Assembly: GCF_027922005.1 (NCBI RefSeq)
Contig: NZ_BSEV01000020.1
Span: 1-64,000, forward strand
Direction of reading: 5' to 3'
DNA length: 64,000 nt
Source: Streptosporangium carneum
GTDB lineage: Bacteria; Actinomycetota; Actinomycetes; Streptosporangiales; Streptosporangiaceae
A program made the position numbers and the translations under genes. The notes under the pieces are model-generated. The model was not told where the DNA came from, did no database searches, and worked only from the letters and a program-made list of their open reading frames with translations. This document shows positions 1 to 64,000 of the stretch, in pieces. Numbering within the stretch: position 1 is the first letter of the stretch; each line of letters begins with the position of its first letter.

Positions 1-579
1 CCTCGTAGACGTCGAAGTCGTAGTGCGTCCACGCGGTCTTGCCGACGTAGATGCCGTACGGGGTCTTGCCCTGGTAGTAACCCGGGACGAACACCCACTT
101 GTCAAGGACGTTGTGGGAGTCGCCGACGCCCTCGGTGTCGTAGACGTTGTGGGCGGCGGTGATCACCAGGTTGCGGTACTTCGACTGGATCGAAACACCC
201 GAGGCCCACTTGGCCTCGCCCTTCTTGTTCACCCAGAACACCTTGCCGATGTTCTTCGGCAGGTTGATGTTCTTGACCTTGGCGGCGACGACCTTCTCCT
301 CGCCGATCGGGGCCACGACACCGGGCTTGCCGTCGGGGGAGTAACCGCCACCGGACTTCCAGGAGGTGGGGGCGGCGTCGTGGTAGTAGGCCGTGGCGCT
401 CTTCAGAGCGGCGTTGTTGGACGCGCTCCAGTACTGCGCGACCGAGGTGGCCTGCGCGTTGTTGGCGGCCAGCGGGTCGGTCGCCCAGTCGGGGGCGGCC
501 TGGGCGGTGCCAGCCAGACCAGCGGCCAGCAGACCGGAGGCGAGAACGGCGCCACCGGCCGGGAGGAGGATGCGCTTCA
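1..579 (-). CDS. Secreted trypsin-like (V8/S1B-type) protein, probable pseudoprotease, C-terminus outside window
   Basis: N-terminal 193 residues of a secreted chymotrypsin-fold protein. It has a Sec signal peptide ending in AQA-AP, a pro-like segment, then the N-terminal barrel with the histidine motif TAAHNVYD and the aromatic motif VPGYYQGKTPYGIYVG. The start is a TTG at 577-579 with an AAGGAG five bases upstream, exactly as in the two related genes at 1056-2225 and 3767-5347. The Cys before the barrel (WCS in paralogues) is Ala here (KWAS) and the Cys after the catalytic His is Asn, so it belongs with its neighbour that has lost catalytic Ser. Its own Ser/Asp region lies beyond base 1 and cannot be judged. 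Confidence 0.85.
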
Positions 580-854
580 AGGGAACTCCTTGGTCTGACC
601 TGGAACGCTCTTGCGTCCCAGGCGTCAGTAAAGGGATGACGGAAACATACAGGGGCGATCTTCGTAAGCGGAAGCTGTTCCGTTCGGTAAACCGACTGGT
701 CAACCTCTCCTGGACCGCTCCAGGAGAGGCTTTGTGGGTGGTGCTCCTGTTGCCTGCGTGAGGCGTATATCCTGTTTTTGCAGATCGCAATGCTTTGGGT
801 CGATGAAGTGACAACCTTCGGTGGGACGGCCCAACAAAGATCATCAATTTTTCG

Positions 855-870
855 TGTGATGCAGATCACA
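855..870. promoter_or_regulatory. CRP/GlxR-type operator, TGTGA-N6-TCACA
   Basis: TGTGATGCAGATCACA is a perfect match to the CRP-family consensus TGTGAnnnnnnTCACA. It lies about 276 bp upstream of the TTG start at 579 in an AT-rich stretch. With ten fixed positions a chance match is unlikely in 64 kb of high-GC DNA. It suggests cAMP/CRP-type (carbon-state) control of the secreted protease locus; that is inference. Confidence 0.6.
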
Positions 871-968
871 GTTTTCGATGGCACCAAATCGCCGCGAGCT
901 ACGTCTAACGGGCTTGCTGTCAACCCGTAGTGGAATTCGGATCTACCGGTAAACCGGACAAAAACGAC

Positions 969-996
969 GTGGGGCCCGGCGGATGCCGGGCCCCAC
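969..996 (-). terminator. Rho-independent terminator of protease gene 1056-2225
   Basis: Perfect 12-bp inverted repeat GTGGGGCCCGGC with a 4-base loop, followed on the minus strand by a run of five T residues. It lies 60 bases past the stop of the protease gene. Confidence 0.8.
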
Positions 997-1055
997 GGGG
1001 TGAAGCGGTGAAAACAGGGGGCGAAGCCCCTCTTCGGTCTCCGAGGAGGCCGGTG

Positions 1056-2225
1056 CTACTTGTACAGCTCGCCGTTCGGGCCGACGATCTTGCCGGACCA
1101 GACGTTGGCGGCCTTCTTGTAGATGTCGGCGGTCTCGCCGTCGAAGTAGGCCGAAGTGATCAGGTCGTAGCGGCCGTTCTTGTCCTGGTCACCGAAGAGG
1201 CTGGTGACACCGTTGACGTAGCCCAGACGCTTGGCGTTGCTGTACCTGACGAGCCAGGGGCCGCCGTCGGCGCCCGGGGTGAGGGAGCCCTTGAGGCCCA
1301 CGTGCTCCTCGACCTTCTCGGCGGCCGAGACGTAGACCTTGCCGGAGGTCTTGCCGTACACCCACTTGGGCGTGACACCGGTGTACGGCTTGTCGCCGTC
1401 GGGGTGCGGGGCCTCGGGGTAGCCGAAGACGTACACGCCCTGGCCGGTCCTCTGGTTCCAGGTGAAGCCCTGGCCGCCGACGTTGTCACCGAGGCGACCG
1501 GCGTCCTTCGACAGGCCGATGAAGTAGTGGCCGCCCTCGGTCCACTTGGGCCCGCTGAAGTTCTTGTACTCCGACTGGGTGACCTGCTTCTTGCCGTTGT
1601 TGAGAACGCCGTTGTAGACGGTCACGAACGCGTAGTCGCGGTCGTAGTCCTCGTAGACGTCGAAGTCGTAGTGCGTCCAGGCGACCTTGCCGACGTAGAC
1701 GCCGTAGGGCGCCTTGCCCTGGTAGTAGGCCGGGACGAAGACCCACTTGTCGAGGACCTTGGGGTCGCCCATGCCCGCGGTGTCGTAGACGTTGTGGGCG
1801 GCGGTGACGACCAGGTTGCGGTACTTCGACTGCACCGAGGTGGCCGAGGCCCACTTGGGCCGGCCGCTGGCGTCGACCCAGAACACCTTGCCGATGGTCC
1901 TGGGGAGGTTGATGTTCTTGACGATGGCCGGGGTGGCCTTCTCCTCGCCGATCGGCACCACGGAGCCGGGCTTGCCGTCGGGGGAGTAACCGCCGCCGGA
2001 CTTCCAGCTGGGCGGAGTGCTGTCGTGGTAGTAGGCGGTGGCCTTCTTCAGGGCGGCGTTGTTGGACTCGGTCCAGAAGTCGACGATCGAGACCGCTGCG
2101 GCGTTGTTGACCGCCATCGGGTCGGTCGCCCAGTCCGGTGCGGCCTGGGCGGTACCGGCCAGACCGGCGGCCAGCAGACCGGCGGAGGCGACGGTGCCGA
2201 CGACGGGAAGGAGGATGCGCTTCAA
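1056..2225 (-). CDS. Secreted trypsin-like protein lacking catalytic serine (pseudoprotease)
   Basis: 389-residue secreted chymotrypsin-fold protein, closely similar to the partial copy at 1-579. TTG start chosen because AAGGAG lies five bases upstream and the residues that follow (LKRILLP) open the signal peptide; an upstream ATG would add an unconvincing leader. The His motif (TAAHN) and Asp motif (RDYAFVTV) are kept, but the nucleophile motif, GASGGP in the two paralogues downstream in this array, reads GADGGPW: Ser is Asp (codon GAC). All four Cys seen in active paralogues are also replaced (WCS to WAS, GHC to AHN, WCYG to WVYG, KCAF to KGSL). Known biology would make this non-proteolytic; a binding, decoy or regulatory role is inference. 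Confidence 0.88.
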   Translation of the reverse strand: MKRILLPVVGTVASAGLLAAGLAGTAQAAPDWATDPMAVNNAAAVSIVDFWTESNNAALKKATAYYHDSTPPSWKSGGGYSPDGKPGSVVPIGEEKATPAIVKNINLPRTIGKVFWVDASGRPKWASATSVQSKYRNLVVTAAHNVYDTAGMGDPKVLDKWVFVPAYYQGKAPYGVYVGKVAWTHYDFDVYEDYDRDYAFVTVYNGVLNNGKKQVTQSEYKNFSGPKWTEGGHYFIGLSKDAGRLGDNVGGQGFTWNQRTGQGVYVFGYPEAPHPDGDKPYTGVTPKWVYGKTSGKVYVSAAEKVEEHVGLKGSLTPGADGGPWLVRYSNAKRLGYVNGVTSLFGDQDKNGRYDLITSAYFDGETADIYKKAANVWSGKIVGPNGELYK

Positions 2226-2356
2226 GACTGCTCCTTGCGCTGCAACAGGTACAGGCATTGGAATCACGGGACGCCAAAGAACCTATGCAGGATGTATGGG
2301 ATGGAAGTTCATATAGGGCGCCCTTAAGCCTCTTTTAAGGCATGTATAAGGCGCCC

Positions 2357-3529
2357 TTAAGGTGAAGTGGCGCGCTGACGCTCGGCGTACTCGTAGACGA
2401 GGTAGGTCGACTGGGTGAAGTACGGCGAGGAGATGCGGTCGTACTTCTTGTCGGTGTCGGTGTCCCAGGCGAAGCTGTTGACGCCGTTCAGATAGCCGAG
2501 ACCGTGCTGAGGGTCGTAGTTGATCAGCCAGGGCCCGCCGCTCGCCCCGCCGGTGAACGTGCAGCCCAGTGAGACGCCCGCCTCGACCAGGCGAGTGGGC
2601 GCCTTCGTCCGGTAGGTCCGCCCGTCGCACCACAGCATCTTCTGGCCGTCGTACGGCCTGCTGCCGTCGATGTGCGGAGCCGCGGGATAGCCGAAGGCGA
2701 AGACGGACAGCCCGAAGCCGCGGCTGACCATCAGGCCCTGCCCGCCGACGTTGTCCTCGAGGCTGCCGACGGACTCCATCTCGTAGGTGTTCGGAGCCTT
2801 GCCCGGCTTCCAGACGAACCCGTCGTGCACCGTGACGAACGCGTAGTCGTAGTCGTAGTCGCCCCTGCCCGTGAAGTTCTCGTGCAGGTTGAGCGAGTGG
2901 CCGACGTAGATGCCGTAGGGCGTCTTGCCCTGGTTGTAGCCGGGGATGAAGATCCAGTACTCGGCGCGCTTGCCCTGTTTGGCGTCGTAGGCGCAGTGTC
3001 CGGCGGTGGCGACCAGGTTGTGGTTCCTGGAGGCGACCGCGGAGGCGGAGCACCAGTACTCCTTGTCGCCGATCTTGAAGAACACCTTGCCCACGGTGCC
3101 GGGCCGTGGGTCGGCCGACGCCTGCTTCTTCGTCGGCAGGGTGGGCTTGACGACGGGCGAGGTCCGTCTGGCGGTGCTGTAGGAGGCGGCCGTTGTCGCC
3201 GTCGCGTCGCCGGTCGTGGCGGTGGGCTTCGGGGAGACCGGAGCGGAGGAGGCGGTGCTGCCGTCGCTGGGCTTGACCTCGGGCGTGGCGGGGTTGTTGT
3301 CCTGGGCCCGCTTGAGCCTGGCGGGGCTCCAGTACTCCGCGACCTGCTTCATGTCCGCCGCGTTCTTGGTGAGCGTGATGGACGTGATGCTGCTGGCCGT
3401 GGAGCTCCAGGCGTCCGCGTCGCGGGCGCCGGCGGCGCTCGCGCCCCCGGCGAACGCGGACATCGCGAACACACCGGCGGCCACGAGGGCTCCCAGTGTG
3501 GTCGTCAACCGCCGTACGCGGGGGGACAT
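2357..3529 (-). CDS. Secreted trypsin-like serine protease (V8/S1B-like)
   Basis: 390-residue secreted protease with a signal peptide (cleavage near ASAAG) and a ~110-residue Ser/Thr/Pro/Lys-rich propeptide or linker before the barrel. The catalytic triad looks intact: TAGHCAYD (His), YDYAFVTV (Asp) and TGGASGGPWL (Ser). The paired Cys of the WCSA/GHC and WCDG/GCTF motifs are present, so two disulfides are expected. ATG start with an AAGGGA-type ribosome site. It sits in the same orientation between the pseudoprotease and the large-insertion paralogue, so the array looks like tandem duplication followed by divergence. The substrate cannot be told; V8-like relatives often cut after Glu. Confidence 0.87.
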   Translation of the reverse strand: MSPRVRRLTTTLGALVAAGVFAMSAFAGGASAAGARDADAWSSTASSITSITLTKNAADMKQVAEYWSPARLKRAQDNNPATPEVKPSDGSTASSAPVSPKPTATTGDATATTAASYSTARRTSPVVKPTLPTKKQASADPRPGTVGKVFFKIGDKEYWCSASAVASRNHNLVATAGHCAYDAKQGKRAEYWIFIPGYNQGKTPYGIYVGHSLNLHENFTGRGDYDYDYAFVTVHDGFVWKPGKAPNTYEMESVGSLEDNVGGQGLMVSRGFGLSVFAFGYPAAPHIDGSRPYDGQKMLWCDGRTYRTKAPTRLVEAGVSLGCTFTGGASGGPWLINYDPQHGLGYLNGVNSFAWDTDTDKKYDRISSPYFTQSTYLVYEYAERQRATSP

Positions 3530-3704
3530 GAAGGGGGTTCCCTTCTCAGGTCAAGAGGTGGAAGAGGGACGTAAGGGGTGATTTTTCCAGATCAACTTGG
3601 TTTTGGGCAGCTTAGTTGGATGATCTACTTTGACGCCGCTACTGGAAAATTGTGCACTGCTACCGGAAAAGCATGCACCCCGGGCCATAAGCACCCCGTC
3701 AAGC

Positions 3705-3749
3705 CGTGGGAAGACCCCCCTGACGACGGGGCGGAGAGGCCTTCCCACG
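3705..3749 (-). terminator. Probable terminator of protease gene 3767-5347
   Basis: Inverted repeat CGTGGGAAG (3705-3713) / CTTCCCACG (3741-3749) with a 27-base loop, just past the stop of the minus-strand protease gene. No clear T-run, so only moderately convincing. Confidence 0.4.
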
Positions 3750-3766
3750 CGCGTGACGCCCTTACC

Positions 3767-5347
3767 CTAGGCCGGAAGCTTCCCGGTCCAGAGGTTGGCG
3801 GCGTGCTTGTAGATGCCGTAGGTCTCACCGTTGAAGTACGGGGTGGTGACCCGGTCGTAGCGGCTGTTCTTGTCGCTGTCGAGCGTGAGGCTCACGACAC
3901 CGTTGAGGTAACCGGTCCGCTTGCTGCTCTTGTACTGCAGCAGGAACGGGCCGCCGCTGGCGCCCGGGGTGAAGGCGCACTTGATGGCCTGCTGCTCCTC
4001 GGCCTTGAACTGCGAGACGACGGGAGCGGCGCCCGTGGTGCCGTAGCACCACTTCATGGTGTGGCCACTGTAGGGCTTGTCGCCGTCCAGGTGCGCGGAG
4101 GCGGGGTAGCCGAACGCGAAGACCTTCTTGCCCGTCTTCTGGTTCCAGGTGAAGCCCTGGCCGCCGACGTTGTCGCCGAGACGGCCCGCGTCGGCCAGGA
4201 GCACCACGTAGAACTTCGTGTAGAAGTACAGCTCCTTCGCCGTGGTCTTGACCCACCTCTTCACGAAGTACTGGGTCTTGTACCAGGCGATCTCGGTGCC
4301 GTTGACGTCCTTGGTGGCCTCGAGTTTGCCGAGGAACTTTCCGTCGCCCTTGTCCTTGAGCAGCTCCCTGTACTGCTCCTGGCTGATGGCGACCTTGCCC
4401 TTGTCGTCGCTGAAGCGCTCGAACTTGGCGTTGTTGTCCAGACCGCTGGGCGCGGCCTTGTAGGTGCCCTCGGTGACCTCGACGGCGGTCAGCTTGACGC
4501 CGCCGCGGCCGTCCTTGACGTACTCCTCGATGTACTTCTCCGCGTCGGCGGGCTTGCCGATCGTCGCCACATCCGGGTCGGCCGACTTCTTCCAGTACGG
4601 CCCCTTCTCGCCGTACCGGTCGATGCCCTTCTCGTACTCGGCCTTGGAGATCTCCTTGTCCTCGGTGTACTTGAAGCCCTTCGCGGCCTCGTACTCCGAG
4701 ACGGTGACCTCCTTGACACCGGTCTGCTTGATGCCGTTGAAGACGTTGACGAACGCGTAGTCGTAGTCGTAGTCCTCGTAGACGTCGAAGTCGTAGTGGA
4801 CGTTGACCTTCGAGCCGACGTAGATGCCCCAGGGAGCCTTGCCCTGGTAGTAGCCGGGGATGAACACGAAGTTGCTGTAGGGCTTGTTCGTGTCGGTGTC
4901 GTACACGCAGTGGCCCGCGGTGGCGACCAGGTTGCGGTACTTCGACTGCACCGAGGTGCCGGAGCACCAGCGCTCCTGGCCCTTGTCGTCGAGGAAGAAG
5001 ACCTTGCCGACGGTGGTGGGGAGGTTCAGGTTCTTGGACCTGCCCGCGGTCTTGCCCTCCTCGCCGGTGGGGGCGACGGTGCCGGCCTTGCCGTCGGCGG
5101 CGGCCCTGGAGGCGCCGGTCCTCAGCTTGGCGGAGACGGTGCCCTCAGAGGTGTACGTCTTGGCCGACTTCAGCTTGGAGGGGGTCCAGTAGCCCGCGAT
5201 GGCCTTCGCGGTGCCGGAGGAGGCCAGCGTGACCGTCTTGAGGTCGGGGGCCGCCTGGGCGGAGGTTGCGAGGGTTGCGCTGATCATGGAGGTGGCCGCG
5301 ACGGCACCGCCGAGGGGGAGGATCAGGCGCTTTGCTCGGGAGTTCAA
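3767..5347 (-). CDS. Secreted trypsin-like serine protease with ~140-residue inserted domain
   Basis: 526-residue secreted protease. TTG start (LNSRAKRLIL) with AAGGAG five bases upstream, matching its paralogues. The triad is intact: TAGHCVYD, YDYAFVNV and PGASGGPFL, and the four Cys are present. Between the Asp motif and the conserved GRLGDNVGGQGF segment lies a Lys/Glu/Tyr-rich insertion (about residues 205-380) that makes it ~140 residues longer than the pseudoprotease. The insertion seems to repeat a short module seen once in the pseudoprotease (VTQSEYKNF): VTVSEYEAAKGF, ISKAEYEKGIDRYG and ISQEQYRELLKDKG. A role in substrate or surface binding is inference. Confidence 0.87.
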   Translation of the reverse strand: MNSRAKRLILPLGGAVAATSMISATLATSAQAAPDLKTVTLASSGTAKAIAGYWTPSKLKSAKTYTSEGTVSAKLRTGASRAAADGKAGTVAPTGEEGKTAGRSKNLNLPTTVGKVFFLDDKGQERWCSGTSVQSKYRNLVATAGHCVYDTDTNKPYSNFVFIPGYYQGKAPWGIYVGSKVNVHYDFDVYEDYDYDYAFVNVFNGIKQTGVKEVTVSEYEAAKGFKYTEDKEISKAEYEKGIDRYGEKGPYWKKSADPDVATIGKPADAEKYIEEYVKDGRGGVKLTAVEVTEGTYKAAPSGLDNNAKFERFSDDKGKVAISQEQYRELLKDKGDGKFLGKLEATKDVNGTEIAWYKTQYFVKRWVKTTAKELYFYTKFYVVLLADAGRLGDNVGGQGFTWNQKTGKKVFAFGYPASAHLDGDKPYSGHTMKWCYGTTGAAPVVSQFKAEEQQAIKCAFTPGASGGPFLLQYKSSKRTGYLNGVVSLTLDSDKNSRYDRVTTPYFNGETYGIYKHAANLWTGKLPA

Positions 5348-5665
5348 TCTAGCTCCTTCTTTGTCATGGGTCACTCGGGACGCAACCCACGCATGCGTAA
5401 AGAGACAAGTGGAGACCGTACTAGGCAAAGAACGGTTAAAGCTCTACAAATCGGGCAGAGGTTGAGACCGATATCATTTCGTTACCAAACGGGCGGAACC
5501 GAACGTCCAAGATCCACGTCTGATCTACCCGTCATCGGCGGCTGTTCGGGATGCGGGCCGCACACGGCCATGAGCTGCGAAAACGCGAGAGTCGGTCGTT
5601 GCCGGAGCGGGGCGCGTGCGGGAGGCTGAGCGGCACTCGGCGTCACGCGAAAATCGGGGGATTCC
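5348..5665. other. Intergenic region between divergent protease and inhibitor genes (318 bp)
   Basis: Divergent promoter region between the minus-strand protease (start 5347) and the plus-strand inhibitor (start 5666). The part next to the protease (5390-5510) is comparatively AT-rich. I could not assign convincing -35/-10 boxes or an operator. Confidence 0.4.
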
Positions 5666-6190
5666 TTGCGACGTCTTCTCTGCCTGGCCGCTGCCGGGTT
5701 CCTGCTCATGTCCGGCACGGCCGCCGCCGCCACACCGCCGCCGCCCCGCGATCCCGACCCGATCGTGGACAAGCCGATCTGGACGCGGCCTCCCTACCCG
5801 GGGGAGCCCGTCCCGATCACGCCCATCCCGATCAGGCCGATCGGGGTCAAGCCTCCTTTCAGGGTCAGGGCGCTCGTGCTGACCTTCGCCTACGGTGAGA
5901 GCCCGGTTCCCGTGGCCCGGCACGCCCTGCTCGAGTGCGACCCGCCGCGCGGCACCCATCCGGACCCCGTCGCCGCGTGCGAGGCGTTGATCCTCGCCCA
6001 CGGGGATCCGGCCAGGCTGGAACCGCTGCCCGGTGTGAGGTGCACCGAGCAGTACGACCCGGTCACGGTGACCGCGACCGGCACCTGGGACGGCCGGTTC
6101 ATCCGCTTCGAGCAGACCTACGGCAACGGATGCCAGCTGTACGTCGCGACCGGGCCGGTCTTCTCCTTCAGGGGCCGTCCCCGGAGCTGA
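5666..6190 (+). CDS. Subtilisin inhibitor-like (SSI family) secreted protease inhibitor, P1 Glu
   Basis: 174-residue secreted protein. TTG start with a GGGGG run 5-9 bases upstream; signal peptide of about 22 residues, then a long Pro-rich N-terminal extension (residues 24-63) and the SSI fold. The four conserved Cys are present (LECDPP, AACEAL, VRCTEQYDPV, GNGCQL). In classical SSI the reactive-site loop reads CPM-VYDPV with P1 Met; here the aligned loop is CTE-QYDPV, placing Glu at P1. P1 determines target specificity, so a Glu-specific protease target is predicted. It lies divergently beside a protease array of a type that often cuts after Glu, which suggests a matched pair. Confidence 0.88.
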   Translation: MRRLLCLAAAGFLLMSGTAAAATPPPPRDPDPIVDKPIWTRPPYPGEPVPITPIPIRPIGVKPPFRVRALVLTFAYGESPVPVARHALLECDPPRGTHPDPVAACEALILAHGDPARLEPLPGVRCTEQYDPVTVTATGTWDGRFIRFEQTYGNGCQLYVATGPVFSFRGRPRS

Positions 6191-6218
6191 CCCGCTTTCG
6201 GAACGGTCCCGCGGCGAA

Positions 6219-6244
6219 GGGGCCCGGTCGTGGAACCGGGCCCC
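6219..6244 (+). terminator. Terminator of SSI-family inhibitor gene
   Basis: Perfect 10-bp inverted repeat GGGGCCCGGT / ACCGGGCCCC with a 6-base loop, 29 bases after the inhibitor stop codon. Confidence 0.7.
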
Positions 6245-6296
6245 TCGTCGTGTCGTCGGCCGCCCGAATGGCCTGTGCGGGCGGTCGGCGACACGG

Positions 6297-6390
6297 CGCC
6301 ACTTCATGGTGTGCCCGGTGAGGGGGCTGTCCCCGTCGGGGTGCGAGCTCACGGGGCAGCCGAAGAAGAAGACCTTGCTCCTGCCTTTCC
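6297..6390 (-). pseudogene. Relic of a fifth protease paralogue
   Basis: Read on the minus strand this short tract encodes KVFFFGCPVSSHPDGDSP followed by LTGHTMKW, which aligns with KVFAFGYPASAHLDGDKP then YSGHTMKW in the protease at 3767-5347. The similarity stops on both sides, and there is no start, triad or complete domain. It is the trace of a deleted tandem copy in the same orientation as the living ones. Confidence 0.75.
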
Positions 6391-6893
6391 GGTCCTCGCC
6401 GGGAAACGCTCAGAACGCTACTGAACGGACCACGGAGCCGACGAGCGAACGACGTGAAAAGTCTGGGCCGGTTCCATTCGATGCGATCCCGTTATTTGAA
6501 CAACCGGCGGTCGTGATTTATCGAGTAAGTGTTTCCGCAGGTGGAGCTGTCTGCGACGTCGACCCTGAGGTGTCTTGGACAACACGGGTAGCATCGGTTA
6601 CCAGATATTTCTCGCGTAACAAAGACAACTCCGGAAACCGCGTCCGGCGACCCTCCCGCCGGTCGGACCCGCGCCGCACGCGGCCGGTCGCGAAGAATCA
6701 CCGGCGTTTCCCGAAGGCGTCGTCCCGCGCGGCGGGGATTCCAGGGGGCGACGGGCCCGTCCCGTCGGGGCGGGCGGCGAACGTCGCGATGTGGTGACAC
6801 ATCGGTTCTGATTCGTGATCGGCTTGCCCTGGGCGCGGAGGGTGGAGTAGCTCGAAGATGAGCGAAAACCGTATTCCGTGAAGGCAGCTGAAC

Positions 6894-7808
6894 GTGCACG
6901 GGGATCCGAACGACGTCATCGAGGCCGGAGGGCCCCCCGGTCCCCGGCGTTGGATCGCGGTCGCGGTGCTGGCCGCGATCGTGGCCGTCCCGGTCGTCAG
7001 TCTGCTGGTCGGCCGCGACCCCGACCCGCCGTCGAGCCTCCCCGCCCCGGCGTCCACGCCTGACGCCGCTCCGGCGACCTCCGCGGCCGTCGTCGACGCC
7101 CCGGTCAACGTGCTCCATCCCAAGCCGAGACGTAAGGGGGACCGGGACGTCCTGGACGTCGTCTTCCCCGACGGCTCGAAGGCCGAGATCGACTACCCCG
7201 CCGAGCTGGACCTGGCCGGACAGGGAGTGCGGCCCGCGCTCGGCGGCTGGCTCGAAGGCTACTTCAGCCTGTTCCGCCAGCTGACCGTGCCGCTGGGCGG
7301 CGCCGCGGAGGTCGCGCAGGGCAGGCCGATGATCAGGCGGCTGGCCGGTCGCGCCACCCTCTGGCAGCCCATGAGCCGGCAGGAGGGGCAGGCCGTGATG
7401 TTCGACTTCGACCCCTGGCACGTCACACTGCGCGACCACAAGGACGGCATGACCTATGAGCAGCGGCTCCTGTGGGCGGAGAGGCTGCGCGGCAGAACCA
7501 CCAAGAACGGCTACCTCGTGCTGGACGCCGCCTCTCCCGTACGGCTGGCGGAGCCGGGCCAGGTCTTCAGGGGCGAGCTGGCCGGGCCCCGGCTCTGGTT
7601 CGGCGGGGCGGTCGAACGCGGGGAGCCGGTGCTGGTCCTCGCGCCCGCGCCGCGCTGCGACGTCGAGGCGATCGGTGTCCCGGAGATCGACCAGGGACCG
7701 GGCTTCTCCACCGAGACCTGTGAGAACGGGGTGTACATGGCCGCCTCTGGCGAGCGCGGAAGCGTAGAGCGGATGATCGCCGATGTGAAGGTCAGGATGA
7801 CGCGGTAG
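6894..7808 (+). CDS. Membrane-anchored protein of unknown function
   Basis: 304 residues from a GTG start with a weak AAGGCAG site. A short cytoplasmic N-terminus is followed by one membrane helix (about residues 20-41) and a Pro/Ala-rich linker (43-75), then a ~225-residue extracytoplasmic domain with two Cys near the end (APRCDVEAI, TETCENGV) that may pair. I do not recognise the family. It stands alone between the protease/inhibitor locus and an MDR dehydrogenase. Confidence 0.7.
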   Translation: MHGDPNDVIEAGGPPGPRRWIAVAVLAAIVAVPVVSLLVGRDPDPPSSLPAPASTPDAAPATSAAVVDAPVNVLHPKPRRKGDRDVLDVVFPDGSKAEIDYPAELDLAGQGVRPALGGWLEGYFSLFRQLTVPLGGAAEVAQGRPMIRRLAGRATLWQPMSRQEGQAVMFDFDPWHVTLRDHKDGMTYEQRLLWAERLRGRTTKNGYLVLDAASPVRLAEPGQVFRGELAGPRLWFGGAVERGEPVLVLAPAPRCDVEAIGVPEIDQGPGFSTETCENGVYMAASGERGSVERMIADVKVRMTR

Positions 7809-7905
7809 GACAGATCCCCGCGAAGGGGAGGGAGGTCACGGGACGCGGCCTCCCGGAACGGGAACCGCCTCTGATCCGTCGCGGCCGAGGGCGTAGGGTG
7901 CGGCC

Positions 7906-8868
7906 ATGTTCGCCGTAACCGCCACGCGGATCGATCCCGAAACCCCGCTCGCCGGGCTCACGCTCGGACAGCGCCCCGAACCCGAGGCGCCGGACGACTG
8001 GACCGTCGTCACGGTGAGGGCCGCCTCGCTCAACCACCACGACCTGTGGACCCTGAAGGGCGTGGGCATCCGTCAGGAAAGGCTGCCGATCGTCCTCGGC
8101 TGCGACGCCGCCGGGCTCGACGAGAACGGCGAGGAGGTCATCGTGCACTCGGTGATCGGCAGCGGCGCCGACGAGACGCTCGACCCCGGGCGGTCCCTGC
8201 TGTCGGAGGTCCACGACGGCACGCTCGCCGAGCGGGTGGCCGTGCCTCGGCGGAACCTGGTGCGCAAACCCGCCGCGCTCAGCTTCGAGGAGGCGGCCTG
8301 CCTGCCGACCGCGTGGCTGACCGCCTACCGGATGCTGTTCGACAAGGCGGGGCTGGAGCCGGGCTCGACCGTGCTGGTCCAGGGGGCGGGCGGTGGCGTC
8401 GCCACGGCGCTGATCGTCCTGGGCAGGGCGGGCGGCTATCGCGTCTGGGTCACCAGCCGCTCGGAGGAGAAGCGGGCCCGCGCCCTCGCCCTCGGCGCGG
8501 ACCAGGCCTTCGAAAGCGGCGCCCGGCTGCCCGAGCGGGTCGACGCGGTGATGGAGACCGTCGGCCAGGCCACCTGGGACCACTCGCTGAAGGCGCTGCG
8601 TCCCGGAGGCCGGATCGTCATATCCGGAGCGACCAGCGGCGCCGTGCCGCCCGCCGACCTGAACCGGGTCTTCTTCCTGCAGCTGTCCGTCGTCGGGTCG
8701 ACCATGGGCACCCGCGACCAGCTGGCCAGGCTGGCCCGCTTCCTGGAGCAGACCGGTGCTCGTCCGGTGATCGACCGGGTGCTCCCGCTGGCCGAGGCCC
8801 GCGAGGGGTTCGCGGCCATGAGCGAGGGCGACGTCTTCGGAAAGATCGTCTTCACCGTGACGGGCTGA
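7906..8868 (+). CDS. Medium-chain (MDR) zinc-type alcohol dehydrogenase / quinone oxidoreductase
   Basis: 320 residues. N-terminal GroES-like fold (ASLNHHDLWTLKG, LGCDAAGL) and a Rossmann nucleotide-binding domain (VLVQGAGGGVATALIVLGR). The lack of the structural-zinc Cys cluster points to the quinone oxidoreductase/zinc-free end of the MDR superfamily. NAD(P)H-dependent reduction of a small carbonyl or quinone is expected; the substrate is unknown. Monocistronic, ending at a hairpin shared with the convergent padR gene. Confidence 0.85.
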   Translation: MFAVTATRIDPETPLAGLTLGQRPEPEAPDDWTVVTVRAASLNHHDLWTLKGVGIRQERLPIVLGCDAAGLDENGEEVIVHSVIGSGADETLDPGRSLLSEVHDGTLAERVAVPRRNLVRKPAALSFEEAACLPTAWLTAYRMLFDKAGLEPGSTVLVQGAGGGVATALIVLGRAGGYRVWVTSRSEEKRARALALGADQAFESGARLPERVDAVMETVGQATWDHSLKALRPGGRIVISGATSGAVPPADLNRVFFLQLSVVGSTMGTRDQLARLARFLEQTGARPVIDRVLPLAEAREGFAAMSEGDVFGKIVFTVTG

Positions 8869-8892
8869 GCCGGGCACGTCCCCGGCTCATGC

Positions 8893-8917
8893 GGCGGACG
8901 GTTCCCGGCCGTCCGCC
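8893..8917. terminator. Bidirectional terminator between MDR dehydrogenase and padR
   Basis: Perfect 9-bp inverted repeat GGCGGACGG / CCGTCCGCC with a 7-base loop, between the two convergent genes. Confidence 0.6.
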
Positions 8918-8978
8918 GTCCGCCCCGCCACGACAGGGCGGCCGCGCCGGCTCAGGACTCCCCGTCCGGGAGGGGGTT

Positions 8979-9710
8979 TCACCGCAGCGCGTCGCGGATG
9001 CGCCGGGCGGCGTCGTAGAGCGCGTCCTGCGCCGTGGCGAGTGTCTCCTCGGTCACCTGGCGGGCCGCGGCGTCCTCACGGACCTCCTGGACGAACTCGA
9101 CCAGCATCTGTCCGAGTTCGGCGTCGCCGGCCCGTGACCCGGGGCCCGTGAAGGTCTCCGCCCACACGCGTTTCCAGTCGTGCTTCCACTCCTGGGTCTG
9201 GCGCTGCCACTCGCGCTTCTGCCGTTGCCACTCGGCCTTCTGGCGGTGCCATTCGGCCTTCTGCTCCCGCCAGGCCTCGCGCTGCTCGTGTCTGGCCTGC
9301 TGCTGCTCCTGCTTGGCGCCCTGGCGCACGTCGCGCGCCATCTGGGTGAGCTCGTCACGCAGCGACTTGACCGTGTCGCGGACGTCCTCCTTGACCTCGC
9401 GGGCGATGTCGCGCACCGAGTCGGAGATCTCCTGTTCGAGGTCGGCGAGCTCGTCGACCCTGGCCTCAAGCTCCTCGCGGCCCTGGTCGGTGAGGGTGAA
9501 GACCTTCTTGCCGTCCACCACCTCGTGGGTGACCAGGCCCTCCTCCTCGAGGCGGGCCAGACGCGGGTAGATCGTTCCGGGTGAGGGCGAGTAGACGCCG
9601 AGGAAGCGGTCCTGGAGCAGCCGGATCACCTCGTAGCCGTGGCGGGGGCTCTCCTGGAGCAGCTTGAGGAGGTAGAGGCGCAGCCGCCCGTGACCGAAGA
9701 CCGGGCTCAT
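8979..9710 (-). CDS. PadR-family transcriptional regulator with tryptophan-heptad coiled coil
   Basis: 243 residues. The N-terminal PadR winged helix (residues 5-85: LLKLLQESPRHGYEVI, PGTIYPRLARLEEEGLVTH) is followed by a very long charged helix. Residues ~165-200 form a tandem 7-residue repeat of the type EWxRQKx (six Trp in register), unusual for PadR proteins, whose C-terminal part is usually a short dimerisation helix. It overlaps the DUF4097 gene upstream by 4 bases (ATGA), so the two are translationally coupled. Probably represses its own operon through the repeated sites at 10532-10575 (inference). Confidence 0.88.
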   Translation of the reverse strand: MSPVFGHGRLRLYLLKLLQESPRHGYEVIRLLQDRFLGVYSPSPGTIYPRLARLEEEGLVTHEVVDGKKVFTLTDQGREELEARVDELADLEQEISDSVRDIAREVKEDVRDTVKSLRDELTQMARDVRQGAKQEQQQARHEQREAWREQKAEWHRQKAEWQRQKREWQRQTQEWKHDWKRVWAETFTGPGSRAGDAELGQMLVEFVQEVREDAAARQVTEETLATAQDALYDAARRIRDALR

Positions 9711-10507
9711 GCCTGTTCTCCTTTCAGTAGTGTGACGTCCGCCGAGACGGTGGTCGCCGACAACGAGGCCATCCCTCCGCCGATCCGGCCGGACAGCGTC
9801 TTCAGCACGCCGGCCTGACTGTTACGGCTCAGCTCGGTGAAGGCGCTGTCGAGCCTGCCGGAGGTGGAACGGATGGTGACGTCGCTTTCGACCGTGTGCG
9901 GCAGCCGGAGCACGATCTCGCCGGAGATGCTGTTCAGCGTCACGTGACCGGTCGGCGGAAGCTCGAGGTCGGCGGTGATCCGCCCGGAGACGGTGGTGGC
10001 CTGCAGGCGGTGGGGCGTGCCCTGGGCCACGGTCAGCTCACCCGAGACGCTCTTGAAGGACAGGTCGCCGACCAGGCCTCGGCTCTCGACGTCGCCGGAG
10101 ACGGTGTTGGCGTGGATCTCGCCGCTCACCCCGTCGAGCACGATCTCGCCGGAGACGCTCTTGACCGAGGTACGGCCCTCGAAGCCGGCCACGACGGCCG
10201 ACGCGGAGACCACTCCCGCCCTGACCGGGCACTCCTTCGGCACGGTCAGTGTCAGCGTGGTCTCCCTGCGGCCGGGCCGAAGCCAGTCGAGCAGGCCGTC
10301 CCAGGACAGGTCCTCGTAGGAGATGGTGAGCGTGCCGTCGTCGTCGTGGGTGACGATCAGCGGGGGCGAGCCGACCTGGGTGACCTCGAGGGTGGGCGGT
10401 CCCTCGCTGGCCAGCACCGCGAGTCTGCCCGCCACGATCCGCACGTTGAGCTTGCGCACCGCGTCGAAGGTGAGCTGTTCCGGTTTCTCGATCGTCCACT
10501 GCCGCAT
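9707..10507 (-). CDS. DUF4097 beta-strand-repeat protein
   Basis: 266 residues. Start ATG at 10507, with AAGGAGGT eight bases upstream. From residue 90 onward it is made of short repeats of the form VSGEIxLDGVSGEIxANTVSG, typical of the DUF4097 right-handed beta-helix family. No signal peptide or membrane segment is visible, so it is probably cytoplasmic. Families like this often sit beside PadR regulators, as here, where the pair overlaps by 4 bases. Function unknown. Confidence 0.85.
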   Translation of the reverse strand: MRQWTIEKPEQLTFDAVRKLNVRIVAGRLAVLASEGPPTLEVTQVGSPPLIVTHDDDGTLTISYEDLSWDGLLDWLRPGRRETTLTLTVPKECPVRAGVVSASAVVAGFEGRTSVKSVSGEIVLDGVSGEIHANTVSGDVESRGLVGDLSFKSVSGELTVAQGTPHRLQATTVSGRITADLELPPTGHVTLNSISGEIVLRLPHTVESDVTIRSTSGRLDSAFTELSRNSQAGVLKTLSGRIGGGMASLSATTVSADVTLLKGEQA

Positions 10508-10531
10508 GTCGTGACCTCCTTCTGAGAACAC

Positions 10532-10575
10532 GATATGTCGCGTTAGGTGGAACGGTCAAGATATATCGCGTTTGG
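10532..10575. promoter_or_regulatory. Repeated operator-like sites upstream of the DUF4097-padR operon
   Basis: Two direct copies of GATATrTCGCGTTwGG, at 10532-10547 and 10560-10575, with starts 28 bp apart (nearly three helical turns). They sit between the DUF6104 stop and the DUF4097 ribosome site, and are AT-rich islands in GC-rich DNA. Most likely PadR autoregulatory operators (inference). Confidence 0.55.
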
Positions 10576-10752
10576 TCAGTCGTCCTCGTCGTCGAGGCGG
10601 GCCAGCCAGGTCGCCAGCCGTTCGACCGGGATCTCGAACTCGGGGTTGAGGTCGACGAACTCGCGCAACCGCTCGGCCAGCCAGGTGACGGTGACCTCTT
10701 CCTCGCCGCGACGCGTGACGAGCTCCTCGATGCCCCGATCGGTGAAGTACAT
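10576..10752 (-). CDS. DUF6104 small protein (58 residues)
   Basis: 58 residues, ATG start with an AAGGAG site four bases upstream. Begins MYFTDRGIEELVTRRGEEEV and ends in a Trp/Leu helix and a DDEDD acidic tail. I recognise the DUF6104 family, a small conserved actinobacterial protein of unknown role, often next to kgd. It lies between the kgd promoter-distal hairpin and the DUF4097-padR operon on the same strand. Confidence 0.85.
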   Translation of the reverse strand: MYFTDRGIEELVTRRGEEEVTVTWLAERLREFVDLNPEFEIPVERLATWLARLDDEDD

Positions 10753-10769
10753 CGTTCTCCTTCATCAAC

Positions 10770-10808
10770 GGGGAAGTCCCCCACAGAGGTTCCTGCGGGG
10801 GACTTCCC
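10770..10808 (-). terminator. Terminator of kgd
   Basis: Inverted repeat GGGGAAGTCCCCC (10770-10782) / GGGGGACTTCCC (10797-10808) with a 14-base loop, about 20 bases after the kgd stop codon and just upstream of the DUF6104 ribosome site. Confidence 0.75.
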
Positions 10809-10826
10809 GGTCGTGCTGTGTGTTTC

Positions 10827-13800
10827 CTACCGGCCGTAGATCTCGCCCAGGATCTGCTGCTGCAGCTCCACCTCGTGCGCGGAGTGCGAACCGGTCGCCG
10901 GGGAGGAGTTCGCCTTGCGGGAGACCCTCCTGATCGGGCGTCCGCCGAACACGTCGGGGTGCTCGGCCATCTTCAGCGCCAGGAACGGCCACGGGCCCAT
11001 GTTGGCCGGTTCGTCCTGCGCCCAGATCAGCTCGATGTTGTCGCCGTAGCGTGCCAGCTCGGCCGCGAGCGGGTTCGTCGGGAACGGGTAGAGCCGCTCC
11101 AGACGGACGATCGCCACATCGGTCCTGCCCTGCTTGTCACGGGCGGCGGCGAGGTCGTAGTAGACCTTGCCGGAGCAGAGCACGACCTTGCGGACCTCGG
11201 CCGGGTTCACCGTGGTGTCGCCGAGCACCGGCCTGAAGGAGCCCGAGGTGAACTCGCTGACCGCGGAGGTGGCCGCCTTGTGCCGCAGCAGCGACTTGGG
11301 CGTGAACACCACCAGCGGACGGTGCCGGTTCGACTTCGTCTGCCAGCGCAGCAGGTGGAAGTAGTTCGCGGGCAGAGTGGGCTGGGCCACGGTCATGTTG
11401 TCCTGGGCGCACATCTGCAGGAAGCGCTCGATGCGGGCCGAGGAGTGGTCGGGACCCTGACCCTCGTAGCCGTGCGGCAGCAGCAGGGTGACGCCGGAGC
11501 GCTGGCCCCACTTCTGCTCGCCCGCGGTGATGTACTCGTCGATGACGGACTGGGCGCCGTTGACGAAGTCGCCGAACTGCGCCTCCCAGGCGACCAGGGC
11601 GTCGGGACGCTCCACGCTGTAGCCGTACTCGAAGCCGAGCGCGGCGTACTCGCTGAGCAGCGAGTCGTAGACGTAGAACTTCGTGGTGCCCTGGTTGAAC
11701 GTCTTGAGCGGGGTGTGCTCCGCGCCGGTGACGCGGTCGACCAGGACGGCGTGCCGCTGGGTGAAGGTGCCTCGCCGGGAGTCCTGGCCGACCAGACGGA
11801 CCGGGTGGCCGTCGATCAGCAGCGACCCGAAGGCCAGGGTCTCGCCCATGCCCCAGTCGATCTTGTCTTCGGCCACCATCTGGCCCCGGCGCTGGAGCAC
11901 CGGCAGCAGACGCGGGTGGGCGGTGAAGCCCTCCGGCAGGTTGAGCTGCGTCTCCACGATCCGCTTGACGGTCTCCTCGGAGATGCCCGTCGGGGTGTCC
12001 TCGTGGGACCAGGGGATGGACTCCATGTCGACCGGCCGGGCGAACTCGCCGGTCGGCTCCTTGGCGGCCACCCTGGTCTCGGCGAAGGCGTTCTCCAGCT
12101 TGGCCTGGTAGTCGCGCAGCGCGCTCTCGGCCTCCTCGACCGTGATGTCGCCCCGGCCGATCAGAGCCTCGGTGTACAGCTTGCGGATCGAGCGCTTGGC
12201 GTCGATCAGGTCGTACATCAGCGGCTGGGTGAAGGCCGGGTTGTCGGTCTCGTTGTGACCGCGGCGCCGGTAGCAGATCAGGTCGATCACGACGTCCTTG
12301 CGGAACGCCTGGCGGTACTCGAACGCCAGACGGCCGACCCGGACCACGGCCTCGGGGTCGTCCCCGTTGACGTGGAAGATCGGGGCCTGGATCATCCGGG
12401 CCACGTCGGTGGCGTACACGCTGGAGCGGGAGCTCGCCGGGCTCGTGGTGAAGCCGACCTGGTTGTTGACCACGATGTGCACGGTGCCGCCGGTGCGGTA
12501 GCCGCGCAGCTGCGACAGGTTCAGGGTCTCCGCGACCACGCCCTGGCCCGCGAAGGCCGCGTCGCCGTGGACGAGCACGGGCAGGACGGTGAAGCCCTCC
12601 TCGCCGCGCTCGAGGAGGTCCTGCTTGGCGCGGACCACGCCCTCGAGGACCGGGTCGACCGTCTCCAGGTGGGAGGGGTTGGCCACGACCGAGGCCTTGA
12701 GCTTGGAGCCGTCAGGGGAGACGAAGTCGCCGCTGGCGCCCAGGTGGTACTTCACGTCGCCGGATCCGTGGGCGCTGCGCGGGTCGATGTTGCCCTCGAA
12801 CTCGCCGAAGATCTGGCCGTAGGACTTGCCCACGATGTTGGCCAGCACGTTCAGGCGGCCGCGGTGGGCCATGCCGATGACGGCCTCGTCGAGGTCGTCC
12901 TCGGCGGCGGCCGACAGCACCGAGTCGAGCAGCGGGATCAGGGACTCGCCGCCCTCGAGCGAGAAGCGCTTCTGGCCGACGAACTTGGTCTGCAGGAACG
13001 TCTCGAACGCCTCGGCGGTGTTGAGCCGCTCCAGGACGCGCAGCTGCTCCTCGCGGTCGGGCTTGGCGTGGGGCCGCTCGACGCGCGCCTGGATCCAGGC
13101 GCGCTCCTCGGGGTTCTGCATGTGCATGTACTCCACGCCGATGGTGCGGCAGTAGGAGTCACGCAGCACGCCGAGGATCTCGCGCAGCTTCATCAGGGGA
13201 CGGCCGCCGAAGCCGCCGGTGGCGAACTCGCGCTCCAGGTCCCACAGGGTCAGCCCGTGCGACTTGATGTCGAGGTCGGGGTGCTTGCGCTGCTTGTACT
13301 CCAGCGGGTCGGTGTCGGCCATCAGGTGGCCGCGGACCCGGAAGGCGTGGATCAGCTCGATGACCCTGGCCGACTTCGCCACGTCGTCGTCGTGCGTGGC
13401 CGAGATGTCCTGGACCCAGCGGACCGGCTCGTAGGGGATCCGCAGGGCCTCGAAGATCTCGTCGTAGAAGCCGTCCTCGCCCAGGAGCAGCCGGTGGATC
13501 TGCCGCAGGAAGTCGCCCGACTGGGCGCCCTGGATGATCCGGTGGTCGTAGGTGCTGGTGAGCGTCATGACCTTGCTCACCGCCAGGCGGGAGAGCGTCT
13601 CCGGGGAGGCGCCCTGGTACTCGGCGGGGTACTCCATCGCGCCGACGCCGATGATCGTGCCCTGTCCCGGCATCAGGCGCGGCACCGAGTGGACGGTGCC
13701 GATGGTGCCCGGGTTGGTCAGCGAGATCGTGGTGCCGCCGAAGTCCTCGACGGTGAGCTTGCCGGCCCTGGCCTTGCGCACGATGTCCTCGTAGGCGACC

Positions 13801-14555
13801 CAGAACTGGCGGAAGTCCATGTCCTCGGAGGCCTTGATCGAGGGCACCAGCAGCTGCCGGGTGCCGTCGCTCTTGGCGACGTCGATGGCCAGGCCCAGGT
13901 TGACGTGCTCGGGCTTGACCAGCGCGGGCTTGCCGTCGACCTCCGCGTAGGAGTGGTTCATCTCCGGCAGGACCTTGAGGGCCTTGATGACCGCGTAACC
14001 GATCAGGTGCGTGAACGACACCTTGCCGCCGCGTCCCCGCGACAGGTGGTTGTTGATCACGATGCGGTTGTCGATGAGCAGCTTCGCCGGGACCGCGCGC
14101 ACGCTGGTCGCCGTCGGCACCACGAGGCTGGCCTCCATGTTGGCCACCGTACGGGCGGCCGCGCCACGGAGTCGGACTTCCTCGGCACCGGCGGACAACT
14201 GCGTCTCCTGCTTGGGGTGTTCGGCCGGTGCTGCCTTGGGCTTCGGCGCGGGGGTTGCCGGTTTGGCCGCCGGAGTCGCCGGGGCCGCAGCGGAGGTCGG
14301 GGGTGGGGGCGCGGCGGTGGCCGCCCCCGGGGGCGCGGCACGGCCGGCCCCCGAATCAGGGCTGTAATCCGCGAAGAAATTCCACCAGGCACGGTCCACC
14401 GACTCGGGGTCCTGGAGGTACTTCTGGTACAGCTCGTCGACAAGCCATTCGTTCTGACCAAAGGCTGCCAGCGGGTTTGTCCGCGACGACTCAGACGACA
14501 CGGCGGAAATCGCCCTCTTCCGCAGATCGGCGTTGATGATAGAGAACCTGTCCAA
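10827..14555 (-). CDS. kgd: Multifunctional 2-oxoglutarate metabolism enzyme (E1/E2 fusion)
   Basis: 1242 residues, the usual size of actinobacterial Kgd/OdhA. In order: a conserved N-terminal helix ([20 protein letters not shown]), an Ala/Pro/Lys linker (about 65-115), the E2-type acyltransferase domain with its DHRIIQG active-site motif (near 340), then the ThDP-dependent E1 part with [20 protein letters not shown] and the ThDP motif starting at [10 protein letters not shown]. It oxidatively decarboxylates 2-oxoglutarate in the TCA cycle, feeding succinyl-CoA formation with a lipoylated E2 partner and Lpd. Kgd activity in relatives is controlled by the FHA protein GarA/OdhI. Large open frames on the opposite strand are codon-bias shadows. 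Confidence 0.97.
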
Positions 14556-14671
14556 GGCTACTCGCCTGGACCCGGACCTGCGCCACTCTGACCGCAGCTC
14601 CCCGCCTGATCCTCTCAGGACAGTTCAAAACGGTCACCCCCGGGGGGTCCATATGGGTGATGTGAACCTGG

Positions 14672-15337
14672 TCATTCGGTCCCGACGAGCCTGGACTCGA
14701 TCCTGACCTCCGGGCTGATGCCCCCCAGCAGCCCGGCCAGTTCCTCTCCCGCGGCGCGCAGTTCCTCCAGCGACATGGGCGCGAGCCGCTCGAGCAGGAA
14801 CAGCGCGTCGACGGTCTCCTCGGTGATCCGGGTCCGTACGCACTGCCGCCAGTTCCACCGCCTGCAGGTGACGCCCCTGTCGTCCCGCCAGACCACCTCG
14901 CCGACCTCGGGGTGGTCGATCGCGGGCTCGCCCTTGTCCGTCACCTCGAAGGGCTCGTCCCCTTCCGCGCGGACCAGCCTCGCCGCCCCCTCGTAGTGGC
15001 CCAGGTCCTCGCCGCCGATCGGCAGGCCGTGCCTGACGCTGATCGAGTTGTAGGCGTCGACCACCAGGTTGATCTCCGGCAGCGGCATCCGCCTGACGAG
15101 GGCGTCCACCGACGGCCTCGTCCGCTGGGGCTTGGCCCCGAACGCCCGGTAGGCCTCCCGCCACGCCTCGACCTTCGGGTCGTCGGCCCTCACCGCCGTC
15201 TCGGCCGCCTCGGCCAGCCAGGCCCTGGACCTGTCGTCGGTCGGTCCGTTGCGCAGGCCGCGCACGCCCATGGCCAGGACCGCGAAGTCCGGCCTGAGCG
15301 CGCTGACGGCGGGGTCCACCCAGATGTCCTCGATCAC
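14672..15337 (-). CDS. B3/B4 tRNA-binding-domain protein
   Basis: 221 residues forming a free-standing B3/B4 domain like that of the phenylalanyl-tRNA synthetase beta subunit (RPSVDALVRRMPLPEINLVVDAYN, LGHYEGAARLV, PEVGEVVWRDDRGVTCRRWNWRQ). In PheRS this domain edits mis-charged tRNA; stand-alone versions are common in bacteria, but their substrate is not settled. Lies upstream of kgd on the same strand with a 116-bp gap, probably separately transcribed. Confidence 0.85.
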   Translation of the reverse strand: MIEDIWVDPAVSALRPDFAVLAMGVRGLRNGPTDDRSRAWLAEAAETAVRADDPKVEAWREAYRAFGAKPQRTRPSVDALVRRMPLPEINLVVDAYNSISVRHGLPIGGEDLGHYEGAARLVRAEGDEPFEVTDKGEPAIDHPEVGEVVWRDDRGVTCRRWNWRQCVRTRITEETVDALFLLERLAPMSLEELRAAGEELAGLLGGISPEVRIESRLVGTE

Positions 15338-15397
15338 GGCCCTCAGTTTAGGTCGTCCGCGTGGCCGGGGGGCGTCCCGCCCGCACGGGGCCCGGCC

Positions 15398-16291
15398 TCA
15401 CGGCGCCGTCCAGTCGATCTCGGGTCCCCGGGGGACGATCCCGCTCGGATTGACGTTCCTCTGGGTGACGAAGTAGTGCCGCTTGATCTGGTCGAAGTCG
15501 GTGGTGTCACGGAAGGCGGGCAGGGCGTACAGGCGGCGGGCGTAGGCCCACAGGGCCGGGTAGTCGACCAGCCGCCTGACGGAGCACTTGAAGTGGGAGT
15601 GGTAGACCGCGTCGAACCTGGCGAGCGTCGGGTACAGCCGCACGTCGCTCTCGGTGAGCGCGTCGCCGTGCAGGTGGGCGCGCCGGGCCAGCCGTTCCTC
15701 CAGCAGGTCGAGTGTGGCGAAGACGGCGGTCACCGCCTCGTCGTAGGCCCCCTGCGAGGTGGCGAACCCCGCGCGGTAGACGCCGTTGTTGAGCCCGTCG
15801 AAGATCACCTCGTTCAGGGCGTCGATCTCCTCGCGGAGCGAGGACGGGTAGAGGTCGGGCGCGCCCTCCGCGTGCCACGGCGCGAAGGCGCTCTCCAGGG
15901 TGAGCGTGATCTGGGGGTAGTCGTTGGTGACCAGGCGTCCCGCCGTGACGTCCCAGACGCAGGGCACGGTGTGGCGGCCCTCGTAGCCGGGGTCGGTCGC
16001 GAGGTACAGCTCCGAGAGGTACTCCACGCCGGTGACGGGGTCGCCCCCGGGGACGCGCCAGCCCTTCTCGTCCCTGATGGGGTCGACGATCGTCACGCCG
16101 ACGACGTCCTGGAGGCCGAGGAGCTCGCGCACGATGAGCGAGCGGTGCGCCCACGGGCAGGCGTAGGAGGCGTAGAGGTGGTAGCGCCCCGGCTCGGGAG
16201 GGTGCTCGCCGCCCTGCTCGATCCGCGCGGTGAACCGGTTCGGCTGTCGGACGAAGCGCCCTGCGGAGGAGATCTCGCTTCCCAGCTTCAT
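15398..16291 (-). CDS. Glutathionyl-hydroquinone reductase-like protein (Xi-class GST)
   Basis: 297 residues. The start was moved in to the ATG at 16291 (MKLGSEISS), since upstream sequence in frame looks non-coding. It carries the thioredoxin-fold motif YACPWAHRSLIVRELLGL, whose Cys is the catalytic residue of the ECM4/YqjG family, a VPCVWD segment and the helical GST C-terminal domain (LYPTLARFDAVYHSHFKC). It would remove thiol adducts from hydroquinones. Since actinobacteria normally use mycothiol rather than glutathione, the natural thiol here may be mycothiol (inference). Confidence 0.88.
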   Translation of the reverse strand: MKLGSEISSAGRFVRQPNRFTARIEQGGEHPPEPGRYHLYASYACPWAHRSLIVRELLGLQDVVGVTIVDPIRDEKGWRVPGGDPVTGVEYLSELYLATDPGYEGRHTVPCVWDVTAGRLVTNDYPQITLTLESAFAPWHAEGAPDLYPSSLREEIDALNEVIFDGLNNGVYRAGFATSQGAYDEAVTAVFATLDLLEERLARRAHLHGDALTESDVRLYPTLARFDAVYHSHFKCSVRRLVDYPALWAYARRLYALPAFRDTTDFDQIKRHYFVTQRNVNPSGIVPRGPEIDWTAP

Positions 16292-16438
16292 GTCTCGACC
16301 GTACGGGATCGGGGGCGGAACATGGTTCGGTTCCCGGGCCGGTCTCGGCGGCGCTCGACCGGGTCTCCCGGGTAACCCCTGGTGGGAGGCCCTCACATAT
16401 TTTCGCCCCACTGTTTCATGTAAAACAAGTAGGAAATA

Positions 16439-16467
16439 TTGACTTAGGGTGGAGGGGTGCGTAGCTT
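16439..16467 (+). promoter_or_regulatory. Promoter of the sulfur operon leader (TTGACT-N17-TAGCTT)
   Basis: A -35 TTGACT (16439-16444), 17-bp spacer and -10 TAGCTT (16462-16467) form a good primary-sigma promoter in an AT-rich tract. Transcription would begin about 16474, at or next to the leader peptide ATG, so the leader would be translated from a nearly leaderless mRNA. Confidence 0.65.
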
Positions 16468-16474
16468 CTCCGGT

Positions 16475-16543
16475 ATGGGCCTTTATCTGACCCGGTGCGC
16501 ACATGTCGACTTCTGTCGTGTGTTCAGCGCTCAGTGTCCGTGA
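16475..16543 (+). CDS. Cysteine-containing leader peptide (22 residues) of the sulfur operon
   Basis: A 22-residue ORF, MGLYLTRCAHVDFC then RVFSAQCP, fits the actinobacterial sulfur-operon leader peptides with the pattern LTRxAHVDxCRVxSAxC. It holds three Cys codons, the last two codons before the stop. Too short for ordinary gene calling. Upstream promoter at 16439-16467 and downstream hairpin at 16541-16597. Known members act as cysteine-responsive leaders; slow translation at the Cys codons would report low cysteine. Confidence 0.85.
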   Translation: MGLYLTRCAHVDFCRVFSAQCP

Positions 16544-16597
16544 TCACGAATCGACTCCCCGTCCCTCCTCCATACTTCAGGACGCAACTCGTGATCA
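16541..16597 (+). promoter_or_regulatory. Attenuator-like hairpin pairing the leader stop region with the ssuA start codon
   Basis: Perfect 9-bp arms TGATCACGA (16541-16549) and TCGTGATCA (16589-16597). The left arm contains the leader's TGA stop; the right arm contains the GTG start of the binding-protein gene. A ribosome stalled at the last Cys codon (16535-16537) would cover the left arm and expose the start. Mechanism is inference. Confidence 0.6.
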
Positions 16598-17601
16598 AGT
16601 TCAGAAACGTCCCACTCGTCGCGCTGCTCGTGGCGGGCCTCACCGCCTGCGGGGCGCAGGCCGCGGCCAAACCCGGCGAGCCGGAGACCCTGGAGCTTCG
16701 CTACCAGGGAAACGTCGGCGCGGTCACCTTCCCGGAACTCGCGGAGGACCTCGGCTACCTCGCTCCCGTCAAGCTCAAGTGGATCGGCAACACGATCTCC
16801 GGCCCGCAGGACATCCAGGCCGCCGCGACCGGTCAGACCGACTTCGGCGGCGCCTTCAACGGCGCCATCATCAAGCTCGCCGCCGCCAAGGCCCCCGTCA
16901 AGGCGGTCGTCGGTTACTACGGCAGTGACGAGGACAGCTACATCGGCTACTTCGTCGCCGACGGCTCGCCGATCAAGGGTCCGCGCGACCTGATCGGCAA
17001 GCGGATCGGGGTCAACACCCTGGGCGCCCACCTGGAGGCCGTGCTCAAGGAGTACCTCAAGCGCGGCGGCCTGACCCCCGAGGAGATCAAGCAGGTCGAG
17101 CTGACCGTCGTGCCCCCGGTCAACACCGAGCAGGCGCTCCGCCAGGGCCAGATCGACGTGGCCGCGCTGAGCGGGATCCTCCGCGACAAGGCGCTGAAGC
17201 GCGGCGGCATCCACCCCCTGTTCAAGGACGTCGACCTGTTCGGCCCCTTCACGGCCGGCAGCTACGTGCTCACCGACAGGTTCGTCAAACAGAACCCGAA
17301 CACCGCCAAGAAGTTCGTCGACGCCGTCGCCAGGGCCGTCGAGTGGACGCAGACCCACTCGCGGGAGGAGTACGTCGCCAAGGCCAAGGAGATCATCGCC
17401 AAACGAGGGCGGAGCGAGGACGCCACCGCCATCGAGTTCTGGAAGAGCAGCGGGGTCGCCAACAAGGGCGGCGTGATCGACGCCAAGGAGTTCCAGACCT
17501 GGATCGACTGGCTCGAGCGCGAGGGCGAGATCAAGCCGGGCCAGATCAAGGCCCAGGACCTGTTCACCAACGCCTACAACCCGTTCGGAGGCACCTCGTG
17601 A
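16591..17601 (+). CDS. Sulfonate/sulfur-source ABC transporter substrate-binding lipoprotein (SsuA-like)
   Basis: 336 residues from GTG at 16591; an upstream GTG would swallow the leader peptide. Lipoprotein signal (VALLVAGLTACGAQ) with the lipid-attached Cys at about residue 18, then a two-lobed NMT1/SsuA-type binding fold (QDIQAAATGQTDFGG, GKRIGVNTLGAHLEAVLK). First structural gene of the operon; overlaps the ATPase gene by 4 bases (GTGA). The leader peptide and the monooxygenases downstream argue for a sulfonate or other organosulfur ligand. Confidence 0.87.
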   Translation: MIKFRNVPLVALLVAGLTACGAQAAAKPGEPETLELRYQGNVGAVTFPELAEDLGYLAPVKLKWIGNTISGPQDIQAAATGQTDFGGAFNGAIIKLAAAKAPVKAVVGYYGSDEDSYIGYFVADGSPIKGPRDLIGKRIGVNTLGAHLEAVLKEYLKRGGLTPEEIKQVELTVVPPVNTEQALRQGQIDVAALSGILRDKALKRGGIHPLFKDVDLFGPFTAGSYVLTDRFVKQNPNTAKKFVDAVARAVEWTQTHSREEYVAKAKEIIAKRGRSEDATAIEFWKSSGVANKGGVIDAKEFQTWIDWLEREGEIKPGQIKAQDLFTNAYNPFGGTS

Positions 17602-18392
17602 AGATCCGGTTCCAGGGGGTCGGCAAGGAGTTCCGCGTCCGAGGCGCGGAGCGGCCGTTCACCGCACTCCACGACGTCGACCTCGACGTGCGAGCGGGGG
17701 AGTTCCTCACCCTGGTGGGCCCGAGCGGCTGCGGCAAGTCCACCCTCCTCGACCTGCTCGCCGGGCTGGCCGCGCCGACCACGGGCAGGATCCTCCTCGA
17801 CGGCGTCCCCGTCGAGGGGCCGGGACTCGACAGGGGCATCGTCTTCCAGCAGTACGCGCTGTTCCCCTGGCGCACGGCGCTGTCCAACGTCGAGTTCGGG
17901 CTCGAGGCCAAGGCCGTGCCGAGGAAGGAGCGCGCGGAGCGGGCCCGCTCCTATCTCGACCTGGTCGGGCTGAGCGGGTTCGAGGACCGCTACCCGCACG
18001 AGCTGTCAGGAGGCATGCGCCAGCGCGTGGCCATCGCCAGAAGCCTCGCCTTCGACCCGGACGTGCTTCTGATGGACGAGCCGTTCGCCGCGCTGGACGC
18101 GCAGACCCGCGAGTCGCTCCAGGAGGAGCTGCTGCGGATCTGGCAGAAGACCGGCAAGACCGTGCTGTTCATCACCCACGGCATCGACGAGGCCGTCTAC
18201 CTCGGCCAGCGGGTCGCGGTCATGACGTCCAGGCCGGGCCGGATCAAGCGGATCCTCGACGTCGAGTTCGACTCCCGTGAGGGCGACCTGCGGGCCGACC
18301 CGCGCTTCGGCGAGTACCGCCACGAGGTGTGGACGCTGCTCCGCGACGAGGTCGCGGCGGCCAGGGCCGAGGAGGCGGTCTCCGTTGGCTAG
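17598..18392 (+). CDS. ABC transporter ATP-binding protein (SsuB-like)
   Basis: 264 residues from GTG at 17598. Walker A GPSGCGKST, Q-loop (FQQYALFPWRT), signature LSGGMRQRVAIAR, Walker B VLLMDEPFAALD and the H-loop (ITHGIDEA) are all intact, so it is an active ATPase subunit. The FPW after the Q-loop is typical of the nitrate/sulfonate/taurine subfamily. Translationally coupled to the binding protein upstream and to the permease downstream (8-base overlap). Confidence 0.92.
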   Translation: MKIRFQGVGKEFRVRGAERPFTALHDVDLDVRAGEFLTLVGPSGCGKSTLLDLLAGLAAPTTGRILLDGVPVEGPGLDRGIVFQQYALFPWRTALSNVEFGLEAKAVPRKERAERARSYLDLVGLSGFEDRYPHELSGGMRQRVAIARSLAFDPDVLLMDEPFAALDAQTRESLQEELLRIWQKTGKTVLFITHGIDEAVYLGQRVAVMTSRPGRIKRILDVEFDSREGDLRADPRFGEYRHEVWTLLRDEVAAARAEEAVSVG

Positions 18393-19311
18393 CGTCTCCG
18401 CCGGCGCCTCCGCCGCACGCACCCCCTCAGCCGCCTCCCAGGGGGCGTCCCATCCCTCGGCGCCGGTCCCGGACGTCCTGCGGGAGGCCGTCGCCGAGGC
18501 CTCCCGGCAGGGGGACGCAGGCCCGGGAACGGCGCTGCGCCTGCTTCGCGGCTCGGCGCGCGCGGCCGTCGCGGTGGGCAGGCGCACGGTCGCGGTGGCC
18601 GCGCTCGCCGCGCTCTGGGAGGTCCTCCCGAGGCTGGAGGCGGTCGACCCGACCTTCCTGCCGCCGCTGTCGGAGGTCGTGGTGGCCTGGTGGGACCTGC
18701 TGCTCTCCGGCCAGTTGCTCGACCACACCCAGGCCAGCCTGGTCCGCTCCCTGGCCGGGTTCGCCCTCGCCATCGTCGTCGCCATCCCGCTGGGTCTGCT
18801 GATCGGCTGGTACAAGCCGCTGGCCGACCTCCTCAACCCGCTGCTCGAACTGTTCCGCAACACCGCGGCGCTCGCCCTGCTCCCGGTGTTCGTGCTGATC
18901 CTCGGGCTCGGCGAGACCTCCAAGATCTCGATCATCCTGTACGCCTGCGCGTGGCCGATCCTGCTCAACACGATCGCCGGAGTGAAGGGGGTGGACCCGC
19001 TGCTGATCAAGTCGGCCAGATCGATGGGGCTCAGGCCGCTCAGGCTGTTCCAGAAGGTGATCCTTCCGGCCGCGGTGCCCACGGTCTTCACCGGCGTCAG
19101 GCTGGCCGGGGCCTACTCGATCCTGGTGCTGGTGGCCGCCGAGATGGTCGGGGCGAAGGCCGGTCTCGGCTACCTCATCAACTACGCGCAGTTCAACTTC
19201 CGGGTGCCTGACATGTACGCCGGGATCATCACGATCTCGGTGCTCGGACTCGCCTTCAACCAGCTCCTCGTCCGTCTGGAGCGCCGCTTCTCGACGTGGA
19301 GGACCTCCTGA
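18385..19311 (+). CDS. ABC transporter permease (SsuC-like)
   Basis: 308 residues from TTG at 18385, preceded by GGAGG; earlier starts would lie wholly inside the ATPase gene. An Ala/Ser-rich N-terminal tail of ~50 residues leads into about six membrane helices. The BPD-type EAA loop appears as SARSMGLRPLRLFQKVILPAA. It forms the membrane channel with SsuB-like ATPase. Its stop overlaps the next start by one base. Confidence 0.9.
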   Translation: MASVSAGASAARTPSAASQGASHPSAPVPDVLREAVAEASRQGDAGPGTALRLLRGSARAAVAVGRRTVAVAALAALWEVLPRLEAVDPTFLPPLSEVVVAWWDLLLSGQLLDHTQASLVRSLAGFALAIVVAIPLGLLIGWYKPLADLLNPLLELFRNTAALALLPVFVLILGLGETSKISIILYACAWPILLNTIAGVKGVDPLLIKSARSMGLRPLRLFQKVILPAAVPTVFTGVRLAGAYSILVLVAAEMVGAKAGLGYLINYAQFNFRVPDMYAGIITISVLGLAFNQLLVRLERRFSTWRTS

Positions 19312-20648
19312 TGACCGAGCGCACGCTTCACCTGAACGCCTTCCTCATGGGGGTCGGCCACCACGAGGCCGCCTGGCGGCACCCCCGCGCCGACCCGGCC
19401 GCGATCGCCGACGTCCGCCACTACCAGGAGCTGGCCAGGATCGCCGAGCGGGGCAGACTCGACTCGGTCTTCCTCGCCGACGGGCTGGCCCTGTGGGGCA
19501 ACGTCAGGCACAACGCGCTCGGCGTCCTCGAACCCCTCACCCTGCTGGCTGCGCTGGCCACGGTCACCGAGCACATCGGCCTGATCGCGACCGTCTCGAC
19601 CACCTACAACGAGCCGTTCCACGTGGCGCGCAAGTTCGCCTCGCTGGACCACATCAGCGGCGGCAGGGCCGGGTGGAACATCGTCACCTCGGCGAGTGAG
19701 GCGGAGGCGCACAACTTCGGCGTCGAACGCCCGGCCCACGGCGACCGCTACGCCAGGGCCGCCGAGTTCCTCGAGGTCGTCACCAAGCTCTGGGACAGCT
19801 GGGAGGACGGGGCGATCCTCAACGAACGCGACACGGGCACCTACGCCGACACCGGCAGGATCCACACCCTCGACCACGTCGGCGCCCACTTCCGGGTCCG
19901 CGGCCCGCTGAACACCTCCCGCCCGCCGCAGGGCCATCCCCTGCTGGTCCAGGCCGGGTCCTCGGAGGACGGAAAGGAGTTCGCCGCCCGTTTCGCCGAG
20001 GCCGTGTTCACCGCCCAGCAGACCCTCCAGGAGGGCCAGGAGTTCTACGCCGACCTCAAGTCCCGCCTCAGCCGGTACGGCAGGCGCGACGACGACCTGC
20101 TGGTCCTGCCGGGCATCTCGCCGATCATCGGCTCGACCGAGCGGGAGGCCCGCGCCCTGGAACGGGAGCTCGAGGAGCTGATCATCCCCGAGTACGGCGT
20201 GCAGCAGCTGTCGAACATCCTCGGCGTCGACCTGTCCGGCCATCCGCTGGACGCGCCCCTTCCCGAGGTGACCCAGCCCGCCGACGGCCAGCAGAGCAGG
20301 TTCAAGCTCGTCACCGACCTCGCCAGGCGCGAGCGGCTGACCCTGCGACAGCTGGTCGGCCGCCTGGCGGGAGGCCGAGGGCACCGGGTGGTCACCGGGA
20401 CCCCCGAGCAGATCGCAGACCAGATCCAGGAATGGTTCACCAGCGGCGCGGCAGACGGCTTCAACATCATGCCGCCTGTCCTGCCGAGCGGCCTGGCGGA
20501 CTTCGTCGACCACGTCGTGCCCGAGTTGCAGGTCCGTGGCCTGTTCCGCACCGAGTACGAAGGCCGCACGCTGCGCCAGAACTACGGTCTGGCGCGACCG
20601 GCGTCCCGTTTCGAGCAGTTCAAGCAGAAGGTATCGGTGGCTTCATGA
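19311..20648 (+). CDS. FMN-dependent monooxygenase, NtaA/SnaA/DszA (LLM) family
   Basis: 445 residues. Typical TIM-barrel flavin monooxygenase of the two-component type: LNAFLMGVGHHEAAWRHP at the N-terminus, RGRLDSVFLADGLAL, and SGGRAGWNIVTSA. Members oxidise organosulfur or aminopolycarboxylate compounds (DszA on dibenzothiophene sulfone, DmoA on dimethyl sulfide, NtaA on nitrilotriacetate) using FMNH2 from a separate reductase. Two reductases follow in the operon. Given the cysteine leader and Ssu-like transporter, desulfurisation of an imported organosulfur compound is the likely job; the exact substrate is open. Confidence 0.9.
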   Translation: MTERTLHLNAFLMGVGHHEAAWRHPRADPAAIADVRHYQELARIAERGRLDSVFLADGLALWGNVRHNALGVLEPLTLLAALATVTEHIGLIATVSTTYNEPFHVARKFASLDHISGGRAGWNIVTSASEAEAHNFGVERPAHGDRYARAAEFLEVVTKLWDSWEDGAILNERDTGTYADTGRIHTLDHVGAHFRVRGPLNTSRPPQGHPLLVQAGSSEDGKEFAARFAEAVFTAQQTLQEGQEFYADLKSRLSRYGRRDDDLLVLPGISPIIGSTEREARALERELEELIIPEYGVQQLSNILGVDLSGHPLDAPLPEVTQPADGQQSRFKLVTDLARRERLTLRQLVGRLAGGRGHRVVTGTPEQIADQIQEWFTSGAADGFNIMPPVLPSGLADFVDHVVPELQVRGLFRTEYEGRTLRQNYGLARPASRFEQFKQKVSVAS

Positions 20649-21178
20649 GCATCGTGACAGTGGTGGGCAACCCGCGGACCGGATCGCGCACCCACGCGGT
20701 CGCCGTACAGGCGGCCGAGGCCGTGGCCAGGCGGATCGGGCGCGAGGGGCACGAAGAGGGGCGGGGAGAGGTCGTGGACCTGTCGGTTCTCGCGCCCCTG
20801 CTGCTGGCTCCCGACAGATCACCCGAGGTCGAGGCGGCGCTGGCGCTGGTCGCGGAGGCGAGCGTGCTGGTCGTGGCGAGCCCGACCTACAAGGGGACCT
20901 ACACGGGTCTGCTGAAGGTCTTCCTCGACCGCCTGCCGGGGGGCGCCCTGGCCTCGACGGTCGCCCTCCCGCTGCTGGTGATGGGCGACGCCAGGCACGC
21001 CCTGGCGGCCGAGGTCCACCTCAGGCCGCTGCTGGTCGAGCTGGGCGCCACGGTTCCCACGCCGGGGCTGGCGCTGGTCGAGTCGGAGATCCCCGATCTG
21101 GACGCGGTCCTCGCCCGATGGGCCGACCGGGTCGGCCCGCAGGTCGCCGCGGCGATCACCACGGGAGCTCTGGCATGA
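20645..21178 (+). CDS. NAD(P)H-dependent FMN reductase (SsuE/MsuE-like)
   Basis: 177 residues, ATG overlapping the monooxygenase stop (ATGA). Flavodoxin-like fold: VVGNPRTGSRTHAVA at the phosphate-binding loop and the SPTYKGTYTGLLKVFLDRL motif of the NADPH-dependent FMN reductase family. It should supply FMNH2 to the monooxygenase encoded just upstream. Confidence 0.9.
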   Translation: MSIVTVVGNPRTGSRTHAVAVQAAEAVARRIGREGHEEGRGEVVDLSVLAPLLLAPDRSPEVEAALALVAEASVLVVASPTYKGTYTGLLKVFLDRLPGGALASTVALPLLVMGDARHALAAEVHLRPLLVELGATVPTPGLALVESEIPDLDAVLARWADRVGPQVAAAITTGALA

Positions 21179-21252
21179 AATCGGGAAGAGATGGCGTTAT
21201 TAATGGGTTGCCGACCATAAGTGCGTTTTACGCCGTTGAGGAGGAGAAGTGA
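21175..21252 (+). CDS. Possible 25-residue microprotein in the sulfur operon
   Basis: Small ORF beginning with ATG that overlaps the FMN reductase stop (ATGA) and ending in a TGA that overlaps the next small ORF (GTGA). It contains an AT-rich tract (about 21179-21240) unlike the surrounding operon, ending VEEEK. No known family. The chain of exact 4-base overlaps supports translation, but chance cannot be excluded. Confidence 0.35.
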   Translation: MKSGRDGVINGLPTISAFYAVEEEK

Positions 21253-21368
21253 CCGAGCGGAGCGAGGTGACCGGCGGGCACGGCACCCCCGCCGTCTCCG
21301 GCCAGTCCCCGAACGAGCGTCGCGACCGCCGGCACCCGAACGACGAGCGCCGACTGGAGGAGTCATGA
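21249..21368 (+). CDS. Possible 39-residue microprotein in the sulfur operon
   Basis: GTG start overlapping the previous small ORF stop, GAGGAG eight bases upstream, and a TGA stop overlapping the ATG of the flavin reductase. Starts VTERSEVTGGHGTPA and is Arg/Asp/Glu-rich. The opening DNA (GTGACCGAGCGGAGCGAGG) resembles a short repeat that I recall at many gene starts in related actinomycetes, so this may be a repetitive element instead of a real protein. Confidence 0.35.
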   Translation: MTERSEVTGGHGTPAVSGQSPNERRDRRHPNDERRLEES

Positions 21369-21871
21369 CCGAGACCCTGCCAGGCCGTGCGGTCGACGCG
21401 GAGCGCTTCCGGCAGGCCCTGGCCGTCCACGCGGCCGGGGTCGTGGTGATCACCGCGCAGTCACAGGGAGTCCCGGTCGGCCTGACGGCCACGTCCTTCT
21501 CCTCGGTCAGCCTCTCGCCGCCACTGGTCTCCTTCTACGTGGACCAGTCCTCGACCACCTGGCCCTCGCTCAGGCAGGCCGACCACTTCGCGGTGAACGT
21601 CCTGGCCAGCGACCAGGCGGAACTGGCCTCCCGCTTCGCCCGCAAGGGCGTCGACCGCTTCGCCGCCCCGACGCAGTGGCGGCCCGGCCCCCTGGGGGTC
21701 CCGCTGCTGGGCGGCGTCTCCGCCCAGCTGGTCTGCGCCCCCCACTCGACCGTCGACATAGGCGACCACGTCCTCGTCGTCGGTCTCGTCACCGAGACCA
21801 ACCTCGTCTCCGGCGACCGCCCCCTGCTCTACCACCGGGGCCGCTTCGGCCGCTTCACCCCGCACGCCTGA
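21365..21871 (+). CDS. Flavin reductase family protein
   Basis: 168 residues, ATG at 21365. Split-barrel FMN-binding flavin reductase: AVHAAGVVVITAQSQGVPVGLTATSFSSVSLSPPLVSF and NVLASDQAELASRFA are characteristic. A second, structurally different source of reduced flavin in the same operon as the FMN reductase. Last gene of the operon, followed by a strong hairpin. Confidence 0.92.
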   Translation: MTETLPGRAVDAERFRQALAVHAAGVVVITAQSQGVPVGLTATSFSSVSLSPPLVSFYVDQSSTTWPSLRQADHFAVNVLASDQAELASRFARKGVDRFAAPTQWRPGPLGVPLLGGVSAQLVCAPHSTVDIGDHVLVVGLVTETNLVSGDRPLLYHRGRFGRFTPHA

Positions 21872-21875
21872 CCGC

Positions 21876-21907
21876 GTGGGGACGCCCCTTCCCCGGGGCG
21901 TCCCCAC
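21876..21907. terminator. Terminator at the end of the sulfur operon
   Basis: Perfect 13-bp inverted repeat GTGGGGACGCCCC / GGGGCGTCCCCAC. Lies between the operon and the convergent DapB-like gene and may serve both. Confidence 0.8.
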
Positions 21908-21940
21908 CGTCTGACTCCGGGCGTCGGCGGGCCCGCGGGA

Positions 21941-22999
21941 TCAGGCCAGCCGTACGGTGCCCCGCCCCGTGGCGAGGGGCAGGTCGAGAAGGGTGCGGAT
22001 GCCGGGCGGGGCCGCGCAGAGGGCGGCGACCGCGTTGACGGCGTGGGCGGCCGCGCCCGCCAGGCCGTGGGAGATCTCGTCGACGGTGACGGTCATCTGC
22101 GGGACGCCCTCGATGTGGATGGTGAAACCGGGATCGGACCAGCGGCTGACTTTGGTGGCGTCGGCCTTGTAGACGCACTCGACGGTCATGAAGGGGCGGC
22201 CCCTGACCAGTCCGCTGAAGGTCCACCGGGACGCGCACACGGTGCCGACCCTGACCAGGCCCGCGGCGATCTCGAACTCCTCGGAGGCGAGCTCGAACTC
22301 GTCGCTCTCCTCGACCTCGTCGAGCGCCACGTCGAGGTTGCCCGCGACGAACTGGACGCTCTCGGCGAACAGCGAGCGCTGGAAGGCGCGGAAGGGGCGC
22401 ACCGCGGCCGCGTAGTCCTTGGCGGAACGGGTGAACCCGAACAGGTCGACCACGATCTGGCGGGACGGGTGGCCGCGGAAGTCGGAGGACTCCCGGACGT
22501 AGACGTGGTCGATCCGGCTGGACAGGCCGGTCAGCGCGAGAGGGAGCATGTCGCTCATGAAGCCGGGGTTGATGCCGGTCCCGTGCAGGGAGGCGCCTCC
22601 GGCCAGGCACGCGGCCTCGAGGCGTCCCACCACGGCGGGACCGTAACATCGGGGGTAGACGAAGCCGGTCGTGGTGACGACGTTCTTGCCCGAGGCGAGC
22701 AGGGCGCAGATCGTCTCCACGTCGGTCGAGGGATCCCCGCCGAAGTAGGAGGCGGGCAGCGGCATGTGCAGCACGCAGTCGGCCTCCAGCGCGAGGATCC
22801 TGTCGACGTCGTCGGTGCAGACGACGCCGGTCTCCGGCAGTCCGACGAGAGGGCCCGCGTCCAGGCCCACCTTGTCCGGGTCGTAGACGAGCACCCCGAC
22901 GAGCTCGAACTCGGGCCGGTTGATCAGGTTGCGCAGGGAGTATCTGCCGACGGCGCCCGTGGCCCACTGGACCACGCGGAGGGGCGGCGGTGAGGGCAT
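21941..22999 (-). CDS. DapB-like NAD(P)-dependent dehydrogenase
   Basis: 352 residues; ATG at 22999 chosen because GGAGG lies just upstream, giving the Rossmann start LRVVQWATGAVGRYSLRNLI. It resembles the dihydrodipicolinate reductase-like / 2,4-diaminopentanoate dehydrogenase group (GINPGFMSDMLPLALTGLS, ESSDFRGHPS), commonly found in actinobacterial catabolic regions. Substrate unknown. Divergent from the SDR gene at 23286. Confidence 0.8.
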   Translation of the reverse strand: MPSPPPLRVVQWATGAVGRYSLRNLINRPEFELVGVLVYDPDKVGLDAGPLVGLPETGVVCTDDVDRILALEADCVLHMPLPASYFGGDPSTDVETICALLASGKNVVTTTGFVYPRCYGPAVVGRLEAACLAGGASLHGTGINPGFMSDMLPLALTGLSSRIDHVYVRESSDFRGHPSRQIVVDLFGFTRSAKDYAAAVRPFRAFQRSLFAESVQFVAGNLDVALDEVEESDEFELASEEFEIAAGLVRVGTVCASRWTFSGLVRGRPFMTVECVYKADATKVSRWSDPGFTIHIEGVPQMTVTVDEISHGLAGAAAHAVNAVAALCAAPPGIRTLLDLPLATGRGTVRLA

Positions 23000-23257
23000 G
23001 GTGGGCCTCCAGCCCGGATCTTTGGGCAGGGCCTTGCAGGGAGGAGTGTCAGGTCGACCCTCGCCCGGTAGGGGCAAAAAACTTTAACAGAAACTCACAT
23101 GCTCGATCACTATCCGCGACGGTCCGACATCCTGTCGTTTCCCCCGCGCCCCTGGGTGGCATGGAACACCGGGCCGTCGAGGGCGTGAACGCCGCGGCCG
23201 CCAGGGTGTGAACATCATGGCCCCTGCGGGGGCGGGCAAGCTATCGTTCAGGCAAAC

Positions 23258-23270
23258 AGAACTATGTTCT
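23258..23270. promoter_or_regulatory. Dyad AGAAC-TAT-GTTCT upstream of the SDR gene
   Basis: Perfect 5+5 inverted repeat with a 3-base centre, 15 bases before the SDR start and just upstream of its GGAGG. It resembles the KstR operator but has one extra central base, so a TetR-type site is likely while KstR binding is doubtful. Confidence 0.4.
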
Positions 23271-23285
23271 CAACGGAGGGTCCGG

Positions 23286-24182
23286 ATGTCAGAGCTGCGG
23301 TTCGACGGCAGGGTCGCGGTCGTCACCGGCGCGGGGAACGGCCTCGGCCGCTCGCACGCCTTGTCGCTGGCCGAGCGCGGCGCCAAGGTGGTCGTCAACG
23401 ACCTCGGCGGGGCCCTGGACGGCAGCGGCGCCTCCGCGGGGCCCGCCGCCGACGTGGTCGGACTGATCGTCGAGAACGGCGGAGAGGCGGTCGCCAGCAC
23501 CGACGACATCGCGACGCCGGAGGGGGCGAGGGCCGTCGTGCGGGCCGCGATCGACTCGTTCGGACGTCTCGACATCGTCGTCAACAACGCGGGCATCCTG
23601 CGGGACAGGTCATTCGGGAAGATCACCGTCGAGGAGTTCGACCAGGTCATCGCCGTCCACGTCCGCGGCTCGTTCCTGGTCAGCCACGCGGCGTTCCCGT
23701 ACCTCAAGGAGCAGGGCTACGGCCGTGTCGTCAACACGTCCTCGCCCTCGGGGCTGTTCGGCAACTTCGGGCAGGCCAACTACTCGACGGCCAAGATGGG
23801 CCTGGTGGGGCTGACCAAGACGCTGGGGATCGAGGGAGCCAGGGCCGGGATCAAAGTCAACGCGATCGCGCCGGTCGCCTGGACCCGCATGACCGAGTCG
23901 GTGCTCCCCGCCGAGTTCGAGACCAGGTTCGCCCCCGAGCGGGTGAGCGCCCTGGTGGCGTTCCTCGCGCACGAGTCCTGCGAGGTCAGCGGCGAGGTCT
24001 TCACCGTCGGCGGCGGCCGGATCGCCCGGGTCTTCGTCGCGGAGGGGCCCGGCTGGCGGCAGGACGACCACACCGTCGAGGACGTGCGCGACAACTGGGA
24101 CGCCATCATGGCCGAGCAGCCCTATCTCACCCCGACTGCTCTGGGCGAGCAGGCGAGCGCCTCCCTGAGGGCCATGCTCTGA
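23286..24182 (+). CDS. Short-chain dehydrogenase, 17-beta-HSD4 / Hsd4A-like
   Basis: 298 residues, ATG with CGGAGGG upstream. Rossmann motif VVTGAGNGLGRSHALSLAERGAKVVVND, NNAG motif, catalytic Tyr/Lys in ANYSTAKMGLVGLTKTL. The sequence around FGNFGQANYSTAKMGL and the C-terminal HESCEVSGEVFTVGGGRIARVF match the SDR domain of peroxisomal multifunctional enzyme 2 and the mycobacterial Hsd4A group, acting on 3-hydroxyacyl-CoA in fatty-acid or sterol side-chain beta-oxidation. The KstR-linked genes elsewhere in this window fit that role. Confidence 0.88.
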   Translation: MSELRFDGRVAVVTGAGNGLGRSHALSLAERGAKVVVNDLGGALDGSGASAGPAADVVGLIVENGGEAVASTDDIATPEGARAVVRAAIDSFGRLDIVVNNAGILRDRSFGKITVEEFDQVIAVHVRGSFLVSHAAFPYLKEQGYGRVVNTSSPSGLFGNFGQANYSTAKMGLVGLTKTLGIEGARAGIKVNAIAPVAWTRMTESVLPAEFETRFAPERVSALVAFLAHESCEVSGEVFTVGGGRIARVFVAEGPGWRQDDHTVEDVRDNWDAIMAEQPYLTPTALGEQASASLRAML

Positions 24183-24261
24183 CGTGCCCTGACATGCTCT
24201 GACGTGCCCTGACGTGCTCTGGCGGGGTGCCGGCCTGCGCCTTACGGCGTCCCGCCGCGGA

Positions 24262-24314
24262 GGCCGGGCCGCCGCTTCGCCCTGCTACGGGGGAGGCGGA
24301 TCGGCGGCCCGGCC
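24262..24314. terminator. Bidirectional terminator between SDR and intradiol dioxygenase genes
   Basis: Perfect 13-bp inverted repeat GGCCGGGCCGCCG / CGGCGGCCCGGCC with a 27-base loop between convergent genes. Just before it, 24183-24225 holds short near-repeats of TGACGTGCCC/TGACGTGCTC. Confidence 0.6.
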
Positions 24315-24349
24315 GGCCTGAGGGCGCCTTCAGGAGGTCAGGCGGTCTG

Positions 24350-24994
24350 TCAGGGGACGTTCAGCACGAAGTCGTACGTGGCGGTGCGGCCGCCCGGCAC
24401 GGTCTGCACGTTCATGAGCAGACGCCGGTCGTAGATCGTGTCGGTGTTGTTGCGCGGCTCGCCGGGGAAGTAGAGCTGCGTGGTCAGGATCGGTCGGTTG
24501 GGGGCCTGCAGCTTGACGTGGATGTGGCGGGTCCGGCCCGGGTATAGGCCGGGGACGAGCGTGGTCAGGGTGAACGCCCCGTTGGCGTCGGTGAACAGAT
24601 GGCCGCGGAACCGGAAGCCGGTGTTGTCGTAGGTGCCGGCGTTGTCCGCCTGCCAGAAGTCCAGCAGCACCTGCGCCAGGGGCTTGCACGACCGGCTGTA
24701 GACGCGGCCGCTCACCGTGAGCTTGGTCCCGGGAGCGCCCGCGGGGACGATGTTGCTGCGCAGGGGCGAGTTGGGCTTGAAGTACGGCCCCTCCGTCTGG
24801 GCGATGGTGGTGGAGCTGCCGGGAGTGCAGGCCAGAGGCTCGGTGCGCCCCTGCAGCGAGGCGGCGGCGGGCCCCGCGGCGGCGCCCGCGACCACGGGGG
24901 CGGCGAGCGCGCCCAGGCCGACCGCCGTCACGAACTGCTTGCGGCTGAGGCCGGACTCCAGCTCCTCTTCGGGGGTGCGGGGGATCTCGCTCAT
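24350..24994 (-). CDS. Exported intradiol ring-cleavage dioxygenase
   Basis: 214 residues from ATG at 24994. N-terminus has a Tat-like signal (LSRKQFVTAVGLGALAAP) followed by the intradiol dioxygenase beta-sandwich. Fe(III) ligands of the family are visible: Tyr in NAGTYDNTGF, Tyr in GLYPGRTRHIHVK and the two His of HIH. It would open catechol-type rings to muconates, apparently outside the membrane, as in other Tat-exported members. Convergent with the SDR gene; divergent from an AraC regulator, a plausible control partner. Confidence 0.88.
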   Translation of the reverse strand: MSEIPRTPEEELESGLSRKQFVTAVGLGALAAPVVAGAAAGPAAASLQGRTEPLACTPGSSTTIAQTEGPYFKPNSPLRSNIVPAGAPGTKLTVSGRVYSRSCKPLAQVLLDFWQADNAGTYDNTGFRFRGHLFTDANGAFTLTTLVPGLYPGRTRHIHVKLQAPNRPILTTQLYFPGEPRNNTDTIYDRRLLMNVQTVPGGRTATYDFVLNVP

Positions 24995-25213
24995 CGAGAG
25001 TTCTCCTTCGGAGATGTGATGGCCGTGCTGGGGGGTGCGCACGGTTCCAGATGTGTATATCGAGTTCACTGACTGGAAAGGTTGACTCTCTGCGCCAAGC
25101 CTTTGTCATGTCGCGCCGGGCATAACGTGATGTTGGATCCGAATGGGATTGCCACCGGACGGGGAGTGGGGGTGAAGCTAGGGTCATCGCCTCTTAACGC
25201 CGAGGAGAGCGTC

Positions 25214-26200
25214 ATGCCCACACTCGTCAGTACGGCCGGCGTTCCCCCCAGGGAGCAGGTCGACCTCTGGCGTAATGTCGTGTCGGACGCCTTCGGCCCG
25301 CTACAGCTGCGGGCCGGGGACACCGGGGGGTTCGCCGGCCGCATCGTCGGCCGTACCCTCGGCCCCGTCCAGGTCAGCGACGTACGCGCCCCCGCGCACG
25401 TGGTCAGCCGCGCCGCGCGGCACATCACCAGGGGGAACAGGGAGCACTACAAGTTCTGCCTGCTGTTGCGGGGCTCGGGAGTGGTCGAGCAAGCGGGTCG
25501 CCGCGTCGTCGCGACCGCCGGTGACCTGGTCTTCTACGACCTCACCCGCCCGATCGAGCTGGTTCTCGACGCCCACCACCTGCTCGCGCTCACGGTGCCG
25601 CGCTCGGCCATACCGCTTCCCGCCGCCCACGTGGCGGATCTCGCGGGCACGCTGCTCGCCAGCAGGCAGGGGCCGGGAAGGATGACCGTCTCCTTCCTGA
25701 CGGCACTGGCCGCTGAGGGCGACTCCGTGGACGGCCCGCACGGCCAGTATCTCGGGGAGGCCATCGTCAACATGGTGACCTGCGCGCTGAGCGAGCGTCT
25801 CAGCGGCGACTCGCCGGTTCCCGGCGCGGGCGCCGAGCTGCTGCAGTGCATCACGGACTGGATCGAGCGCAACCTGCACCGGCCCGACCTGTCGCCGGCG
25901 GTCATCGCGCACGCCCACCACGTCTCGGTGCGCCAGCTCCACCGGATCTTCCACTCGGCCGGCATGACCGTGGCCGCCCACGTGCGGACCCGGCGCATGG
26001 ACCGCTGCCGTCGCGAGCTGTCGACGGCGCACCTGCGCGCGGACAGGGTCAGCTCGATCGCCGCCCGATGGGGCTTCTCGGACGCGGCCTCCTTCAGCCG
26101 GGCCTTCCGCCGGATCTACGGTTGCGCGCCGAGCGACTACCGCGCCGCGCTCGCCGACGACGCCGAGGACGGGGACACGCCGCAGCGGCGGCCCGCCTAG
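25214..26200 (+). CDS. AraC-family transcriptional regulator
   Basis: 328 residues from ATG at 25214 (GAGGAG upstream). The N-terminal half is the AraC-binding-like domain (RDxGGFAGRIVGRTLGPVQVSDVRAP, SGVVEQAGRRVVATAGDLVFYDLTRP) as in ArmR/AlkS-type regulators; the C-terminal ~100 residues carry two HTH motifs (VSVRQLHRIFHSAGMTV, RVSSIAARWGFSDAASFSRAFRR). Divergent from the intradiol dioxygenase, so it may control that gene (inference). Confidence 0.9.
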   Translation: MPTLVSTAGVPPREQVDLWRNVVSDAFGPLQLRAGDTGGFAGRIVGRTLGPVQVSDVRAPAHVVSRAARHITRGNREHYKFCLLLRGSGVVEQAGRRVVATAGDLVFYDLTRPIELVLDAHHLLALTVPRSAIPLPAAHVADLAGTLLASRQGPGRMTVSFLTALAAEGDSVDGPHGQYLGEAIVNMVTCALSERLSGDSPVPGAGAELLQCITDWIERNLHRPDLSPAVIAHAHHVSVRQLHRIFHSAGMTVAAHVRTRRMDRCRRELSTAHLRADRVSSIAARWGFSDAASFSRAFRRIYGCAPSDYRAALADDAEDGDTPQRRPA

Positions 26201-26507
26201 CGCAGGACGGCGGCCCGCCCTGGAAGAGCTCCGATCGCCGCCCGCCCCACGCGCATGGGGCGGGGGACCGGTGATCTGAGGACTCGCATCCACCCGGTGG
26301 GGGGCGGATGCGCCGGTACGGCCCGCGTCCGTCGATCGTGGCGGGGACGTGGGCCGTACCGGGTTGATGAGAGGCCGGTCGGCCGGGCCGAGGGCCGGGA
26401 TCGGCCGGAGACCGCGGTCACCCGGAGCCGGCGACCCGTCGAGAGGCGTGAGCCGGGTGCCGCGACCGGCCGGGAGCGCGGTCGCCGGAAGCCGGGCGGC
26501 GGCTCGG
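26201..26507. other. Convergent intergenic region (307 bp) with three hairpins
   Basis: No gene seen. It holds an inverted repeat GCCCCA/TGGGGC (near 26245-26262), a second CGCATCC/GGATGCG (26285-26312) and the strong terminator-like hairpin 26316-26359. The rest is GC-rich, with no start or ribosome site I would trust. Confidence 0.5.
26316..26359. terminator. Bidirectional terminator between araC and alcohol dehydrogenase genes
   Basis: 15-bp arms GTACGGCCCGCGTCC and GGACGTGGGCCGTAC with a single mismatch and a 14-base loop. Confidence 0.65.
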
Positions 26508-27593
26508 TCAGTCGAAGACCACGATCTGGCGCAGGACCTCGCCGCCCTTCAGCGCGGCCACCGCCTCGTTGAGGTCGGAGAGCCCGATGCGGGCGCTGAT
26601 CATGGTCTCCAGGTCGAGCCTGCCCGCTCTGTAGAGCTCGGCGAGGAACGGGAAGTCCCTTCTGACGTCGGCTCCGCCGTACAGCGAGCTGAGCAGGTTC
26701 TTGCCCTCGAACAACAGGTTGAAGGCGCTCAGCGGGACGATGTCGTCCGCCGCGCCCGCGCCGACCACGATGACGTCTCCGCCGCGCCGGGTCGCGCGCC
26801 AGGCGGTCATGATGGCGGCGGACTTGCCCACGGCCTCGAAGCCGTAGTCGAACCCCCGTCCCCCGGTCAGCGTGCGGAGGGCGTCGGGGAGCCCGTCCGG
26901 CGTGACGGCGTGGGTGGCGCCCACCCTCAGGGCCAGCTCGTGCTTGGACTCCAGGGGGTCGACCGCCAGGATCGTGGTCGCGCCGGAGATCCGGGCGCCC
27001 TGGATCACCGACAGTCCGATGCCGCCGCTGCCGACGACCGCGACGGTCGAGCCGGGCCTGACGCGGGCGGTGTTCAACGCCGCGCCGACGCCGGTCGTGA
27101 CGCCGCAGCCGATCAGCGCCGCCGCCTCGAAGGGCACCTCGGGATCGACCTTGACCGCGCCCTGCCAGGGCACGACGATCTCCTCGGCCCAGGTGCCGCA
27201 TCCGGCCATGCCGAACGCCGGGACGTCGCCGCCGTAGCGGAAACGGGCGTTGACGAAGCTGTCCATCATGTACGTCATGCACAGGAAGGGCTGGTTGACC
27301 AGGCAGTTCGAGCAGCTGCCGCAGGCCGGGGTCCAGTTGACGATCACGTGGTCGCCGGGGCTGAGCGTGGTCACGTGCTCGCCGACCTCGACGACCTCGC
27401 CCGCCCCCTCGTGGCCGGGGACGACCGGGAGCGGCATGGGCAGCACGCCGCTGATCACCGAGAGGTCGGAGTGGCACACGCCGGTCGCCCTGATCCTGAC
27501 GCGGACGTCCGCGGGACCCACGGGCGCGAGGGTGAGGTCGTCGCGGATGTCGAGCCTGTCGTCACCGACGGCGTGCAGGAGCGCACCACGCAT
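26508..27593 (-). CDS. Zinc-dependent alcohol dehydrogenase
   Basis: 361 residues, class III-like zinc MDR alcohol dehydrogenase. Catalytic zinc site GVCHSDLS and GHEGAGEV, structural zinc cluster ACGSCSNCLVNQPFLC, nucleotide loop VAVVGSGGIGLSVIQGA. Last gene of an operon with a ferredoxin (13-bp gap) and an F420-type PPOX protein. KstR-type operator ahead of the operon suggests oxidation of an alcohol arising in sterol or lipid breakdown (inference). Confidence 0.9.
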   Translation of the reverse strand: MRGALLHAVGDDRLDIRDDLTLAPVGPADVRVRIRATGVCHSDLSVISGVLPMPLPVVPGHEGAGEVVEVGEHVTTLSPGDHVIVNWTPACGSCSNCLVNQPFLCMTYMMDSFVNARFRYGGDVPAFGMAGCGTWAEEIVVPWQGAVKVDPEVPFEAAALIGCGVTTGVGAALNTARVRPGSTVAVVGSGGIGLSVIQGARISGATTILAVDPLESKHELALRVGATHAVTPDGLPDALRTLTGGRGFDYGFEAVGKSAAIMTAWRATRRGGDVIVVGAGAADDIVPLSAFNLLFEGKNLLSSLYGGADVRRDFPFLAELYRAGRLDLETMISARIGLSDLNEAVAALKGGEVLRQIVVFD

Positions 27594-27605
27594 GGGGATC
27601 CCTTC

Positions 27606-27800
27606 CTAGCTCTCCTCAAGGGAGAGGGCGGCTTTCGGGCAGGAGCGCACGGCGTGCCGGACGCGGTCCAGCATCTCCGGCGGCGGTTCGGGCAGCAGCA
27701 CGTGCAGCTGGTCGTCGTCGTCGAGCTCGAAGACCTCGGGGGCGAGTCCGGTGCAGACCGCGTTCGCCTCGCACACCAGGTAGTCGACCTTGACCTTCAT
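27606..27800 (-). CDS. [3Fe-4S]-type ferredoxin (FdxD-like)
   Basis: 64 residues. The cluster ligands are Cys10 and Cys16 (VCEANAVCTGLAPEVFEL) and Cys54 (RSCPKAAL); the missing fourth Cys marks a 3Fe-4S cluster of the kind that serves actinobacterial P450s. It closely resembles FdxD, a member of the mycobacterial KstR regulon. It could feed electrons to the P450 encoded at 47047-48252, which also has a KstR-type site upstream. Confidence 0.9.
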   Translation of the reverse strand: MKVKVDYLVCEANAVCTGLAPEVFELDDDDQLHVLLPEPPPEMLDRVRHAVRSCPKAALSLEES

Positions 27801-27809
27801 GTGAGCCTC

Positions 27810-28274
27810 CTATGCGGGGGTCGCGAGCTTGCGGTGGTCCCAGGAGATCACTCGGGTCGGCTCCACCACGAAGGCGACCCGCTTGCGGCCGGTGTAGGCG
27901 ACATACTCTGCCAGGAGCTCCGGCGAGTCGGGCATTCCGGCCATCCGCTCGGCGACGTTCGTCCCGACCTCCAGGATGCCCTCCGAGTCGTCGACCAGCT
28001 TGGCGACGCCGTACACCAGAACCCCGCGCAGGTCGGAGTACTCGTCTCCGGCCTCGATCAGGCAGCTCACCCGGGAGTCCCGCTGGATGTTGAGTGTCTT
28101 CTGGGCCTTGCCGTAGGTCCAGAACGAAATCCTCCCCTCGGTCAGCCCGTAAAACATGGTCACCATATGCGGTGTTCCGTCCGGGTTGATAGTGCCGAGC
28201 TGGAGTTTCCGTGACTCACCGATGAAAGCGGTGATCTCATCCTCGGACATGGAGATGCGGGCGCGCTGGTTCAC
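27810..28274 (-). CDS. PPOX-class F420-dependent oxidoreductase family protein
   Basis: 154 residues from GTG at 28274. Split-barrel PPOX fold: ISMSEDEITAFIGESRKLQLGTINPDGTPHMVTMFY and SRVSCLIEAGDEYSDLRGVLVYG. The GTG has no ribosome site but lies 6-7 bases after a TACTTT -10 box (28280-28285 on the minus strand), which points to a leaderless message. First gene of the PPOX-ferredoxin-alcohol dehydrogenase operon. F420 binding is known for many but not all relatives. Confidence 0.85.
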   Translation of the reverse strand: MNQRARISMSEDEITAFIGESRKLQLGTINPDGTPHMVTMFYGLTEGRISFWTYGKAQKTLNIQRDSRVSCLIEAGDEYSDLRGVLVYGVAKLVDDSEGILEVGTNVAERMAGMPDSPELLAEYVAYTGRKRVAFVVEPTRVISWDHRKLATPA

Positions 28275-28283
28275 GGAGAAAAG

Positions 28284-28297
28284 TAGAACACGTTGCA
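28284..28297. promoter_or_regulatory. KstR-type operator ahead of PPOX-ferredoxin-ADH operon
   Basis: TAGAACACGTTGCA matches TnnAACnnGTTnnA at every fixed position. It overlaps the -10 region of the minus-strand operon and lies 55 bp before the plus-strand methyltransferase, a good place for repression. Confidence 0.6.
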
Positions 28298-28351
28298 CCA
28301 GGGTGGGCAAGGGCCGTTCGGAATATTGTTCGGTACGGGTAGCCTGCTCCG

Positions 28352-28999
28352 ATGAGCAACGCGACCATGCCCGCCGACCTGGTGCACGCCGCCAAACGAG
28401 CCAAGGGTTTCATGCCCCACGCCGAAGGGCTCGCACTCTTCGAGACGGCCGTCGAGTACGGCCCGCGCGGTCCGATCTGCGAGATCGGCACCTACTGCGG
28501 GAAGTCCGCCGTCTACCTCGGCGCGGGAGCCAGGCAGGCGGGCTCCGTGGTCCTCACCGTCGACCACCACCGGGGTTCCGAGGAGATCCAGCCGGGCTGG
28601 CCGCACCACGACCCCACCCTCATGGACCCCCGTTTCGGGAAGATGGACTCGCTGCCCACCTTCCGCAGCACGATCGCGGCCGCGGGCCTCGAGGAGGAGG
28701 TCATCGCGATCGTCGGCGCCTCCGAACGGGTCGCGGGGCTGTGGAACACCCCGCTGGCGATGCTCTTCATCGACGGCGGCCACTCGGAGGACCCGGTGAC
28801 CAAGGACTACGAGGGATGGGCGCCGCACGTCATCATGGGCGGGGCGCTGGTCTTCCACGACGTCTACCCCGACCCCGGGACGGGCGGGCAGGCGCCCTAC
28901 CGCGTCTACCTGCGCGTCCTGGCCTCCGGAGCGTTCCGGGAGGTCAGGCAGGAGGGATCCCTGCGGGTTCTGGAACGGGTCGGCCCCGGCATCGGCTGA
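28352..28999 (+). CDS. Class I SAM-dependent methyltransferase
   Basis: 215 residues. Rossmann-type fold with GPICEIGTYCGKSAVYLGAGA (SAM loop), the acidic VLTVDHHRGSEE and LAMLFIDGGHSEDPVTKDYEGW, typical of the Methyltransf_24/cephalosporin-hydroxylase-like group. Target unknown. Its 3' end overlaps the convergent UnbU-like gene by 94 bp. Ribosome site weak. Confidence 0.85.
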   Translation: MSNATMPADLVHAAKRAKGFMPHAEGLALFETAVEYGPRGPICEIGTYCGKSAVYLGAGARQAGSVVLTVDHHRGSEEIQPGWPHHDPTLMDPRFGKMDSLPTFRSTIAAAGLEEEVIAIVGASERVAGLWNTPLAMLFIDGGHSEDPVTKDYEGWAPHVIMGGALVFHDVYPDPGTGGQAPYRVYLRVLASGAFREVRQEGSLRVLERVGPGIG

Positions 29000-29946
29000 C
29001 CGGCCCGGCCGGTCCGGTCGCCGGGGCGCAGACGGCCCCGCACGGCCAGAAGCGCGCCTCGGCAGGCGCAGACGACGACCACGCACAGCGGCAGCGCGAA
29101 GTCGGCGTGAGAGCCCGCCAGCAGCCCGTAGACCGCCGCGGCCGTCAGGCCGAACACCACCTGGTGACGTGGCGCGAGCGGCGTCGTCCCCAGGTCGGGG
29201 AGCACGAAGCAGGTGTACAGGACGAAGAGCACGCCGGTCATCGGCAGCAGGGCGCCGATCGTCGGGACGTCACCCGGCGCGCCCCTGACGAGGCCCTGCA
29301 GGACGAACCCGCCCGCCCAGCCCAGGATCAGCGGCAGCCGCCCGCCCGGCCCCGCGTGCGCCCGCAGCCCCAGGGCCAGGACGGCCAGCGGCACGATCAC
29401 GTCGAACGGGCCGGAGACCCACGCGGTGAACTGGTGCGGCGGCACGACGCCGACCCACGGGAACAGCAGCGGGACGACGGCGACGCCGAGAGCCACCGGA
29501 TTCATGTAGGGCACGCCGGGCGCGTCGCCGCCGGTTCCCGAGCGCGACCCGTGGGACGCCCGCGGTGCCCGTGGACCCGTCCGGGCGGAAGGCCTGACCC
29601 GCAGGGCGTACCGGCCGCCGACCCCGATCAGGACGGCCAGCGCGACCGGCGTCAGGTGGGCCTGGCCGTACAGCAGCATCGCGCAGAGCAGGCCGTCGAC
29701 GTACGACGGCAGGAGGAAGTCGACCGTCCGGCCGAGCCGCCCGCCCAGGTAGCGGGGCGGGCGGCCGACCGCCCACGCGTCTGCGGTCTCCAGCGCGAGC
29801 TCGGCGGTCACCCCGGTGAGCGCCCCGACGAACGGCGCCAGGAAGGGCTGCTCGAAGCCCAGCAGACAGTGCCCGAGGACGGTCGTCCCGGTGACGGTGG
29901 CCGCCAGGCGGCGCAACGCCGTGGCGTGTCCGGGCGTGGCGGTCAC
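28906..29946 (-). CDS. UnbU-like integral membrane protein (enediyne-associated family)
   Basis: 346 residues from GTG at 29946. About eight hydrophobic segments and the RnfD/NqrB-like pattern of the enediyne-cluster UnbU family (LGRTVDFLLPSYVDGLLCAMLLY, RHQVVFGLTAAAVYG). A Ser/Arg-rich loop sits near residues 115-145 and the C-terminal ~35 residues are low-complexity and overlap the neighbouring methyltransferase. Start overlaps the UnbV stop by 4 bases, so it is translationally coupled. Biochemical role unknown even in enediyne producers. Confidence 0.82.
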   Translation of the reverse strand: MTATPGHATALRRLAATVTGTTVLGHCLLGFEQPFLAPFVGALTGVTAELALETADAWAVGRPPRYLGGRLGRTVDFLLPSYVDGLLCAMLLYGQAHLTPVALAVLIGVGGRYALRVRPSARTGPRAPRASHGSRSGTGGDAPGVPYMNPVALGVAVVPLLFPWVGVVPPHQFTAWVSGPFDVIVPLAVLALGLRAHAGPGGRLPLILGWAGGFVLQGLVRGAPGDVPTIGALLPMTGVLFVLYTCFVLPDLGTTPLAPRHQVVFGLTAAAVYGLLAGSHADFALPLCVVVVCACRGALLAVRGRLRPGDRTGRAGQPMPGPTRSRTRRDPSCLTSRNAPEARTRR

Positions 29947-32219
29947 GGCCGCTCCATCTCCGCCACGCCCCCGTCGGTCAGGAGAAGGTGGTGCCAGCCG
30001 GGCTCCAGGGAGATCGAGGCGGCGCGCGGGACGCCACAGGCGTCACGCCACGACAGCTCGACGGGGACGGGCCCGCCCTCCGCGTCGTCCCCGAGGCCGA
30101 ACAGCAGCTCGGGCGCGGAGACGCCGTTGTGCCCGCCGGAGGGGTAGAGCTGTCGTGCGAGCGTGACCCCGCCGGGCAGGCGCACCCTGGCGGCGGCCCC
30201 GACGGCGGGACGTGTCAGGGGCGGCCTGGCGGAAGCGGGGCCGGGCCTGACGAGGCGTCCCGTGGAGGAAGAGCCGGGGAACGCCGAGGAGCCGTCCGCG
30301 ACAGCGCCTGTGGCGGTGCTCGGGACGCCGCCTGTGACAGCGCCTGTGACAGCGCCCGTGGCGGTGCCTGGGGCGCCGTTTGTGACAGCACTCGTGGCGG
30401 TGCCTGGGACGCCGTCTGTGACAGCGCCCGTGGTGGTGCTTGTGGCGGTGCCCGTGATGCCGCCTGTGACGCCGCCGCACCGGCCCGCGGGCAGGCGCAG
30501 CCGCAGGCCGACGAAGGGGGCGGTGACGCCGTGGTTGCGGTACAGCGCGGACGCCGCCCACTGGTTGGCGACCGCGAAGTCCAGACGTCCGTCGTCGTCC
30601 ACGTCGCCGACGGCGAAGGCCCGGCTGACGGTGTCCGCGCCGACCCCGGCGGGGCCCGCCACGTCGACGTAACGCCCCTGCGCGTCCCTGGTGAGGAAGC
30701 CGTTCGCGTCGTGTCCCGCCAGGTCGTCACCCGCCCTGACGCCCGGCCACAGCGCCGGGTCCGAGACGGCCAGGTCGTTGGACATCGCCGCCTCCCGCAG
30801 CCGCGCCAGCCGGTCGGTCCCGCCCCTGACGAATCCGGTCGCGTACATGACCTCGTCGCCGCCGTCGTTGTCGAAGTCGGCGGCCTTGACGTCCCACGAC
30901 CAGCCGGCACGGCTCAGCCCCAACTCCTCGGCGTGGTCGTCGTACGGCGCCTCGCCGTCGTGGAGCCCGTCGGCGACGGGTTCGTCAGGGCGGGAGACGA
31001 AGGCGAGGCCGCGCTCGTACGCCCCGCCGGGCTCCGAGGTGTTGCCGACCAGGACGTCCGGCGCGCCGTCCGCGTTGAGGTCGGTGAAGGCGACCCCCCT
31101 GCCCCTGAAGGAGTCCTCGCCGAGGACGGCTGACCTGGGTGTGGTCGGGTAGCGGGTTCCCGACGCCTGCCGGAACCGGATCTCGCCGGGCTCCGACTCG
31201 TTGACCAGCAGCCTGTCGGGGCCGAAGTCGTTGACCACGTACAGCTCGGGACGCCCGTCGCCGTCCAGGTCCTGGACGCCCAGCGCGAGCGTCCAGCCCG
31301 TGCCGCCGACCTCGTCGAAGGCCTCCGCCGCCGCGTCGAACGCGCCGTCCCCCCTGCCGAGGTACAGCCGGTCGAGACCCCCGTCCCCGGCGTTCGACAG
31401 CGAACCGGGCATGACGGCGTCGCCGCGGTCGCGGCTGTCGTCCAGCACCCTGACGCCGTCGGGGAAGTAGTTCCCGAAGACCAGGTCGAGACGGCCGTCC
31501 CCGTCGAAGTCGCCGGCCGCCGCGGCGGCGGTGTTCCAGATCTCCGGCTTCCGGGTCAGGTCGCGGTGCCGGAAGGCCGCGCCGGAGGGCGGCGTCCCGG
31601 GAACCCGTGTGAACAGGGAGGGGGAGCGGCCCCAGTAGTAGACGACCAGGTCCTGCGCGCCGTCCTGGTCGAGATCGGCGGGCAGGCACCCCATCGGGGC
31701 CTCGTGCGGCCCGCGCCCGGGCGCGGCCAGTGTGAACGGCCGGTAGCTCCTGCGCGTGCCGGGCGCGGGGCTCACCGTCACCGTGTCGTGGCGCGGGTCG
31801 ACCAGGCAGACGTCGTCGGAGACGATCTCCCCGTCGACGTCGAACAGCGCGACCGCCGCGCCCGTCGCGGACACCCAGGCCCTGACGTTCTCGTAGCCGG
31901 GGGCGACAGGCCGCAGCCGCCGGTCGCCCGGCCTGTCCGGAGGGCCCAGAGGGGCCGCGACGAAGGAGAAACCCGTGGCCGTCCCCCTCGGCTCCCCGCC
32001 GGACGCCCCCACCTCCCCGCCGGGTGCCTCCGCCTTCCCGTCCGGCCTCCCGCCTGTTCCGTCACGCGCCTTCGCCCACGCCGTGGACGCCCCCGCCGCG
32101 TCGCCCGCAGGCCCGCCGTACGCGCCCGTCGGGGCCCCGGTCAGCGCCCATCCGGCGGTGACGGCGGCCAGGGCCAGGATTCCCGCCGTGTGCCTGCGAA
32201 CCCCCGGTGTGGATCCCAA
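29943..32219 (-). CDS. ASPIC/UnbV-type FG-GAP repeat protein (CRTAC1 family)
   Basis: 758 residues from TTG at 32219. N-terminal signal/anchor helix, then a beta-propeller of FG-GAP/VCBS repeats with calcium-type loops (DLDQDGAQDL, DFDGDGRLDL, DLDGDGRPEL, DLNADGAPDV, DFDNDGGDEV, DVDDDGRLDF) and a C-terminal ASPIC/UnbV domain (AAARVRLPGGVTL, YPSGGHNGVSAPELLFGLG). That last domain is split by a ~60-residue Gly/Thr/Val/Ala tract (residues ~580-640) coded by the repeats at 30309-30475. Likely extracytoplasmic. UnbV homologues are part of the enediyne warhead cassette and also of non-enediyne genomes. Confidence 0.88.
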   Translation of the reverse strand: MGSTPGVRRHTAGILALAAVTAGWALTGAPTGAYGGPAGDAAGASTAWAKARDGTGGRPDGKAEAPGGEVGASGGEPRGTATGFSFVAAPLGPPDRPGDRRLRPVAPGYENVRAWVSATGAAVALFDVDGEIVSDDVCLVDPRHDTVTVSPAPGTRRSYRPFTLAAPGRGPHEAPMGCLPADLDQDGAQDLVVYYWGRSPSLFTRVPGTPPSGAAFRHRDLTRKPEIWNTAAAAAGDFDGDGRLDLVFGNYFPDGVRVLDDSRDRGDAVMPGSLSNAGDGGLDRLYLGRGDGAFDAAAEAFDEVGGTGWTLALGVQDLDGDGRPELYVVNDFGPDRLLVNESEPGEIRFRQASGTRYPTTPRSAVLGEDSFRGRGVAFTDLNADGAPDVLVGNTSEPGGAYERGLAFVSRPDEPVADGLHDGEAPYDDHAEELGLSRAGWSWDVKAADFDNDGGDEVMYATGFVRGGTDRLARLREAAMSNDLAVSDPALWPGVRAGDDLAGHDANGFLTRDAQGRYVDVAGPAGVGADTVSRAFAVGDVDDDGRLDFAVANQWAASALYRNHGVTAPFVGLRLRLPAGRCGGVTGGITGTATSTTTGAVTDGVPGTATSAVTNGAPGTATGAVTGAVTGGVPSTATGAVADGSSAFPGSSSTGRLVRPGPASARPPLTRPAVGAAARVRLPGGVTLARQLYPSGGHNGVSAPELLFGLGDDAEGGPVPVELSWRDACGVPRAASISLEPGWHHLLLTDGGVAEMERP
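30309..30475. repeat. 36-bp tandem repeat inside the UnbV-like gene
   Basis: Imperfect copies of a 36-bp unit starting GTGACAGCGCCCGTGGCGG, with 12-bp partial units and a shortened last copy. It codes a 12-residue G/T/A/V repeat on the minus strand and interrupts the ASPIC/UnbV domain. In frame, so the length can change without breaking the gene. Confidence 0.8.
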
Positions 32220-32551
32220 TGCTCCCCCGAACTGTGGTCACGGGCTGTGTGGCATGAGCTGTGTGGCATGAGCTGTGCGGCATGGGCCGTGTGGCGTGAA
32301 CCGTGTCGTCATGGGCCGCCCGGCCGCAGGTCGACCTTGCTCCCGGTCCTGATCCCAGTCCCGCTTCGATCCCGGTCCCGACCCACGTCCCGGTCTCGGT
32401 CCCGACCCACCTCCCGATCCCGGTCCCGACCCACGTCCCGGTCTCGGTCCCGACCCACCTCCCGATCCCGGTCCCGACCCACCTCCCGATCCCGGTCCCG
32501 ACCCACGTCCCGGTCTCGGTCCCGATCCTGGCCGTGGTCCGTCGGCCGCGG
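32220..32551. other. UnbV-UnbL intergenic region (332 bp), mostly repeats
   Basis: The only long gap in the six-gene operon. It holds imperfect repeats of GTGTGGCATGAGCT (32250-32300) and seven 24-bp tandem units (32365-32532). No gene is visible; a minus-strand frame through it codes only Arg/Asp/Gly repeats. Confidence 0.6.
32365..32532. repeat. 24-bp minisatellite, seven units
   Basis: Seven contiguous 24-bp units alternating between two forms, CCCGATCCCGGTCCCGACCC+ACGT and CCCGGTCTCGGTCCCGACCC+ACCT. The first and last are slightly degenerate. There are no spacers, so it is not a CRISPR array. Located between co-directional genes where it may form mRNA structure. Confidence 0.88.
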
Positions 32552-34120
32552 TCACGAGTCGCGGTTGCGCCTCGCCCACGCCTTCCTGACCCCCGCCCGC
32601 CAGGCCTGGTAGTGGTCGCCGCTGTGCGCGTTGTGGCCGAGGGCGATGAGCGCCGTGTCCGTCCAGTGGCCCGCCTCCTCCACGTCGACCTCGCACAGCG
32701 CGGACGCGGCGACGGCCGTGTGCTCGGGCACGCTCCCCGAGATCAGGCGGGCGGCGCAGGCGAAGGCCGTGCCCTGCACGAGGTGGGCACGGAAGCCGTC
32801 CTCGGCCGCCGCCACGCTCAGCCGTTCCAGCTCGTGGGCGTCCGCGCCGCCGGCGTACCCCGCGGCCAGGCCCACGCCGCTCCACAGGTCGGCGCGGCGG
32901 CCGGGGGGGAACTCCGCGACGCGCAGGATGACGTCGTCGACGCCCGCGCACTCGTGGAACCAGAGCATCCGGCCGACCCCCTGGTCGAAGATCGCCCGTC
33001 GGGTCCGGTCGAGCAGCCCGGCGGTGCGCTGCCGTCCGACGGTCCTGTCCGAGGCGAAGAAGCCCTGGTGGAAGCCGAAGCCGTCGAAGGCCAGCCAGCG
33101 CAGCAGCGGATGCACCGAGCGGATGCCCCACATCGGGCGCATGCGCAGCCGGGCGTACGCCCAGCCGACGCCCAGGTGGATCATGTGCGGGTGGCGCATG
33201 CCCTGCCCGCTGAGCAGGCTCCTGAGCCGCCTGCCGCCGGTGACCGTGAGCACGTCGAGGGTCGCGCAGGCCATGCCCGCCCCCTCGTACGCGAAGCCGC
33301 GCAGCTCCTCCTCGAGGTCGTCGATCCGCTCGGCCTCACCCGCGACCACCGCGTTGTAACCCGCCAGGCACGCCTGTCCCGCGGCTTCGAGGCGGGGACG
33401 GGCCTGGCCGAGGCGGAAGCGCCGCACCCCGAACCCGGCCTGGCCGAGATCCTGCCACAGCAGGCCGGCCAGCCCGCGCGGCCTGGTCAGCGCCAGCTCC
33501 GCGGGAGCGCACCGGGGCCGGACGGCCGGCTCCGGCGCCTCGCCCGTGACCGGCCCGGACGCCCTCGTGGCCGCCTCGCCCGTGACCGGCCCGGACGCCC
33601 TCGTGGCCGCCTCGCCCGTGAGCGGCCTGGACGCCCTCGTGGCCGCCTCGGATGCCTCGCCCGTGAGCGGCCTGGACGCCCTGTTCGCGGTCGGTTCGGA
33701 CGTCTCGTCCGTGACCGGCCCGGACGCCCGGCCCATGACCGGTTCGGGAGTTCCGTCCGGGTGTCCGTTCTCCACGGCAGGCGTGACATGCCCCGAGGCG
33801 CTCCGCGAGGGCGTCCCGTCCGCGTTCCTGTTCTCCAGGGGGCGCGCGGAGAGGTCTCGGGAGACACGTCCTGAGACGTCCTGTGCCGGGTCCTCCCCCC
33901 GGGGCGTTCCGGGGGACTCTTCCGGGACTTTCTCCGAGGTCTTCTCCGGTCTTTTCTCCGGGCTCTTCTCCCGGTCCTCCTCGGGCGTCCGCCGAGGGGC
34001 GTCCCCGGGCGTTCGCGGGGGAGCCTTGACCGTGCCGGGGACGAGAGCTTCCTCCGCGACGGGCGCCGCCTCGAGGCGGTCGCTCCGAGCCACTCCTCCG
34101 TTGCCCTCCGCATCGCTCAC
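32552..34120 (-). CDS. DUF1702 (UnbL-type) enediyne-associated protein
   Basis: 522 residues from GTG at 34120. The first ~215 residues are low-complexity (Pro/Glu/Lys/Arg then 12-residue repeats such as ASGPVTGEAATR); the rest is the DUF1702 domain: AAGQACLAGYNAVVAGE, GFAYEGAGMACATLDVL, MIHLGVGWAYARL, LLRWLAFDGFGFHQGFF, GVGRMLWFHECAG, GRRADLWSGVGLAAGYAGG. DUF1702/UnbL is one of the conserved enediyne warhead-cassette families; no catalytic function is established. Here it is co-directional with UnbV and UnbU but no PKS is nearby. Confidence 0.88.
   Translation of the reverse strand: MSDAEGNGGVARSDRLEAAPVAEEALVPGTVKAPPRTPGDAPRRTPEEDREKSPEKRPEKTSEKVPEESPGTPRGEDPAQDVSGRVSRDLSARPLENRNADGTPSRSASGHVTPAVENGHPDGTPEPVMGRASGPVTDETSEPTANRASRPLTGEASEAATRASRPLTGEAATRASGPVTGEAATRASGPVTGEAPEPAVRPRCAPAELALTRPRGLAGLLWQDLGQAGFGVRRFRLGQARPRLEAAGQACLAGYNAVVAGEAERIDDLEEELRGFAYEGAGMACATLDVLTVTGGRRLRSLLSGQGMRHPHMIHLGVGWAYARLRMRPMWGIRSVHPLLRWLAFDGFGFHQGFFASDRTVGRQRTAGLLDRTRRAIFDQGVGRMLWFHECAGVDDVILRVAEFPPGRRADLWSGVGLAAGYAGGADAHELERLSVAAAEDGFRAHLVQGTAFACAARLISGSVPEHTAVAASALCEVDVEEAGHWTDTALIALGHNAHSGDHYQAWRAGVRKAWARRNRDS
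33537..33680. repeat. 36-bp tandem repeat inside the DUF1702 gene
   Basis: Three nearly identical 36-bp units beginning GCCTCGCCCGTGACCGGCCC (33537, 33573, 33609), then a fourth with a 9-bp insertion and more degenerate copies toward 33740. Codes the 12-residue repeat in the N-terminal tail of the DUF1702 protein. Confidence 0.85.
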
Positions 34121-34207
34121 AGGCCCGAACGTAGTGAGCCGTCCTCCGGCCTTTCAAGCACCTTCCTCCGGGTCCCTGGCAAAGAAACCGCAGGGACCCG
34201 CCGGGGC

Positions 34208-35305
34208 TCAGGCGCGTGAACCGGCGTGGCTGCAGCCGCAGGCCGCCGTCGGGCGGTCGGTGGCGTATCCGCCCGCGTCCCTGAAGACGCCCGCGCCCGG
34301 GGTGTGGCCGTCCAGCGCGTCGGCGGCGAGCACCACGGCGGCGGCGGTGTAGGCGGAGCGCTCGTGCGGGAAGTGCTTGCCGTTCACGAACTGCCAGCCG
34401 GTCCAGTAGGAGCCGTCCTCGTGCCTGAGATGCTGCATGTCGGCGAACAGCCGCAGCGCCCGTTCCCGGTCGCCGACGGCGTCGAGGGCGAGCACCAGCT
34501 CGCACGACTCGGCGCCCGTCACCCACGGCTGGTCGGAGACGCAGCGGATGCCGAGTCCAGGCTCGACGAAGGTGTCCCACTCCTCGGCGAGCCGCGCTCC
34601 GGCGGCGGGACCGCGCACCGCGCCGCCGAGGATCGGGTAGTACCAGTCCATCGAGAAACGGCTCTTGTCGGCGAACGCCTCGGGGTGGGCGACGAGCACG
34701 TGGCCGAGCTGGTCGGCCGCGAGCTCCCAGTCGGGCTGCGGATCGCCGAGGCGCTCGCCGAGCAGTACGCCGCAGCGCAGTCCCTGGTGGATGGAGGAGC
34801 AGCCGGTCAGCAGGGCGTACCCGGCGGGGGCGCCGTCCGCGGCGCGCTCCCAGAGGATCTCCCCCCGGGTGGTCTGCAGCTCGACCACGAAGTCCAGGGC
34901 GGACCTGACGACCGGCCACATCTCGCGGGCGAAGCCGGTGTCCCCGGTGACGAGCAGCTCGTGCCAGACGCCGACCGCGACGTAGGCGGCGTGGTTGGAC
35001 TCGCCGTTGTGCTCGACGGCCCGGCCGCCGACCAGTTTCATCGGCCATGCCCCGTCGGCCCGCTGGGTGCGGACCAGCCAGTCGTAGCCTCTGCGGACCG
35101 GCCCGGTGAGCCCCGCCACGCTCATGGCCATCAGGCACTCGACGTGGTTCCACGCGTCCACGTGCCCCTCGGGCCACGGGACGCCGCCGTCGGCTTCCTG
35201 AACGGCCGCGATGCTCTGGGCGGTCTGGACGACCTGCTCCCACCTCACCGGTCGCTCACCGCTCCTGTTTCGCCGCACGGGAGGTCTGGTTCCCGTGTTC
35301 CCCAT
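34208..35305 (-). CDS. Prenyltransferase/squalene-cyclase-fold protein
   Basis: 365 residues. Alpha-toroid repeats of the prenyltransferase/squalene oxidase family (IAAVQEADGGVPWPEGHVDAWNHVE, YDWLVRTQRADGAWP, LRHEDGSYWTGWQF). I see no DxDD cyclase motif, so catalysis as a triterpene cyclase is doubtful. C-terminus has a CGC motif. Operon member between the methyltransferase and DUF1702 genes; its substrate may be the same lipid or glycolipid the neighbours modify (inference). Confidence 0.82.
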   Translation of the reverse strand: MGNTGTRPPVRRNRSGERPVRWEQVVQTAQSIAAVQEADGGVPWPEGHVDAWNHVECLMAMSVAGLTGPVRRGYDWLVRTQRADGAWPMKLVGGRAVEHNGESNHAAYVAVGVWHELLVTGDTGFAREMWPVVRSALDFVVELQTTRGEILWERAADGAPAGYALLTGCSSIHQGLRCGVLLGERLGDPQPDWELAADQLGHVLVAHPEAFADKSRFSMDWYYPILGGAVRGPAAGARLAEEWDTFVEPGLGIRCVSDQPWVTGAESCELVLALDAVGDRERALRLFADMQHLRHEDGSYWTGWQFVNGKHFPHERSAYTAAAVVLAADALDGHTPGAGVFRDAGGYATDRPTAACGCSHAGSRA

Positions 35306-35389
35306 CCGCCACGCGCGAGGTCGGACGCCCGGCCGGAGAACGTTCTCCGGGAACGGGGCGCGCGTCGCGCCCCGCCGGTGTCGCGAAGG

Positions 35390-36103
35390 TCATGCGGGCT
35401 TCCGGACGTAGAGCACCACGCTCTTGCCGATGAGCGGGTTCAGCAGCGACTCGGCGATCCGGGTGACGGCGGGGCGCTTCATGATGTCCCAGACCAGCAA
35501 CTCGTGGTAGGCCTTGGCGACGGGGTGGTCGTCGTTGTTCACGCCGACCGCGCACTTGATCCACCAGTACGGCGCGTGCAGGCCGTGGGCGTGGTGGTGC
35601 GTGCCGACCTCCATGCCGACCGACTTCAGCTTCGCGCTCAGCTCGGCCAGCGTGTAGATGCGCACGTGCCCGCCGGGGGCGGTGTGGTAGTCCTCGTCCA
35701 GCGCCCAGCAGATCCGCTCGGGCAGGAAGCTCGGCACCGTGATCGCGGCCTGCCCGCCGGGCTTGAGCACCCGGAAGATCTCCCGCATCGCGGCCATGTC
35801 GTCCGGGATGTGCTCCAGCACCTCGGCGGCGATCACCCGGTCGAAGCTCGCGTCCTCGAACGGCATCCTCAGCGCGTCACCGGTCACGGTCTCGGCTGTG
35901 GCGCCCGCGGGCACCTCGCCCGCCTTGTCCATCGCGGTGAACATGTTCGCCACGCCTTCCAGCTCGCCGGCGTCCATGTCGAAGGCCACCACGTCGGCGC
36001 CCCGGCGCAGCACCTCGAACGCGTGCCGTCCACCGCCGCAGCCCAGGTCGAGAACTCGCGTGCCGGGGCCGACGGGCAGCCGGTCGAAGTCGACGGTCAG
36101 CAC
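35390..36103 (-). CDS. Class I SAM-dependent methyltransferase
   Basis: 237 residues from GTG at 36103 with AAGGAG upstream. Methyltransf_11-type: VLDLGCGGGRHAFEVLRRGADVVAFDMD, FDRVIAAEVLEHIPDDMAAMREIFRVLKPGG. Second gene of the operon led by the GT4 glycosyltransferase. Acceptor unknown. Confidence 0.9.
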   Translation of the reverse strand: MLTVDFDRLPVGPGTRVLDLGCGGGRHAFEVLRRGADVVAFDMDAGELEGVANMFTAMDKAGEVPAGATAETVTGDALRMPFEDASFDRVIAAEVLEHIPDDMAAMREIFRVLKPGGQAAITVPSFLPERICWALDEDYHTAPGGHVRIYTLAELSAKLKSVGMEVGTHHHAHGLHAPYWWIKCAVGVNNDDHPVAKAYHELLVWDIMKRPAVTRIAESLLNPLIGKSVVLYVRKPA

Positions 36104-36121
36104 TTGCCGCTCCTTGTCAGA

Positions 36122-36164
36122 GGTGATCGGTCACTTGGTCTGTCAGGGGTGATCGGTCACTTGG
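36122..36164. repeat. 17-bp direct repeat at the end of the glycosyltransferase gene
   Basis: GGTGATCGGTCACTTGG occurs at 36122-36138 and again at 36148-36164, the latter spanning the glycosyltransferase stop codon. A small duplication. Confidence 0.8.
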
Positions 36165-37401
36165 CGCCGCGTGCCGCGATGGCCTCGCGGTAGGCGTCCA
36201 CGGTCCGCTGGGCGACGACGCGCCAGGTGTAGCGCTCCATGACCCGGTCGTAGCCCCTCCTGCCGACGGCCGCCCGCTCCTCGGGCGAGTCGTGCAGGCG
36301 GCGCAGCGCCGAGGCCAGCTCCTCGGGGTCGCCGGGGGCGACCTGGACGGCGGCGTCGCCGACGACCTCGGGAAGCGCTCCGGTCCGCGACGCGACGAGC
36401 GGGGTGCCGCAGGCCATGTGCTCGACGGCGGGCAGCGAGAAACCCTCGTAGAGGGAGGGCACGACCGAGATCTCCGAGGTGGCGATCAGCTCGCCCAGCT
36501 CGGTGTCGGAGATGCCGTGCACGAACCTCACCCGGTTGTGCAGGGACAGCTCGGAGACCAGCTTCTCCGTGGGGCCGCCGGGGGTCGGCCTGCTGACCAC
36601 GGTCAGGTTCACGTCGCGTTCGGTGGCGAGTTTGGCGACCGCCCGCAGCAGCGTCGCGACGCCCTTCATCGGGGAGTCGGCGCTGGCGACGGCGACGATC
36701 GAGCCCGGCCGCTTGGGCAGCTCGGGACGGGGGTGGAAGTAGCGCGTGTCGACGCCGAGCGGGATGAGCCGCATGTTGGCCTGGGGCACGTTGAAGTCGC
36801 GGTGGATGTCGGCGAGGGAGGACTCGCTGACGGTGAGGATCGGGTTCAGCCTGGGCGCGACCTTGGCCTGCATCCTGACGAAGCCGTACCACCTTCTGAG
36901 CGAGAGCTTCTTGCGCGGCGGCGCGGCCTTCAGCTCGATCCGCCGGTCGACGCTGATCGGATGGTGGATGGTGCCGACCACGGGGAACAGCTTCTGGATG
37001 TCGAGCAGGCCGTAGCCGAGGGTCTGGTTGTCCTGCACCACGTCGAAGTCGCCGACGCGTTTGGCCAGCTCGCGGCGGGCGCGCAGGGTGAAGGTCAGCG
37101 GCTCGGGGAACCCGGCCGTCCACATGGTCGCGACTTCCAGCAGGTCGATCCAGTCGCGGTACTCGCTCAGCCGGGGAGTGCGGAAGGGGTCCTCGTCCCT
37201 GTACAGGTCCAGGCTGGGGATCTTGTTGAGGATGACGCCCTCGTCGAGCTCGGGGTACGGCTGGCCGGAGAAGACCTCGACGTGGTGTCCGAGGGCGACC
37301 AGCTCGCGGCTGAGATGGCGCAGGTAGACACCCTGACCACCGCAGGTCGGCTTGCTGCGGTAGGACAGCAGAGCCACCCGCAGTGCGTCCGCACCCGACA
37401 C
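36157..37401 (-). CDS. Glycosyltransferase family 4
   Basis: 414 residues. GT-B fold retaining glycosyltransferase: N-terminal GGQGVYLRHLSRELVALGHHVEVFSGQPYP (GGxxxH-type acceptor side), C-terminal IPLGVDTRYFHP and the nucleotide-sugar motif SEISVVPSLYEGFSLPAVEHMACGTPLVAS (EX7E). First gene of the six-gene minus-strand operon. It probably glycosylates a lipid or secondary metabolite; a GDP-mannose dehydratase gene stands divergently upstream and could provide a GDP-deoxyhexose donor (inference). Confidence 0.92.
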   Translation of the reverse strand: MSGADALRVALLSYRSKPTCGGQGVYLRHLSRELVALGHHVEVFSGQPYPELDEGVILNKIPSLDLYRDEDPFRTPRLSEYRDWIDLLEVATMWTAGFPEPLTFTLRARRELAKRVGDFDVVQDNQTLGYGLLDIQKLFPVVGTIHHPISVDRRIELKAAPPRKKLSLRRWYGFVRMQAKVAPRLNPILTVSESSLADIHRDFNVPQANMRLIPLGVDTRYFHPRPELPKRPGSIVAVASADSPMKGVATLLRAVAKLATERDVNLTVVSRPTPGGPTEKLVSELSLHNRVRFVHGISDTELGELIATSEISVVPSLYEGFSLPAVEHMACGTPLVASRTGALPEVVGDAAVQVAPGDPEELASALRRLHDSPEERAAVGRRGYDRVMERYTWRVVAQRTVDAYREAIAARGAK

Positions 37402-37569
37402 GGCAACCCCTTCCTCACCCTGTCCGGAAGGGGACAGGTACCGTGAAAGATGACCTTAGTATTCGGACCCTACCATTCGGTAGGTCTCTTCCACCCGATG
37501 TGGAATTGTTCCTAAAATCACTCTTACAGTGCGCGAACTGCGGCATTAGGGTAACCGAGCGGTGTTCGG

Positions 37570-37583
37570 TGAAACCTGTTCTA
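37570..37583. promoter_or_regulatory. KstR-type operator match upstream of GDP-mannose dehydratase gene
   Basis: TGAAACCTGTTCTA matches TnnAACnnGTTnnA at all fixed positions. It lies 107 bp before gmd and partly overlaps a TAGTGT -10-like box. A sugar-nucleotide gene is not a known KstR target, so this may be a related TetR site. Confidence 0.45.
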
Positions 37584-37689
37584 GTGTTGCGGCGGTCAGT
37601 GGCGTGCCCATCCCCGGGCGTGGCGGTACATTCGCCGTCACACGGCACACAGCCGGGCGGGAGCCCCGTCCACAAGCGAGGAGGACGCG

Positions 37690-38718
37690 TTGGCCAGGCG
37701 CGCACTGATCACCGGTATCACCGGGCAGGACGGTTCCTACCTGGCCGAGTGCCTGCTCGAGCGGGGCTATGAGGTCTGGGGCCTGGTCAGGGGACAGGCC
37801 AACCCGCGCGTCTCCCGGGTCCGCAGGCTCCTGCAGGACGTCCGGCTCGTCCGCGGCGACCTCCTCGACCAGGGGTCGCTGATCTCCGCCGTCGAGAAGG
37901 TCCAGCCGGACGAGGTCTACAACCTGGGCGCCATCTCGTTCGTGCCGATGTCCTGGGAGCAGGCCGAGCTCACCGGCGAGGTCACCGGGATGGGCGTGCT
38001 GCGCATGCTGGAGGCCATCCGCGTCTGCTCCGGCATCTCCTCCTCGAGGACGGCGGCGGGCTCGGGGCAGATCAGGTTCTACCAGGCGTCCTCCTCCGAG
38101 ATGTTCGGCCAGGTCCGGGAGACGCCCCAGACCGAGGTGACCCCCTTCCACCCCCGCTCGCCGTACGGCGTGGCCAAGGCGTACGGGCACTTCCTCACTC
38201 AGAACTACCGGGAGTCCTACGGGATGTTCGCGGTCTCGGGAATCCTGTTCAACCACGAGTCGCCGCGCAGGGGCGCCGAGTTCGTCACCCGCAAGGTCTC
38301 CCTCGGCGTCGCCCGCGTCAAGCTCGGCCTGGCGGACGAGCTCCGGCTCGGCAACCTGGAGGCCCGCCGCGACTGGGGCTACGCGGGCGACTACGTGCGC
38401 GCGATGCACCTGATGCTCCAGGCCGAGCGTCCCGAGGACTACGTGATCGGCACGGGGCGCACGCACACGGTGCGCGAGCTCGTCGAGGCGGCCTTCGCCG
38501 CCGCGGGCCTCGACTGGGAGCGTCACGTGGTCACCGACCAGTCCCTGCACCGCCCCGCCGAGGTCGACCTGCTCTGCGCCGACCCGAAGAAGGCCCGTGT
38601 CCAGCTCGGCTGGGAGCCCTCCGTCCCGTTCGAGGAACTCGTCGCGATGATGGTCGAGTCCGACGTGAAACTGCTCTCCGAGGGCGGAGACCCCGAGCAG
38701 GACTCCTCCTGGCCCTGA
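37690..38718 (+). CDS. gmd: GDP-mannose 4,6-dehydratase
   Basis: 342 residues from TTG at 37690 with GAGGA upstream. Extended SDR: ALITGITGQDGSYLAECLLERGYEVWGLVR, YQASSSEMFGQV, catalytic SPYGVAKAYGHFLTQNYRESYG (YxxxK), GILFNHESPRRGAEFVTRKV, all characteristic of Gmd. It converts GDP-mannose to GDP-4-keto-6-deoxymannose, precursor of fucose, rhamnose and other deoxyhexoses. A residue stretch at 115-128 (SGISSSRTAAGSGQ) is a small insertion. Divergent from the glycosyltransferase operon. Confidence 0.95.
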   Translation: MARRALITGITGQDGSYLAECLLERGYEVWGLVRGQANPRVSRVRRLLQDVRLVRGDLLDQGSLISAVEKVQPDEVYNLGAISFVPMSWEQAELTGEVTGMGVLRMLEAIRVCSGISSSRTAAGSGQIRFYQASSSEMFGQVRETPQTEVTPFHPRSPYGVAKAYGHFLTQNYRESYGMFAVSGILFNHESPRRGAEFVTRKVSLGVARVKLGLADELRLGNLEARRDWGYAGDYVRAMHLMLQAERPEDYVIGTGRTHTVRELVEAAFAAAGLDWERHVVTDQSLHRPAEVDLLCADPKKARVQLGWEPSVPFEELVAMMVESDVKLLSEGGDPEQDSSWP

Positions 38719-38771
38719 AGCCCCCGGCCTGAGACTTCCTGGCCCTGAAGCTCCCGGCCCTGAGACTTCGG
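38707..38771. repeat. ~30-bp direct repeat after gmd
   Basis: Two near copies of a unit of the form TGGCCCTGAAGCnCCCGGCC followed by TGAGACTTC, the first including the gmd stop codon. A local duplication of the gene end. Confidence 0.65.
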
Positions 38772-38914
38772 CGCCGGGGCCGCGTCCTCCCTCGCGGGTG
38801 ACCTGGCTGTCCTCTCCACTGTTTCGCTACCTTCCGTAACGGATATGTAGCTCTAGGTAACAGTGAGGGGGTGGTGCTCCCGCATGCATCCCCAGGACGA
38901 GAGGCAGTACAGCC

Positions 38915-39268
38915 ATGACCGAACAGCTGGTACAGATCCCCATCACCGTCGACGGCGCCAAGGCCGACACCGCCGGGCGGACCAAGGGCACCTACCACCT
39001 GTACTGGTACGGCAAGGACTTCAAGAAGACCCGCGAGGAGGCCCGCGTCTTCGCCGCCTCACAGGGAAAGGGGCACCAACTGGCCGACATCCCCTCCGAG
39101 GTGTGGCGAGACAGCGCCGCCAAGTACCTCGACGGCCCGGCCTGGATCTACTCCTGGAAGGGCGACGACTACGACAACGGCAACGTCGTCCTCCACCCCA
39201 ACGGAAAGATCGGTGTCGTCGAGGACGGCAACCAGAGGCTTCCCTTCCTCATCAGCTACGTCGACTAG
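38915..39268 (+). CDS. Small hypothetical protein (117 residues)
   Basis: Soluble, acidic-to-neutral, no signal peptide or membrane helix. Contains TKGTYHLYWYGKDFKKTREEARVF and a C-terminal GNVVLHPNGKIGVVEDG segment that reads like a beta-hairpin. I do not recognise the family. Ribosome site GAGAGGCAG. An AT-rich 60-bp tract upstream (38815-38860) is a likely promoter. Followed by two strong terminators. Confidence 0.75.
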   Translation: MTEQLVQIPITVDGAKADTAGRTKGTYHLYWYGKDFKKTREEARVFAASQGKGHQLADIPSEVWRDSAAKYLDGPAWIYSWKGDDYDNGNVVLHPNGKIGVVEDGNQRLPFLISYVD

Positions 39269-39286
39269 TCACCCGTCCGCGTCAGG

Positions 39287-39315
39287 GAGCCTCGCCGGTC
39301 GATCCGGCGGGGCTC
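39287..39315 (+). terminator. Terminator of the small hypothetical gene
   Basis: Inverted repeat GAGCCTCGCCGG / CCGGCGGGGCTC with a 5-base loop and one mismatch, 18 bases after the stop. Confidence 0.6.
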
Positions 39316-39342
39316 CGCCGTTCGCGGCGTGAGCCGACCGGG

Positions 39343-39390
39343 CCCCCGCCCTGTCCGTGTCCCCGGACATGGACACGGACAGGGCGGGGG
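39343..39390. terminator. Strong bidirectional terminator
   Basis: Perfect 20-bp inverted repeat (39343-39362 with 39371-39390) and an 8-base loop, between the convergent small hypothetical and DksA-type genes. Confidence 0.85.
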
Positions 39391-39413
39391 AGTAGCGGGC
39401 ACGGCGTGAGCGG

Positions 39414-39746
39414 TCAGCCGTTCTCGTGGCGGAGCTGGCAGCGCATGCAGAAGCGCGCCAGCGGGCGGGCCTTCAGCCGCTCGAAGGGAATCCCCAGACC
39501 GCAGCCGTCACAGCGGCCGTAGGTCAGCTCGGAGATGTCCTTCAGGGCGGTGCGCACGACGGAGGTGCTCCGCTCGGCGGAGACGATGTCGGCGAGCAGG
39601 GCGGCCTTCTCCGACACCTCCACGCTGTCGTCGCTCACCGAGGCCTCCAGTTCGGCCAGCTGCCTGGTCCAGCGCAGCAGCTGGCCCTCCAGCTCCTGGC
39701 GGATGACGTCGAGTTGGACACCGCTGAGGTGGACGTCGGAGATCAT
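39414..39746 (-). CDS. TraR/DksA-type zinc-finger protein
   Basis: 110 residues from ATG at 39746 (AAAGGA upstream). Helical coiled-coil N-terminus and a C-terminal C4 zinc finger (GRCDGCGLGIPFERLKARPL, FCMRCQ). DksA/TraR proteins bind the RNA polymerase secondary channel. An alternative GTG at 39965, nearly on top of the upstream stop and with a strong GAGGAGG site, would add a 73-residue low-complexity tail (repeats like GRLTPGTGRGGRLASGT); I prefer the short form. Confidence 0.85.
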   Translation of the reverse strand: MISDVHLSGVQLDVIRQELEGQLLRWTRQLAELEASVSDDSVEVSEKAALLADIVSAERSTSVVRTALKDISELTYGRCDGCGLGIPFERLKARPLARFCMRCQLRHENG

Positions 39747-39966
39747 GGTGTTCTGGTCCTTTCTGAGGGTCCGGAAAGACCTGCCGAAGGTCGGGAAGGG
39801 CTTTCCGAAGATCGGGGAAGACACGGGCGCCGTCCCGGCCGCTCCGGGGCCGGGCTGCTCGGCGCGGTCCGTTCCGGAGGCGAGACGCCCGCCGCGGCCG
39901 GTCCCGGGGGTGAGACGCCCGGGGTGATCGGTTCCGGGAGCGGAGCGTCCGAAGCGGTCGGTCACG

Positions 39967-40329
39967 TCACCGCCTCCTCGTGTCGTGGCAGTCGGCGCAG
40001 TGCCGGGTGTGCGGGACGCGCCGCAGTCGCCGCAGGGCGATGAAGGCCCCGCAGCGCAGGCAGGTGCCGTACACCCCGAAGTCCAGCCGCTCGATCGCCG
40101 CCTCGATCTCCGTGACGGCGGTCCTGGCGCGTTCGGCGCGTCTGGCGGCCAGGGAGACCGGCTCGCCCGAGGCCGGGGAGCGGGAAACGTGCTCGTCCTC
40201 GGCGAGGGAGTCACGCTCGGCGCGCGCGGCGGCGAGCCGCTCGTGCAGGAGCGCGCGCAGTTCCTCCAGTTGCGCGGTGTGGCGCCGGTAATCGTCCAGC
40301 AGCCTGCTCGTCGATCTGATGTCACCCAT
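39967..40329 (-). CDS. TraR/DksA-type zinc-finger protein, second copy
   Basis: 120 residues. N-terminal helix pair (residues 10-85) then the four-Cys finger GTCLRCGAFIALRRLRRVPH with HCADCHD, followed by an Arg-rich end. Lies upstream of the other DksA-type gene in the same orientation, so the two may be co-expressed and act together on RNA polymerase. Confidence 0.85.
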   Translation of the reverse strand: MGDIRSTSRLLDDYRRHTAQLEELRALLHERLAAARAERDSLAEDEHVSRSPASGEPVSLAARRAERARTAVTEIEAAIERLDFGVYGTCLRCGAFIALRRLRRVPHTRHCADCHDTRRR

Positions 40330-40489
40330 GACGACATCGACTCCTTGAATGACTCGCGGCGGCTCAGGCGGGCATGCGGCCGGCCACCGTGAAAGCCGGA
40401 ACCCAGGCGCATGGCGGTGCCGGGCACCGCGCGGCTGGGAGGCCCCGGTCGAGCTCGCCGCTCGACGGAGGCGGGAAAAGGGAAGGAGT

Positions 40490-40855
40490 CTAGGCGCGGG
40501 GCGGGCCGCGCGAGGTGACGACCCGCTGGACGTCGCCTCTGGGGACGTCGGAGGGCCCGGTGGCGAGCCAGGCGGCGGTCAGCAGGACCGGTGTCGCGGT
40601 CGTGACGCCCACGACGAGCAGGGAACGGAGCTGTCCCGGCGTCGGCAGGTGCTCCGCCACGCCCGCCAGGAGTCTCGGCGCGGTCGACCGGTGCGTGCCG
40701 TCGCTCTGGGGAACCCAGAGGCTGGCGCCCGTTTCCGCGGGTCGCCACCCGCCGGACCACGTGGAGGGGGCGACGGCGGCCAGGAGGAGCACGAGAACCA
40801 GACCCACCACGGTCGCCGCGGCGGGCCTGGGTGTGCCCCACCGCGGTTCCCTCAT
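40490..40855 (-). CDS. Small membrane protein of unknown function
   Basis: 121 residues from ATG at 40855 (GGAGG directly upstream); a GTG at 40897 would add 14 residues and cannot be ruled out. Two hydrophobic segments (about 12-28 and 84-100) flank a Trp/Pro-rich extracytoplasmic loop. No recognised family. Confidence 0.55.
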   Translation of the reverse strand: MREPRWGTPRPAAATVVGLVLVLLLAAVAPSTWSGGWRPAETGASLWVPQSDGTHRSTAPRLLAGVAEHLPTPGQLRSLLVVGVTTATPVLLTAAWLATGPSDVPRGDVQRVVTSRGPPRA

Positions 40856-40946
40856 CACCTCCGACCATAGTCCACGTCTCGTGAAAGGGCACTTCACGGC
40901 TTGCCCAGGGTTTCCCCGGGAGGCGGCGCGGCGGCCGGAGGGCGGG

Positions 40947-43900
40947 TCAGGCGAAGACGTCCTGCTGGTAGCGGCCCTCCGCCTCCAGGCCGCGCAGCCA
41001 CTCCTCGCCGTCGCCCCCGGTCCTGTCCCGGTGGATCGTCGCCAGCGCCCGCCGTACGGCGGGCGCCATGCGCAGCCCGTCGCCGCAGACGTACACGTGG
41101 GCGCCCCGCTCGAGCAGCGTCCACAGTGTGTCCGCCTCGGCGGCGACCGCGTCCTGGACGAAGCGGAAGGGGTGACCGGGGACCGAGGAGAACGCCGTGT
41201 GCACGCGGGCGACCCCGTCCCTCTCCCAGGCTTCGAGTTCGGCCCGGTACAGCCAGTCGTGCTCGGGATGGCGGCAGCCGTAGAAGACCTCGGCGGGACC
41301 GGTCGCCCCGGTCAGGGCCCGCTCCTCGAGGAAGCCGCGCAGCGGGGCGAACCCGGTGCCGGGGCCGACGAGGATCACCGGGGTCGCCGGGTCGGCGGGC
41401 AGGCGGAACGGCGGGGTCGGAACCCTCACGTATCCATAGAAGACGTCGCCGGGCTCCAGTCCCGCCAGGTAGGCCGAGCACATGCCCCGGTACTCGCCGC
41501 CCCCCGACCAGGAGGGGCCCTCGACCAGGCCGACGGTGATCCTGACCCGCCCCGGGGTCGCCAGCGGCGAGGAGGAGACGGAGTAGTAGCGCGGCCTGAT
41601 CGGCCCCGCCATCTCCAGGAAGACCGGCAGGGGCAGGGTGATCGCGGGGAAGCGCTCCAGCAGCGTGAGCACCGAGACGCGCTTGGCGAGGATCTCGTCG
41701 GCGTAGGAGGCCTCCAGCTCGGCGAGCTGGCCCCTGGTCCACGGGCACTGCGTCTGCTCGGCCAGCGTCGACAGGTCCGAGCGGGTGGCCACCTCCTGGA
41801 GCTCGGCGAACTCGGTCAGCAGCAGCCCCGCCGTCACCGGGGTGTCGACGGGCAGATGGGTCGTTCCCCGGGCGCGCAGCCGTACGACCTGGTGGCGGGG
41901 GACGCGCAGGCAGCGCAGCGCCCACTCGACCAGCTCGGGGGCGTTCTTGGCGAAGACGGCCAGGTGGTCGCCCGCCTCGTAGGTCGTCCCCTCGGGCAGT
42001 TCCGCCACGATCGAGCGCACCCCGGGACGCGGCGCCTCAAGGGAGAAGTCCCACAGGCCCGCGGGGTCGCCGGTCAGCTCCTCGTTGGAGAGCACGGTCA
42101 GCGGGACGGCCTGCGGGGAGACGACCGCGGGGCGCACGTCCGCCTCGGTCAGGACGTCCATCTCGTAGCGGGGGCCGCTCTCGGCCTCCGCCGTGCCGTA
42201 CTCCTCGGCCAGCGCCGCCCAGAGAGTGGAGAGCCACGCCGAGACGTCGCCGTCGAAGTCGCCGTCGGCGTCCGCCTCGCCCCGGTCGACGAGCGGCACC
42301 GCTCCCGCCCCGGTGAGCTTGTCGAAGACCCGCCGGGGGAAGGCCTGGTAGGTGGGCCACTGGGTGTTGCCGCAGCCGAGCAGCGCGAACCGCACGCCGT
42401 CCATGGCGGGCAGGCCGGTGAGGGCGTCGAAGCGCTGGGCGTTGTCGGGGGCCTTGCCGTTGTAGGTGGAGGTGACCACCACGAGCAGCCCCTCGGTGGG
42501 CGGGTCGAGCTCGTCCAGGCTCGTCAGCGTGGTCGCGAACCCGGAACGCCCGGCGACCTCGGCCAGCCTCTCCGCGACGTCGGCCGCGGTGCCGAGGTTG
42601 GAGCCGTAGGCGACGGTGAGTTCGACGCCGGTGACGGTCACCTCGACCGGCTGCTCCTCCACGACCTCCGCCGTCGCCGCCGTGTTCCTCTCGTACGGCT
42701 TGCGCTCCCTGACCCGGACCGTGAAGTCGTCGGGCTTGAGGGTGAGCATCTGCTTGATCCGCATCCGGTAGGCGTCGGGGTCGGAGATCGCGAACCGCTG
42801 CAGCACGACGGCGAGGGCCAGCCGCGCCTCGGTCAGCGCGAACTGACGTCCGATGCAGGCCCGCTCGCCGTTGCCGAACGGCTTGTACGCGGCGGGGTGG
42901 TGGTCCGTCCTGTTCTCGGGGAGCCAGCGGTCGATGTCGAACTCCTCCGGCCTGTCCCACGCCTTCCGGTGCCGGTGCAGGGACGGCAGCAGGACGACGG
43001 CCGTCTGATCCTCGCGCACCGGGTAGCCGCCGATCGAGGTGTCGGCGAAGGCCTTGACGGAGAACGCCGGGATCGGGGACCAGATCCGCAGCGTCTCCTC
43101 CAGGATCCGCGGGATCACATCCAGCCTCATGACCGTGTCGTAGGTGGGGACGGTGTCCCCGGGCAGCAGCCGGTCGACCTCGGCGTAGGCCTGGGCGAGC
43201 ACGTGCGGGTTGCGCAGCAGGTTGTACAGGGCGAAGGACAGCAGCCCGCTGGTGGTCTCGTGCCCGGCGATGAGGAAGGTCAGCACCTGGTTGCGGATGT
43301 TCTCGTCGGAGAGCCGTTCGCCGCTGCGCGGGTCCGCGGCCTCCAGCATCAGGCCGAGCAGGTCCCTGGTGTCGTTCCCGCCCGAGGCCCTGCGCCGCCT
43401 GATGACGTCGTCGACCAGGTCCTGCATGACCAGGATGTCGGCCCGGTAGGCCTCCTCCTGCTTCCTCTTCAGCTTGGTGACCAGGGGGAACTGCCGGTTG
43501 CGGAGCATCGCCTCGGTCAGCGTGCGGCCCATCGCCTGCAGGAACGGGTGCAGCTCCGGCGAGTCGAAGGAGTTGAACCGGTAGTCGAACCCGGTGAGGG
43601 AGATCGTGTCGAGGGTGAGCCTGGTCATGTCGTCGGGCACGTTGACCTCGTCCGAGACCGCCCACTTGGCGACGAGCGCCTGCGCCACCTCCAGCATCTG
43701 CGGGAAGTACGCCTTCATGGACCGCTGGCTGAAGGCGGGCATCAGGATGCGGTGCGCGTGTCCCCAGACGGGCTCGTCGCGGCGGGCGGTGAACAGCCCG
43801 TCGCCGCCGAAGTCGCGGACGATGGACAGCGGCGGGTCGATGCCCTTGTAGAACCGCGTCTCGTCGCAGAGCTCGGCGACCAGGTCGGGGTCGTAGACGA

Positions 43901-44060
43901 ACAGGACCTTACGGCCGAGCAGTTCGAGCTGGTAGAGGCCGCTGTCGTACTCCGCGGCGAGCTTCTCGAAGAACGCGTTCGGCGAGTGCGCCGGGATCTG
44001 GAGCGTGTTGCCGAGCAGGGGCAGTCCCTGTGGAGCGGGGATGGAACGGGTTACCGACAT
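40947..44060 (-). CDS. Self-sufficient cytochrome P450 / NADPH-P450 reductase (CYP102 family)
   Basis: 1037 residues from ATG at 44060 with AGGAGG upstream; size and order match P450 BM3. P450 domain (1-460): I-helix AGHETTSGLLSFALYNLLRN and heme loop FGNGERACIGRQFAL, nearly identical to BM3. FMN domain (~485-625): AYGSNLGTAADVAERLAEVA. FAD/NADPH domain (~660-1037): RYYSVSSSPLATPGRVRITV, GPGTGFAPLRGFLEER, GDGLRMAPAVR. It should hydroxylate medium/long-chain fatty acids with NADPH. A divergent TetR gene and twin-dyad operator follow the arrangement of BM3/BM3R1. Confidence 0.96.
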   Translation of the reverse strand: MSVTRSIPAPQGLPLLGNTLQIPAHSPNAFFEKLAAEYDSGLYQLELLGRKVLFVYDPDLVAELCDETRFYKGIDPPLSIVRDFGGDGLFTARRDEPVWGHAHRILMPAFSQRSMKAYFPQMLEVAQALVAKWAVSDEVNVPDDMTRLTLDTISLTGFDYRFNSFDSPELHPFLQAMGRTLTEAMLRNRQFPLVTKLKRKQEEAYRADILVMQDLVDDVIRRRRASGGNDTRDLLGLMLEAADPRSGERLSDENIRNQVLTFLIAGHETTSGLLSFALYNLLRNPHVLAQAYAEVDRLLPGDTVPTYDTVMRLDVIPRILEETLRIWSPIPAFSVKAFADTSIGGYPVREDQTAVVLLPSLHRHRKAWDRPEEFDIDRWLPENRTDHHPAAYKPFGNGERACIGRQFALTEARLALAVVLQRFAISDPDAYRMRIKQMLTLKPDDFTVRVRERKPYERNTAATAEVVEEQPVEVTVTGVELTVAYGSNLGTAADVAERLAEVAGRSGFATTLTSLDELDPPTEGLLVVVTSTYNGKAPDNAQRFDALTGLPAMDGVRFALLGCGNTQWPTYQAFPRRVFDKLTGAGAVPLVDRGEADADGDFDGDVSAWLSTLWAALAEEYGTAEAESGPRYEMDVLTEADVRPAVVSPQAVPLTVLSNEELTGDPAGLWDFSLEAPRPGVRSIVAELPEGTTYEAGDHLAVFAKNAPELVEWALRCLRVPRHQVVRLRARGTTHLPVDTPVTAGLLLTEFAELQEVATRSDLSTLAEQTQCPWTRGQLAELEASYADEILAKRVSVLTLLERFPAITLPLPVFLEMAGPIRPRYYSVSSSPLATPGRVRITVGLVEGPSWSGGGEYRGMCSAYLAGLEPGDVFYGYVRVPTPPFRLPADPATPVILVGPGTGFAPLRGFLEERALTGATGPAEVFYGCRHPEHDWLYRAELEAWERDGVARVHTAFSSVPGHPFRFVQDAVAAEADTLWTLLERGAHVYVCGDGLRMAPAVRRALATIHRDRTGGDGEEWLRGLEAEGRYQQDVFA

Positions 44061-44102
44061 GGGGAACTCCTCCTTCGCTGACGATTTCCCGATTCCGTCA
44101 GC

Positions 44103-44139
44103 CATACACCGTATGACAGACGCTACCATACGGTGTATG
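44103..44139. promoter_or_regulatory. Twin-dyad TetR operator between CYP102 and tetR
   Basis: Two 13-mers, CATACACCGTATG (44103-44115) and CATACGGTGTATG (44127-44139), are perfect inverted copies of each other, and each is itself a CATAC-N3-GTATG dyad. Centre-to-centre 24 bp. The second copy includes the tetR start codon. Expected to control both divergent genes. Confidence 0.8.
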
Positions 44140-44703
44140 GCAGTGAGTGCGCGCAGGGGACAGCCCCTGACAGCTGAGGAGATATACGCGGCCGTTCTGC
44201 GACTGGTCGACGCCGGAGGGGTCGAGGGCCTGTCCATGCGCAAGCTGGCGGCCGAGCTGGACGTCAACCCGATGTCCCTCTACCACCACGTGGAGAACAA
44301 GGACGCGCTGGTGCGGGGAGCCTGTGCGACGGTCGCCTCCCGGCTGCGGCTGCCCCCCGACGACGGCGCCCCGTGGCAGGAGCAGACGCGCGCGCTCGCC
44401 CGCGCCTACCGCTCCATCGCGCAGTCGCACCCGTCGCTGTGGTCCTACGTCAACCGCCACCCCGCCCTGGTCGAGGACGAGGGCGGGATGTGGGAGGTGT
44501 TCAACCGCATCCTCGTCGCCGCGGGGGTCCCCGCGGACGAGCTGCCCCGCGTCCGCACCGTGCTCTACACCTTCGTCTCCGGGTTCCTGAGCGCGGAGAC
44601 CGACGGGCTGCTCGGCGAACTCGGGGGCGCGGAGGACTTCGACGCCGCCTTCGAGGGCGCCGTCGACCTGATCGTGGCCGGACTCGAGGCGCGCTACTCC
44701 TGA
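44137..44703 (+). CDS. TetR-family regulator of the CYP102 gene
   Basis: 188 residues. N-terminal HTH (LTAEEIYAAVLRLVDAGGVE, GLSMRKLAAELDVNPMSLYHHV) and a TetR_C-type ligand domain (YRSIAQSHPSLWSYVNRHPALVE). The ATG lies inside the operator, so the transcript is probably leaderless or starts at a GTG two codons later. Divergent from CYP102; a fatty-acid-responsive repressor by analogy with BM3R1 (inference). Confidence 0.9.
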   Translation: MAVSARRGQPLTAEEIYAAVLRLVDAGGVEGLSMRKLAAELDVNPMSLYHHVENKDALVRGACATVASRLRLPPDDGAPWQEQTRALARAYRSIAQSHPSLWSYVNRHPALVEDEGGMWEVFNRILVAAGVPADELPRVRTVLYTFVSGFLSAETDGLLGELGGAEDFDAAFEGAVDLIVAGLEARYS

Positions 44704-44798
44704 GCGACGCCGCCGGGTCACGAGGATGTCGCGAACTGTCACCGTCGCCCGCTAGTGTCCTGCGGTGAGGTGCCGCACATGATTTCGGGGAGCGTACG

Positions 44799-46961
44799 GT
44801 GACCGTGCTCGCCACGCCGTACATCGCGGAGGTGGAAGCCTCCGTCGAGCAGCTGGTCTACGTCCGCGACGACGAGTACACCGTCGCGCGGATGAGCTCG
44901 GACGCCCTGCCCTCCTTCGTCGCCTCGGGGCGCCCGCTGGCCGGGGCGCAGCCGGGCGAGACCCTGCGGCTGGCGGGGGAGTGGGACGACCACCCGCGTC
45001 ACGGCAGCCGCCTCGTGGTCAGGCGGTGCGAGCGGATCGTCCCCTCGACCGTGCGCGCCATCACGCTGTACCTCGGCTCAGGGCTGATCCGCGGCATCGG
45101 GCCGAGGCTCGCCCACGCCATCGTCAGCCACTTCGGCGAGCGGACGCTCACGGTCGTCGACACCGAGCCCGATCGCCTCAGGGAGGTCGTCAACATCGGC
45201 GCCGCGCGGCAGGCGCAGATCGTCCAGGCCTGGGCGGAGCAGAAGGCGGTCGCCGACCTGATGGTCGTCCTTCAGGGCTTCGGGATCAGCCCGCTGCTCG
45301 CGGCCAAGATCTACCAGGTGTACGGCAACGACTCGCGCGAGGTCCTCACCCGCGACCCGTACCGGATGATCGGCCAGGTCAGGGGCATCGCCTTCCGCAC
45401 GGCCGACCGGATCGCGCTGCGCTCAGGGGTGCCGGAGCACAGTCCACAGCGGATCAAGGCGGCGGTCGTGGACAGGCTGGAGACGGCCGCCGCCCGCGAC
45501 GGGCACTGCTTCCTGCCGCTGCCCGCCCTCCTGGCCGCGACGGCGAGTCTGGTCGAGCAGGACGAGGAGGCGGTCCGCAGGGCGGTCGACGCGCTGGCCG
45601 CCGAGCGAGGGCTGGTCGTCGAGACCTCCCCGACGGGCCCGGGACATGCGGTGTACGCCAAGGAGCACCACGGCCGCGAGGTCGCGCTCGCGGGACACCT
45701 GACCAGGCTGTGGCGGGCCCGTTCGACGCTGCCGCTGCGCGCGTTCGCCGAGGACGAGGGACTGCACGAGGACCAGCGGATGGCTGTGAACCTCGTGCTG
45801 ACCAGCACCCTGTCGATCCTGACCGGAGGGCCGGGCTGCGGCAAGAGCCACACGGTCAGGGTGATCGCGGCGACCGTGCGGGCGATGGGCGGCACGGTCA
45901 CCCTGACCGCGCCGACGGGCAAGGCGGCCAAGCGCCTGTCCGAGCTCACCGGGCTGCCCGCGATGACCGTGCACCGGATGCTCGCCCAGCAGCCGGAGCC
46001 GGAGGAGGGCACGCTGTTCCAGCAGTCGCCGACGGAGGCGGACCTGATCGTGGTGGACGAGGCGTCGATGCTGGACCTCCAGCTGGCCACCCGGCTGACG
46101 GCCGCGATCCCCTCGGGCAGCCACCTGCTGCTGGTCGGCGACAGCGACCAGCTCCCCAGCATCGGCCCCGGCAGCGTGCTCGCCGACCTGCTGCGCGTCG
46201 AGGAGGTCCCGCGAGTCCGGCTGACCCATGTCTTCAGGCAGGCGCAGGACAGCGGCATCGTCAGGGCCGCCCACCGGATCAGAACGGGCGAGCTGCCCGC
46301 GCTGCCCGGCAGGGGCGGTTTCTGGTTCGAGGAGCTCGACGACCCCGAACAGGTGGCCGACCGGGTGGTCCATCTCGCCACCGAGGCGATCCCCCGCAAG
46401 CAGAACGTCGGCAGCGACAGGGTCCAGGTGCTGTGCCCGATGCGCAAGGGCGCGACGGGCACGGTCGAGCTCGGCCGCAGGCTGCAGGAGCGGCTGAACC
46501 CCGCCCGCGAGGGCACGCCCGAGCACTGGTCGGGCCCGTCGGTCTTCAGGGTGGGAGACCGTGTCATGCCGATCCGCAACAACTACGACAAGGGCGTGTT
46601 CAACGGGGAGACCGCCACGGTCACGGCCGTGAACCCGCAGGACAGGCTGGTGGAGATCCGCACCGGCGACGGGGAGACCGTCGCCTACTCCTTCGACGAG
46701 CTCGACGAGCTGACCCACTCCTACGCCATCAGCGTCCACCGCTCCCAGGGCAGCGAGTACCCCTTCGTGGTGGCGCCGATCGTGGCCGAGGCCGGGGGCG
46801 TGATGCTGCGCCGCGGGCTGCTGTACACCCTGGTCACCAGGGCGAAGGCATGGGTGGTCCTGGTCGGCCAGCGGGAGGCCCTCGAGTTGGCCGTGCACCG
46901 CCTCGGCCACCGCAGGAACACCGGCCTGGCCCTGCGCCTGACCCTCAACCTGGACCGCTGA
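44799..46961 (+). CDS. recD2: RecD2-type SF1B DNA helicase
   Basis: 720 residues from GTG at 44799. N-terminal OB-like region and helix-hairpin-helix (GLIRGIGPRLAHAIVSHFGE), then the two RecA-like helicase domains: motif I GGPGCGKSHTVRV, Ia TLTAPTGKAAKRL, II LIVVDEASMLDLQL, III LLLVGDSDQLPSIGPG, VI YTLVTRAKAWVVLVG. No RecB/RecC nearby, as expected for RecD2, a 5'-3' helicase acting outside RecBCD. Confidence 0.94.
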   Translation: MTVLATPYIAEVEASVEQLVYVRDDEYTVARMSSDALPSFVASGRPLAGAQPGETLRLAGEWDDHPRHGSRLVVRRCERIVPSTVRAITLYLGSGLIRGIGPRLAHAIVSHFGERTLTVVDTEPDRLREVVNIGAARQAQIVQAWAEQKAVADLMVVLQGFGISPLLAAKIYQVYGNDSREVLTRDPYRMIGQVRGIAFRTADRIALRSGVPEHSPQRIKAAVVDRLETAAARDGHCFLPLPALLAATASLVEQDEEAVRRAVDALAAERGLVVETSPTGPGHAVYAKEHHGREVALAGHLTRLWRARSTLPLRAFAEDEGLHEDQRMAVNLVLTSTLSILTGGPGCGKSHTVRVIAATVRAMGGTVTLTAPTGKAAKRLSELTGLPAMTVHRMLAQQPEPEEGTLFQQSPTEADLIVVDEASMLDLQLATRLTAAIPSGSHLLLVGDSDQLPSIGPGSVLADLLRVEEVPRVRLTHVFRQAQDSGIVRAAHRIRTGELPALPGRGGFWFEELDDPEQVADRVVHLATEAIPRKQNVGSDRVQVLCPMRKGATGTVELGRRLQERLNPAREGTPEHWSGPSVFRVGDRVMPIRNNYDKGVFNGETATVTAVNPQDRLVEIRTGDGETVAYSFDELDELTHSYAISVHRSQGSEYPFVVAPIVAEAGGVMLRRGLLYTLVTRAKAWVVLVGQREALELAVHRLGHRRNTGLALRLTLNLDR

Positions 46962-47046
46962 CCCCCCTAACCCGGCTCGCCCGGGTCGGGGGAGCCGGTT
47001 CGCCGTCCTCGGGGCGTGCCTTGGGGCGTGGCGTCCGCGGTGCCCG

Positions 47047-48252
47047 TCAGGCGAGGGTGACCGGCAGGTCCTTGATGCCGTTGATGAAGTTGGAGCGCAG
47101 CCGGCGGGCGGGGCCCGCCTGGGCCAGGTTGGGGAGCCTCTCCGCGAGGACCTCGAAGAGCACCCGGAGCTCCAGCTTGGCGAGGTGGTTGCCGAGACAG
47201 AAGTGGGCTCCGCCCCCGCCGAAGCCGATGTGTGGGTTCGGGGTGCGGCCGATGTCGAAGACGTAGGGGTCGGCGAACACGTCCTCGTCCCGGTTGGCCG
47301 AGCTGTAGAACACCACGATCTTGTCGTCCTCCTTGACCTCCTGCTCGCCGATCACCGTGTCCGCGGTGGCCGTACGGCGGAAGAGGTTGACGGGGGAGAC
47401 CCAGCGGACGATCTCGTCGGCGGCCGTGCCCGCGAGCGCGGGGTCGGCCACCAGCCGCCGCCACTGCTCGGGGTGCTCGAAGAACGCCAGCATGCCGCCG
47501 GAGGCCGCGTTGCGGGTGGTCTCGTTGCCCGCGACGACCAGCAGCAGCACGAACAGGTCGAACTCGTTCTCGTCGAGGGTCTCGCCCGCGGCGTCGGGCA
47601 TGAGCAGCTTGGTGACGATGTCCTCGCGAGGCTGCTCGCGCCGTTCCGCGGCCAGCGCGTTGGCGTAGGCGTACACCTCGGCCGCCGCGTTCTGCCCCGC
47701 GGAGGGGTCCGCCGCGTAGTCGGGGTCGTCGGCCCCGATCATCTGGTTGGACCAGTTGAAGATCTTGTCCCGGTCCTCGACGGGCGCGCCGAGCAACTCG
47801 CAGATCACGTACAGCGGCAGCGGGGCCGCGATGTCGCGCACGAAGTCCACCGACGGCATTCCCTTGGCCTCGTCGACCAGCGCGTGGCAGATGTCGCGGA
47901 TGTGCTGTTCGAGTGCGCCCATCATGCGTGGGGTGAAGCCCCGGTTGACCAGGGAGCGACGCCGGGTGTGCTCCGGCGGGTCCTGGTTGAGCATCATCAG
48001 CCGCTGGAGCTCACGCTGCTCCTCCGGCATCTCGTTGAAGAGCGAGAGCCTCCTGCTCGAGGAGAACAGGTCCGAGCGCCGTGAGACGTGCACCACGTCG
48101 GCGTGCCTGGTCACCGCCCAGAACCTGGGCCAGTCGCGTTCGGCGTCGCCTTCGTGCCGGTAGACCGGCGCGTTGGCGCGCAGCCAGCGGAGCTGGTCGT
48201 GGGGCGCGCCGTCACGCGCGTAGAGGTCCTGGTCCACAAGGTTGATGTCCAC
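47047..48252 (-). CDS. Cytochrome P450 (CYP125/CYP124/CYP142-like)
   Basis: 401 residues from GTG at 48252 with AGGAGG upstream. I-helix LVVAGNETTRNAASGGMLAF, ExxR in the K-helix region, heme loop HIGFGGGGAHFCLGNHLAKL. The GFGGGGxHFCLG loop and RDIAAPLPLYVICELLG are typical of the actinobacterial CYP124/125/142 group, which hydroxylates sterol side chains or methyl-branched lipids. A perfect KstR-type site lies upstream, and an FdxD-like ferredoxin is encoded at 27606-27800. Confidence 0.9.
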   Translation of the reverse strand: MDINLVDQDLYARDGAPHDQLRWLRANAPVYRHEGDAERDWPRFWAVTRHADVVHVSRRSDLFSSSRRLSLFNEMPEEQRELQRLMMLNQDPPEHTRRRSLVNRGFTPRMMGALEQHIRDICHALVDEAKGMPSVDFVRDIAAPLPLYVICELLGAPVEDRDKIFNWSNQMIGADDPDYAADPSAGQNAAAEVYAYANALAAERREQPREDIVTKLLMPDAAGETLDENEFDLFVLLLVVAGNETTRNAASGGMLAFFEHPEQWRRLVADPALAGTAADEIVRWVSPVNLFRRTATADTVIGEQEVKEDDKIVVFYSSANRDEDVFADPYVFDIGRTPNPHIGFGGGGAHFCLGNHLAKLELRVLFEVLAERLPNLAQAGPARRLRSNFINGIKDLPVTLA

Positions 48253-48413
48253 TGCTCCTCCTGGGCGAACCGTAGGCGCGTCCTCTCGGCGGCGGGGGAC
48301 GGCCGGGGCGCCGTCGTCCGGCCGCCCTCGAGGACCGCACCGGGACACCCGCCTTCCGCGAGGACGCGTTTCACCGCCAGGCGCCTGATCGAGCGCTTGG
48401 TCGAACAATGCTT

Positions 48414-48427
48414 TGAAACGTGTTCTA
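48414..48427. promoter_or_regulatory. KstR-type operator upstream of the P450 gene
   Basis: TGAAACGTGTTCTA matches TnnAACnnGTTnnA at every fixed position, 162 bp before the P450 start, in an AT-rich pocket between the P450 and the upstream TetR gene. Confidence 0.65.
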
Positions 48428-48497
48428 TTATGCGCCGTTTTCCGGGCGATATCCCGCCGTCGTGAGATCGGGGCCTCGCGGCGGCGACGCGGCCGGA

Positions 48498-49202
48498 TCA
48501 GGCCCGAGACGCCGGGGGCTCCAAGGACGCCGAGGGCGCCGGGGACGCCTGTGACGCGGACAGGTCGAGGCTGGCGGGGACGGCCTCGAACGCGCCGTGC
48601 AGGCGTCGGATGAGGACTTCCCTGCCCGCCCGCCCTTCCTCGCGGACCCACCGGCGGGCGGCGACGCTCCAGGCGGTGGTGGCGAGCTCCGCCAGCACCT
48701 GCGGGCGCAGGTCGTCGTCGTCCAGGCCGAGCTTGCCGGTCAGGCAGGCGACCACCTGTCTCTCGACGCCGGTGCGGTGATGGTCCACGTAGGCCAGCAG
48801 GGCGGGAGTGGCCAGGATCAGGCGGCGGGTCGCGACATACCGGCGGTCCCAGTCGGGGTCGAGCGCGACGGCCGCCCGGGTGAGGGCGTCGCGCAGCTCG
48901 ACCAGGACGACCCCGGACAGCTCGCGCTCCTCGAGCGCGGCCACGTACGCCGCCCACAGCTGCGTCTCCGCCTCGATCGCGACGGCCTCCTTGGCGGGGA
49001 AGGCGCGGAAGAAGGTGCTCTTGGAGACCTCGGCCTCCTCGACCAGCTCCTCCAGTGTGGTCGCGTCGAACCCCTTCTCGGTGAACATCCGCAGCGCCGT
49101 CTCGGCCAGCGTCCGGCGGGTGCGCAGCCTCTTGCGCTCGCGCAGCGGCAGGGCTCGGTCGTCCGGCGTGGCGGCGCCCGGCGCGGTCGGTGTGACGGCC
49201 AT
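48498..49202 (-). CDS. TetR-family regulator
   Basis: 234 residues from ATG at 49202 (start uncertain; other ATGs at 49214 and 49274). HTH region RRTLAETALRMFTEKGFDAT and TLEELVEEAEVSKSTFFRAFPAKEA. The C-terminal ~30 residues are a Ser/Pro/Ala tail. Divergent from the haloalkane dehalogenase; the intergenic dyad 49269-49286 is a candidate operator. Not KstR-like in its recognition helix. Confidence 0.85.
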   Translation of the reverse strand: MAVTPTAPGAATPDDRALPLRERKRLRTRRTLAETALRMFTEKGFDATTLEELVEEAEVSKSTFFRAFPAKEAVAIEAETQLWAAYVAALEERELSGVVLVELRDALTRAAVALDPDWDRRYVATRRLILATPALLAYVDHHRTGVERQVVACLTGKLGLDDDDLRPQVLAELATTAWSVAARRWVREEGRAGREVLIRRLHGAFEAVPASLDLSASQASPAPSASLEPPASRA

Positions 49203-49268
49203 GCCCGGGATCATACCAAGGCATCGATCCTCGGGGACGAAAAAAGCTGAGCTTCTTTTAAGGCTTGT

Positions 49269-49286
49269 ACTCAAACGAGACTGAGT
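49269..49286. promoter_or_regulatory. Dyad ACTCA-N8-TGAGT between tetR and dehalogenase genes
   Basis: Short inverted repeat in an AT-rich tract (49240-49300) of the divergent promoter region; candidate operator of the neighbouring TetR protein. Confidence 0.4.
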
Positions 49287-49384
49287 GTCATTATTTGGCC
49301 GTCGACGGAACGACGCGCCGCCCGCACCCGGCCGTCCACCCCGTCGCGGCCACCCGTCGGCTCTCAGGGAAGGAAGTCCCGAAC

Positions 49385-50275
49385 ATGCCCACCGTCGACG
49401 TCATCGACTCCCACATCGCCTACACCGACACAGGCGCGGGAACAGACCACGGCGGGGCGTCGGTGGTGTTCCTGCACGGCAACCCGACCTCCTCGCACCT
49501 GTGGCGCGACGTCGTCCCGCACGTCGCGGGCCACGCCAGGTGCATAGCCCCCGACCTGATCGGGATGGGCGCCTCCGGCAAGCCCGACATCGCCTACGAC
49601 TTCGCCGACCACGCCCGCTACCTGGACGCCTTCCTCGAGACGCTGGGGGTGCGCGAGGCCGTCCTGGTGGGCCACGACTGGGGCGGCGCGCTGGCCTTCG
49701 ACTGGGCGGCTCGCCACCCCGGACGCACCCGTGGCCTGGCCTTCATGGAGACGATCCTGCGGCCGATGTCCTCCGGCGACCTCCCCGCCCCCGCGCGCTC
49801 CAGGTTCGAGGCGTTCCGCACGCCCGGGGTCGGCGAGACGCTGGTGCTCGACCAGAACGTCCTCATCGAGACGGCTTTCACGGGAGGAGTGCTGAAGCCG
49901 CTGAGCGAGGAGGAGGCACGGCCCTATCGCGCGCCGTACCCGACCCGTGAGAGCCGCCGTCCGCTGCTGGCGTGGCCGCGCATGATGCCGCTGGACGGCG
50001 AACCGGCCGACGTCGTCGCCCGCGTCAGCGGCTACGACGCCTGGCTCGCCGCCAGCGCCGACGTGCCCAAGCTGCTCATGACCTTCGACTCCTCGCCCAC
50101 CCTGCTGATCGGGAAGGAGATGGTCGCCTGGTGCGAGGACAACGTCGCGGCCCTGGAGGTCGAGCACTGCGGTCCCGCCGGGCACCACGCGCCCGAGGAC
50201 CGGCCCGACGCGATCGGCGGGGCGATCGCCCGCTGGCTGCGGGCGCACGGCCTGACCGCGGACATCTCCCGGTGA
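49385..50275 (+). CDS. Haloalkane dehalogenase-like alpha/beta hydrolase
   Basis: 296 residues from ATG with GGAAGGAA upstream. The DhaA-type active site is complete: HGNPTSSHLWRDV (halide-binding Asn), VGHDWGGALAFDW (nucleophile Asp and halide-binding Trp), LAFMETILRP (Glu) and GPAGHHAPEDRPDAIG (His). It hydrolyses carbon-halogen bonds of haloalkanes or is a related hydrolase with other natural substrates. Divergent from a TetR gene. Confidence 0.92.
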   Translation: MPTVDVIDSHIAYTDTGAGTDHGGASVVFLHGNPTSSHLWRDVVPHVAGHARCIAPDLIGMGASGKPDIAYDFADHARYLDAFLETLGVREAVLVGHDWGGALAFDWAARHPGRTRGLAFMETILRPMSSGDLPAPARSRFEAFRTPGVGETLVLDQNVLIETAFTGGVLKPLSEEEARPYRAPYPTRESRRPLLAWPRMMPLDGEPADVVARVSGYDAWLAASADVPKLLMTFDSSPTLLIGKEMVAWCEDNVAALEVEHCGPAGHHAPEDRPDAIGGAIARWLRAHGLTADISR

Positions 50276-50284
50276 CCGCCGCGT

Positions 50285-50324
50285 CCAGGAGAGGCCGCGT
50301 CCGCCGGCGCGCGGTCTCTCCTGG
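50285..50324. terminator. Terminator between dehalogenase and Lrp-type genes
   Basis: Inverted repeat CCAGGAGAG..CTCTCCTGG with inner CCGCG/CGCGG pairing, between convergent genes. Confidence 0.65.
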
Positions 50325-50432
50325 GAGGGGTACGGCGTCAGGGCCGGGCCGTGCGCCGCGCCCGCCGACGCGCGGCCCGGCCGTCCTCCGATGTCTCAGG
50401 GGGCTGCGGACGCTCTGTGGGCCACGGCGGCG

Positions 50433-51428
50433 CTACTGGCCGGTCGGGCCCGCCCAGCGGTCGACGAGGCCGTCTCGTTTGATCATGAAACCGCGCTTCA
50501 GCGGGAGAAGCATCACGGTCGTCTCGATCGCCCGCATCCCGGGCAGCCCGCCGATCTCCCTCAGGAACTCGTACAGCTCGAACCGTCCCGGCACGGCGAC
50601 CTGCGTCACCAGCTGGTGGTCACCGGCCACCGCCATGACGCACCTGACCCTCGGCAGGCGGGCCAGGGCGTGCCCCACCGACTCGACCTCGCGCTCGGCG
50701 ACCCGGAGCCAGAGCGCGGCCTCGACCGGCAGCCCCAGGTAGGCGGGCTCGATCTCGGCGCGGATGCGCAGGATCCCCCTGCGGAGCAGGGAGTCCAGCC
50801 TCCTGCGGGCGGTGGACTCGCTGATCCCGGTGGCCGCCGCGATCTCCGCGTGGGTCGCGCGGCCGTTGGTGGCCACCGACGCGATGATCCGCTCGTCCTC
50901 GGGGGAGGGCGTCTCGCTCGTGCGGTGGAAGCGTTCCGGCAGCGGGGTCCACTGCTCGCGCAGCCCGTCGACCTCCTGCGGGGTGAGGACGTCGACGTGC
51001 CACTCCTGGGGCGTCTTGAAGTAGCGCAGCACGGGGTAGGTGGTGCTCTCCACCACTCCGTCGATCGAGGGAATGCCCCTGAACAGCAGCTCGACCAGCG
51101 CGTCGTCGGCCACGGAGAGCTCCGCGACGCAGTCGGCCGAGCCGGAGACCAGTGAGAGGAACCTGGTCTGGGACAGCTCGGCCAGCGCCGTGCCCACGTC
51201 GATCACCGTCCCCGGACGGCAGCGCAGCCGCAGCGCGGCCGAGCCTATCCGGCGGTCGTCGACCAGGCCGATGATCGACAGGATGCCTGCCTCCATCAGC
51301 CGGGTCGCCCGCCTGGCCACGTTGCGGGTCGACTCGTCCAGCACTCTGCCGATCCGGTCCCAGGTGGCGCGCCCGTTCACCTGAAGGGCGGCCACCACCC
51401 GTAAGTCGGCTCCATCGAGCGGCTGCAT
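50433..51428 (-). CDS. Double Lrp/AsnC-family transcriptional regulator
   Basis: 331 residues made of two Lrp/AsnC modules in tandem. First HTH: LDGADLRVVAALQVNGRATW; second: SPEDERIIASVATNGRATHA and SESTARRRLDSLLRRGILRI. Each is followed by a RAM-type ligand domain. Usual Lrp proteins are ~150 residues, so this is a fused duplication that would behave as an intramolecular dimer. Target unknown. Confidence 0.9.
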   Translation of the reverse strand: MQPLDGADLRVVAALQVNGRATWDRIGRVLDESTRNVARRATRLMEAGILSIIGLVDDRRIGSAALRLRCRPGTVIDVGTALAELSQTRFLSLVSGSADCVAELSVADDALVELLFRGIPSIDGVVESTTYPVLRYFKTPQEWHVDVLTPQEVDGLREQWTPLPERFHRTSETPSPEDERIIASVATNGRATHAEIAAATGISESTARRRLDSLLRRGILRIRAEIEPAYLGLPVEAALWLRVAEREVESVGHALARLPRVRCVMAVAGDHQLVTQVAVPGRFELYEFLREIGGLPGMRAIETTVMLLPLKRGFMIKRDGLVDRWAGPTGQ

Positions 51429-51504
51429 GGCGTCATCCTCGTCGTCGGGGAATCGTTCCGTCCCAAGCGTACGACTTTGTGATCTTTTATGATGTGTTAT
51501 CCGC

Positions 51505-52179
51505 TCAGGCGAGCGCGTTGCGGAGCCACTCCTCGACTCCGGCGACGTGGACCGTCGCCCAGGCGCGCGCCACGTCGGGCTGGCGGGCGGCGATGGCGTC
51601 GCAGATGGCGGTGTGCTGCTCGCGGGTCCTGCCCATGGCGTTCTCCCGGCTGAGACCCCGCCAGATCCTCGCCCTGGTCGTGGGTCCGGAGAGGCTCTCG
51701 ATGAGGGAGCACAGCACCGGATTGCCGGAACCGGCCGCGATGCGCCGGTGGAACTCCAGGTCGTTGACGACGAGCTGCTCGACGCTCGGATCCTCGGGCA
51801 GCCCGGCGAGGATCTCGCGCAGTCCGGTGATCTCGGCGTCGGTCATCCGGGTCGCGGCCATCGCGGTCGCCTCGGGTTCCAGGATCCGGCGGATCTGGAA
51901 GAACTGCAGAGCGGTGTCGTCCTGGTGGAAGTCCACCACGAACGCCATCGCGTCCAGCAGCAGCCGAGGCTCCAGGCTCGTCACGTAGGTGCCGTCGCCC
52001 TGGCGCACGTCCAGCACGTTGATCAGGGCCAGGGCGCGGACGGCCTCGCGCAGGGAGTTGCGCGACAGTCCGAGCCGCTCGGCCAGATCCGCCTCCTTCG
52101 GCAGCCTGCTGCCGGGGGCGAGCTCGCCCGTGAGGATCATTTCCTTGATCCTGTCGATAGCGGCGTCGGTGACCGCCAC
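51505..52179 (-). CDS. GntR-family regulator, FadR/FCD subfamily
   Basis: 224 residues from GTG at 52179. Winged helix IKEMILTGELAPGSRLPKEADLAERLGLSRNSLREAVRAL, then an FCD helical bundle (FFQIRRILEPEATAMAA, DLEFHRRIAAGSGNPVL, EQHTAICDAIAAR) with the metal-binding D/H pattern. FCD regulators sense carboxylic acids. A 37-bp gap separates it from the MBL hydrolase gene upstream on the same strand. Confidence 0.92.
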   Translation of the reverse strand: MAVTDAAIDRIKEMILTGELAPGSRLPKEADLAERLGLSRNSLREAVRALALINVLDVRQGDGTYVTSLEPRLLLDAMAFVVDFHQDDTALQFFQIRRILEPEATAMAATRMTDAEITGLREILAGLPEDPSVEQLVVNDLEFHRRIAAGSGNPVLCSLIESLSGPTTRARIWRGLSRENAMGRTREQHTAICDAIAARQPDVARAWATVHVAGVEEWLRNALA

Positions 52180-52216
52180 GCTTCACCCTCCTCGAAGGTC
52201 CTCAGACATCGGAGGT

Positions 52217-53236
52217 CTACGAGTCTACGGTGAAGCGGACCGGGTCCACCTCCTCGGTACGGCGGATGGCGCCCCTGGCCTCCAGGGTGCGCAGGTGGGC
52301 GGCGGCCTCTCCCGCGGCCATGCCGCGCAGCATCGCGGGGAGATCCTCCCAGGGGCGGTTCCACGTCATCCGGGCGGCGACCTCCCAGATGGTGAGGGGG
52401 CCGCCAGCCTCGGCCAGCAGGGCCGCCAGCTCTGCGAGCTTCTCCTCGTGGTGCGCGCCGATCACCCTCGCCCGAGCCGCCGTGTCCTGAAATATCCATT
52501 CATGGGCGGGCAGGGCTTCGAGCATGCCCAGGTCCGCCACCTTCTCCAGCGAGGCCAGGAAGTCGCCCAGCGGGTCCACGTCGTCACGGTCGTAGGGGTA
52601 GATGCCGATGTGCGGGGTGATGGCCGGCAGCACGTGGTCGCCGGTGAAGAGCCGGTCCGCGTCCTCCAGGTGCAGGCAGACGTGGCCCGGGGTGTGGCCG
52701 GGGGTCCAGACCGTGCGGAGCCTGCGTCCCGGCAGGTCGATCAGGTCGCCGTCGTGGAGCTCCCTGTCGGGCAGCGCGGGCACCTGCTGCCGGGTCGCGG
52801 TCACGGCCTCGATCTCGATCGTGCCCGCCCCGGCCCGGCGGAGCATCCCGGCCTGGCGCTCGCGGCGGTCGTTCTCCTCGAAGCCCCGCATGGTCCTGAT
52901 CAGCGCGACGTCGGCCTCGTGCATCGCGATCCACGCCCCGGACTCCTCCCGGACCTGCCCGGCCAGCCCGGCGTGGTCCGGGTGAAAGTGGGTGACCACC
53001 ACCCCCCTGACCTCGCGGACGTCCATCCCGACCGAGGCGAGCCCGTCACGGAGGGCCAGCCAGGCGTCCGGGTGGTTCCAGCCCGCGTCGACCAGCACGG
53101 GGCCCGAGGACGACTCGATCGCGTAGACCAGCGTGTAACCGAGCGGGTTGCCGGGGATCGGCACGGGCACGCTCCACACCCCGCCGCCGATGTCGGCCGG
53201 GCGCTGCTCACTGTACGGTCTGCGGAGGGACTTCAA
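52217..53236 (-). CDS. MBL-fold metallo-hydrolase
   Basis: 339 residues from TTG at 53236 (AGGGAG upstream); sequence before it is a repeat-rich non-coding stretch. Metallo-beta-lactamase fold with THFHPDHAGLAGQV (HxHxDH), GHTPGHVCLHLEDADRLFTGDHVLP and a C-terminal winged-helix-like extension (LAALLAEAGGPLTIWEVAARM) as in lactamase-like 2 proteins. Hydrolysis of a thioester or lactone is possible; lies between the thiolase and a FadR-type regulator. Confidence 0.88.
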   Translation of the reverse strand: MKSLRRPYSEQRPADIGGGVWSVPVPIPGNPLGYTLVYAIESSSGPVLVDAGWNHPDAWLALRDGLASVGMDVREVRGVVVTHFHPDHAGLAGQVREESGAWIAMHEADVALIRTMRGFEENDRRERQAGMLRRAGAGTIEIEAVTATRQQVPALPDRELHDGDLIDLPGRRLRTVWTPGHTPGHVCLHLEDADRLFTGDHVLPAITPHIGIYPYDRDDVDPLGDFLASLEKVADLGMLEALPAHEWIFQDTAARARVIGAHHEEKLAELAALLAEAGGPLTIWEVAARMTWNRPWEDLPAMLRGMAAGEAAAHLRTLEARGAIRRTEEVDPVRFTVDS

Positions 53237-53279
53237 CGGCGACGCTCCCTGCTCCTGTGCGTGTCCCGCACTGCTCCTG

Positions 53280-53345
53280 CGCGTGCCTCGCACGCGTTCG
53301 CTGTCCATGTCGCTGTCCATGTCGCTGTCTGTGACGCTGTCATGT
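53280..53345. repeat. 12-bp tandem repeat upstream of the MBL gene
   Basis: Copies of CGCTGTCCATGT (three, the last diverged) within a region also rich in GTGCCTCGCACG motifs. Intergenic, 50-110 bp upstream of the MBL start. Confidence 0.6.
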
Positions 53346-53416
53346 CTCGGCCCGTGCCTCGGCTCATGCCGCGATCCGTGCCTCGCACGTGCTTCCCGCA
53401 CGCGTCCACAGGCGTC

Positions 53417-54607
<1,191 letters not shown>

Positions 54608-54668
54608 TTACCGCCGGTCTCCTGACGCGTCGCTCCAGAACGTTGATCTGGTCGCCTCCGACTGCGAC

Positions 54669-54682
54669 AGTAACGGGTTCTA
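54669..54682. promoter_or_regulatory. KstR-type operator (one mismatch) upstream of thiolase gene
   Basis: AGTAACGGGTTCTA differs from TnnAACnnGTTnnA only at the first base. Lies between the kstR-like stop codon and the thiolase start. Confidence 0.5.
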
Positions 54683-54686
54683 GGTT

Positions 54687-55400
54687 TCAGGCGGAAGGCG
54701 GGGTCGGGAAATCGGCGAGCAGCCGGGTGGCGACGATCTCGATGCGGCGCTGGATCTGCTCGTACGTCCTGCGGCCCCTGAGCATCTCCAGCAGCTCGTG
54801 AACCCAGACGCTCGCCAGCGCGCCTGCCAGGGCGTACTGCTCCTCGGTGGCCGTCTCCGTGCTGAGCTCGTGTCCGGCGGCGCGCAGCAGCAGGCCCGTC
54901 ATGCGGTCCCCGAGCGGGGTGTCGACCTCGGCGATGATCAGCGACCGGATGAGGGCGTCGGCCAGCTCGGGCTCGCGCATCAGGCCGCGGGTGGCGCGCA
55001 TCAGGACGTCGACGGCCCGGCCGGAGGGGGTGGTCGCCGTAGGCGGTCTGCGCTCGATGCTGCCCTCGAGCAGGTCGATCTCCTCGCCGACGACCGCCAC
55101 GACCAGATCCATCTTGGAGGGGAAGTAGCGGTAGAGGGTGCCGAGGGCGACTCCCGCCCGCTCGGCGACGGTGCGCATCTGCATGGCCTCGACGCCGCCG
55201 CGTGAGGCGAGGGCGGCGGCGGCCTGGACGATGCGTTTGCGTCGCTGGTGCTGGCTCCTCGTGCGGAGGCTGGTCGACGCCGATTCGCTCTGCACGCCAG
55301 GTGCCCCCTTGGTCATGGCCGGTCCGGCGCCGCTCGGGGTGGAGACGCCGCGCGGGCGCGGGGTGACCGGCGGCCCTGCGGTCGCATGCGGGGTGCGCAT
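54687..55400 (-). CDS. kstR: KstR-like TetR-family repressor
   Basis: 237 residues from ATG at 55400. HTH region RKRIVQAAAALASRGGVEAM, MQMRTVAERAGVALGTLYRYFPSKMDLV matches KstR, repressor of sterol-catabolism genes in mycobacteria and rhodococci; a ~45-residue disordered N-terminal tail precedes it. The ATG has no ribosome site but lies seven bases after TAACGT, a possible -10, so a leaderless transcript is likely; an internal ATG at 55316 is the alternative. The core AACacGTT (55404-55411) right at the start suggests autorepression. Confidence 0.85.
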   Translation of the reverse strand: MRTPHATAGPPVTPRPRGVSTPSGAGPAMTKGAPGVQSESASTSLRTRSQHQRRKRIVQAAAALASRGGVEAMQMRTVAERAGVALGTLYRYFPSKMDLVVAVVGEEIDLLEGSIERRPPTATTPSGRAVDVLMRATRGLMREPELADALIRSLIIAEVDTPLGDRMTGLLLRAAGHELSTETATEEQYALAGALASVWVHELLEMLRGRRTYEQIQRRIEIVATRLLADFPTPPSA

Positions 55401-55534
55401 GAGAACACGTTATCTGATTCCCCGCCGCTCCGGCGGGTTACTCGCAGGTCACAAACAGGCCTCATCTGCACATGTCAAAAGCATTGTGGCGACACGTCGT
55501 TCCTCGTCGTTCCAGGGAGAAGAAGGGGGCTCAG

Positions 55535-55548
55535 TAGAATGCGTTCTA
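55535..55548. promoter_or_regulatory. KstR-type operator (one mismatch) upstream of ChsH remnant
   Basis: TAGAATGCGTTCTA differs from TnnAACnnGTTnnA at one base (T for C). It faces the degraded ChsH2-ChsH1 region on the plus strand. Confidence 0.5.
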
Positions 55549-55854
55549 TTTCGGCGGAGTGCCGGTTCGGGGGCGGTGGGCATGGGTCGGGCGTGAGCGG
55601 GGCGCGGACAGGGCGCGGGCCGGGTTCGGGCCGGATTCGGGCCGGATTCAAGGCGTGGGACGCGGGCCGGACAGGAAGGTCCGGGAAAGCCGCAGGGAAA
55701 CGCCGTAGGAAAACATGGAAAACCATGGGAAAGCGGGGGGACAGTCCCAGGCGAGGGCTGTTCGGGCACATGGTGCGTCCCATGTCGTCCGCGAGGCGAG
55801 TACGCAGGCCCGACGCCCTTTTCGGGTACTGAAGTTTCGCCCGGGGGAGAGGAA
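55549..55854. other. Region between KstR-type site and ChsH2 remnant (306 bp)
   Basis: No convincing gene. Contains near-repeats of GGGCCGGATTC (55615-55650) and purine-rich stretches. In an intact locus this is where the MaoC half of ChsH2 would be; I find no trace of it. Confidence 0.45.
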
Positions 55855-56117
55855 ACACAGCCCGAGATCCGCGAGCCGTACCCGCTGGGACAGATGATCG
55901 ACGGAGAGAGCGCGTTCTTCTGGAAGGGTGTCCGCCGAGGGCGGGTTCCGGATCCGGAAACACGCCGATCGCGGTGAGTCGCGGCACCCGCCCGGCCTGG
56001 TCCCCGTCGTGCCTGTCGGCCGGTCGCGCACGCGTCGCGGCCGGTGGCGGGAGCGACGCGCACGACCTCGTCGTGCCGACGCCGGGACTCGGGACCCCTT
56101 GTGGGGACGCTGTGCTG
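55855..56117 (+). pseudogene. Frameshifted DUF35 (ChsH2 C-terminal type) remnant
   Basis: The DUF35 acyl-CoA-associated domain can be followed across three reading frames. Frame one (55855-~55943) gives PLGQMIDGESAFFWKGVRRG; frame two (~55940-56040) gives FRIRKHADRGESRHPPGLVP, aligning with the zinc-ribbon RIQRCxxCGxxRHPPxPxCP but with the Cys positions lost; frame three continues from ~56070 into the C-terminal OB part carried by the next gene. Two +1 shifts, absent zinc ligands and a missing N-terminal MaoC domain mark it as decayed. Sequencing error could explain the shifts but not the lost Cys. Confidence 0.65.
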
Positions 56118-56660
56118 GAACTGCCGGAAGGTGTGCGGACAGTGGGCGATGTCGTGGACTGCCCACCCGGAGAAGTGGGTATCGGTATGCCGTTGCGTGT
56201 GACGTACCGCCAGATGGACGAGATCGTCCTGCCGACGTGTGTCTCCCCGGGAGTCGTGATGCGGACACCTGCCGAAGAGCAGGTCGAGACCGGAGCCGTC
56301 CTGCCCGACCTCACGATCACGCTGACTCCCACGGTGATCGCCTCGGCGCCCGCGACGATGGACCTGACGCCGCTCGGCCGCGACGACGAGGGGGCCGGGC
56401 CGAGGAGGTCGAAGGACGTCTTCCTCAACATCCTGACCACGATGGGCCTCGTCGAGCGCTACGTCACCGACTGGGCGGGCCCGGAGGCGCTGATCCGCGG
56501 CATCAACGTCAAGCTCGGCGTCCCCGCCTATGCCGGCGACACGCTGACCTTCACCGGAGCCGTCGTGGCCTGCGAGGACGGCGAGTTCACGGTGCGGGTC
56601 AGGGGGGCGGTCAGCCTCGGCGACCACGCCTCCGGCACCGTCCGCTTCGCCCTTCCCTAG
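56112..56660 (+). CDS. DUF35 C-terminus fused to MaoC-like hotdog protein (ChsH1-like)
   Basis: 182 residues from a GTG at 56112 (start uncertain). Residues 1-45 (GVRTVGDVVDCPPGEVGIGM) are the end of a DUF35 OB-fold; residues ~55-182 are a MaoC-type hotdog like ChsH1 (SKDVFLNILTTMGLVERYVT, DWAGPEALIRGINVKLG, PAYAGDTLTFTGAV). The usual D-x4-H hydratase residues are not seen (PLGRDDEG in their place); in mycobacteria ChsH1 is the non-catalytic partner of ChsH2, and ChsH2 is degraded here. Apparently the two genes fused by loss of the stop between them. Probably non-functional for steroid enoyl-CoA hydration. Confidence 0.6.
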   Translation: MLELPEGVRTVGDVVDCPPGEVGIGMPLRVTYRQMDEIVLPTCVSPGVVMRTPAEEQVETGAVLPDLTITLTPTVIASAPATMDLTPLGRDDEGAGPRRSKDVFLNILTTMGLVERYVTDWAGPEALIRGINVKLGVPAYAGDTLTFTGAVVACEDGEFTVRVRGAVSLGDHASGTVRFALP

Positions 56661-56820
56661 TGCTGTGACCGGGAACGCTCACCGGGCGCGCGCCGTCGGA
56701 AGGCGCCGAACACGTTCGTGTCGGCACTCGCCGTACCGGCGCTGGGGGAACACCAAAGACCCGAAGGTGCGCGGTCACCGCATCGGCGCCGCCCGCGTCC
56801 GGTGACGATCGGCGCGCCGT

Positions 56821-57327
56821 TCAGCGGGGCACGGCGTCACGCAGGCCCGCCTCCAGCACCTCGACCAGCTGGGTCAGCCCCTCGATGATCTGCGCACGCC
56901 GCTCGGGGGTCATGCCGTCGAGAAGCCTCACCTCGATGGCGAGCTGCTGGGGGAACAGCGTGTCGACGACCTCCTTGCCCCTGTCCGTGAGGCGCACCAG
57001 GGCGGCCCTGCGGTCGGCGGGATTGGCCTGGCGGGTGATGTGACCGCGCTGTTCCAGTTTGGCGAGGGTCTTGCTCAGCGCGGCGGGGGACCGGCCGGTC
57101 TTCCTGGCCAGCTGCCGGGCGATCGTCGGCTGGTCCGTGTGGCGGAGGTGCAGCATCACGTCGAACTCCGCTGAGGTCACCGGCGCACCGTCGTAGAGCG
57201 GCTCGACGGCCAGGCTGAGCAGCACCTGGGCCCGCTTCAGCGGACCTATCACCTCCATCGAGGAGACGTCGAGGCCGGGGTTCTCCCGCTGCCATCGCTC
57301 GCGCACGGCTTCAGAGGGGACTTGCAT
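56821..57327 (-). CDS. MarR-family transcriptional regulator
   Basis: 168 residues. Winged helix at residues ~50-115 (TSAEFDVMLHLRHTDQPTIARQLARKTGRSPAALSKTLAKLEQRGHI, with the wing NPADRRAALVRLT). Divergent from a Bcr/CflA efflux gene, with paired sites between them, so it probably represses the pump and itself. Confidence 0.92.
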   Translation of the reverse strand: MQVPSEAVRERWQRENPGLDVSSMEVIGPLKRAQVLLSLAVEPLYDGAPVTSAEFDVMLHLRHTDQPTIARQLARKTGRSPAALSKTLAKLEQRGHITRQANPADRRAALVRLTDRGKEVVDTLFPQQLAIEVRLLDGMTPERRAQIIEGLTQLVEVLEAGLRDAVPR

Positions 57328-57335
57328 GAGCCCTC

Positions 57336-57385
57336 CAATTCGTTAACCTACGAACTATTAGTATCCGTTAACCTGTCAACTACTT
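57336..57385. promoter_or_regulatory. MarR operator region between marR and efflux gene
   Basis: Direct repeats of CGTTAACCT at 57341-57349 and 57366-57374, 25 bp apart; the first lies in an imperfect dyad TTCGT-N6-ACGAA. The AT-rich tract stands out against both flanking genes. Confidence 0.55.
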
Positions 57386-57472
57386 GTTTCCGATACTGCC
57401 CATCGTAGCGGCCCGACCGCCTGGCCCAGCGGTCCCTGCCATGCCTCACCAGGCAGAAAGCAGTTCACAGTC

Positions 57473-58744
57473 ATGACCCAGGACAGAACCCTCACCCCCT
57501 CTGCCGTGACCGTGGGAGGGCCGCCGAAGCACGTCGGCCGGCTCATCTTCGTGCTCGCCGCCCTCACCGCGGTCGCTCCGCTGGCCACGGACATGTACGT
57601 GCCGGGCTTCCCCGACCTGGCCAGGTCCCTCGGCACCACCGACTCCTCGGTCCAGCTGTCCATGACCGCCTTCCTCGTCGGCCTCGCCGTGGGCCAGGTC
57701 CTGCTGGGCCCGATCAGCGACGCGACGGGCCGCCGCCGGGTCCTCCTCGCGGGCGCCGCGCTGTTCACGGTGTTCTCGATCGCCTGCGCCGTCGCCCCCG
57801 ACGTCAACGTCCTCAACGTGGCACGGCTGCTGGAGGGCGTCGCCGGAGCCGCGGGCATGGTGGTCTCCCGCGCCGTCCTCACCGACTGGTTCCACGGCAC
57901 TCCCGAGGCTCCCCGCCGCTTCGCGGCTCTGTCGGCCATCGTGTCCGTGGCGCCGGTGGCCGCCCCGGTGATCGGCGGCCTCATCCTCGGCGTCGCCTCC
58001 TGGCGGGTCGTCTTCCTCGTGCTGGCGGGCTTCGGCGTCCTCCTGGTCGTCGGCGTCCTGGTCTGGGTGCCGGAGAGCCTTCCTGTCTCCCGCAGGCGCT
58101 CCGGCGGTCTGGCCAGCACCTTCAGGGCCATGGCGGGGCTCGTCGGCAGACGCGCTCTGGTGGGTTACATCCTCGCCTCCTCCTTCGCGGGCGCGGGCCT
58201 GTTCACCTACATCGCGGGCTCGACGTTCGTCTTTCAAGAGGTCTACGGCGTCTCGCCCACCCAGTACAGCTTCGTCTTCGCCGTCAACGCCCTCGGCCTG
58301 CTGGCCAGCAGCGTCCTCTTCGGCCGCCTGTCCGCCCGGTTCCGGGTCAACACCCTGCTCGTCGGAGGCCTGGCCGTGGCCACGGTCGCGACCCTCGTCC
58401 TGCTCGTGCTGGTCGTCACCACCGGCGGAGGCTTCGTCGTCACCTGGGTCTGCCTCCTGCTCACCGTCACCGGCCTCGGCATCATCCTGCCCGCGACCAT
58501 GACCATCGCCCAGTCCCTCGGCCACGACGCCCCCGGAGCGGCCTCAGGCCTCCTCGGCGGCGTCCAGTTCGTCCTGGGCGCCGCCGCGTCCCCCCTGGCG
58601 GGCCTGTTCGGAACGGCCAGCCCGACGCCGATGGTCGGCATCATGCTGGTTTCCTTCGCCCTCGCCGCCCTGGCCCTCGGCCTGCTCGCCCGCCCCTGGC
58701 AGGGGCACGGAGAGCCGGCCCGTACGGCGACGCGGGAGCCCTGA
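57473..58744 (+). CDS. Bcr/CflA-family multidrug efflux MFS transporter
   Basis: 423 residues, 12 membrane helices. The family motif PLATDMYVPGFPDLARSLG in TM1-2, and DATGRRRVLLAG as MFS motif A. Bcr/CflA proteins export bicyclomycin, chloramphenicol and related drugs by proton antiport. Probably repressed by the divergent MarR protein. Confidence 0.93.
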   Translation: MTQDRTLTPSAVTVGGPPKHVGRLIFVLAALTAVAPLATDMYVPGFPDLARSLGTTDSSVQLSMTAFLVGLAVGQVLLGPISDATGRRRVLLAGAALFTVFSIACAVAPDVNVLNVARLLEGVAGAAGMVVSRAVLTDWFHGTPEAPRRFAALSAIVSVAPVAAPVIGGLILGVASWRVVFLVLAGFGVLLVVGVLVWVPESLPVSRRRSGGLASTFRAMAGLVGRRALVGYILASSFAGAGLFTYIAGSTFVFQEVYGVSPTQYSFVFAVNALGLLASSVLFGRLSARFRVNTLLVGGLAVATVATLVLLVLVVTTGGGFVVTWVCLLLTVTGLGIILPATMTIAQSLGHDAPGAASGLLGGVQFVLGAAASPLAGLFGTASPTPMVGIMLVSFALAALALGLLARPWQGHGEPARTATREP

Positions 58745-58780
58745 GGGATCTCCGCCGACCGCCCCCGCCCGCGTCCGGGA

Positions 58781-60586
58781 TCAGGGGGTCACGATGGTCG
58801 GCACCGCGAAGAAGACGAGCATCGCGATCGCCACGCAGATCACGCAGATGATGAAGCCGAACAGCTCCCAGGCCCAGTCATGGTGCTGTTCGCCCTTCTT
58901 GGCCGGCCTGTGCCTGCGACGGGCCCGCCCGCTCGTCCGAGAGGGACGGGCGGCTTTCGTCGCGAGGCCCGTCCTCTTCTTCCCGGCCGTTCCCGCCTCG
59001 CCGGTCTCCGAGACCCCGGCCCCCGGACCCTGGATGACCGTGTCCTGAGCCGCGGTGTCGTGGATCGCGCCGTCCTGGGGGTCGTCGGCGGCCCGGGGAG
59101 CCTCCGTGAGCCAGGTCGTCAGTCCTTCAAGCCCGGGGCCCACCGCGCCGGGTCCCCTGGGCCCGGGCCCCGCGGAGCCGGAGGCCGTCGCGCTCTCCGG
59201 CTCCGTCTGCTCGGCGCGTGGCCGTTTCGCATGCCGAGCGCGGTCGCCGGGCACGGCGCCCAGTTCGTCCGCGGGCAGCGGCCAGTCGGGCGGCGCGGGG
59301 CGTGCCGCCCGGGGCTCCCACGAGTCGGAGGAGGCGGCGTCCAGCTCGTCGGCCTGCAGCGGCCAGCCGGGCAGGGGCGTCTCGGGGTCGAGGATGTCGC
59401 CCCGGGGGGCCGAGGCCACCAGCTTGTCGGTGTGGGGGCGCGCGGGCCTGGGCTCAGGGGTGAACGGGCGGAAAACGTCGTCGCCGGAGGAGGCGGAGGG
59501 GCTGGAGGAGTCGTCGCCGGGCAGGGCGTCCTCGGTCCGCGGGGCGTCGTCGAGCACGTCGGCGGGCAGCGGGGCCGACAGCGGCTTCGCCCTGCGGGGC
59601 TTGGGCCGCTGGAGCTTGCGCCGGGGAGAGCGGGGCACGATCTCGTCGAGCGCGCTCAGCACCGAGTCCTTGAGCTTCGGCATCGGCTCGGTCGTGGCCT
59701 CGTGCGCCGAGACGGCGTCCTGGTCGGGCGGCGAGAAGGGGTCGGGGAAACGGTCCTGCGGGGAGGAGACGGGGAAGAAGTCCGCGGGGGAGAAGGGCGG
59801 GGGCAGGTCGGGCGGGGAGAAGACGCTCGTGTTGGTCAGCGCGTCGGTCTCGGCGAGGGGCAGCGGCCAGGCGGGGCTGGTCGGCCACAGGGGCTTGAGC
59901 GGCGTCAGCGACGTGGAGGGCGCGCCCTCGGCGGACGGGGACCGCGGGACGGCCGTCGTGCCCGCTCGCGGGGCGGAGGCCGCCTCCGGCATGGCCCCCA
60001 GTGTGGCGACGCGCAGTGCCGCGGGGAGAGGGGCCCAGGGGGCGCGGACGAGGACGTCACGGATTGGGGCGATCCCCAGCGCGCCGAACGCGTCGGCCAG
60101 GTGGGCGGGCACCCGCGCGGAGGTCAGGGCCAGCTCCAGCGACTGGGAGAAACGGCGGCAGGCGCTCACGGTCAGCTCGTCGGCCGTGTCGGCGGCCACG
60201 TCGAGCACCCAGGACAGCTCGGAGACGTCCATCTCGCACACGCCGGACAGGTACAGCACCTCGCGCTGGTGCGGGCGCAGGTCGCGCAGCACCCGCTCGA
60301 CGAAGGCGGGGACCGGGTCGGCGCCGGGCGCGGGCGGGGCGTAGACGACGTCGCGGTGCTGGATCTCGCGGCGGGCGAGCGCGTAGAGCGCGGCCCGCGG
60401 AGGCTCGGCGGCGTCCTGGGACTCGGTGGGGGAGACGGTCGCGAAGACGGCCGTCAGCACCGCCGCCGCGGAGTCCGGGTCACCCAGCTGGTCATGGCAG
60501 TAGGCGAACAGCCCGGCGGCGTGGTTGTCGTAGAGCTCGGTGATCAGTTCGCCGCGCGAGCGCTGACCGAGGATCGGTGGGGTCAC
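58781..60586 (-). CDS. Sigma-70/ECF-like protein with C-terminal membrane anchor
   Basis: 601 residues from GTG at 60586 (AGAGGAA upstream); an ATG at 60685 lacks a ribosome site. Residues ~10-170 look like a diverged ECF sigma factor: region-2-like GELITELYDNHAAGLFAYCH and region-4-like RVLRDLRPHQREVLYLSG, VLDVAADTADELTVSA. A ~380-residue Pro/Ser/Asp-rich linker follows, with repeats of the type WPLPADEL, then a Lys/Arg stop-transfer cluster and one C-terminal helix (AWELFGFIICVICVAIAMLV). A tail-anchored sigma-like regulator is unusual; DNA binding is unproven. Confidence 0.8.
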   Translation of the reverse strand: MTPPILGQRSRGELITELYDNHAAGLFAYCHDQLGDPDSAAAVLTAVFATVSPTESQDAAEPPRAALYALARREIQHRDVVYAPPAPGADPVPAFVERVLRDLRPHQREVLYLSGVCEMDVSELSWVLDVAADTADELTVSACRRFSQSLELALTSARVPAHLADAFGALGIAPIRDVLVRAPWAPLPAALRVATLGAMPEAASAPRAGTTAVPRSPSAEGAPSTSLTPLKPLWPTSPAWPLPLAETDALTNTSVFSPPDLPPPFSPADFFPVSSPQDRFPDPFSPPDQDAVSAHEATTEPMPKLKDSVLSALDEIVPRSPRRKLQRPKPRRAKPLSAPLPADVLDDAPRTEDALPGDDSSSPSASSGDDVFRPFTPEPRPARPHTDKLVASAPRGDILDPETPLPGWPLQADELDAASSDSWEPRAARPAPPDWPLPADELGAVPGDRARHAKRPRAEQTEPESATASGSAGPGPRGPGAVGPGLEGLTTWLTEAPRAADDPQDGAIHDTAAQDTVIQGPGAGVSETGEAGTAGKKRTGLATKAARPSRTSGRARRRHRPAKKGEQHHDWAWELFGFIICVICVAIAMLVFFAVPTIVTP

Positions 60587-60869
60587 GGGACCGGTTCCTC
60601 TGGGGTCGTGGTGAGGAGCAGCGAGGGCGTGAAGCCCGTGGTGCGTGTGACGGGAGGGGTCAGGGTCCACGATATGGGTAATCATGCTGAGTCGTTGAGG
60701 TTCTCAGCACTATTGAGTGTCCATTTGATAGATATCCCGCTAGCCTGGGCGGCTTCGACCGGGGGTAACGGGGCAGAGCCAGGAGGGCCGCCGTAGGCTG
60801 TTGGCCGACAGATCATGGGGCAGTTGTGGCAGGGGGGCCGCGGCCCTGCCGAGAAGCACGAGGATGCGC

Positions 60870-61965
<1,096 letters not shown>

Positions 61966-61973
<8 letters not shown>

Positions 61974-62628
61974 GGAACCGCTGGTCCGCTGGGACTGGAT
62001 CGGGCGCAACTGGCCCAACATCCAGGTCCTGCTCGAGGACCACGTCGTCATGTCGCTGGTGCCGATCGTCGTGGGGCTGCTCGTCGCGCTCCCGCTCGGG
62101 CTGGCCTGCGTCCGCTGGCGCTGGCTCTACCAGCCGACCGTCGGCGTCATGAACGTGGTCTACTCACTGCCCTCGCTGGCCGTCTTCATCGTGCTCATCC
62201 CGGTCACGGGCCTCGCCACGCGGACGACCGTCATGATCCCGCTCACCTTCTACGCCATGGCGGTGCTGATCCCGGCGGTCGTCGACGGGCTCACCGCGGT
62301 CCCCGACCACGTGCGCCAGTCGGCGGTCGCCATGGGCTTCACCCCGTTGCGCAGACTGCTGCGGGTGGAGCTGCCGATCGCGGTGCCGGTCGTCCTGGCC
62401 GGGCTCAGGGTGGCCGCGGTCTCCAGCATCAGCCTGGTCAGCGTGGGCGCGCTGGTCGGCAGGGGCGGTCTCGGCTACCTGTTCATCGACGGCTGGCAGC
62501 GGCAGTTCTACACCCCGATCATCGTGGGCATCGTGCTGGTCGTGCTGCTGGCCGCGGTCGCCGACATGCTGCTGGTGCTGGCCCAGCGCCTGCTCACCCC
62601 GTGGTCGCGGGCGAGGGGGTCGGCGTGA
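61966..62628 (+). CDS. Osmoprotectant ABC transporter permease, first copy (OpuCB-like)
   Basis: 220 residues from GTG at 61966 with GGAGG five bases upstream, overlapping the ATPase gene by 8 bases. About five membrane helices and the permease EAA loop (VRQSAVAMGFTPLRRLLRVE). Pairs with the second permease downstream. Confidence 0.92.
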
Positions 62629-63296
62629 ACTGGCTGATCGACTTCTTCGGAGACCCGGCCAACTGGTCGGGCCCTGACGGCATCCCGGTCAGGCTGCTGG
62701 AGCACCTGCAGTTCTCCGCGCTCTCGCTGCTGCTCGCCGTGCTGATCGCGCTGCCGCTCGGGCTGTGGATCGGCCACACCGGCAAGGGGGCGCTGTTCGC
62801 CGTGCTGAGCGCGAACGCCGCCCGCGCCCTTCCGACGCTGGGCCTGCTGGTGCTCATCGTGCTGCTGATGGGCGTCGGCACCGACATCCCGGTGCTGATC
62901 CCGCTGGTCGCGCTCGCCGTGCCGCCGATCCTGGTCAACACCTACGAGGGCATCAGGGGCGTCGACCCCGAGCTCAGGGACGCCGCGTACGGCATGGGCC
63001 TGCGGGGCGGCCAGGTCCTCGGCCGGGTGCTCGTGCCGGTGGCGCTGCCGCTCATCCTGCTCGGCCTGCGGATCGCGGCCATCCAGGTGGTCTCGACCGC
63101 GACCGTGGCCGCCTACGTGGGGCTGGGCGGTCTCGGCAGGTTCATCATCGACGGCCTCGCGACCAAGGACTTCCCGCGCACGATCGGGGGAGCGGTGCTC
63201 GTCGCGCTGCTGGCCCTGGCCGTCCAGCTGGGCTTCACGTTCATCCAGCGCCTTGTGGTCTCTCCGGGGGTGAGCGAGCGCCAGGCCGTACGGTAA
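62625..63296 (+). CDS. Osmoprotectant ABC transporter permease, second copy (OpuCD-like)
   Basis: 223 residues, GTG overlapping the previous stop by 4 bases (GTGA). Five to six membrane helices; EAA loop ELRDAAYGMGLRGGQVLGRV. Heterodimer partner of the first permease. Confidence 0.92.
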   Translation: MNWLIDFFGDPANWSGPDGIPVRLLEHLQFSALSLLLAVLIALPLGLWIGHTGKGALFAVLSANAARALPTLGLLVLIVLLMGVGTDIPVLIPLVALAVPPILVNTYEGIRGVDPELRDAAYGMGLRGGQVLGRVLVPVALPLILLGLRIAAIQVVSTATVAAYVGLGGLGRFIIDGLATKDFPRTIGGAVLVALLALAVQLGFTFIQRLVVSPGVSERQAVR

Positions 63297-63334
63297 TGTC
63301 TTTATTACCCCCCGTTTTAGAAGGGAACAGCACG

Positions 63335-64000
63335 ATGAAGCGCCTTTTCAGCACCGTGGTGGTCGCCCTCACCGCGGCGCTCGCACTCAGCGCGTGCGGC
63401 GGCGGTGACCCGCTCACCAGCGCCTCCCCGAGCCCGGCGGGCTCAGGGGCCGCGTCGACGTCCGGGGGGAACGGGGGCGGCGGGGGCAAGGCCGTCGTCG
63501 GTTCGGCCAACTTCCCGGAGAACGTCCTGCTCGCCGAGATCTACGCCCAGGCGCTCGAGGCCAAGGGCGTCCAGGTCGAGAAGAAGCTCAACATCGGCAG
63601 CCGCGAGGTCCTCTACGACCAGGTCAAGAGCGGCGGCCTGACCGTCCTTCCCGAATACGTCGGCTCGCTGCTCGCCTTCGTCGACAAGACGACCACGGCG
63701 AAGAGCAAGGACGACGTCGTCGCAGGCCTCAAGGAGAAGCTCCCGGCTGAGCTGGAGGTCCTCGAGCCCGCCGCGGCCGAGGACAACAACTCGCTGACCG
63801 TCACCAGGGAGACCGCCCAGAAGCAGGGCCTGGCCACGATCGAGGACCTGGTCAAGGTCGCCAAGGGCTACTCCGTCGGCGGTCCGCCCGAGTTCCAGTC
63901 CCGCCAGGAGAAGAACTTCAAGGACACCTACGGTCTGGAGTTCAAGGAGTGGAAGAAGACCGGCGACGCGACCGCTGACGCGATCAGGGACGGCAATGTC
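63335..64000 (+). CDS. Glycine betaine-type substrate-binding lipoprotein (OpuCC/OsmX-like), truncated by window end
   Basis: First 222 residues. Lipoprotein signal with lipobox LSACGGG (Cys about residue 21), a Ser/Gly linker, then the OpuAC fold: KAVVGSANFPENVLLAEIYAQALEAKG and GGLTVLPEYVGSLLAFVDK. AAGGGA ribosome site. Last visible gene of the osmoprotectant operon; remainder outside the window. Confidence 0.93.
   Translation, partial: MKRLFSTVVVALTAALALSACGGGDPLTSASPSPAGSGAASTSGGNGGGGGKAVVGSANFPENVLLAEIYAQALEAKGVQVEKKLNIGSREVLYDQVKSGGLTVLPEYVGSLLAFVDKTTTAKSKDDVVAGLKEKLPAELEVLEPAAAEDNNSLTVTRETAQKQGLATIEDLVKVAKGYSVGGPPEFQSRQEKNFKDTYGLEFKEWKKTGDATADAIRDGNV

What the first reader, a model, noticed from the sequence alone, without database searches (positions are those of the whole stretch)
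28906..37401. Enediyne-type UnbL-UnbV-UnbU trio without a PKS, in an operon with GT4, methyltransferase and prenyltransferase-fold genes
DUF1702, ASPIC/UnbV and UnbU are conserved companions of the enediyne PKS, yet no pksE or thioesterase is in view. Instead they follow a glycosyltransferase, methyltransferase and alpha-toroid protein on one strand, UnbV and UnbU being translationally coupled. This argues that the trio has a membrane-linked function (for example lipid or redox-coupled modification or export) separate from enediyne chemistry, and may be an undescribed pathway.
Basis: partly seen in the sequence, partly recalled or inferred. Interest (0 to 1): 0.78.

Follow-up and report, generated by a model that had tools for sequence, protein, structure and literature searches.

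The report
Enediyne gene remnants in sugar-polymer operon
Three genes normally used to build DNA-damaging enediyne antibiotics sit inside a bacterial operon that looks set to make a fat-binding methylated sugar polymer; they look like the leftovers of a lost antibiotic-type cassette, but one of them (DUF1702) has stayed with the sugar genes even where the rest is gone, which gives a handle on what that mysterious protein does.

Summary
The genes are real, but the operon was misread. GT4, methyltransferase, the 'prenyltransferase-fold' protein and the convergent methyltransferase at 28352-28999 form a 3-O-methylmannose polysaccharide (MMP) cluster: three match solved structures taken as ManT, MmpH and MeT1 (E 6e-141, 6e-122, 4e-73). 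DUF1702-UnbV-UnbU lie between mmpH and meT1.

Relatives show why no PKS is present. Sinosporangium album has DUF1702-UnbV-UnbU-PKS-TE here. Of 16 Streptosporangium, 7 have PKS sequence here (broken in the five read) and 7, the window included, have none. UnbU runs into meT1 antisense, like a deletion scar. UnbU is decaying (50 of 84 conserved residues kept, genus pN/pS 0.78), UnbV less clearly; DUF1702 is held (66 of 71, 0.35). A complete enediyne cassette lies elsewhere in the genome.

DUF1702 stays beside mmpH in 53 of 54 Nonomuraea (35 of 36 without UnbU) and in the Planobispora and Planomonospora loci seen. So the trio is probably not an undescribed pathway but a collapsing cassette of which DUF1702 appears recruited to the MMP locus; its role is inferred, not shown. 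Side result: UnbU has the RnfD/NqrB fold.

The parts
36157..37401 (-). manT homologue, alpha-(1->4)-mannosyltransferase (GT4)
   Evidence: phmmer to PDB 7qsg E 6.3e-141; that entry is deposited as a D-inositol 3-phosphate glycosyltransferase, and I take it as M. hassiacum ManT (recalled link); Pfam Glycos_transf_1
35390..36103 (-). class I methyltransferase, probable pMeT3 (putative 3-O-methyltransferase)
   Evidence: Methyltransf_11 E 1.5e-22; lies between manT and mmpH as the M. hassiacum and M. avium locus tags do in PMC9883506; identity by position, not by direct comparison
34208..35305 (-). mmpH homologue, MMP endomannosidase
   Evidence: phmmer to PDB 7qsj 'Methylmannose polysaccharide hydrolase (MmpH)' E 5.8e-122 over residues 23-344
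32552..34120 (-). DUF1702 (UnbL) protein; conserved core about the last 315 residues, the N-terminal ~200 low-complexity
   Evidence: PF08012 E 1.4e-78 over residues 224-513; 66 of 71 conserved positions kept; all-alpha AlphaFold2 model of the core, pLDDT 92.7; tandem repeats in the N-terminal part
32220..32551 (.). 332-nt gap between DUF1702 and UnbV with a 24-bp x 6.6 tandem array (32367-32525)
29943..32219 (-). UnbV: FG-GAP repeats plus ASPIC/UnbV domain, with a repeat-rich insert (30305-30476)
   Evidence: 117 of 136 conserved positions kept
28906..29946 (-). UnbU membrane protein, RnfD/NqrB fold, decaying; its last 31 residues are coded antisense to the 3' end of meT1
28352..28999 (+). 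meT1 homologue (1-O-methyltransferase of MMP), convergent
   Evidence: phmmer to PDB 6g7d E 4.2e-73 (link of that entry to MeT1 recalled); Methyltransf_24
37690..38718 (+). GDP-mannose 4,6-dehydratase-like gene, divergent neighbour found beside manT in most relatives where the locus is complete
   Evidence: PF16363 E 6.9e-125

Best explanation
The operon is an MMP biosynthesis cluster (manT-pmeT3-mmpH, with convergent meT1). In an ancestor within Streptosporangiaceae a compact enediyne-type PKS cassette (one DUF1702, UnbV, UnbU, PKS, TE) came to lie between mmpH and meT1. In this species PKS and TE are gone, UnbU (and perhaps UnbV) is decaying, and DUF1702 is kept under purifying selection because it has been recruited to the MMP locus. 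Shown by sequence: cluster identity, PKS-bearing cassettes at the same place in relatives, broken PKS genes in the genus, UnbU running into meT1, unequal decay, retention of DUF1702. Inferred: the order of events, and that DUF1702, an all-helical protein, binds or positions a long hydrophobic chain; in enediyne clusters this would be the PKS-derived polyene, and at the MMP locus the acyl chains that MMP binds, so that it acts as an accessory of MMP loading or turnover. I give the origin-and-decay part about 0.85, a real MMP-linked role of DUF1702 about 0.5, and the chain-handling mechanism about 0.2.
For: MMP enzymes; MmpH in 295 of 297 family genomes. PKS at the same place: active-site motifs present in Sinosporangium album and Rhizohabitans and nearly all in S. 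siamense; the five Streptosporangium PKS genes read (of seven loci with PKS sequence) lack the AT and ACP-region motifs, and two have KS Cys to Gly; Pfam finds no AT domain in the S. canum PKS but does in the Rhizohabitans one. Genus tally, 16 genomes: 7 trio only (window included), 7 with PKS sequence, 1 cut by a contig end (G009), 1 without DUF1702 there (G001). Scar. pN/pS in Streptosporangium: ManT .17, MeT .18, MeT1 .26, MmpH .30, DUF1702 .35-.36, UnbV .52, UnbU .78; UnbU controls .42.48 and .52 in three sets of cassettes. Saccharothrix control: trio 43 kb from its pksE keeps 70 of 71, 133 of 136 and 82 of 84 positions. DUF1702 lies 168-379 bp from mmpH in 53 of 54 Nonomuraea, 35 of 36 without UnbU. 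DUF1702 tree: MMP-linked copies form one clade, 99/96, the PKS-bearing Rhizohabitans copy at its base.
Against: MMP clusters occur without DUF1702: G001 and G070 have MmpH but no MMP-type copy, and 151 of 297 family genomes have no DUF1702 match at all. Nonomuraea copies keep only 48-55 of the 65-71 aligned conserved positions, so function may have shifted or constraint weakened. No cassette relic was found in Nonomuraea gaps (best E 0.16), so a past cassette there rests on the tree. pN/pS is crude and synonymous change is probably near its plateau in such GC-rich genes. UnbV's ratio in Streptosporangium (.52) is no higher than in other cassettes (.45.54.62), so its decay rests on lost conserved positions alone. 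UnbU is also poor in Streptosporangium that still have PKS sequence (56-65 of 78-84) and in S. siamense (60 of 81), which fits their broken or TE-less state but means that decay does not strictly follow PKS loss. No experiment links DUF1702 to MMP.
Confidence: 0.7

Rival explanations
1. One reading: DUF1702, UnbV and UnbU still work together as a membrane redox or export module that has nothing to do with enediyne chemistry.
For: All three ORFs are open in seven of 16 Streptosporangium without PKS sequence at this place; UnbV and UnbU overlap; UnbU has the RnfD/NqrB electron-transfer fold; G007, G008 and G015 keep the trio although no full-length pksE match was listed for them and each has only one DUF1702.
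Against: UnbU pN/pS .78 and 50 of 84 conserved positions; PF03116 not detected in the window copy but in 25 of 28 members; UnbU's end runs into meT1; UnbV and UnbU are absent from the MMP locus in the Planobispora, Planomonospora and Nonomuraea loci seen and from two Streptosporangium.
Confidence: 0.12
2. Hitch-hiking: DUF1702 too is a relic without function and only decays more slowly.
For: Some MMP loci lack it (G001, G070); Nonomuraea copies keep 48-55 of 65-71 conserved positions.
Against: Open and adjacent to mmpH in 53 of 54 Nonomuraea; pN/pS .35-.42, below that of DUF1702 in complete cassettes (.46-.51); kept in several lineages while the other cassette genes went.
Confidence: 0.15
3. 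The trio supplies the canonical enediyne PKS on contig C15 in trans.
For: A full pksE-TE cassette is in the same genome; in Saccharothrix sp. S26 a trio does lie 43 kb from a pksE-TE pair that has none beside it.
Against: The C15 cassette has its own two DUF1702, UnbV and UnbU; three congeners keep the trio with no full-length pksE match; the window DUF1702 belongs to another clade than the C15 copies; window UnbU is degenerate, the Saccharothrix one is not.
Confidence: 0.04
4. Opposite direction: DUF1702 was an MMP gene first and the enediyne cassette was assembled around it at this locus.
For: DUF1702 is the cassette gene most widely tied to mmpH; the base of the wider DUF1702 tree is unresolved.
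Against: MMP-linked copies occur only in Streptosporangiaceae among the 80 best loci, whereas cassette DUF1702 reaches Pseudonocardiaceae, Streptomycetaceae and Thiotrichaceae; PKS-bearing Rhizohabitans lies at the base of the MMP clade.
Confidence: 0.06

Closest known systems
MMP biosynthesis gene cluster of mycobacteria (meT1, mmpH, pmeT3, manT; PMC9883506, abstract and passages seen)
   Same: Homologues of all four genes; manT-pmeT3-mmpH then meT1 in the order of the M. hassiacum and M. avium locus tags (the M. smegmatis tags as printed swap mmpH and meT1).
   Different: Three enediyne-type genes stand between mmpH and meT1, meT1 is convergent, the host is Streptosporangium; the paper's main text does not contain the words Streptosporangium or Nonomuraea.
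Enediyne PKS gene cassette E3/E4/E5/E/E10 (PMC5181780, passages seen; the UnbL/UnbV/UnbU naming and its match to E3-E5 are recalled)
   Same: DUF1702, UnbV, UnbU in order on one strand, UnbV and UnbU overlapping; PKS-bearing relatives at the same locus.
   Different: pksE and TE absent; one DUF1702, not the two of the C15 cassette; UnbU degenerate; no tailoring genes seen.
RnfD/NqrB membrane subunits
   Different: No other Rnf/Nqr subunit in the operon; flavin site not tested; window copy lacks the PF03116 match.

Membership tests
MMP biosynthesis cluster | ManT | tested here: met
   PDB 7qsg E 6.3e-141; the link of that entry to ManT is recalled
MMP biosynthesis cluster | MmpH endomannosidase | tested here: met
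   PDB 7qsj E 5.8e-122
MMP biosynthesis cluster | MeT1 1-O-methyltransferase | tested here: met
   PDB 6g7d E 4.2e-73; the link of that entry to MeT1 is recalled
MMP biosynthesis cluster | pMeT3 | tested here: inconclusive
   Methyltransferase in the right position; mycobacterial sequence not at hand for direct comparison
MMP biosynthesis cluster | MMP made by the strain | not testable with these tools
   needs extraction and mass spectrometry
Enediyne PKS cassette | DUF1702 and UnbV genes | tested here: met
Enediyne PKS cassette | UnbU gene | tested here: met
   Alignment with UnbU of complete cassettes; degenerate at 34 of 84 conserved positions
Enediyne PKS cassette | pksE at the locus | tested here: not met
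   UnbU overlaps meT1; the only full-length pksE match listed for the genome is on C15
Enediyne PKS cassette | E10-type thioesterase at the locus | tested here: not met
   no TE match in the window
RnfD/NqrB family (UnbU) | Fold | tested here: met
RnfD/NqrB family (UnbU) | Covalent FMN threonine | not tested
   no residue-level structural alignment was made
RnfD/NqrB family (UnbU) | Partner Rnf/Nqr subunits | not tested
   not searched genome-wide; none is in the operon

The most novel reading that the evidence does not exclude
Ancestrally the MMP glycan and the cassette formed one system: in Sinosporangium album a complete cassette with no enediyne tailoring genes beside it sits between mmpH and meT1, so MMP, an acyl-chain-binding glycan, may have served as a soluble carrier for the cassette's long conjugated product, and DUF1702 is the adaptor between chain and glycan that stayed when the chain-making genes were lost.
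Probability: 0.15. Interest if true: 0.85.

Novelty: new variant of a known kind. Interest (0 to 1): 0.6.

Why it matters
DUF1702 (UnbL) is conserved in enediyne cassettes, yet I know of no assigned biochemical role. Its retention beside mmpH where the rest of the cassette is missing lets its role be tested apart from any toxic product, by simple gene removal and glycan or lipid profiling. The case also warns genome miners that DUF1702-UnbV-UnbU hits do not by themselves mean an enediyne producer, links MMP, a little-understood lipid-binding glycan, to a polyketide cassette (a search for 'methylmannose' with 'enediyne' found no paper), and gives UnbU a concrete fold (RnfD/NqrB) that suggests membrane electron transfer in the intact cassette.

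Tried and rejected
Literature: no paper in the held library had two of UnbV, UnbU, DUF1702; 'UnbL' plus 'enediyne' gave three unrelated papers; 'methylmannose' plus 'enediyne' gave none; 'diiodotetrayne' gave one unrelated paper; of enediyne papers one in the first ten listed names DUF1702, only in a figure legend. The library lacks most subscription journals, so this is not proof of absence.

Family-wide adjacency of DUF1702 to mmpH outside Nonomuraea: the match list was cut before the weaker MMP-type matches, so only Nonomuraea and the 80 loci (the best 80 of 394 confirmed) are counted.

Cassette relics in Nonomuraea DUF1702-meT1 gaps of 60 nt or more: none (best E 0.16).

Other trios without pksE beside them: Saccharothrix sp. 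S26 (L094) has UbiB-like gene-DUF1702-UnbV-UnbU with a pksE-TE pair 43 kb away on the same contig, so it is a split cluster, not a PKS-free trio. Thiotrichaceae loci: pksE-like matches on other contigs, full-length or nearly so in two genomes, partial in the other two, so not used as proof of a PKS-free role.

Rows dropped: my name filter missed the PKS of L038 and the L049 remnant was not included, so five of seven Streptosporangium PKS loci were read (L065 and L067 repeat L036 and L041). Trees used subsets: 70 rows; 27 taxa, without L036, L040 and L044, where manT-mmpH lie 14-19 kb away. Alignment A2 used 43 of the 80 loci plus the window, A3 27 of the 80 plus the window. Nonomuraea pN/pS used 38 loci (37 for two genes).
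Full report
What is there. The six minus-strand genes lie at the stated places. DUF1702 and UnbV are confirmed by Pfam; UnbV and UnbU overlap by GTGA. The upstream genes are not lipid or prenyl genes. The 'alpha-toroid' protein is MmpH, the methylmannose polysaccharide endomannosidase (PDB 7qsj, E 5.8e-122); the GT4 matches 7qsg (E 6.3e-141), which I take to be ManT; the convergent methyltransferase downstream matches 6g7d (E 4.2e-73), which I take to be MeT1. PMC9883506 (passages seen) gives consecutive M. hassiacum locus tags for ManT, pMeT3, MmpH, MeT1 (M. avium alike; the M. smegmatis tags as printed swap MmpH and MeT1). The window has that order with DUF1702-UnbV-UnbU inserted between mmpH and meT1.

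Where the PKS went. The window lies in a Streptosporangium (genus inferred: named Streptosporangium records have the contig lengths of its congeners). Its genome also holds a complete canonical cassette on contig C15, DUF1702-DUF1702-UnbV-UnbU-PksE-TE; its PksE is the only full-length match listed for the genome. Of 15 congeners, 14 have the same DUF1702 type at the MMP or meT1 locus and G001 does not. Counting the window, 7 of 16 have the trio without PKS sequence, 7 have PKS sequence before meT1 (two of these without UnbV and UnbU, one without UnbV), G009 is cut by its contig end, G001 has nothing there. In G002, G004 and G011 mmpH lies about 14-19 kb from DUF1702. The PKS of Streptosporangium is broken: in the five genes read the AT and ACP-region motifs are missing, the KS cysteine is glycine in two, and other KS or KR motifs are lost in several (the assignment of motifs to active sites is recalled). 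PKS genes with these motifs stand at this locus in Sinosporangium album and Rhizohabitans arisaemae, both with TE and a MOSC-domain gene; S. siamense has the PKS without TE. In Rhizohabitans the cassette is separated from the other MMP genes by about 4 kb of sugar genes. In Sinosporangium album the cassette with its MOSC gene and one Tat-signal protein are all that stands between mmpH and meT1, with no tailoring genes.

The scar. The window's UnbU overlaps meT1 by 94 nt on the other strand. Its residues from about 308 on match antisense meT1 3' ends at loci that have no UnbU, and the same kind of tail is seen in S. saharense, S. violaceochromogenes and S. amethystogenes. The simplest reading is that the native end of UnbU went with the PKS.

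Unequal decay. Nei-Gojobori pN/pS among Streptosporangium: ManT .17, MeT .18, GMD .17, MeT1 .26, MmpH .30, DUF1702 .35-.36, UnbV .52, UnbU .78. Controls, in the order C15-like cassettes (7), stand-alone enediyne-type loci (15), PKS-bearing MMP loci (3): DUF1702 .51.47.46; UnbV .62.45.54; UnbU .48.42.52. Of positions at least 95% conserved in 22 cassettes of the first two sets, the window keeps 66 of 71 in DUF1702, 117 of 136 in UnbV, 50 of 84 in UnbU; Rhizohabitans and Sinosporangium album keep 66 and 65 of 71, 132 and 133 of 136, 79 of 84 and 78 of 83; S. siamense 63 of 71, 113 of 134, 60 of 81. Other Streptosporangium keep 46-65 of 76-84 in UnbU, those with PKS sequence included. A trio of Saccharothrix that lies 43 kb from its pksE keeps 70 of 71, 133 of 136 and 82 of 84 (the window's UnbU scores 51 of 84 in that re-run), so mere distance from the PKS does not cause decay. 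UnbV is the unclear case: its ratio is not raised, its conserved positions are reduced. Tandem arrays are present in the DUF1702 N-terminus, the DUF1702-UnbV gap and UnbV.

DUF1702 alone. Of the 80 best loci for the MMP-type DUF1702: 45 have DUF1702 alone after mmpH (39 Nonomuraea, one of them cut by its contig end; 4 Planobispora; 2 Planomonospora), 7 are Streptosporangium, 3 carry a PKS-bearing cassette at or near the MMP genes, 16 are enediyne-type loci without MMP genes in view, 5 other actinobacterial, 4 Thiotrichaceae. In 54 Nonomuraea genomes MmpH is found in 54, MMP-type DUF1702 in 53, in all of these 168-379 bp from mmpH, and UnbU in 18, by the coordinates never near mmpH. Of the 36 without UnbU, 35 have DUF1702. 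Across the family, MmpH is in 295 of 297 and any DUF1702 in 146 of 297, so DUF1702 is not required for an MMP cluster.

Descent. In the DUF1702 tree (70 rows) MMP-linked copies, including those of the three PKS-bearing loci, form one clade (99/96), with Rhizohabitans at its base and the Nonomuraea, Streptosporangium-Planobispora-Planomonospora and Sinosporangium copies within. Its placing among other enediyne DUF1702 is unresolved. A tree of four neighbouring genes (27 taxa; several supports between 42 and 90) puts loci without PKS sequence in three or four separate lineages (window group, S. amethystogenes group, Planobispora-Planomonospora, Nonomuraea), so PKS loss with DUF1702 retention probably happened several times.

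Mechanism. In intact cassettes UnbU probably moves electrons across the membrane and UnbV may be an exported propeller; both would act on the PKS product (inference; published work on a polyene-to-diiodotetrayne step is recalled, not read). An ABC1/UbiB-like kinase gene stands just before DUF1702 in ten of the 16 enediyne-type loci, which would fit a quinone or membrane link, but no such gene is at the MMP loci searched. MMP-type polysaccharides bind fatty acyl chains (titles of Machida and Bloch 1973 and of Kiho and Ballou 1988 seen in the reference list of PMC9883506). The common denominator of DUF1702's two settings is a long hydrophobic chain, hence my guess that it handles such chains; this is unproven.

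Noticed in passing
G000:C15:123000-134700 (L034, L035): A complete canonical enediyne cassette with two DUF1702 genes, followed by a cytochrome P450 gene (PF00067), elsewhere in the same genome.
   Followed up: partly
L094 8859-9998 and the matching place in L086, L087, L088, L091, L095, L098, L101, L103, L114: An ABC1/UbiB-like kinase gene (PF03109 in L094) directly precedes DUF1702 in ten of 16 enediyne-type loci of this DUF1702 clade; in L132, L056 and L142 a relative lies further off.
   Followed up: partly
L094 9995-13760; L159: Saccharothrix sp. S26 has the trio about 43 kb from its pksE-TE pair on the same contig: a split enediyne-type cluster with well-conserved trio.
   Followed up: partly
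L139 3600-8258; L140 9911-10843; L143 5115-6047; L137 6270-7202: Thiotrichaceae (mostly Parabeggiatoa) genomes carry DUF1702 alone or, in L139, a DUF1702-UnbV-UnbU trio before a TauE-like gene, with no pksE alongside within the short contigs; pksE-like matches are on other contigs.
   Followed up: partly
L087: Streptomyces sp. CB03234, the tiancimycin producer of PMC5181780, carries a DUF1702 of the same wider clade in a PKS-bearing locus; whether this is the tiancimycin cluster was not checked.
   Followed up: no
L077 19836-20432, L075 19812-20456, L151 16274-17248: A MOSC-domain gene and a Tat-signal protein without other Pfam match accompany the cassette at the MMP locus in Sinosporangium album and Rhizohabitans, and in no other locus searched (many loci end before that point).
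   Followed up: partly
window 27810-28274: A pyridoxamine 5'-phosphate oxidase-like gene stays next to meT1 in most of the relatives' loci; a small ferredoxin and a zinc alcohol dehydrogenase gene follow it in the window.
   Followed up: no
window 40947-44105: Self-sufficient cytochrome P450 fused to flavodoxin, FAD- and NAD-binding domains.
   Followed up: no
L075 6057-9471: In Rhizohabitans a small sugar cassette (two epimerase/dehydratases, a GT2) stands between the MMP genes and the PKS cassette.
   Followed up: no
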